A stretch of 29,890 nt of DNA from a virus: the IMG/VR virus record IMGVR_UViG_3300012928_000027, positions 1 through 29,890 of that record; one strand, given 5' to 3'. A model generated the notes under the pieces. The model ran no database searches. It was not told the DNA's origin and worked only from the letters and a program-made list of their open reading frames with translations. Shown in pieces: positions 1-29,890 of the stretch (positions within the stretch are counted from its first letter, which is position 1; every line of letters starts with the position of its first letter). Made by a program: the position numbers and the translations under genes.

Positions 1-197
1 ATTCTGTTTTTGCCGATCAGTTTGCCTGGGATTATGAGAACCCCAAGTTGTATATTGGTAAGAGATCTCTCAAGAATGAATGTGCCATATATAAAAAACT
101 TGGATATGAATATTTTTATCTGGGAGAAGATTCGGATTACAAATCAGAATTGGACGGTTATGAAGTATCGCAATTTTTTAAAGAATGGCAAAACTAA
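1..197 (+). CDS. 3' end of an unassigned protein, possibly GNAT-fold transferase
   Basis: The reading frame is open from the left edge (first full codon at base 3) to the TAA at 195-197, giving 64 visible C-terminal residues; the start lies outside the window. The visible part has the pattern AWDYENPKLYIGKRSL, then KKLGYEYFYLG and YKSELDGYE, ending FFKEWQN. A short helix followed by a strand ending YLG and then a YK-containing stretch resembles the C-terminal half of GNAT-like aminoacyl-protein transferases such as the arginyl/leucyl-transferase family. That resemblance is inferred from motif shape only, and the catalytic N-terminal part cannot be seen. The stop overlaps the next gene by 13 bases, so the two are probably co-translated. 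An ATG-initiated frame at 10-216 is an out-of-frame shadow of this gene. Confidence 0.6.
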   Translation, partial: SVFADQFAWDYENPKLYIGKRSLKNECAIYKKLGYEYFYLGEDSDYKSELDGYEVSQFFKEWQN

Positions 198-841
198 TTG
201 CAAACCTACCAACTAAAAAGGTATGGGTTAGAAAAGAATATCTTCGTGATCTTAAAGATGGCCACGGAGAATACGTAGAAGGTTTATGGGTATGTGCCAA
301 GTCTATTCAAGGACGTGCATTTTATTTTGAAACCTACCTACCAGAATATGGGGCAATGTTTGATAAATTACCAATATCAGCATTCTTATCACGCCCAGAG
401 AAACCAGATCCTGATATGGACATCTATAACCTACAGTTTTGGAACTGTATGGACTATGATTTTACTGTCATTCAGAAGCAATTTGTTGCACCGATGGAAT
501 GGGAAGTGCGTACAAGGCACTTTGGAAACATTAAAGGTACTTACATCTGTACTCTTGATAACTATCACGGTGATTTTGATCAGATTGATGCCTCAACCAG
601 TGAACTACCTGATGAACATAAGTCATTTAACCTGATTGAATTGAGAAATGGGCAGTTTGCACTCTATCCAAACAACAGATGTCGCATTTATGACACCTCG
701 ATGACCCCAGATCCAGTCAAAACACCTGATTTTAAGGTATCAACAAAGATTTTTCAAACTGAAAATGGTGTTGAATGGGGAAGACTAGGTGATTGTGATG
801 ATTATTTCTGGACAACACCTGATGAGAGACAAGAAAAATAA
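185..841 (+). CDS. Conserved hypothetical phage protein, 218 aa
   Basis: The product is a soluble 218-residue protein with no signal peptide or membrane segment. It is rich in aromatic and acidic residues: an N-terminal MAKLIANLPTKKVWVRKEYL, a central FETYLPEYGAMFDKLP and LQFWNCMDYDFTVI, and a C-terminal GRLGDCDDYFWTTPDE. I recall similar uncharacterised proteins next to the structural genes of T4-like cyanophages, but I cannot name a function. The abundance of W/Y/F within short charged stretches suggests a compact beta-rich fold. The start at 185 overlaps the preceding stop by 13 bases, and the end overlaps the next gene by about 20 bases, so it belongs to a tightly coupled small-gene group just before the baseplate block. 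Only a weak AAAG precedes the ATG. Reality of the gene is secure from length and context; function is unknown. Confidence 0.85.
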   Translation: MAKLIANLPTKKVWVRKEYLRDLKDGHGEYVEGLWVCAKSIQGRAFYFETYLPEYGAMFDKLPISAFLSRPEKPDPDMDIYNLQFWNCMDYDFTVIQKQFVAPMEWEVRTRHFGNIKGTYICTLDNYHGDFDQIDASTSELPDEHKSFNLIELRNGQFALYPNNRCRIYDTSMTPDPVKTPDFKVSTKIFQTENGVEWGRLGDCDDYFWTTPDERQEK

Positions 842-1304
842 ACATATTCGGAGATGGATTAGAGATTTATCCAAAGTTAGACCAGAATTGGGTAATTTCT
901 CCCTTTGTCCCTTTGCTTCAACGGCAAATTTTCTCATTGTCGAGCAAAAATTGGATGAAATTGTTCCATCTTCCGATTATGACGTTACAATTTACATTGT
1001 AGAGGACCATCATGAGTGTGATTATCTCTATAATGCCGTTGATAACTACAATTTAAAGTATAAAGACTATAAATTCCTTGCAGATCACAGAAATGCGGAC
1101 ACTTTTATCAATAAAGTTCAGTCAAATAACGGAAAATACAATCTAGTTCTAGTACAACCAAGAAAAGATCTTCTAGAAGCAAGATTAAAACTTACAAAAA
1201 CCAATTATTATGATAATTATGATGAAGATTACCTAAAAGAGGTTCTTGAAGAAGACTATGATGTGGTAAAAAACAAAATAAATACAAATAAACTGAAACA
1301 ATGA
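822..1304 (+). CDS. Hypothetical protein with CPFA motif (DUF1415-like), about 160 aa
   Basis: I chose the ATG at 822, giving 160 residues. In-frame GTG 789 and ATG 798 would add 11 or 8 residues (MIVMIISGQHL), but the protein beginning MRDKKNKHIRRWIRDL gives a natural amphipathic first helix, and the resulting 20-base overlap with the upstream gene fits the packing here. Residues around 27-33 read SLCPFAS. Further on come a strand DVTIYIVED and the conserved-looking NGKYNLVLVQPRKDL, and the acidic C-terminus contains TNYYDNYDEDYLKEVL. The helix with RRW followed by LCPFA is reminiscent of bacterial DUF1415 proteins, an inference from a short motif. I recall related proteins in cyanophages with no assigned role. 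It overlaps the next small gene through ATGA. Confidence 0.75.
   Translation: MRDKKNKHIRRWIRDLSKVRPELGNFSLCPFASTANFLIVEQKLDEIVPSSDYDVTIYIVEDHHECDYLYNAVDNYNLKYKDYKFLADHRNADTFINKVQSNNGKYNLVLVQPRKDLLEARLKLTKTNYYDNYDEDYLKEVLEEDYDVVKNKINTNKLKQ
1277..1284 (+). promoter_or_regulatory. Possible late promoter AATAAATA
   Basis: AATAAATA fits the relaxed NATAAATA late-promoter pattern of T4-like cyanophages and lies 16 bases upstream of the 49-aa gene, at the end of the previous coding region. The surroundings are A-rich (AAAACAAAATAAATACAAAT), so a chance match is likely; it lacks the leading T of the perfect sites at 1457, 17427 and 26452. Confidence 0.25.
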
Positions 1305-1450
1305 ACGATTTTCTTGACAATCTAGGCAATCATCAACATCAAAAAATGCTTCGTGAGATTTCAAATGATGAAATCACTCCTAAAAAGCACGATAAGGTCA
1401 ATCAGGAGGATCTTTACGAGAAAGCAGAGGATAATACGGAATTATTCTGA
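1301..1450 (+). CDS. Small acidic hypothetical protein, 49 aa
   Basis: A 49-codon frame starts with ATG at 1301 and ends at TGA 1448-1450. Its start overlaps the preceding stop in an ATGA arrangement, the usual sign of translational coupling in this phage. The product (MNDFLDNLGNHQHQKMLREI... ending EKAEDNTELF) is hydrophilic with a probable single helix, a His/Gln-rich patch at residues 11-14, and an acidic C-terminus. No family is recognised. It fills the space between the CPFA protein and the late promoter at 1457, leaving no unexplained gap. No good Shine-Dalgarno precedes it, consistent with coupled translation. It could in principle be a chance frame, but the exact coupling favours a real gene. 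Confidence 0.55.
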   Translation: MNDFLDNLGNHQHQKMLREISNDEITPKKHDKVNQEDLYEKAEDNTELF

Positions 1451-1456
1451 ATGGGA

Positions 1457-1464
1457 TATAAATA
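1457..1464 (+). promoter_or_regulatory. T4-type late promoter upstream of gp25
   Basis: A perfect TATAAATA lies in the 37-base gap between the 49-aa gene and gp25, with the gp25 ATG 24 bases downstream. In T4-like phages this octamer is the -10-like element read by the late sigma (gp55) with sliding-clamp activation and needs no -35 element. Transcription would start roughly 6 bases after it, leaving a short A-rich leader without a recognisable Shine-Dalgarno. It would drive gp25, gp6 and probably the giant gene. Confidence 0.85.
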
Positions 1465-1487
1465 AAAACAAACAAAATCAATAATAA

Positions 1488-1889
1488 ATGGCCGTCCAAA
1501 GGATATCCAGAGCTTTCAAGGATATTAGTCTATCATTTAGTATGCATCCTGTAACTAAGGATATCCTTGTACTTAAAAATGCTGATGCGATCAAAAGATC
1601 AATTCGTAATTTAGTTCAAACAATTCCCAGTGAGCGGTTTTTCAGACCTATCCTGGGAACTAATATTAGAACTCAGTTGTTTGATTTTGTTGACTTTGGT
1701 ACTGCTTCAATAATTGAGCAACAAGTCCTTATTGCAATCGAAAATAACGAACCAAGAGTCGAAGATGTTGGTGTTACTGTAAGACCAAAAACAGACACTA
1801 ATGAATTCGAAATTAATGTTCGTTTTAAGGTTGTTGGATTAGAAGTACCAGTACAACAATTTACATATCTCCTAGAGGCAACCAGATAA
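1488..1889 (+). CDS. gp25: Baseplate wedge subunit gp25
   Basis: This 133-residue protein matches the length of T4 gp25 (132 aa). It shows the gp25/lysozyme-like core: ISLSFSMHPVTKDILVLKN at the N-terminus, an AIKRSIRNLVQTIPSERFF segment, the PILGTNI loop, and the diagnostic Glu-Pro-Arg at residues 88-90 (ENNEPR) followed by VEDVGVTV. In T4 and in type VI secretion and contractile relatives (TssE), gp25 joins the gp6 dimers and the sheath to start sheath assembly. It is the first gene after the late promoter at 1457 and is separated from gp6 by a single base, the usual neighbour in cyanomyoviruses but not in T4, where gene 25 lies elsewhere. It acts in the virion baseplate. The start is the only sensible ATG; there is no evident Shine-Dalgarno. 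Confidence 0.95.
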   Translation: MAVQRISRAFKDISLSFSMHPVTKDILVLKNADAIKRSIRNLVQTIPSERFFRPILGTNIRTQLFDFVDFGTASIIEQQVLIAIENNEPRVEDVGVTVRPKTDTNEFEINVRFKVVGLEVPVQQFTYLLEATR

Positions 1890-1890
1890 A

Positions 1891-3753
1891 ATGCCTTTTA
1901 CTAAGTTTACTAACCTAGATTTTGATCAGATAAAATCTTCCATCAAAGATTATCTCCGTGCAAACAGTGATTTCACGGATTTTGATTTTGATGGGTCGAA
2001 CTTTTCTGTTCTGATCGACACGCTTGCATATAACACATATATTACTGCGTTCAACTCAAATATGATTGTTAACGAATCTTTTATAGATTCGGCAACTCTC
2101 AGAGAGAACGTGGTTTCTCTTGCTAGAAACGTTGGATATGTTCCAAGATCGAAAACTGCAGCAAAAGCGACTGTTTCCTTTAATGTGTCGACAACACAGG
2201 CATCAGGACAGGCAATTTTAAAAGCAGGACTTGTATGTGTTGGACCAGTTGATAATACAGATTATACATTTTCAATTCCAGAAGATGTTACTGTTAATGT
2301 ATCAAGCAACGTAGCATCATTTGTTGATTTAGAGATTTTTCAGGGAATATATTTAACTAAAGAGTTTACTGTAGATACATCAACAAATCAGAGATTTATT
2401 TTAAACAACCCTAATATTGATACGAGTACCATTAAAGTTAAAATTGGAACTCGTGAATATAAAATGGTTGATAATATCATTACCGTTAATAGTGATTCTG
2501 AAATTTATCTTTTACAAGAAATTCCAGATGAAAGATATGAACTTCTTTTCGGTGATGGAATAATTGGTAAAAAACTGAGTGATGGTGATGTCATAAAAAT
2601 CAGTTATATTACAACTGATGGTTTGGTTGGTAATGGACCTGCCACATTTTCATATGCAGGGACAACAGTTGATGCTAATGGAGTTCTAATTACGCCTCAG
2701 GCAGGCGTTAGTGTTGTAACTTCCTCAGCTGCCGCTGGAGGCGGCGATATTGAACCTATTGAGTCCATTAAGTACTATGCACCTAGAGTGTACTCATCGC
2801 AGTACCGTGCCGTTACAACAAGGGATTATGAGGCATTGGTACAGCAGGTATATCCCCCAACCGAATCTGTTTCCGTTATTGGCGGTGAAGAATTAAATCC
2901 ACCACAGTTTGGAAAGGTTTTAATTAGTATTAAACCAAAAAGTGGAGTGTCTATCTCTGACTTCCATAAGAATCAAATCTTAAACGATCTCAAGCAATAT
3001 ACTGTATCTGGTATTTCTCAGGAGATTATTGATCTTAAACTACTATATGTTGAGATTGATAGTGATGTCTTTTATGATTCATCCAGAACGAATTCACCAA
3101 ATGATCTCAAAACAAGTGTTACAAGTTCTTTAGAAACATATTCTAAGACTGTTGATTTAAACAAGTTTGGTGGAAGATTCAAGTATAGTAAAGTTCTTCA
3201 AATAATTGATGGTGTTGATACTGCTATCACCTCAAATATTACAAGAGTAAGGATGAGAAGGAATCTTAACTGTATTAAGAATACCTTTGCCCAATATGAA
3301 CTATGCTTTGGTAATAAATTCTATAAGAGAATCGACGGTTACAACATTAAGAGTACTGGATTCAAAGTTGCTGATGATCCAGACACCGTGTTCTTTGTAG
3401 ACGTACCATCTGCAGATAGCGATATTGGTATTCTTTCTATCGTCAAACCAACGTTAGATCCAGAAACTTTTGAGGTTGTTAAGAAGTCAATTGGTACAGT
3501 TGATTATACAAACGGGGAAGTAATTGTTAATACAATTAATATTATTGAAACTGATCTTCCCAATGGGGTAATTGAAATTCAGGCATTCCCAGATTCCAAT
3601 GATGTCATTGGTTTAAAGGACTTGTACTTGGTTTTTGACACTAACAAAAGCACTATAAATATGGTTAAAGACACTATAGCTTCTGGAGAGCAAATCTCCG
3701 GAGTTAATTTCCCAGTAAGGTCTAGTTATTCTAACGGAAAATTAACACGATAA
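1891..3753 (+). CDS. gp6: Baseplate wedge subunit gp6
   Basis: The 620-residue product is close to T4 gp6 (660 aa). Its N-terminus carries the gp6 hallmark: DFTDFDFDGSNFSVLIDTLAYNTY, followed by FNSNMIVNESFIDSATLREN and ARNVGYVPRSKTAA. Around residues 297-350 is the baseplate-J-like stretch APRVYSSQYRAVTTRDYEAL leading to the FGKVLISIKPKSG strand. gp6 forms the dimeric clamp linking neighbouring wedges around the tail tube and holds gp25 and gp7. An AGAGG at 1874-1878 could serve as a distant ribosome-binding site, overlapping the end of gp25. The final part is more variable (residues 520-600). A perfect TATAAATA lies inside the last 100 bases of this gene and may promote the giant gene downstream. 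Family assignment is secure. Confidence 0.95.
   Translation: MPFTKFTNLDFDQIKSSIKDYLRANSDFTDFDFDGSNFSVLIDTLAYNTYITAFNSNMIVNESFIDSATLRENVVSLARNVGYVPRSKTAAKATVSFNVSTTQASGQAILKAGLVCVGPVDNTDYTFSIPEDVTVNVSSNVASFVDLEIFQGIYLTKEFTVDTSTNQRFILNNPNIDTSTIKVKIGTREYKMVDNIITVNSDSEIYLLQEIPDERYELLFGDGIIGKKLSDGDVIKISYITTDGLVGNGPATFSYAGTTVDANGVLITPQAGVSVVTSSAAAGGGDIEPIESIKYYAPRVYSSQYRAVTTRDYEALVQQVYPPTESVSVIGGEELNPPQFGKVLISIKPKSGVSISDFHKNQILNDLKQYTVSGISQEIIDLKLLYVEIDSDVFYDSSRTNSPNDLKTSVTSSLETYSKTVDLNKFGGRFKYSKVLQIIDGVDTAITSNITRVRMRRNLNCIKNTFAQYELCFGNKFYKRIDGYNIKSTGFKVADDPDTVFFVDVPSADSDIGILSIVKPTLDPETFEVVKKSIGTVDYTNGEVIVNTINIIETDLPNGVIEIQAFPDSNDVIGLKDLYLVFDTNKSTINMVKDTIASGEQISGVNFPVRSSYSNGKLTR
3654..3661 (+). promoter_or_regulatory. 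Probable internal late promoter for the giant gp7-like gene
   Basis: A perfect TATAAATA lies within the 3' end of gp6, 104 bases upstream of the giant gene's ATG. The same octamer forms the three intergenic late promoters in this window. Its position would allow the 13.7-kb gene to be transcribed independently of gp25 and gp6. Being inside coding sequence (codons for Thr-Ile-Asn-Met) it may be coincidental. Confidence 0.5.
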
Positions 3754-3755
3754 AC

Positions 3756-3763
3756 GAGAGGAG
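3756..3763 (+). promoter_or_regulatory. Strong Shine-Dalgarno for the giant gp7-like gene
   Basis: GAGAGGAG sits in the 12-base gap after gp6, ending two bases before the ATG at 3766, with the AGAGG core about 5 bases upstream. It is the best anti-Shine-Dalgarno match in the left half of the window, where gp25 and the small genes have almost none, and it fixes the start of the giant gene at 3766. Confidence 0.7.
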
Positions 3764-3765
3764 AT

Positions 3766-6700
3766 ATGATTTCAACTGGATTTGAATCTAGGGTAAAGAT
3801 ACAACAGATTGTCGACAATCAGTTACCCGAATTTATATTATCTGAAAGCCCCAAAGCGGTTGACTTTCTGAGGCAGTATTACATATCTCAGGAATTTCAG
3901 GGTGGTCCTGTAGATATTGCTGAGAATTTAGATCAGTATTTAAATCTCAATAACCTTACACAAGAGGTAATTGCTGGATTTACTTCTACTACTAGTGCTA
4001 TATCTACTACAGATACTACTATTAGTGTTGAGACTACTAAGGGATTTCCTAGAGAGTATGGTCTCTTTAAGATTGATGATGAGATTTTCACCTATACTGG
4101 TATAACAACCAATAGTTTCACTGGTTGTGTTCGTGGATTTAGTGGAATTACCACATATTCTAATAATATAAATCCAGAAGAGTTAATATTCTCAACATCT
4201 TCGGCGTCTAATCATGATAGTGTTTCTAAGGTTTCTAACCTCAGTGCATTATTCCTAAAAGAATTTTATCGTAAAATCAAGGTTTTACTCGCTCCAGGAT
4301 TTGAAGATGTTGATTTTGTATCGAATCTGGATGTAAATTCCTTTATAAAGCAGATAAGGAATTTTTATCAAAGTAAAGGTACTGATGAGTCATTTAGAAT
4401 TCTATTCAATGTTCTATACGGCACTACACCTAAGATCCTCAACCTTGAGGAGTTCCTATTAAAACCATCCTCAGCAGAGTATAGAAGAAGACAAACTCTT
4501 ATTACAGAGGTATTAGAGGGAGATCCTAATAAACTACCTGGTCAGATGCTCAAGAGTTCTGATCAGACTGCGGCTGGTCCAATCTCAGAAGTTGAGATTA
4601 TTACAAGAAATCTGAAAACTTTTTATAAGATTCAACTGTTCAGTGGATATAATGAGCAGAGTTTAATTGAGGGTGAGTTTAAGATCACTCCTAGCACAAA
4701 TGCGACCGACGAAGTTTCTGTTGGATCATCAATTATTACTGTTGATTCTACGGTTGGATTTGATACTTCAGGTAAGTTGTTCATTGGTAATGATATTGTA
4801 AGTTATGACAACAAAAATATCAATCAGTTCTTTGGTGTAACTGGTGGGACTGGTATTGGTGTAAGTGTTGGCATCAGCACTGCAGATAGAATTTATGCAG
4901 AGACAACTGTTTTTGGATTTGAAGAAGGAGATCCTAATAATCAAGTCAACTTAAGAGTTACTGGTATTCTATCAGACTTAGAAGAAACTGAAGATTATAC
5001 TCTTTTATTAGAAGAAGATAAGATTCCAGTTAGAAATCTTGGTGAAGAGATTAAGAATAATAATTTAGATAAGAAGCAGTTTGTATTTAATACTTGGCTT
5101 TATAACGTAAGAACAAGATATGAAATTGATTCCTTTTCAAATAATGAAGTAACTCTCTTTGAGGAACCAGATAAGTCAAGTCTTAAAGTTGGCGATCGTG
5201 TTGATATTCTCAATAGGGGTGGTGAAGATTTAGTCCTGGTTAATGTTCAAGTAGACGCAATTTCTGGAACATTAGTAACTCTTGACACAAATATTACTGG
5301 TGTTGCTGCAAACACAAGATTAAGTATTAGAAGAAGATATGAATATGCAGAGTCTTCTCCTCTTGCTTTGAGTGGCGATAGACTGCTTGCCAATGTGCAA
5401 AATGTATACAATGAGGACGATAAGTTCCATTACATGGCATCTAACTCTTTGCCATCGTATCAAATAACAAAAAATATATCTACAGCAGATATTGAAATTA
5501 CAGCAAATTCTAATATAAGTTCTATTTTTGGTGGACAGAGTTCAGTAACGGCATTGTTCACTACATTATCATTTGCAAATGATGTACCATTCATCACTGG
5601 TGACGCAGTAATTTACCATACCACTGCAACTGATGATATTAGTGGACTTGTTTCTGGTAGAACTTATTATGTTGAGTTAGTTGGTAATTCTAAGAATACT
5701 ATAAGACTCTTCAACGCAAGATCATTCATCAATACTACAAAGTATGTTGAGTTTAGAACTTATACAACAGCATCAACACATTCATTCACTTTAAAGCAAC
5801 ATTATAATAAGTCACTCTCATTTAAGCAAGCACTTTCTAAATTCCCAATTGAACCAAATATTCAATCGGGAAATAATAAGAAAACTAAATCTGGACAGAT
5901 TGGTGCTCTTATCAATGGTGTTGAAGTATTAAGTTACAAATCAGATGATTATATTTACTTTGGACCACTTGCAGATGTAAATATATTCAATGGTGGTAGT
6001 GGATATGATGTAATCAATCCACCTACAGTTAAAGTTAATCCACCAACTGCTGGAATCGGAACTACAGCATTAGTTCAGGCAGTGGTTAGAGGATCTTTCT
6101 CAGAAGTTAAAGTTGACCCACAAAACTTCAATATTAACAGAGTTCTCTCCGTAACCGCTAAAGGTGGAAATGGTTCTGGAGCGGAATTAGAAGCTGTCGT
6201 AGTAAGAAAGTTCAGAGAACTACCTTTCAACGCCTCTCAGGTTGGTGTTGCTGCTACTGGTGGCATTGATGTTACTGATGACACTCTCACCTTCACATTA
6301 GAGCATAACTTGGCTAGCGGGCAAGCAATTGTCTATAACCCAAGTGGCAATACGCCTTTAGGTATTGGTTCATTTAAAGGATCTAATGCTGATAGTGGTA
6401 GATCACTCATTAATGGATCAGTTTACTACCCACAAGTAGTAAATACCAAATCTATTTTCCTGTATGAGACTCTTAATGATTACAATGCAGGCATCAATAC
6501 AGTTGGATTTACTACCATCGGAACTGGTGGTATGCACAAGTTCAGAATACTTGAAGAAAAGAATGTAATCTCTGAAATTAAAGTTGTTAAACCTGGTTCT
6601 GGATATGAGAATAGAAAATTAAAAGTTAAACCATCAGGAATATCTACCGTACATAATAAGGTTACTTTTGAAAATCATGGATTTAATGATAAAGATCTAG

Positions 6701-9700
6701 TTCAATATAGTTTTGATGGATCTGCTATTAGTGGTTTATCGACATCAAATCAATATTATGTTCTTAAGATTGATGATAATAATTTCCGTCTTTCTGATGC
6801 TGGATCAGTAAATGTTTCTGCTGCAACCACTGAGTACAATAGAAGAAACTTTATCAAATTTGATTCAACTGGTACTGGATTCCAAAACTTTGCTTTCCCA
6901 CCAGTTACATTAGAAATTAATGCAGAGTATGTTGGTGCTGGAAATACAATTACTGCAACTCCTATAGTTACTGGTGAAATTGTTGATCTATACCTTTATG
7001 ATGAAGGAACTGACTATGGTTCTGATATCTTTAACTTCCATAAGAGACCAATTGTTAAAATTGACTCTGGTAATGGAGCACAATTAAAAGCAATTCTCAG
7101 AGATGGTAGAATAATTGCCGTTGATGTTCAAAATGGTGGTAAAGGGTACACTGCAGCACCTGAACTATCTGTTCGTGGTGTAGGAAATGGTGCTAAGTTA
7201 AGAGCAATCGTTACTGATGGAAAAGTTACTAGCGTAATTATCCTAAACGAAGGTACTAACTATGAGGAGAAATCTACAGTAATCGTTCCTATTTCTCCAG
7301 GAAGAAATTGTGTTATTGAAGCAGATGTAAGAAGACTGGCTGTTAATAACGAGAGTAGGTTTGGTAGCGAAAAGTTAATTGAGTTTGGTGATAATCTTTC
7401 TTATGGTGTAGTTGGATATTCTACTGATAGAGAGGGAGATGCATTCGATGATCCAAATACAGATACTGGACACTCCCCTGTTATTGGTTGGGCATATGAT
7501 GGAAATCCAATCTATGGTCCATATGCATATGAAGATCCTAGTGATGATAACTCCAACATCAGAATTCTAGAAACAGGATATTCTTCAGACCTTTCCAATA
7601 TTAAAAATAGACCTCCCGAAACAGCATTCCCATTAGGTTTCTTTGTTGAAGATCATAAATTTGATGATTCTGGAGATCTTGATATTCATAATGGTAGGTT
7701 TGCAAAAACTCCAGAATTCCCTAATGGAATTTATGCATATTATGTTGGAATAAACAGTGAAGTTGGTTCCAGTGGTGCAATGGATCCTGTCTTCCCATAC
7801 TTCATTGGTGATACCTACAGATCAGAACCTATAACAACTCAACTAGATCAATCATTTGATTTTAATGGATCAACTCTCGTTAGAAATACTTTCCCATATA
7901 GAGTAAGTAAACCTAATTCTGGAAGTGATTTCTTATTGGAATCTAACGAATTCCAAAATCAGGTTTCTGTTGTTGAAAGTGCATCTTCTGGTACTGTTGA
8001 TTCTCTGGGAATCATTAATCCAGGATCAAATTACATGATTGGTAATTCGATTGTGTTTGATAATTCTGGAACAGCAGGTGGCGGGGCAACAGCAGAGGTT
8101 GTTGAAATTGAGGGCAATAATGTTGTAGATATTGAAACTACGTTCTTAAGTTATGAGAATTCGGTAATCATTAGAGAAAGTAGTGATACGGTAAGAGTTC
8201 ATACAAATCAAAAGCATGATCTCATTAACGGAGACAGAATTCAAATAGGTTCTGCAACTACTTTTGTTTCTGGATTGGTTGATAATCATATCATTGGTGT
8301 TGGAACTGCAACTGGAAGTCTATCAATTGCAATTGAATCAAATAGTGGTGTTACTAGCGACATCTACCCAACCTCAGTATCTCCTCGCATTGCTCCAGGA
8401 ACAACCATTGGAATTGGAACAGAACTTCTTACGGTACTGAATATATTTGACAATGTATTGAGAGTTAAGAGAGAAGATCAAGGAATTGCACATGCAATTG
8501 GATCTACAATCACATACTATGAAGATTCATTCACCATACCATTAGAAACAGAGAATTTTGAATCATTTAAGAACTTCAAGACCTACTTCAATCCAGTAGA
8601 ATCAGTTGGTATTGGAACTACTAGTGGATTTGAATACAGTCAGGATATTAGTGTTGGTGTTTCACCAAAATCTATTTCTCTTCCACATCAAGCAATTTAT
8701 ATTCCAAATCATAGATTTAAGACAGGACAAAAACTGGTCATTAACAAACCTACTTCTACAAATTCACTTACCGTTGCAATAACCTCAACTAGTAACACAT
8801 TCAATCTACCAAAGAGTGGTTTGACTGAAGATGTTTATGTTGTAAACAAAGGAAAGGATTTCATTGGTATTGTAACTCAGGTTGGTCTTACAACTAATAG
8901 TGGTGGGTTATTCTTCCCAACATCAACAGCATCTGATAACTATGAATACTATTTTGAGACTCAGGAAAGTAGTTTAACAGCAACAGCAAAAGAAATTATC
9001 ACAACAGTATCAATTTCTACAGTTCATGGACTTGAATTTGGTGACAAAATTAGTTTGGATGTAGTTCCAAATCTAACCCTTGGGCAGTATGGAGAATCTG
9101 ACACTTATTCTGGAAGAAGGCAATTATCTGAAATTGCTATTAAGTATGATTCTAATTTTGATAAGATTCTAATCAATCCAATCGGATTTAGTTCTTCTTC
9201 TGTAAGCACTACAAATAATACTCTAGGATTGGGTAGTCATGGTTTGGTTACTGGTGATAAAGTATTCTATAGTGCAACGGATGATGTTGCTGCTGGTTTA
9301 ACCACTGGTCCATATTATGTGTTTAGAAAAGATGATGCTAATATTCAACTTGCTGAAACAGAAATTGACGTTTTTGCAAATCCACCAACTATCGTAAGTA
9401 TTGGTTCTACTGGTGGTGCTAATCAAGAACTCAGTATGATCAATCCAAGGATTGATGTTACTAACAATAATACAGTATTCTTTGATGTTTCTGATTCATC
9501 TCTTGATGATTACAATTTAAAACTATACTATGATGCCGATTTAGCAAATGAATTTGTATCTAGTGGATCTACATCAGAATTTTCTTTTGAAACACTGGTA
9601 ACTAGCGCAGGTATTGCTACATCACATCAGATTAAATTTGGAAATAATCTGCCAACAAAACTTTTCTATACTTTAGAAAAGGATGGAGTAGATATCAAAC

Positions 9701-12700
9701 CAGATACCGATGTGGTAGATAATTCTCAGATTCTATACAGAGACAGTCGTTATAATAAAGATTATACTGTTTTTGGTATTGGATCAACTACTTTCTCAGT
9801 TTCGTTATCAGAAATTCCAGAAAAATTAAAATATACTCAAGATCAGTGTAAGACATTGAAGTATAGAACTACTTCAAAAAATGCTAAAGGTCCTATCAGC
9901 AAACTGAATATCCTTTATGGTGGATCAGAGTATAAGAAACTTCCAAGAGCAGTTGGAATTGTAACAGGAACAGCAATTGGTTGTGGTGAAAACGGAGTTA
10001 TTCGTCCTGATACGAATACAATCGGAAAACTTAATAGATTTAGAATTATTAATGAAGGATTTGAATATCCAATTGATAGAACTCTTCGCCCACAAGCAGA
10101 AATTCCATCACTGATTAGACTTTCTGGTTCCTTTAAGATTACTAACGTTGAGGTTATTAGTGGCGGTAAAAACTACCTTTCTGCCCCAGATGTTACCATC
10201 GTTAACATGTACACCAGAAAACCAGAAGCTTCTGGTACTCTTCAACTAACATCATCTTTCGATGGAAATACTATTATTAGTATTGATGTTTTAGATGAAC
10301 CAAAGGGTCTTGAAAATGTTGAGCATAGAATATTTACCGAAAGAAATAGTAATGGTATTTCTGTTGAGAAGATTGTTAGTTATAACAAATCTACTGGTAT
10401 CGTTGAACTTGAACTAACAACCCCACCAATTGGTGGATTTACTGAAGCACCATTTGAAGCAGGTGATAAGATCTTTGTTGAGGGTCTTATTAAGAAAGTT
10501 GTAACTTCTAATCTAGGTGTTGTTTCATCTCCAGGAAATGGATTCAATTCCAAAGATAATGATTATCAATTCTTTGAAGTTACTCAATTTATTAATTCTA
10601 ACCCAGCAGTTCTTAAGTATAACGTTGGAGAATTTACAGCAGACGCTGGTGATATTGAAGGAACTGGATCTACATTTGGTATTCAGAATCAATTCACTCA
10701 AATCATCAATAAGAAGAATTATCCAGTATTTGCATTAACATTAGAACCAAGTTTGTTCTTCATGTCAGAATCACTGAAGGTGAATGGTGTTGATAGTAAT
10801 TTAGTTGTTCAATCAACCTATGCCGACTTTATTAAAGTTCTTGGTGATTATCCCGTAAAAGAAGGCGATATACTTCTTGGCACCCTCTCTGGTGTTTCTG
10901 CTACGGTAAATGTTCTGGACACCAATACTGGCAGATATAAAATTTCTGCGGTTAATAAAGTTCGTTTTGGATGGGCAGATGATGTTGGAATGCTGAACAA
11001 TGACCTACAGGTCATGGGAAATAATGATTACTACCAGAATCTTTCATATACAATTAAGAGTCCACAAACTTGGGAAGAAATTAGAGACTTTGTTAATAAG
11101 ATGGTTCATCCCACAGGGATGAAGAATTTTGCTGATCTAGAGATTTTATCTGAAGCAAATGCTGGTGCCAATGTTGGTGACGATGCTTTTGTTTCTCCTG
11201 TACTAGATTTTGTTTCTGAAAGAAGAGTTGATACAATCAATACCTTTGATTTAGTTCTTGATTATGATCCAACCGTAGATTCATCTAGATTTATTCTTTT
11301 CCAGAATAAGAGATTGACTGATTATGTTGAATGTAGAACTAATAGAGTTCTACAAATTGATGATATTAGCGGACAGTTCTCAAGTTCTGAATTCAACAGA
11401 GATACATTTGTTGCTGCTGTAGAATATCCAATCACTAATTTCTATGGTAAATTCCTTGTTCAAGTTATTGATGATGAAAAAAGTAGTAGTCAATTAACTG
11501 AAGTTGTTGTTCTGAACGATTTTGACAACACCTACACGTTAGATAGAGCAACTCTGTTTACCGATGTAAAACTAGGAGACTTTAGTGGAACATTTGCAGA
11601 TAGTGGAGATCCATCACTCAGATTTGATCCTGATGATCCAAATGACTTTAACTACAATTTAAAAATCTACACTGATAACTTTGATGTTGCAAACGTTAAT
11701 GTTGGAACAGGATTTACCGATTTTGGATTTGGACGTATCAATGCAAAAGTTGAAACAGTTGGACCATCATCTGGTAATGGAATCTTAGGACCTTCTACAT
11801 CTGTATTTGAAGCACTTGCAAACCAATTTGACACATTCTATTCATATGCTCATGTTATAGATCTGGGAACAAACGCACAAGACTACTTTGAGATCGCAGC
11901 ACATAAAGATTCTGCAGATAATACCTTTACATCAGAACTATTCTTTGATACATCAAATACTAGTGTTTCTGGTTCTGGTATTGGAACATTCACAACGGTA
12001 GTTGAAAATGGTATTCTTAAATTAAATTATACTAATGAAAACAGTCCTAATAATGTTGCTGTAAGAGTAAAAACCGTTGGTATTGGATCTACTGCTGCTG
12101 GTATTGGAACTTTCAGATACTTAGTTGATGGTCAATTACCAGGGACTGAAAGAACTGCTAAGTTTGGAACATCATTTGAAAATGTAACTGGAATTGCTAC
12201 AGTTCTCACATATCCAATAGAAACTGAATCTTCTCATAAGGCACTTGTTAAAGTTTCTGCAGGAAGCACGGTCTCACTACACAATCTTTACTTAGTTTCT
12301 GACCAAACAAGAGTTACTCTCGAAGAATCACCATTCTTATCGGTTGGAACTAGCGTTGGTGTTGGTACGTTCTCAACAGAAGTTGATGGAACTAGTGTTA
12401 ATCTAATATTCCATCCAGACACTGCTTTTGCTTCTGATGTAGTTACTGTTCAGTTCTTCAATCAGACAATATATACGGATCAAGATCAGTTCAACTTCCC
12501 AGAAGATTTGGAGTATGGTAATGCTAATGAGAATATCTCTAATGCATTCTATGGTTCTATTAATAACTTCGGTAAGGATAGAACGGCATTCGATCTAAAC
12601 TATAAAGGAATACCAATTTATCAGAAGACATTTAACCCATCTCAAACCACAAATTGGGATAAAGCAACTGGTATATTCAGTATTGCTGACCATTTCTTTG

Positions 12701-15700
12701 AAACGGGTGAAGAACTAATCTACAAGCCATTCTCAACTCTTTCTGGAATTGCAGCAACATCTGTTGGTATTGGCACAACTACAGTAAGTGGAACAGTATT
12801 TACTGGTGATATTATTTCAGGATTCTCAACTATTACTGGTGTTTCTGCTGCAAGCACTTCATTGATCTTGTTGAACTCAGATGTTCTTGGATCAGGAATT
12901 GCAGCAAATACAACTGTAACAGGTATTGGAACTACAAATACTTTCTTTGTTGGTAATGTAGTTGCTGCTGGATCTTCTGTTATCACAGGTGTTGCAAATA
13001 CTGGTTTAATAAAAGTTGGATCTGGTATTTTCTCTGGTAATAATGTTGGAGTTGGAACAGTTGTTTCTGTTGGACTTAATTCTGTTACTTCTACAGAAGT
13101 AATTACTGGCGGTAACGATAGAATTTACTTTAGTGATGACATTAATTATGGTATTACAATCTCCAATGTAGGATCTGCTACAACATTCAGACAAACATAT
13201 ACAACTGGTATATCAACCGATATTATGCCAGAGAAAGTTTATGCTATTCGTGTATCGAAGGATAAGTTTAAACTTACTGGAACTGCTGGTGGAAGTGGAA
13301 TTGGATTCACATTTACAAGTGAAGGTTCTGGCAATCGCCATAAGTTGACGATGAAGAAGAAGTTGGAGAAGGCACTAATCACAGTTGATGGTGTTTCACA
13401 ATATCCTATCGCATTTACACCACTTTCGTTTGACTTAGATCAGAACACTACTGGTGGAAATGGAACTATTGGTGCTGGTGTAACATTCTTGAGACTATCT
13501 GGTATTTCATCTGTAAGACCAAGAGATATTCTAAAAATTGATGATGAGTTCCTCAATATTACTAACGTTGGATTAGCAACAACTGCAACTGGACCAATTA
13601 CTGGAATTGGAACAATCCCAGTTGTAAATGTAACTAGAGGATATGTTGGAACATCTGCAACTACACATACTGATGGTAGTAGTGTAAGAGTTTTCAAGGG
13701 ATCATTCAATATTGTTGAGAATAAGATTCACTTCACTGAAGCACCAGATGGTAAGGGTGATAATGATAAACTGAACGCAAGTCAACTATCTCTTCCAAAA
13801 TCTACCTTCAATGGTAGAGTATATCTACGCCAAGATTATACTGGAAATAGAGTTTATGATGACATCTCCCTAGGATTTAATGGAATTGGTAGAACATTCA
13901 GTGTATTCAATGAAGGAGAAAATGCTATAGGACTTGAGGCAGGAAGCAATATTGTATTCATTAACGATATCTTCCAAACTCCAAATACAACAAATAATAG
14001 TGGAAATAACTATGGATTTGAAGAATCTGCAGGAATCTCCAGTATAACGTTTACTGGAATTAAAGTTCCTGGAACAGATAGTATTCTAACTGTTGATTCC
14101 GATGTTAATCAGAATCAAATTCCAAGAGGTGGCGTTATTATTTCAGTTGCTTCTACTGGTGGATTGGGATATGCACCTTTAGTTGGTGCTCAAATTGATG
14201 CAGAAATCGGTGCTGGTAAATCAATCTCCAATATTGTTGGTATTCCAACTTATGGCAGAAAGGTTTATTCAATCAGTACTGCATCTTATGACAACGTTAC
14301 TGGTGTTCTTGAGATTACAACAGATGGCAACCATGGATTTATTGGACTGGATCAAAGAGCATTCCTTGAAAATCTAGAGTTCTCTTGTGCAGCACCGCAT
14401 GCTGGTGTTACCACAACAACATTCCCAGATAGTACACAAGGATTTGATTATCCAATCCTAGGAATTACTTCAGGAACTACATTTAGAACAAATGTTGGTG
14501 TTTCTACAATTCCTCACACATTTGTTGGATTTGGTTCAGTTCGTGAATATTTCAATAATAACAGACACAACTTTGGTTCTGGTTATAGAGGACAAGTTGG
14601 AGTTGCTGTTACTGATGAAATTTATGTACATAAGTTTGTAAGAGCAGCAGCAAATTCTGTTACTGGCACTGGTGGGCCATTCACTCCAACGAATGCTGTT
14701 TATGATTCGCTTGCTGGTACTCTTACCCTAACAATTCCATCACATGGAAGATCAAGCGGTAATGTACAACTAGTTCAGGATGCATTTGTATTCACCTGCT
14801 CCAGAGATAATCATAGAACTGAGCACACATATCCAAGAGCAACAGACCCCGCAGGAGGCAATGTAAACGTTGCAATTACTGTAATCGATGCCAATACTAT
14901 ATCAGTTCCTGTTGGTGTTGGTGGAGGCGCTGGTACAGGTGCTGTAATTACTGCTGAGGTTGTTGCTAATACACAAAGATTTGAATCTGCATCTGCAAAT
15001 GCAATCAATGTACAAAGTGGTTCTGAAAGTGGAAATGAAAAGACACCGATTACTGGTACAACATATGATCCAGAAACTGGAATTCTGAATATTACAGTAA
15101 CTGGTCATGGACTATCAACAAATGACACGATCACAATTGATGCTGGATCACTGGTATTCAGTTGTGCTAGGGATAACTTCCAAACACTACATCCATATCC
15201 TCGCGCAGGAAAAGATCCTATTGCTGGTGTAACTACTGCAGTTACAGTTGTTGACGCAGATAACTTCACTATCAATGCTGGACATTCTCCAGCACATACT
15301 GGTGGTTCGTTGTTCTTTACAATTACTGATGGTGGTTCTAATTATGTAAACCCAATTATTAGTGTTGACGATCCATCTTATGAAAATCTTAGATTCACTG
15401 GTATATCCAGATTGGGTCTTGGAAATACATCAACAACTGGTATTGGTTTATCAATGACTTTTGATCTTGCACCAAACAGCAGCACTGTTGGTATTGGAAC
15501 AAGTATGTTTGAAGTTAAGGAATATACCATCACAAAACCAGGTTATTCCTTCAGATTGAATGATGTATTTGAACCAGTTGGATTGGTTACTGACTACAGA
15601 TTAATTGATGTAATTGATCCTATTACATTCACGGTAACCGAAGTATTCTCAGATTCATTCTCATCTATTCAACTTGGTGAATTTGATTACATTGATAGTA

Positions 15701-17424
15701 TTGCAAATCTTCAAGATGGTAATAGAAAGAGATTCCCACTATTCTTCAATAATCAACTACTAAGTTTCCAGAAAGACATTTCTGATGTAACATCATCACT
15801 AATCGATTTTGATACTATTCTCCTAATTTATGTAAACGGTGTAATGCAGGAACCAAAAGTTTCCTACACCTTTGAGGGTGGTACTACATTCAGATTCAGT
15901 GAAGCACCCAAGAAAGATGATAAAATTGACATCTTCTTCTACAGAGGAACTAGAGCTGTTGATAGTGTGCAGGTTGATGTTCCTGAAACTATCAAACCAG
16001 GTGATAATCTCCACATTCTCAAGAATGATGGTAACTCAACTACTGTTAGCCAGACACCAAGAATTGTAAGTAGCATTCTTTCTTCTGATATTGTTGAAAC
16101 AGGAATTTATCTTGGTGATGGTATTGATGAAAACAACTTCAAACCTGTTGATTGGTCTAAGCAAAAGAGAGATCTCTTCATTAATGATTTAGTTGAATCT
16201 AAAGCAAGAGATTCTATTGAAGGTATGGTTTTCCCAACCGCAAAAGTTATTAAGAACTTCCTGAGTACAGATGAAGAAATCTTCGTAGATGATGCACAAT
16301 TCTTCAACTATGAAGAAAATGAATCTACTGTTGAGATTCAATCAGTTAATGGTTTGTTAATTGTTGATCGCCAAGATCCAGTTGGTGCTGGTTTATCCGC
16401 AACAGTTTCTGGACTTGGAACCATTTCTTCAATTGATGTTCTCAGTGGTGGTAGTGGATATACACCTAACTCAACTGTAACATTAAGAATTGGAAAACCA
16501 GTTGGTGGTATTGGAACAGTATTTAAGGCAGACATTATTGATAGAGTTGGAACTCTGGGTATTGGATCTGATGTAATTATCGGAATTAGTACAGAATCAC
16601 TAGAGATCGGTCAAACAATAAAAGAAATTCCTAATATCTTCGATACATCCACAACAATCATTGGACTTGCTGGTACAGATGGTGGCAACATTACTCTCAG
16701 CAAATCTGCATCAAATACTGCAGAACTTGTAAATGGATTTGAGTTTGGTAGATATCAAGATCAAGAACTCGCAGAAGCAACTGCTTCGGTTAATTCATCT
16801 GGTATCGTAACTCTCACTTCAGTTACAACTGTTGGTGCTGGATATACTGGGGATACGCTACCTGCGGTTATTGCACCTCTTCCAAATATGCAATCAGAAT
16901 TAATTTCTGGAATCAGATTTGTTGATGGATTTGCAGGTATTATTACTGGAATTGGAACAACTGCTGGTACTGGCGGCAATTCACTGGCACTCAGATTTGA
17001 TATTGCATTCGACGCCAATACAAACTTTGAATCTTTACAAGTTGGATATCCAATTAAGGTTACTCAAACTGGCATTGGAAATGGTATTACATCAATTGAC
17101 GGTCAAGATAGTTCTACTGTTGGTATTGGATCAACCTTTGTTGACAATATATACTATGTACATGCGATTTCCAAGGACGCATTTACCGGTATTATTACCA
17201 GTAACATTCTTTCTACAACTAGCAACGTTGTTGCAATCTCAAGTGATTTTGCTGGAAGATTCTCCTGGGGTAGATTGGCAGGATTTACAAGATCCTCTGG
17301 ATCAATCTCAATCGCTGTTACTGGATTAAATGTTGATTCTGGACTATCAACATTCCCATCTTTCCAAAGACGTGGATTTGGACTGAGAGACATTGGTGCT
17401 CTCAGAAAAGAGTTTCCCAGTTAA
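3766..17424 (+). CDS. gp7: Giant gp7-like baseplate wedge protein, 4552 aa
   Basis: This is one uninterrupted frame between gp6 and gp8, the slot of T4 gene 7 (1032 aa), so it is over four times the T4 length. The conserved core includes PKAVDFLRQYY near residue 30, FYQSKGTDESFRILFNVLYG at 199-218, and WEEIRDFVNKMVHPTGMKNF near 2436-2456. Between and after these lie beta-rich modules: GxGY repeats (about 730-1130), HG-x-x-GD...YYV modules (about 600, 845, 970, 1815), a YHYH-type domain (about 1220-1352), a low-complexity solenoid-like stretch (about 2985-3120), and three cysteine/YPR repeats (Cys 3541, 3678, 3800). Next is a conserved C-terminal segment (about 3965-4190) with IYVNGVMQEP and GTRAVDSVQ. 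The end reads FQRRGFGLRDIGALRKEFPS. gp7 in T4 is the wedge scaffold with gp6 and binds gp10. The wedge role is inferred from position and core motifs; the extra modules probably reach the virion surface. No signal peptide or catalytic site is certain. Confidence 0.75.
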   Translation: MISTGFESRVKIQQIVDNQLPEFILSESPKAVDFLRQYYISQEFQGGPVDIAENLDQYLNLNNLTQEVIAGFTSTTSAISTTDTTISVETTKGFPREYGLFKIDDEIFTYTGITTNSFTGCVRGFSGITTYSNNINPEELIFSTSSASNHDSVSKVSNLSALFLKEFYRKIKVLLAPGFEDVDFVSNLDVNSFIKQIRNFYQSKGTDESFRILFNVLYGTTPKILNLEEFLLKPSSAEYRRRQTLITEVLEGDPNKLPGQMLKSSDQTAAGPISEVEIITRNLKTFYKIQLFSGYNEQSLIEGEFKITPSTNATDEVSVGSSIITVDSTVGFDTSGKLFIGNDIVSYDNKNINQFFGVTGGTGIGVSVGISTADRIYAETTVFGFEEGDPNNQVNLRVTGILSDLEETEDYTLLLEEDKIPVRNLGEEIKNNNLDKKQFVFNTWLYNVRTRYEIDSFSNNEVTLFEEPDKSSLKVGDRVDILNRGGEDLVLVNVQVDAISGTLVTLDTNITGVAANTRLSIRRRYEYAESSPLALSGDRLLANVQNVYNEDDKFHYMASNSLPSYQITKNISTADIEITANSNISSIFGGQSSVTALFTTLSFANDVPFITGDAVIYHTTATDDISGLVSGRTYYVELVGNSKNTIRLFNARSFINTTKYVEFRTYTTASTHSFTLKQHYNKSLSFKQALSKFPIEPNIQSGNNKKTKSGQIGALINGVEVLSYKSDDYIYFGPLADVNIFNGGSGYDVINPPTVKVNPPTAGIGTTALVQAVVRGSFSEVKVDPQNFNINRVLSVTAKGGNGSGAELEAVVVRKFRELPFNASQVGVAATGGIDVTDDTLTFTLEHNLASGQAIVYNPSGNTPLGIGSFKGSNADSGRSLINGSVYYPQVVNTKSIFLYETLNDYNAGINTVGFTTIGTGGMHKFRILEEKNVISEIKVVKPGSGYENRKLKVKPSGISTVHNKVTFENHGFNDKDLVQYSFDGSAISGLSTSNQYYVLKIDDNNFRLSDAGSVNVSAATTEYNRRNFIKFDSTGTGFQNFAFPPVTLEINAEYVGAGNTITATPIVTGEIVDLYLYDEGTDYGSDIFNFHKRPIVKIDSGNGAQLKAILRDGRIIAVDVQNGGKGYTAAPELSVRGVGNGAKLRAIVTDGKVTSVIILNEGTNYEEKSTVIVPISPGRNCVIEADVRRLAVNNESRFGSEKLIEFGDNLSYGVVGYSTDREGDAFDDPNTDTGHSPVIGWAYDGNPIYGPYAYEDPSDDNSNIRILETGYSSDLSNIKNRPPETAFPLGFFVEDHKFDDSGDLDIHNGRFAKTPEFPNGIYAYYVGINSEVGSSGAMDPVFPYFIGDTYRSEPITTQLDQSFDFNGSTLVRNTFPYRVSKPNSGSDFLLESNEFQNQVSVVESASSGTVDSLGIINPGSNYMIGNSIVFDNSGTAGGGATAEVVEIEGNNVVDIETTFLSYENSVIIRESSDTVRVHTNQKHDLINGDRIQIGSATTFVSGLVDNHIIGVGTATGSLSIAIESNSGVTSDIYPTSVSPRIAPGTTIGIGTELLTVLNIFDNVLRVKREDQGIAHAIGSTITYYEDSFTIPLETENFESFKNFKTYFNPVESVGIGTTSGFEYSQDISVGVSPKSISLPHQAIYIPNHRFKTGQKLVINKPTSTNSLTVAITSTSNTFNLPKSGLTEDVYVVNKGKDFIGIVTQVGLTTNSGGLFFPTSTASDNYEYYFETQESSLTATAKEIITTVSISTVHGLEFGDKISLDVVPNLTLGQYGESDTYSGRRQLSEIAIKYDSNFDKILINPIGFSSSSVSTTNNTLGLGSHGLVTGDKVFYSATDDVAAGLTTGPYYVFRKDDANIQLAETEIDVFANPPTIVSIGSTGGANQELSMINPRIDVTNNNTVFFDVSDSSLDDYNLKLYYDADLANEFVSSGSTSEFSFETLVTSAGIATSHQIKFGNNLPTKLFYTLEKDGVDIKPDTDVVDNSQILYRDSRYNKDYTVFGIGSTTFSVSLSEIPEKLKYTQDQCKTLKYRTTSKNAKGPISKLNILYGGSEYKKLPRAVGIVTGTAIGCGENGVIRPDTNTIGKLNRFRIINEGFEYPIDRTLRPQAEIPSLIRLSGSFKITNVEVISGGKNYLSAPDVTIVNMYTRKPEASGTLQLTSSFDGNTIISIDVLDEPKGLENVEHRIFTERNSNGISVEKIVSYNKSTGIVELELTTPPIGGFTEAPFEAGDKIFVEGLIKKVVTSNLGVVSSPGNGFNSKDNDYQFFEVTQFINSNPAVLKYNVGEFTADAGDIEGTGSTFGIQNQFTQIINKKNYPVFALTLEPSLFFMSESLKVNGVDSNLVVQSTYADFIKVLGDYPVKEGDILLGTLSGVSATVNVLDTNTGRYKISAVNKVRFGWADDVGMLNNDLQVMGNNDYYQNLSYTIKSPQTWEEIRDFVNKMVHPTGMKNFADLEILSEANAGANVGDDAFVSPVLDFVSERRVDTINTFDLVLDYDPTVDSSRFILFQNKRLTDYVECRTNRVLQIDDISGQFSSSEFNRDTFVAAVEYPITNFYGKFLVQVIDDEKSSSQLTEVVVLNDFDNTYTLDRATLFTDVKLGDFSGTFADSGDPSLRFDPDDPNDFNYNLKIYTDNFDVANVNVGTGFTDFGFGRINAKVETVGPSSGNGILGPSTSVFEALANQFDTFYSYAHVIDLGTNAQDYFEIAAHKDSADNTFTSELFFDTSNTSVSGSGIGTFTTVVENGILKLNYTNENSPNNVAVRVKTVGIGSTAAGIGTFRYLVDGQLPGTERTAKFGTSFENVTGIATVLTYPIETESSHKALVKVSAGSTVSLHNLYLVSDQTRVTLEESPFLSVGTSVGVGTFSTEVDGTSVNLIFHPDTAFASDVVTVQFFNQTIYTDQDQFNFPEDLEYGNANENISNAFYGSINNFGKDRTAFDLNYKGIPIYQKTFNPSQTTNWDKATGIFSIADHFFETGEELIYKPFSTLSGIAATSVGIGTTTVSGTVFTGDIISGFSTITGVSAASTSLILLNSDVLGSGIAANTTVTGIGTTNTFFVGNVVAAGSSVITGVANTGLIKVGSGIFSGNNVGVGTVVSVGLNSVTSTEVITGGNDRIYFSDDINYGITISNVGSATTFRQTYTTGISTDIMPEKVYAIRVSKDKFKLTGTAGGSGIGFTFTSEGSGNRHKLTMKKKLEKALITVDGVSQYPIAFTPLSFDLDQNTTGGNGTIGAGVTFLRLSGISSVRPRDILKIDDEFLNITNVGLATTATGPITGIGTIPVVNVTRGYVGTSATTHTDGSSVRVFKGSFNIVENKIHFTEAPDGKGDNDKLNASQLSLPKSTFNGRVYLRQDYTGNRVYDDISLGFNGIGRTFSVFNEGENAIGLEAGSNIVFINDIFQTPNTTNNSGNNYGFEESAGISSITFTGIKVPGTDSILTVDSDVNQNQIPRGGVIISVASTGGLGYAPLVGAQIDAEIGAGKSISNIVGIPTYGRKVYSISTASYDNVTGVLEITTDGNHGFIGLDQRAFLENLEFSCAAPHAGVTTTTFPDSTQGFDYPILGITSGTTFRTNVGVSTIPHTFVGFGSVREYFNNNRHNFGSGYRGQVGVAVTDEIYVHKFVRAAANSVTGTGGPFTPTNAVYDSLAGTLTLTIPSHGRSSGNVQLVQDAFVFTCSRDNHRTEHTYPRATDPAGGNVNVAITVIDANTISVPVGVGGGAGTGAVITAEVVANTQRFESASANAINVQSGSESGNEKTPITGTTYDPETGILNITVTGHGLSTNDTITIDAGSLVFSCARDNFQTLHPYPRAGKDPIAGVTTAVTVVDADNFTINAGHSPAHTGGSLFFTITDGGSNYVNPIISVDDPSYENLRFTGISRLGLGNTSTTGIGLSMTFDLAPNSSTVGIGTSMFEVKEYTITKPGYSFRLNDVFEPVGLVTDYRLIDVIDPITFTVTEVFSDSFSSIQLGEFDYIDSIANLQDGNRKRFPLFFNNQLLSFQKDISDVTSSLIDFDTILLIYVNGVMQEPKVSYTFEGGTTFRFSEAPKKDDKIDIFFYRGTRAVDSVQVDVPETIKPGDNLHILKNDGNSTTVSQTPRIVSSILSSDIVETGIYLGDGIDENNFKPVDWSKQKRDLFINDLVESKARDSIEGMVFPTAKVIKNFLSTDEEIFVDDAQFFNYEENESTVEIQSVNGLLIVDRQDPVGAGLSATVSGLGTISSIDVLSGGSGYTPNSTVTLRIGKPVGGIGTVFKADIIDRVGTLGIGSDVIIGISTESLEIGQTIKEIPNIFDTSTTIIGLAGTDGGNITLSKSASNTAELVNGFEFGRYQDQELAEATASVNSSGIVTLTSVTTVGAGYTGDTLPAVIAPLPNMQSELISGIRFVDGFAGIITGIGTTAGTGGNSLALRFDIAFDANTNFESLQVGYPIKVTQTGIGNGITSIDGQDSSTVGIGSTFVDNIYYVHAISKDAFTGIITSNILSTTSNVVAISSDFAGRFSWGRLAGFTRSSGSISIAVTGLNVDSGLSTFPSFQRRGFGLRDIGALRKEFPS
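7424..7821 (+). other. YHYH-type domain inside the gp7-like protein
   Basis: Residues about 1220-1352 of the giant protein read like a complete YHYH domain: HSPVIGWAYDGNPIYGPY from residue 1236, then ILETGYSS, GFFVEDHKFDDSGDLDIHNG, RFAKTPEFPNGIYAYYV, and PVFPYFIGDTY near 1342. The known family is found in secreted or surface bacterial and algal proteins and as an insert in some phage structural proteins, and its biochemical role is unsettled. The order and spacing of the glycine/proline/aromatic motifs match what I know of the family. Flanking segments are ordinary tail beta modules, so this looks like an inserted cassette. Confidence 0.8.
14269..15300 (+). repeat. Three successive Cys/YPR repeats in the gp7-like protein
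   Basis: Three related units are visible. Each opens with YD-x(2-3)-G-x-L-x-I/L-T followed by an HG turn, then a V/L-F-x-C strand (FSCAAPH, FTCSRDNH, FSCARDNF) with Cys 3541, 3678 and 3800, a (T/H)-x-Y-P-R-A-x-x-DP segment, and a V-x-D-A-N/D strand. Spacing of the cysteines is 137 and 122 residues. Unit 1 is the most divergent (FPDSTQGFDYP in place of YPRA..DP). I recall comparable units in other marine phage tail proteins; their function is not known to me. Confidence 0.75.
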
Positions 17425-17426
17425 CT

Positions 17427-17434
17427 TATAAATA
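17427..17434 (+). promoter_or_regulatory. T4-type late promoter upstream of gp8
   Basis: A perfect TATAAATA, followed by TAG, starts two bases after the stop of the giant gene and 26 bases before the gp8 ATG, within a 28-base gap. It matches the sites at 1457 and 26452 and very likely starts the transcript covering gp8 and the DUF4815 gene. Confidence 0.85.
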
Positions 17435-17452
17435 TAGAAAAAAGCTAGTAAT

Positions 17453-19012
17453 ATGGCTGCCATTGTCACAGATCAGTTTAGAATATTAAACGCAGGTAAT
17501 TTTGTTGATTCGGTTAGTGATCCGAATAATTCCTATTATGTTTTCTTGAGTCTTCCTAATCCAGGTATTGTTGGATTTGGTCGTTCAGATACTTGGGATT
17601 CAAATACTCCTGCGCCCGTTGATAACCTGAATTATCTGTCTCACGTAAAAGACACGATGATTTTTGGTAAAAAAATCACGAAAAAAGATATTCGTAGACT
17701 GGTTAGGAGAATAGATTGGAAAGAAGGAACTGTATATGAAATGTACAGGCACGATTATAGTGTCACCAATCCATCACCCCAAACAAACTCTGCTAGATTA
17801 TATGATGCAAATTACTATGTAATGAATAGTGATTTCAGAGTTTATATCTGTATTGAAAACGGATCATCTTCAGTGAACGTATCTGGCAATTTCTCACAAG
17901 ATGAACCAACATTCGTAGATCTAGAACCATCTAGAGCAGGTGAAAGTGGTGATGGTTATATTTGGAAGTATTTGTTCACTGTTGCTCCCAGTGATATCAT
18001 TAAGTTTGACTCTATTGAATATATTCCTGTTCCCAATGATTGGGAAGATAGTACTGATACACAAATCATTTCAATGAGAGAGAATGGTGATTCTCTTCTA
18101 AATGAAAATCAAATTAAAACTGTATACATTGAGAACCAGGGATCTGGATATAATACAACTGAAGCAGAATTAGACATTCTAGGTGATGGAACGGGTGGTA
18201 GAGTTGTTGTTGATGTAACAGGTGGAAAAATTACAGATGTTACCGTTTCATCTGGTGGAAAAAATTATTCTTATGGAAGAATTGATCTTTCTACTATCAA
18301 TTCGGGTTCAACTGGATTTGCAAATCTAATACCAATTATTCCTCCTGCTAGAGGACATGGATATAACATCTATGAAGAATTGGGTACAGATCGTGTTTTA
18401 GTATATGCTCGTTTTGATGATTCTACTAGAGATTTCCCACTAGACACAAGATTTGCTCAGATTGGCATTATTAAGAATCCAACTCAAGTTGGTTCTGCTA
18501 CTACAATTTTTAGTGAGAATAAATTCTCTAATCTCAAAGGTTTGAAGTTGACCTCTGTTGCAACACCAACAGATGCAATTCCAGGAAATCAAATTTTCCA
18601 AACTGTAACTGGTATTGGAACTGCAACTGGTTATATCGCATCATACGATGATGAAACACAAGTTCTGAAGTATTTCCAAGATAGATCACTTTATTTTAAT
18701 AGTGGATCATATGATCAGAAGGATTCTAAGACTGTAAATAGCGAAGCTTTAAAAATTGATTTTAGAGCATCGGGTGGTGGAACAGTTACTTCATCTAATA
18801 GTTTTAGTGGAACTATTGATGGATCATTTACTGGAATTACCACACAGGTTACCTCAGCAAAAAATGTTAATTTGGACGTTCAGTTTACCAATGGCGTTTC
18901 CTCTCCTGAGATAAATAAAGGATCGGGGGACATAATCTATTTGGATAATAGACCTCGTGTTTCGCGAAACCCACGACAAAAAGAAGATATTAAAATAGTA
19001 CTGGAATTCTAA
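17453..19012 (+). CDS. gp8: Baseplate wedge subunit gp8, enlarged
   Basis: The 519-residue protein has the gp8 pattern: N-terminal DQFRILNAGNFVDSV with SYYVFLSLPNP, a WD-x-NTPAPVDNL segment, MIFGKKITKKDIRRLVRRIDW, Y-rich VYEMYRHDYS, YVMNSDFRVYICIENG, and the typical GDGYIWKYLFTVAPSDIIKF. T4 gp8 (334 aa) is a dimer bridging gp10, gp7 and gp6 in the wedge. The excess of roughly 185 residues lies in the C-terminal half. It starts with GxGY beta repeats (IENQGSGYNTTEAEL near 225, VSSGGKNYSYGRIDL near 265) that also occur in the giant gene and the DUF4815 protein, and includes a TGIGTATGYI motif near 388. The late promoter at 17427 precedes it. No clear Shine-Dalgarno is visible before the ATG. 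Confidence 0.9.
   Translation: MAAIVTDQFRILNAGNFVDSVSDPNNSYYVFLSLPNPGIVGFGRSDTWDSNTPAPVDNLNYLSHVKDTMIFGKKITKKDIRRLVRRIDWKEGTVYEMYRHDYSVTNPSPQTNSARLYDANYYVMNSDFRVYICIENGSSSVNVSGNFSQDEPTFVDLEPSRAGESGDGYIWKYLFTVAPSDIIKFDSIEYIPVPNDWEDSTDTQIISMRENGDSLLNENQIKTVYIENQGSGYNTTEAELDILGDGTGGRVVVDVTGGKITDVTVSSGGKNYSYGRIDLSTINSGSTGFANLIPIIPPARGHGYNIYEELGTDRVLVYARFDDSTRDFPLDTRFAQIGIIKNPTQVGSATTIFSENKFSNLKGLKLTSVATPTDAIPGNQIFQTVTGIGTATGYIASYDDETQVLKYFQDRSLYFNSGSYDQKDSKTVNSEALKIDFRASGGGTVTSSNSFSGTIDGSFTGITTQVTSAKNVNLDVQFTNGVSSPEINKGSGDIIYLDNRPRVSRNPRQKEDIKIVLEF
18910..18917 (+). promoter_or_regulatory. Possible internal late promoter GATAAATA
   Basis: GATAAATA within the gp8 coding region, 99 bases upstream of the 2357-aa gene, fits the NATAAATA pattern but not the perfect TATAAATA. 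Its distance from the next ATG parallels the internal site 104 bases before the giant gp7-like gene. Weak evidence. Confidence 0.3.
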
Positions 19013-19016
19013 AAAG

Positions 19017-22000
19017 ATGACACAAAAAACCAATCTTAATGTCACACCATATTATGACGATTTTGATGAAAAAAATAATTACTATAGAGTATTATTCAGA
19101 CCAGGTTTTCCTGTTCAGTCTAGAGAATTAACTACTCTACAGTCTATTTTACAAAATCAGATTAAATCCTTTGGAAGTCACATTTTTAAGGATGGTTCTG
19201 TTGTAGTTCCAGGAAACGTAAGTTATAATGATTCTTATCATGCAGTAAAAATCAACCCAACACACGTTGGATTGAGTGTAGGATTATATCTAAAAGAATT
19301 AGTAGGAAAGAAGATAAAAGGACAAACATCGCAGTTGAGTGCGGTTGTTCAGAGTGTCATCACAAACGATGAATCTGAAACGGGTGACTATACTTTATAT
19401 GTTAAGTATACAACTGCAGATTCGGATTTTGCAATCACATCATTTAGAGATGGCGAAACTCTATTCCTAGAAGAAAACTTAATATATGGAAACACCACCA
19501 TCAGTACTGGTGACACATTTGCAACACTGATTGCATCAGATGCAACTTCTGTTGCTTCAGCTGTTTCTATTGAGCAGGGAATTTATTTCATTAGAGGACA
19601 TTTTATACTTGTAGAACCTGGAACTCTCATATTAGATCAATATACAAATACACCATCATATAGAATTGGTCTGTCTGTTACAGAATCCCTGATTGATGCA
19701 CAGGAAGATAATAGTTTATACGATAATGCCAGAGGATTTTCAAACTATGCTGCACCAGGTGCAGATAGATTAAAGATTACTGCAGAGTTATCTAAAAAAA
19801 GAATTACTGACGTTGATGATAAGAACTTTGTAGAAATTTTAAGAGTAACTGATGGTCTAGTTAAAAAGATTCAAGATAGCAGTGATTATTCACTAATAAA
19901 GGAATATATTGCAAAGAGAACTTATGAAGAGTCTGGTGATTATGCAGTAGATCCATTTAGAATTGAAATTGATGATTCATTAAATGATAGATTGAATAGT
20001 GACGGTGTATTTTTCGCTTCTCAAAGAACCGAGCAAGGAAATACTCCATCTGAAGATTTATTAGCACTTAAAGTTTCTCCTGGTAAAGCATATGTAAGAG
20101 GTTTTGATATTGAGAAAACTTCTACAACTATTATTGATGTAGAAAAACCCAGAGATGTTAGAGAAATTAAAAATACATCAGTTCCCTTTGAGATGGGCAA
20201 CAAACTCGTTGTCAACAATGTTGAAGGAACTCCTTTTGTTGGATTAGATAATAATTTCACAATAGATCTTCACTCTAGAAGAAGACCTATAGGTGCTGGT
20301 GCGACAATTGGTCAAGCAAGAGTATATTCTTATGGCGTAAGTGATGCTCCATATCAAAATAATTCTACTGAATTTGATCTATATCTTTTCGATGTACAAA
20401 CTTATACAGTCCTAACTCTTAACAATGGAACAACCCTTCAAGAGGTTCCTTTAGGGTCATATGTAAAGGGATTGAGTAGCGGAGCATCTGGATATGTTGT
20501 AGAGCATGCAGGAACCCAATACAAACTCAATCAAACTTCTGGATCTTTTATTCAAGATGAAGAAGTTTCATTAAATGCAGACCCATCATTAACAAGATCC
20601 ATTCAGACTATTAAAGTATATGGTGCAAGTGATGTTAAATCTGTTTTCCAATCATTTAATTCGATTCCAGGATTAACCACATCCTTTATTGCAGATGCAA
20701 AATTAAACTTACAAGTTCCTTCTGGATTTAAAGCAACTGATACTCTCAATATTGATTCAGTATCTGGAGTTGCAACATGTACTGGTAGAACTTTTGCTGG
20801 TATTAAAACAGATACTATTATTTCATATCAAGTTCCTGGAAATACAAATCCATCTTTCAATAGAGTTTCATCCGTTGCAACAGATGGACTTACGATCAAC
20901 TTAGATGCTACTACTACAGTAACTGATGTTAATAATTCTTCTGTTACAACTGGAGCATTCACATTTAATGTTGCAACACCTCAAATCACAAATGGTGATA
21001 AAGCACAATTATATGCACCATTAAATTCTAAAAATATTTCTGATGTTTCTCTTTCTGGATCTAATCTAACTATAGTTAGACAAGTTACTGGACAAACAAC
21101 ATCAGCAACAGGAACTTTATCTATTACTCTTGCAGACACCGGAGTTTCCGATGCTGTGTTTGAACCGTTCGACGCAGAGAGATATACTGTTGTTTATGAG
21201 GCAGATGGTGATATTGATCCCCTAACTTCTGATAAGTTTGCGTTAGATGGAACTGGAACTTCAATTAATCTTGCTGGTTTGGAGGCAGGTGCGAATGTTA
21301 CTGTTAATGTAACTCTCAAGAAGAGTGATATTAGAACTAAGCAAAAGGTATATACAAGAAGCCAAAAAACCGATGTCTTTAGAAGTGTAGGCGCGGGAAC
21401 AACATTAACATCAGGTTTAGGGTATTCTGTTAGATTTGGTTTGAGAGTTGAAGATGAAATTATCTCACTCAATACTCCAGATGTTAATGATATTGTAGCA
21501 ATTTACGAATCTGTTGATCAGAACTCTGTTGTTTTAGATAGTTTAACATTCTCATCTGGATTAAATCTCAACACAGAATCAATCTTAGGTGAAAAAATTA
21601 TTGGTCAACAAAGTGGAGCAGTTGCACAAATTGTCACTAGATCATCATCCACTGTTGTTGAATTTGTATATTTGAATTCTAGTAAGTTTGTTACTGGTGA
21701 AACAATTAAGTTTGAAGAATCTGGAATATCTGGATCTCCAACACTAGTGACTAGAGGTTCATATATTGATAGAACTAATCAATACGATCTTGATAATGGA
21801 CAAAGAGATCAATTCTATGATTATTCTAGAATAATAAGAAAGACTACTTCATTACCATCGAATAGACTTTTGGTCATTTATAATAAGTATACTGTTCCTA
21901 GTAATGATTCTGGACACGTATATACTGTTAATAGTTATGCCCAAGAAAGATATAATGATGGTATTGCAACCCTTTCTTCTGGAGTAAGGGCATCTGATGT

Positions 22001-25000
22001 TATTGATATCAGACCTAGAGTTACTGATTTTGATGCCACTGGTGGAGTTCCAACAAACTCTCCCTTTGCCTTTGCATCCAGAAACTTTGGTGCTGCTGGA
22101 AACAATCCATCTTTAGTTGTTGCACCAAATGAATCGTCGATAATTGATTATGCATATTATCTACCAAGAATTGATAGATTATCATTGAATAAAAATGGCA
22201 ACCTGGTAGTCACTAAAGGTATTTCATCTTCGGATCCAAAAGCACCATCATCTATAGATGATTCTATGGATCTTGCAACTATTGAATATCCAGCATATCT
22301 ATTCGATGTAGATAATATTAAGGTATCACTCTTCGATAACAAGCGTTATACGATGAGAGATATTCGTAAGTTGGAAGATAGAATTGAACATGTAGAAGAA
22401 TTAACTACATTGAATCTTCTTGAATTAAATACAAAAGCACTGCAAATTAAAGATAGTGATGGATTTGATAGATTTAAGAGTGGTTTCTTAGTAGATCCAT
22501 TTAAGAATACAAATTCTATCGATACTAAGAATTTAGATTCTAATGTGTCAATAGAAACTTCACTGACAGAAATGAATTCGGATGTTTCAATTCATACGCT
22601 AAAAGGGCAGATCTCGCCAGAATTGAATACCGATATTAACTCAGCAGACTTTTCTACAGATCTACAACTTATAGATAACAATCTCAAGAAAACTGGAGAT
22701 CTTGTTACATTAAATTATGCTCCTGTTAAGTGGACTAATATTTCACAACAATTTGCTACTAAGGAACAAACAATTAATCCATTCGGTGTACAAAACTATA
22801 ATGGTTTTGTTAAACTAACACCATCCTCTGATACTTGGGCAAAGACAATTAATACTTCAGGCAGTGTAATTGTTAGAACTCAAGGTGAGTGGCAAGACTC
22901 CTTATTAGCAAATCTTATTAGTAGTGCTAAAAAAGATAATCATTTAAGATCCAGAAATGTTCAGTTTGAAGCAAGTGGATTAAAACCATCTACAACATAT
23001 TATTCATTCTTTGGTGGTAGTTCAAATATAGATGTGGTTCCCAAACTGTTGAAAATTGCCATGGTTAGTGGTGTTTTCCAGACAGGAGAAACCGTAATTG
23101 GTTTAGTTGACGGTAAGCAGGTTTCTTCTTTCAGAGTTGCAGCAGCAAATCACAAAACTGGACTTTATAGCAATCCAAATTCTACATATCCAGAAGATCC
23201 ATATTCAACAAATCTTACACTAACAACGTATTCTTCATCATCAACCGTACTTAATATCGATACATTCTCATTAGCAGATGCATCTGATGGTAGATTCTTC
23301 GGATATGCTCCATCAGGAATGATTTTAGTTGGTAAAACTAGTTCTGCTCAAGCGACGGTTGGAGCACAAACTTTAAATACTGATTCTGTTGGTGATTTGA
23401 ATGGATGTTTCTTTATCAGAAATCCACTAGCAACTCCAACACCTCCAGCTTCATTTAAAGTTGGTTCAAAGACATTTAAACTAACATCTAGCTCCACCAA
23501 TTCAAATATCTCAAATCTTTCATTTACCGAAAATACATTCTTCTCGAATGGTGTATTTGATAGAACAGTATATTCTGAAAGTGTTTCTGTTAGAAGACCT
23601 CCAGCATCACTTCCAGTAAATGCAATTCCTGGAGATCCACTTTCACAAACATTTAGAAGTGATAGTACTGGTGGATTCTTAACAGGGGTAGGATTATACT
23701 TCTCGGCAAAAGATTCCCAAGAGAAGATGTTTGTTGAAATTAGAGAAACTGATATTGGCGGAACTCCAACAAACAAATTAGTACAAGATTATGCAAGAAT
23801 TGAAGTATCACCATCAGACGTAACAACTTCTACAAGTGGAGACACTGAGACTAGTTTGATGTTTAAGTCTCCAGTATATCTGCAACCAAACAAGCAATAT
23901 TCTCTTTGCTTGATTTCACCATCATCAGATGATTATAAGGTATATACCGCAGAGTCTACACAAGCGACTATTAAGACTCAAAATTATCCAAATGCTGATC
24001 AAATTATCTATTCGAATCAGTACACTGGTGGTAATCTTTACAAACCACAAAATGGTGCAATATCCACACCAAGTTTGTATGAAGATTTGAAATTCTGTTT
24101 CTATAAGGCAGAATTCTCATCTACATCTGGAACTGTTTATATCAACAATCCAATTATTTCAATTGGTTCTACTGATTTCAATGAACCAGACGCAAATGTA
24201 TATGAATTACAATCTAATGCTATTAGAACTTTCCCAAGAAAATTAAATGTTGGTATTAATACCACATATAATACACTCTTTGAACCTGGATCTAGAATTT
24301 ATGATGGTGACACAAATGGTGTAATTGAAAAAGTTGGTGGAAATATTGGTGGTGGTAATCTCGGAACAGATTATAATATCACCAATGCTGGAATTGGTTA
24401 CTCTAATGGATCCTTTAGTAATGTAAGTCTTTATACGATTACTGGAAATGGATCTGGTGCAACAGCAACTACTATTGGATTTGGTGCTGGAATTCTAAAT
24501 GCAGTTGCTATTGGTGCTACTGGAAATGGATATGCCGTTGGTGATGTTTTGGGAATTACCACTGCTGATGTTGGTGGAAAAGGTAGAGATGCAAGAATTA
24601 CAGTTGCCACTGTACCCAATACAGATACTCTTTATCTAACAGAAATTCAGGGTCAGACCTTTACAGAAGGAAATCAACTATCGATTGAAGAAGGTGATGG
24701 AAGCATTACTGGTCTTGGAGGAACAGTTGTTAGAGGATCCGTAACAATTCCAGAAGCAATCTATGAAGGTAACGTATTTGAAGTTACTCAATACAATCAT
24801 GGCATGCATGCTGATAATAATAAGGTTACCATTGGTGGTATAGAACCAAATACTGTAGTAACAACTCTTAGTGCTGCGATTGTTTCAACTGATACTACAG
24901 TTTCTGTTGCAAATACATCATTGTTTGTTAATTCCGAAAGAACTCCAGTTTCTACGGCTAACCCAGGTCATATCATTATTAATGAAGAAGTTATTTCTTA

Positions 25001-26090
25001 TACTGGAGTTGGTGCAGGAACGTTAACTATTGGTACTAGAGGTGTTAGTGATACCACATCGATGATTCATTCCGTTGGTGATGCAGTTCAAAAATATGAA
25101 CTCAATAATGTTTCACTAACAAGAATTAACAAATCACATGATATGCCAACGGCAGCAAATCTTTCTTCCAAGAGAGATATTGATACATATCATCTAGAAT
25201 TTGATAGACCTGCACTCAAGAATAGTGGTGATTCTTTATTGAACTTCAGTTCAGATGTAACTGCAGGTGGTGATCACATCAGAGCGTCACAAAATATTCA
25301 GTTTGATACTATTATTCCATATGTAAATTCAGTTGTTCCAGATGGAACTTCAATATCTTCCAACTTGAGAACCGTTTCTGGAACTAGTGCTGGTGGATCT
25401 GAAGCATCATTTGTTGATCAAGGATTTGAAAATATCTCATTAAATGAACCAAATGTTCTTTCGACTCCAAGAATGGTTTGTTCTCGCGTTAATGAAACTA
25501 CTAAATTAACATCACTACCTAGAAATAAATCATTAACTCTTGGTATATCGATGAATTCTAGTGATAAGAACCTTTCTCCAGTAATTGATCTATCCGAAGC
25601 ATCCTCGTTTGTTCTAATTAGAAATAGATTAAATAATCCCGTTTCTAATTATGCTGCTGATTCTAGCACCAATCAACTGGTAAATGATCCACATAGTTCA
25701 GCATATATTTCTAGGCAGGTAGATCTTGATCAACCAGCAACTTCACTAAAAGTTATTCTATCTGCATATCGTCATTCATCAAGTGATTTCAGAGTTCTTT
25801 ATAAACTAACTAGACCAGATTCTAGTGAAGTTGAGCAATCCTATGAACTATTCCCTGGTTTCAAACCAACCAAAAATTCTAAGGGTGAAATTGTTCCAAA
25901 TATTGCCAGCAATGATGGAACTGCCGATGTTTTTGTAAGACCAAGTGAAGATGGAGAGTTCTTAGAATATCAATTTACTGTTGATCAATTAGAAGAATTT
26001 ATTGGATTCCAAATTAAGATAGTTATGAGTGGTACTAATGAAGCATATTCACCCAAGTTCCACGATCTTAGAGCAATCGCATTAGCATGA
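19017..26090 (+). CDS. Large virion structural protein with DUF4815-type N-terminus, 2357 aa
   Basis: The N-terminus, NVTPYYDDFDEKNNYYRVLF followed by RPGFPVQSRELTTLQSILQ and FKDGSVVVPG, is characteristic of DUF4815 phage tail proteins. Near 1113-1170 comes another conserved segment, MRDIRKLEDRIEHVEELTTL with LLELNTKAL and GFDRFKSGFLVDPF, predicted helical. Around 1540 is DPLSQTF...GGFLTGVGLYF, a beta-sandwich-like stretch common to this family. GxGY repeats occupy about 1786-1875, an RG-hairpin module about 1985-2030, and a conserved C-terminal domain with LSAYRHSSSDFRVLYKL near 2245. It lies directly after gp8, where T4 has genes 9-12, and so probably serves as a peripheral baseplate or fibre-attachment protein (often labelled gp9 or gp10 in cyanophages). 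The exact T4 equivalent is inference. It starts four bases after gp8 and overlaps the next gene by ATGA. Confidence 0.85.
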   Translation: MTQKTNLNVTPYYDDFDEKNNYYRVLFRPGFPVQSRELTTLQSILQNQIKSFGSHIFKDGSVVVPGNVSYNDSYHAVKINPTHVGLSVGLYLKELVGKKIKGQTSQLSAVVQSVITNDESETGDYTLYVKYTTADSDFAITSFRDGETLFLEENLIYGNTTISTGDTFATLIASDATSVASAVSIEQGIYFIRGHFILVEPGTLILDQYTNTPSYRIGLSVTESLIDAQEDNSLYDNARGFSNYAAPGADRLKITAELSKKRITDVDDKNFVEILRVTDGLVKKIQDSSDYSLIKEYIAKRTYEESGDYAVDPFRIEIDDSLNDRLNSDGVFFASQRTEQGNTPSEDLLALKVSPGKAYVRGFDIEKTSTTIIDVEKPRDVREIKNTSVPFEMGNKLVVNNVEGTPFVGLDNNFTIDLHSRRRPIGAGATIGQARVYSYGVSDAPYQNNSTEFDLYLFDVQTYTVLTLNNGTTLQEVPLGSYVKGLSSGASGYVVEHAGTQYKLNQTSGSFIQDEEVSLNADPSLTRSIQTIKVYGASDVKSVFQSFNSIPGLTTSFIADAKLNLQVPSGFKATDTLNIDSVSGVATCTGRTFAGIKTDTIISYQVPGNTNPSFNRVSSVATDGLTINLDATTTVTDVNNSSVTTGAFTFNVATPQITNGDKAQLYAPLNSKNISDVSLSGSNLTIVRQVTGQTTSATGTLSITLADTGVSDAVFEPFDAERYTVVYEADGDIDPLTSDKFALDGTGTSINLAGLEAGANVTVNVTLKKSDIRTKQKVYTRSQKTDVFRSVGAGTTLTSGLGYSVRFGLRVEDEIISLNTPDVNDIVAIYESVDQNSVVLDSLTFSSGLNLNTESILGEKIIGQQSGAVAQIVTRSSSTVVEFVYLNSSKFVTGETIKFEESGISGSPTLVTRGSYIDRTNQYDLDNGQRDQFYDYSRIIRKTTSLPSNRLLVIYNKYTVPSNDSGHVYTVNSYAQERYNDGIATLSSGVRASDVIDIRPRVTDFDATGGVPTNSPFAFASRNFGAAGNNPSLVVAPNESSIIDYAYYLPRIDRLSLNKNGNLVVTKGISSSDPKAPSSIDDSMDLATIEYPAYLFDVDNIKVSLFDNKRYTMRDIRKLEDRIEHVEELTTLNLLELNTKALQIKDSDGFDRFKSGFLVDPFKNTNSIDTKNLDSNVSIETSLTEMNSDVSIHTLKGQISPELNTDINSADFSTDLQLIDNNLKKTGDLVTLNYAPVKWTNISQQFATKEQTINPFGVQNYNGFVKLTPSSDTWAKTINTSGSVIVRTQGEWQDSLLANLISSAKKDNHLRSRNVQFEASGLKPSTTYYSFFGGSSNIDVVPKLLKIAMVSGVFQTGETVIGLVDGKQVSSFRVAAANHKTGLYSNPNSTYPEDPYSTNLTLTTYSSSSTVLNIDTFSLADASDGRFFGYAPSGMILVGKTSSAQATVGAQTLNTDSVGDLNGCFFIRNPLATPTPPASFKVGSKTFKLTSSSTNSNISNLSFTENTFFSNGVFDRTVYSESVSVRRPPASLPVNAIPGDPLSQTFRSDSTGGFLTGVGLYFSAKDSQEKMFVEIRETDIGGTPTNKLVQDYARIEVSPSDVTTSTSGDTETSLMFKSPVYLQPNKQYSLCLISPSSDDYKVYTAESTQATIKTQNYPNADQIIYSNQYTGGNLYKPQNGAISTPSLYEDLKFCFYKAEFSSTSGTVYINNPIISIGSTDFNEPDANVYELQSNAIRTFPRKLNVGINTTYNTLFEPGSRIYDGDTNGVIEKVGGNIGGGNLGTDYNITNAGIGYSNGSFSNVSLYTITGNGSGATATTIGFGAGILNAVAIGATGNGYAVGDVLGITTADVGGKGRDARITVATVPNTDTLYLTEIQGQTFTEGNQLSIEEGDGSITGLGGTVVRGSVTIPEAIYEGNVFEVTQYNHGMHADNNKVTIGGIEPNTVVTTLSAAIVSTDTTVSVANTSLFVNSERTPVSTANPGHIIINEEVISYTGVGAGTLTIGTRGVSDTTSMIHSVGDAVQKYELNNVSLTRINKSHDMPTAANLSSKRDIDTYHLEFDRPALKNSGDSLLNFSSDVTAGGDHIRASQNIQFDTIIPYVNSVVPDGTSISSNLRTVSGTSAGGSEASFVDQGFENISLNEPNVLSTPRMVCSRVNETTKLTSLPRNKSLTLGISMNSSDKNLSPVIDLSEASSFVLIRNRLNNPVSNYAADSSTNQLVNDPHSSAYISRQVDLDQPATSLKVILSAYRHSSSDFRVLYKLTRPDSSEVEQSYELFPGFKPTKNSKGEIVPNIASNDGTADVFVRPSEDGEFLEYQFTVDQLEEFIGFQIKIVMSGTNEAYSPKFHDLRAIALA

Positions 26091-26287
26091 TTCCGATTGA
26101 AGGACATACCAATCTTTTCAGAGATGAAAAGTCTGGTGCGATTGTTAATGTTAATACATATGAATATAATAATTATATTAAACTAAGAAAAGAACGTCAA
26201 AATCAAAAAGATGAGATTACTGAACTAAAAAAAGACGTTCATGAACTCAAATCCCTACTTATGGAGTTAATCAATGCAAGATCATAA
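26087..26287 (+). CDS. Small coiled-coil protein, 66 aa
   Basis: The start ATG overlaps the stop of the 2357-aa gene (ATGA), implying coupled translation. The 66-residue product begins MIPIEGHTNLFRDEKSGAIV, followed by NVNTYEYNNYIKLR and then a strongly charged heptad-like helix (KDEITELKKDVHELKSLLME). I recall very similar short proteins with an N-terminal IEGH...LxRD motif and a C-terminal helix in the structural regions of other cyanomyoviruses. Their role is not established; a minor virion or assembly component is plausible because the gene shares the late transcript with baseplate genes. The strict N-terminal pattern ahead of the coiled coil suggests a small folded docking region. Confidence 0.8.
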   Translation: MIPIEGHTNLFRDEKSGAIVNVNTYEYNNYIKLRKERQNQKDEITELKKDVHELKSLLMELINARS

Positions 26288-26456
26288 CGAAATTACTTTA
26301 GACTCTTTTGCGAAAATGTTTGAGTATGAAAAGCATGCAAGGCAGATTGATGAATGTAATGATATCGATGAATTAAAGGATATGCTTAAGTCTTCACTCA
26401 AGTTATTTTTGAAGCAACAAGAGGTTGTATCTAAGCTTGGATTCGAAGGAGTATAA
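26274..26456 (+). CDS. Small helical protein, 60 aa; NblA-like shape
   Basis: The ATG at 26274 overlaps the upstream gene by 14 bases and has a good GGAG ribosome-binding site at 26263-26266 with 7-base spacing. The 60-residue product appears to be a two-helix hairpin: helix one roughly ITLDSFAKMFEYEKHARQID, a short CND turn, and helix two roughly IDELKDMLKSSLKLFLKQQE followed by VVSKLG. Size and topology resemble the phycobilisome-degradation adaptor NblA (about 55-65 aa, LSLEQEF...F helix, then an LxLLxxLYRQM-type helix), which some cyanophages carry. Alignment by eye is weak, and similar short proteins near cyanophage tail genes are usually left unannotated, so a structural or assembly role is at least as likely. 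Confidence 0.75.
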   Translation: MQDHNEITLDSFAKMFEYEKHARQIDECNDIDELKDMLKSSLKLFLKQQEVVSKLGFEGV

Positions 26457-26459
26457 ATA
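26452..26459 (+). promoter_or_regulatory. T4-type late promoter overlapping the preceding stop codon
   Basis: A perfect TATAAATA, followed by TAG, spans the last codons of the 60-aa gene: its TAA (26454-26456) is the stop. The next ATG is 35 bases downstream at 26495. It would begin a transcript for the 76-aa protein, the 774-aa appendage protein, the coiled-coil gene and gp13. Confidence 0.85.
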
Positions 26460-26494
26460 TAGTTAAGATCTGATTTCATATTGGTAATAAACTA

Positions 26495-26725
26495 ATGCCA
26501 GATATAAAAGTTAGAGTTGGCCAACAAAATTCGGTCAAAGTTGTTTCATCAATTGCTGGAGAATCCTCCGGTACTCTTTCTGGTTTAAGCGATGTTAGTG
26601 TAGCAGGTGGTGTGAGTAATGGTATGGTTCTGGTGTACAACACAACACTAGGAAAGTGGGAAGCTACCTTAGATTTAACACCAGGAAATCAACAAAATTT
26701 AGACATTAACGGAGGCTCGTTCTAA
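26495..26725 (+). CDS. Small Gly/Ser-rich tail-fibre-type protein, 76 aa
   Basis: This 76-residue protein is the first gene after the late promoter at 26452. It begins MPDIKVRVGQQNSVKVVSS, has a Gly/Ser linker, and carries the widespread tail-fibre motif LSDVSVAGGVSNGMVLVYNT plus LGKWEAT (residues 31-57). It ends with INGGSF. The LSDV...NG-x-VLVYN...GKWEA motif is typical of short beta segments in phage fibre proteins, so this is probably a small virion or appendage component that works with the adjacent 774-aa protein. That protein's C-terminus (LDGGTF) is nearly the same, and its ATG overlaps this stop (TAATG). Specific function unknown. Confidence 0.8.
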   Translation: MPDIKVRVGQQNSVKVVSSIAGESSGTLSGLSDVSVAGGVSNGMVLVYNTTLGKWEATLDLTPGNQQNLDINGGSF

Positions 26726-29049
26726 TGGCAAGTATCATTAGAGTCAAAAGATCTACTGGTACTACCGCACCAGGGTCCCTAAATTATGGTGAAGTTGCTT
26801 ATACAGTTGGTTCGGGTACACAAGCAAACTTAGGACAAAGACTTTTTATTGGTGATAATAGTAATACACCCCAATTGATTGGTGGTGAATACTACACCGA
26901 TTTGATGAGTCATGCTCCTGGTACGATTGCAGCTTCGGCAAACGCTTCGACTGCATCAAACGGTTTCGTTGCAATCCTTGATCAAAACAGAAAGGTTGAT
27001 CAATGGAACGTAGATAATTTAAGAATAGATACGAATACTATTTCGTCTACAGACACAGATGGAGATATTAATATAGATCCAGATGGATCTGGAGAAATTG
27101 TAATTCCAGATGATACTTTCCTTACCTTTGGTACTAGTAAGGATGCAAAGTTTGAGTATGATGAAGATGGTACAGATCAGTTAAACTACACTGGTGCTGA
27201 TTTTAGAATTAATGTTACTACAGAATCAACAAGCAAAGATACTGGTGCTTTAATCGTTGAGGGTGGTGTTGGTATTGAGAAAAACTTACATGTTGGTGGT
27301 AGTTTTACTCAATCTGGAATTGCTACCGTAAATCTTCCAGATAATACCGACGATGCATATTTGATTCAGCAAGGATCTGATAAGTATCTTGAAGTTGATA
27401 CAACTAATGGTTCTGAACTTTTAGCACTCGGCAACGATCTTGCTAGTGTTAATATCCTTGTTGAGGATAATGTAACTAATGCCTTCTTGGTTAAAGAAGG
27501 ATCTTCAGAATATATTGCATTAGATACAACTAATGGTTCTGAATTAATTACATTCAGCACTGCTAATGTTGATTTTGATAACGATGTTAATATTGATGGT
27601 GGAGATCTAACTACTAATCAAACATCTTTTAATTTATTAAACACCAATGCAACTTCAGTAAATGCATTTGGTGCTGCAACCACATTAGTAATTGGTAATG
27701 CATCAGGTAACTTTAACGTTGATGCAACTGGCAATACAGATTTAGGTGGAGACCTTAATGTAGATGGTGATGATCTAACTACATCACAATCCACATTTAA
27801 TCTTCTTGAGACTACCGCCACAACAATTAACTTTGCTGGGGCAGCAACCGATCTTAACATTGGTGCATCAACTGGTAAAGTTACGGTTCGTTCTGTTGAT
27901 CAATCAACCAGCGTAGACACTGGTGCGTTAGAGGTTGATGGTGGTGTTGGTATTGCAAAGAATTTGTATGTTGGTGGTGACATCAATCATACTGGAACAT
28001 TCGGCAATACTGGTGGAGCAATCATTGATAACGTTGGAATTAGTTCCAATGTTATTTCAACCAGAGCAGGTGGCGGAAATGTTTTATACATTGACCCATA
28101 TCCCGATGGACTGAGCAACGAAGGTTTAGTTGTTGTTAAAGGTGATCTTCAGGTTGATGGTACAACAACTACTGTTAACTCAACTTCAGTTACCGCCAAC
28201 GAAGCAATCTTTAAACTCGGTGATGTAACTAGCGTAAGAACTGTTACTGCTGAAGTTGCAACTGGTGTTTCAACAATTACGGTTGATTCTCTTGTTGGAA
28301 TTAATACTGGTGATGTTATTTCAGGAAGTGCATCTATTCCTGGAAGCACATCTGTTAACTCATATGATCCAACAACAAATATTATTACTTTAAGTGCAGT
28401 TACCACTGCTGGTATTACAACAACCACGCAACTGACGGTTACTCACGCATACGATACCAACACAGATAGAGGTATTTCTTTTAACTACAACACAAGTAGT
28501 GGAACTGGAAATAACAAACTTGGATTCTTTGGTTATAACGACAGTGCTGGTGAAAACAGTTCTGCTCCCGCAAGAGCATGGACATATATTCCAGATTCAT
28601 CAGATAGTAACAGTGTAATGACTGGTACTAGAGGTAATCTTGATATCAAGGGTATCTACTATCAAACTGGTGATTTCTCAACTCACGGTATTGTTTACTT
28701 TGATAGTGATGGTTTACAGACATCTAGTGCTGCTCCAAGTGCTGCCACTATCACATCTACGCAGTTAATGACTGCAGTAACTGAAATTGTATTAACTCTT
28801 GATAGCACTCACAGTTTCACTGAAGGTGCTCAAATTACACAATTGAGCAATAGTTCTGCATATGGTATGGTGAAGACAACGACTTCATCATCTAATAGTG
28901 TGACACTAATTGGTGTTCAGGGAACATTTGATACTACAAATGATCTAGTTGCTGATGGGGTAAATACTTCTAGAAACCCAACCAACGTTTCTACTACATA
29001 CACTGACAAACCAATTTGGACAACAACCCTTGACGGAGGAACTTTCTAA
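26725..29049 (+). CDS. Mtd-N-like tail fibre or appendage protein, 774 aa
   Basis: The N-terminus, ASIIRVKRSTGTTAPGSLNY followed by GEVAYTVGSG and RLFIGD, resembles the beta-prism N-terminal domain of the Bordetella phage major tropism determinant and of many fibre proteins. The rest is built of repeats: DTGALIVEGGVGIEKNLHVG (about 172) and its copy DTGALEVDGGVGIAKNLYVG (about 396); a QGSDKYLEVDTTNGSELLAL unit (about 210-276, two copies); and an LTT-x-Q-x-x-FNLL...AATxLxIG unit (293-328 and 349-384). A GDVISGSASIPGSTSVNSY module lies near 529, and the end is LDGGTF. Such proteins form trimeric surface fibres or whisker-like structures, and receptor binding is possible. A GGAGG at 26711-26715 is well placed for the start. 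Whether it is a fibre, a baseplate-associated protein or a neck whisker cannot be told from sequence alone. Confidence 0.85.
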   Translation: MASIIRVKRSTGTTAPGSLNYGEVAYTVGSGTQANLGQRLFIGDNSNTPQLIGGEYYTDLMSHAPGTIAASANASTASNGFVAILDQNRKVDQWNVDNLRIDTNTISSTDTDGDINIDPDGSGEIVIPDDTFLTFGTSKDAKFEYDEDGTDQLNYTGADFRINVTTESTSKDTGALIVEGGVGIEKNLHVGGSFTQSGIATVNLPDNTDDAYLIQQGSDKYLEVDTTNGSELLALGNDLASVNILVEDNVTNAFLVKEGSSEYIALDTTNGSELITFSTANVDFDNDVNIDGGDLTTNQTSFNLLNTNATSVNAFGAATTLVIGNASGNFNVDATGNTDLGGDLNVDGDDLTTSQSTFNLLETTATTINFAGAATDLNIGASTGKVTVRSVDQSTSVDTGALEVDGGVGIAKNLYVGGDINHTGTFGNTGGAIIDNVGISSNVISTRAGGGNVLYIDPYPDGLSNEGLVVVKGDLQVDGTTTTVNSTSVTANEAIFKLGDVTSVRTVTAEVATGVSTITVDSLVGINTGDVISGSASIPGSTSVNSYDPTTNIITLSAVTTAGITTTTQLTVTHAYDTNTDRGISFNYNTSSGTGNNKLGFFGYNDSAGENSSAPARAWTYIPDSSDSNSVMTGTRGNLDIKGIYYQTGDFSTHGIVYFDSDGLQTSSAAPSAATITSTQLMTAVTEIVLTLDSTHSFTEGAQITQLSNSSAYGMVKTTTSSSNSVTLIGVQGTFDTTNDLVADGVNTSRNPTNVSTTYTDKPIWTTTLDGGTF
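27352..27552 (+). repeat. Two-copy repeat in the 774-aa appendage protein, with identical 21-bp core
   Basis: Residues about 210-236 (AYLIQQGSDKYLEVDTTNGS) and 252-276 (AFLVKEGSSEYIALDTTNGS) are duplicates. At DNA level, positions 27397-27417 and 27523-27543 are identical, 126 bases apart, suggesting a recent duplication or gene-conversion substrate within the gene. Confidence 0.8.
27601..27876 (+). repeat. Two-copy LTT...FNLL...IG repeat in the appendage protein
   Basis: Residues 293-328 and 349-384 share the order GD/DDLTT, Q, FNLL, T-ATT/S, FGAAT or FAGAAT, L, IG. Period is 56 residues. Similar FNLL...AGAATTL-x-IG units are common in marine T4-like phage fibre proteins. They are probably stacked beta units. 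Confidence 0.75.
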
Positions 29050-29052
29050 ACC

Positions 29053-29289
29053 ATGAATCGTGACGTTGACATTAATGTGTTAGTGAGTCTTTATAATCAA
29101 AAATTAGCAACTCTATCTAACCAAAACGTTTTATTAGAAGCCAAGGTGCAAACTCTTTCTAAAGATATACAGAACCTTGAGCATGAAAAAGACTCTCTAA
29201 AGATAGAGTTGCAAAAACAGAAATCTCAATCAACACCCAAACTAAGATCTAAAAAATCTGAGGATTATCAAAACGCAGAGGTTGGATAA
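29053..29289 (+). CDS. Small coiled-coil protein preceding gp13, 78 aa
   Basis: The 78-residue product starts MNRDVDINVLVSLYNQKLAT and continues as a long heptad-like helix (LLEAKVQTLSKDIQNLEHEK to about residue 58). It ends in a basic, disordered-looking tail (PKLRSKKSEDYQNAEVG). It sits three bases after the 774-aa gene and its stop overlaps the gp13 start (TAATG). I recall comparable DVDINVLV-type coiled-coil proteins beside the neck genes of cyanomyoviruses, without a known function. An oligomeric virion or assembly factor is plausible. Position next to gp13 is reminiscent of where T4 carries the whisker gene wac, but there is no foldon-like C-terminus, so I do not equate them. Confidence 0.8.
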   Translation: MNRDVDINVLVSLYNQKLATLSNQNVLLEAKVQTLSKDIQNLEHEKDSLKIELQKQKSQSTPKLRSKKSEDYQNAEVG

Positions 29290-29890
29290 TGGCAAAACCA
29301 TCAACACGCCAAGGACTTATTGACTATTGCTTAAGGCGTTTAGGTGCGCCAGTTTTAGAAATCAATATCGATGATGATCAAATCGATGACTTGGTAGATG
29401 ATGCCATTCAGTATTTTAATGAGAGACATTTTGACGGTGTTGAAAGAATGTTTCTTAAGTATGAATTACAGCAAGCAGATATTGATAGAGGAAAGGCAAG
29501 TGGAACCAGTGGTGTTGGTATTGTAACTACTACAGGAACATCTACAAATAGTGGTTCTGGATCTTTTACATCAAGTTTTTACGAAAATTCCAATTTTATT
29601 CAAGTTCCCGATTCTGTAGTGGGAATTGAAAAAGTATTTAAGTTTGATACTAGCAGCATTTCTGGAGGAATGTTTAGTATTAAATATCAATTATTCCTGA
29701 ATGATCTATATTACTTCAATTCTGTTGAGTTATTGCAATATGCAATGACTAAGAGTTATTTGGAAGATATTGATTTCTTATTGTCGACTGATAAGCAAAT
29801 TAGATTTAATAAGCGTCAAGATAGAATGTATCTTGATATTGATTGGAATGCACAGAGTGCTGGAGACTTTTTAGTTATTGATTGTTATAG
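29289..29890 (+). CDS. gp13: Neck protein gp13, 5' part
   Basis: Two hundred codons are visible and the frame runs off the right edge. The N-terminus, STRQGLIDYCLRRLGAPVLE followed by INIDDDQIDDLVDDAIQYF and ERHFDGVERMF, matches the neck protein gp13 family of T4-like phages (T4 gp13, 309 aa; LRRLGAP and HFDGV-type motifs). gp13 with gp14 forms the head-completion and neck complex that seals the filled capsid and receives the tail. Residues about 69-97 form a Gly/Ser/Thr-rich insertion (GKASGTSGVGIVTTTGTSTN, then SGSGSF) before the conserved NSNFIQVPDSVVGIEKVFKF, a likely surface loop. An AGAGG at 29277-29281 with 7-base spacing supports the ATG. Its TAATG overlap couples it to the coiled-coil gene. 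Confidence 0.88.
   Translation, partial: MAKPSTRQGLIDYCLRRLGAPVLEINIDDDQIDDLVDDAIQYFNERHFDGVERMFLKYELQQADIDRGKASGTSGVGIVTTTGTSTNSGSGSFTSSFYENSNFIQVPDSVVGIEKVFKFDTSSISGGMFSIKYQLFLNDLYYFNSVELLQYAMTKSYLEDIDFLLSTDKQIRFNKRQDRMYLDIDWNAQSAGDFLVIDCY

What the first reader, a model, noticed from the sequence alone, without database searches (positions are those of the whole stretch)
7424..7821. YHYH-type domain inserted in a baseplate wedge protein
The HSPVIGWAYDGNPIYGPY, LDIHNGRFAKTPEFPNG and PVFPYFIG segments appear in the family order at about 1220-1352. A domain family known mainly from extracellular proteins, placed in a phage baseplate, could bind metal, glycan or the host outer surface. It is the clearest candidate in the giant protein for a non-scaffold function.
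Basis: partly seen in the sequence, partly recalled or inferred. Interest (0 to 1): 0.6.

Follow-up and report, generated by a model that had tools for sequence, protein, structure and literature searches.

The report
Histidine-less YHYH domain in phage baseplate
A giant tail-baseplate protein of a marine cyanophage-like virus carries a shortened YHYH domain that has lost the histidines the family is named for; the same domain sits in essentially every sequenced marine cyanomyophage, so it is a real but ordinary fixed part of the baseplate rather than a special insertion.

Summary
Residues 1231-1330 of the 4552-aa ORF (window 7456-7755) match Pfam YHYH (PF14240) at E 1.5e-23, 84 bits against a cut-off of 25. 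The three quoted segments are present and in order. The match covers only profile positions 88-183 of 193: the N-terminal half, with the eponymous YHYH motif, is missing.

Bacterial YHYH proteins sampled here conserve four histidines (H-V-Q-P, the two of YHYH, and GxYHYY). In 93 gp7-type phage copies none is kept; the last is always alanine. The core WAYDGNPIYG / GDLDxxNGR / TPExPxGxYAY is nearly invariant.

It is not an occasional insert. The domain was found in all 49 long-enough gp7 ORFs fetched by their N-terminus. The domain and the gp7 N-terminus each match 463 phage records with an almost identical make-up, nearly all marine cyanomyophages. Some also carry complete YHYH proteins, and other gp7 branches keep a relic, GGEYAH. 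The series suggests decay of an ancestral YHYH domain inside gp7.

YHYH domains in cyanophage and jumbo-phage tails are published, with a proposed zinc hydrolase function; this copy lacks the family's histidines. Most likely it is a fixed structural module of the wedge. A constant glycan or calcium-binding role is not excluded.

The parts
3766..17424 (+). Giant gp7-slot baseplate wedge protein, 4552 aa
   Evidence: PHROG 2885 'baseplate wedge subunit' 3446 bits over residues 2-3055; order gp25-gp6-gp7-gp8 as in P-SSM2; Pfam Baseplate_wedge PF23786 only sub-threshold, 17.1 against 27
7456..7755 (+). YHYH domain core, residues 1231-1330, profile positions 88-183 of 193
   Evidence: PF14240 E 1.5e-23; same place by the genome search
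7471..7524 (+). HSPVIGWAYDGNPIYGPY; D1245, P1248, Y1250 shared with bacterial members; H1236 shared with complete phage copies but not with the bacterial set
7678..7728 (+). LDIHNGRFAKTPEFPNG; D1306, N1309, R1311, T1315 conserved
7732..7740 (+). Y1323-A1324-Y1325; bacterial members have YHY here, gp7 copies have Ala in 93 of 93
7786..7893 (+). PVFPYFIG..TYRSEP..LDQSFDFNGSTLVRNT, C-terminal continuation conserved among gp7 copies
7348..7470 (+). Residues 1195-1235, short replacement for the family's N-terminal half; 1198-1200 (RFG) is where profile alignment puts HYH
   Evidence: hhalign A1 against A2, low confidence in this stretch
7108..7335 (+). Two GxGY beta-repeat units (residues 1115-1190) directly upstream of the domain
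   Evidence: repeat profile; AlphaFold pLDDT about 94 over much of this stretch
7975..8112 (+). Weak further GxGY unit downstream (residues 1404-1449)
   Evidence: E 0.011

Best explanation
The domain is a genuine but shortened member of the YHYH family that has lost the family's histidines, domesticated long ago as a fixed folded module of the giant gp7 baseplate wedge protein of marine cyanomyophages. It sits after a run of GxGY beta-repeats and most likely works as a rigid structural or interface element of the wedge. The Asp/Asn/Arg core is kept because it holds the fold together, and possibly a constant ligand such as calcium. It is unlikely to be a zinc hydrolase or a variable receptor binder. 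Shown: homology, truncation, histidine loss, universality, synteny. Inferred: the structural role.
For: PF14240 match covers only profile 88-183. Profile-profile match to complete YHYH domains: probability 100, E 3.4e-40. Four histidines are conserved in 41 bacterial sequences (41/41, 41/41, 41/41, 40/41); gp7 copies do not keep them, and 0 of 138 gp7-set copies have an HxH nearby. Domain present in 49 of 49 N-terminus-fetched long gp7 ORFs and 124 of 124 in the wider set. 463 phage records match the domain and 463 match the gp7 N-terminus, with the same counts per organism name apart from one odd record each. 25 of 122 domain positions are invariant among 33 relatives, against 150 of 3000 overall. 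Both AlphaFold models show the same order of strands in the core.
Against: Polar residues D1245, D1296, D1306, N1309 and R1311 are kept as strictly as in bacterial members, which could mean a retained binding or catalytic site. H1236 is conserved in 87 of 93 copies. No direct evidence shows where the domain lies in the baseplate. The comparison of the two 463-record sets was by counts, not accession by accession.
Confidence: 0.55

Rival explanations
1. Constant glycan or calcium-dependent surface-binding module: the domain binds an invariant part of the cyanobacterial envelope (LPS core, peptidoglycan) through its conserved Asp/Asn/Arg/Tyr core.
For: Strict conservation of polar and aromatic positions across phage and bacterial members; a complete YHYH domain occurs in a phage protein that also has a sub-threshold depolymerase-like region; a published listing among carbohydrate-binding and host-recognition domains (PMC7029224).
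Against: No ligand evidence; no solved relative to compare; host-recognition parts usually vary between phages, this one is fixed.
Confidence: 0.25
2. Tail-associated zinc-dependent hydrolase, as proposed for YHYH domains in jumbo phages.
For: Published prediction of a His triad plus Asp (PMC7824862); complete YHYH copies with the motif exist in some cyanophages.
Against: All four family histidines are missing in this copy and its gp7 relatives; only one strongly conserved His (H1236) lies in the domain core; complete phage copies also show lost motifs such as YHYR, YFYD, YSYR.
Confidence: 0.07
3. A recent insertion of a host or foreign domain into one phage's baseplate gene.
For: The family is otherwise known from bacterial proteins.
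Against: No gp7 ORF without the domain was found; the domain diverges along with the rest of gp7.
Confidence: 0.02

Closest known systems
gp7 / baseplate wedge initiator of marine cyanomyophages (P-SSM2 gp7 YP_214343.1, S-T4 AXQ70596.1)
   Same: Same gene order, giant size, same shortened YHYH domain without the motif near residue 1200
   Different: 45-50% identity over the domain; the window contig is a separate, unnamed virus
Pfam PF14240 YHYH, bacterial proteins (e.g. Deinococcus WP_239051980.1)
   Same: Core DGxPxY, GDLDxxNGR, TPExPxGxYxY
   Different: Bacterial members sampled are small proteins with the N-terminal half, YHYH motif and a fourth His; here all are missing
Complete YHYH proteins of cyanophages next to gp7 (e.g. 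588-aa AIX36491.1 of ACG-2014d)
   Same: Same core including HSKIIG; found in the same genomes as motif-less gp7 copies
   Different: Keep the N-terminal half and often GEYHYHSG; separate proteins
gp7 of the ACG-2014d / P-RSM1 branch
   Same: YHYH core in the same giant protein
   Different: Longer N-terminal part with relic GGEYAH; profile match from position 22

Membership tests
YHYH (PF14240) | Profile score above curated cut-off | tested here: met
   84.2 bits against 25
YHYH (PF14240) | Full-length domain | tested here: not met
   Positions 88-183 of 193 only; a shortened homologue, not a complete member
YHYH (PF14240) | Eponymous YHYH motif | tested here: not met
   No HxH in the whole 4552-aa protein; absent in the gp7 set
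YHYH (PF14240) | Conserved core Asp/Asn/Arg/Tyr | tested here: met
   29 positions at least 90% conserved in both sets
Proposed zinc hydrolase (Iyer et al. 2021) | Three conserved His and an Asp as metal ligands | tested here: not met
   Family His absent; the passage read does not name the residues, so the triad is taken to be among the four conserved His
Proposed zinc hydrolase (Iyer et al. 2021) | Catalytic activity | not testable with these tools
   Needs the purified protein
gp7-type baseplate wedge | Sequence family and gene order gp25-gp6-gp7-gp8 | tested here: met
   PHROG 2885 and neighbours
gp7-type baseplate wedge | Presence in the virion baseplate | not testable with these tools
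   No proteomics or cryo-EM for this virus

The most novel reading that the evidence does not exclude
The shortened YHYH core in gp7 is a constant binding module of unsolved fold, used by nearly all marine cyanomyophages to hold calcium or an invariant envelope glycan, and derived from an extracellular bacterial-type YHYH protein by loss of its histidine site.
Probability: 0.2. Interest if true: 0.5.

Novelty: new member of a known kind. Interest (0 to 1): 0.3.

Why it matters
YHYH domains in phage tails have been proposed to be zinc hydrolases. The copy fixed in gp7 lacks the family's histidines, so that proposal should not be carried over to it; within cyanophages only some stand-alone copies keep the motif. 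Neither AlphaFold model resembles any solved structure, so a structure of either form would be informative.

Tried and rejected
Solved relatives by sequence: single-sequence search gave only chance topoisomerase matches (E 0.25 or worse); profile searches gave none. Solved relatives by fold: no PDB match at E 0.001 or better for either model. A bacterial-type YHYH query in viral contigs found no relative. Empty-site comparison was planned but no gp7 without the domain was found. The cyanophage A-1(L) tail structure was checked in the literature: no mention of YHYH, and its gp7 is a neck protein.

Full report
Observation. ORF 3766-17424 (+, 4552 aa) contains the three quoted segments at residues 1236, 1305 and 1341. 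Pfam YHYH matches residues 1231-1330 with E 1.5e-23, well over the cut-off, but only profile positions 88-183 of 193. A profile of bacterial members alone scores the domain 89.8 bits; the best of 1000 shuffles scores 6.5. So the domain is real and far above chance, but partial.

Context. The window is a 29,890-base IMG/VR virus record. Gene order is gp25 (1488-1889), gp6 (1891-3753), the giant protein, gp8 (17453-19012) and a 2357-aa protein with a DUF4815 match. This is the order in Prochlorococcus phage P-SSM2, whose gp7 is 5195 aa. The giant protein matches PHROG 2885 'baseplate wedge subunit' with 3446 bits. The Pfam Baseplate_wedge model is only sub-threshold.

Not an insert. A search with the gp7 N-terminus fetched loci without regard to the domain: all 49 whose ORF runs on at least 1630 aa have it, as do 124 of 124 in the wider set, starting mostly near residue 1184-1250. 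Most of that wider set was fetched through the domain itself, so the 49 are the unbiased count. Among annotated phages, 463 records match the domain and 463 the N-terminus, with 372 Synechococcus, 61 Cyanophage, 24 Prochlorococcus and 5 Marine records in each set, and one unrelated name each. I compared counts, not each accession.

Loss of the histidines. In 85 bacterial YHYH sequences the core is preceded by HVQPxGxYHYHG. In the 41 used for the structure alignment, H97, H105 and H107 (numbering of L264) are 41/41 and the column of A233 is His in 40/41. In 24 complete phage copies these columns are His in 12, 14, 12 and 0. In 93 gp7 copies the position matching 233 is Ala in all, and no column of residues 1195-1235 has His in 20% or more. 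No HxH occurs anywhere in the window protein and none near 138 gp7-set copies. The bacterial sample came from one query, a Deinococcus protein, so it may represent one subfamily.

What is kept. 29 positions are at least 90% conserved in both phage and bacterial sets, including D1245, P1248, Y1250, D1296, D1306, N1309, R1311, Y1323 and Y1325. Among 33 gp7 relatives, 25 of 122 domain positions are invariant against 150 of 3000 overall, binomial P 1.7e-9; neighbouring positions are not independent, so this is indicative only. The N-terminal part of gp7 is more conserved still.

A series of decay. Some cyanophages carry complete YHYH proteins, most of them 284-596 aa, with the motif YHYH; 20 loci hold both such a copy and a motif-less one. 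Other complete copies have YHYR, YFYD or YSYR instead. gp7 of the ACG-2014d and P-RSM1 branch keeps a relic such as GGEYAHFTNP aligned with NGAYHYHGMPE and the ACG-2014d copy matches more of the profile. In the branch of the window, P-SSM2 and S-T4 even the relic is gone. Profile-profile comparison confirms homology of gp7 and complete forms (probability 100, E 3.4e-40). The direction of change is inferred, not tested with a rooted tree.

Structure. AlphaFold gives pLDDT about 84-91 for most of the window core and pTM 0.83 for a complete phage copy, with matching order of strands in the core. Neither model has a PDB match at E 0.001 or better. Viral predicted structures matched include cyanophage structural proteins and proteins named as YHYH domain-containing. 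Upstream of the domain lie GxGY beta-repeats, with a weak further unit downstream.

Literature. Iyer et al. 2021 (PMC7824862) note YHYH domains fused to tail and baseplate proteins of jumbo phages and predict a zinc hydrolase. Zaragoza-Solas et al. 2020 (PMC7029224) list them among carbohydrate-binding and host-recognition domains in myophages of SAR11 and cyanobacteria. I found no paper that reports the loss of the histidines in the gp7 form, within the open-licence library searched.

Verdict. A structural role is the most likely; a constant binding role remains open.

Noticed in passing
L246:2689-4452 (KJ019121.1, ACG-2014d): A 588-aa protein between gp7 and gp9 joins a complete YHYH domain to a C-terminal region with a sub-threshold match to a polyhydroxyalkanoate depolymerase model (E 6e-6, 25.9 bits against a cut-off of 150) and a GTSNGG motif.
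   Followed up: partly
window 17453-19012: gp8 shares a GxGY repeat stretch (residues 214-272) with gp7 residues 1109-1166, 37% identity, E 7e-7.
   Followed up: partly
BFVD hits A0A5B8IDC5, A0A5J6VJS1: Structure search against viral models returned YHYH-named proteins of giant viruses (Mimiviridae sp. ChoanoV1, Megaviridae environmental sample).
   Followed up: no
window 185-841: ORF matches PHROG 3704, described as ferredoxin in the auxiliary-metabolism category, E 1.1e-105, but no Pfam family above cut-off and no NCBIfam family.
   Followed up: no
KJ019121.1 (W03; locus L247): ACG-2014d carries four YHYH profile matches in three proteins: gp7, the 588-aa protein and an 1154-aa reading frame in which the match is split in two.
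   Followed up: no
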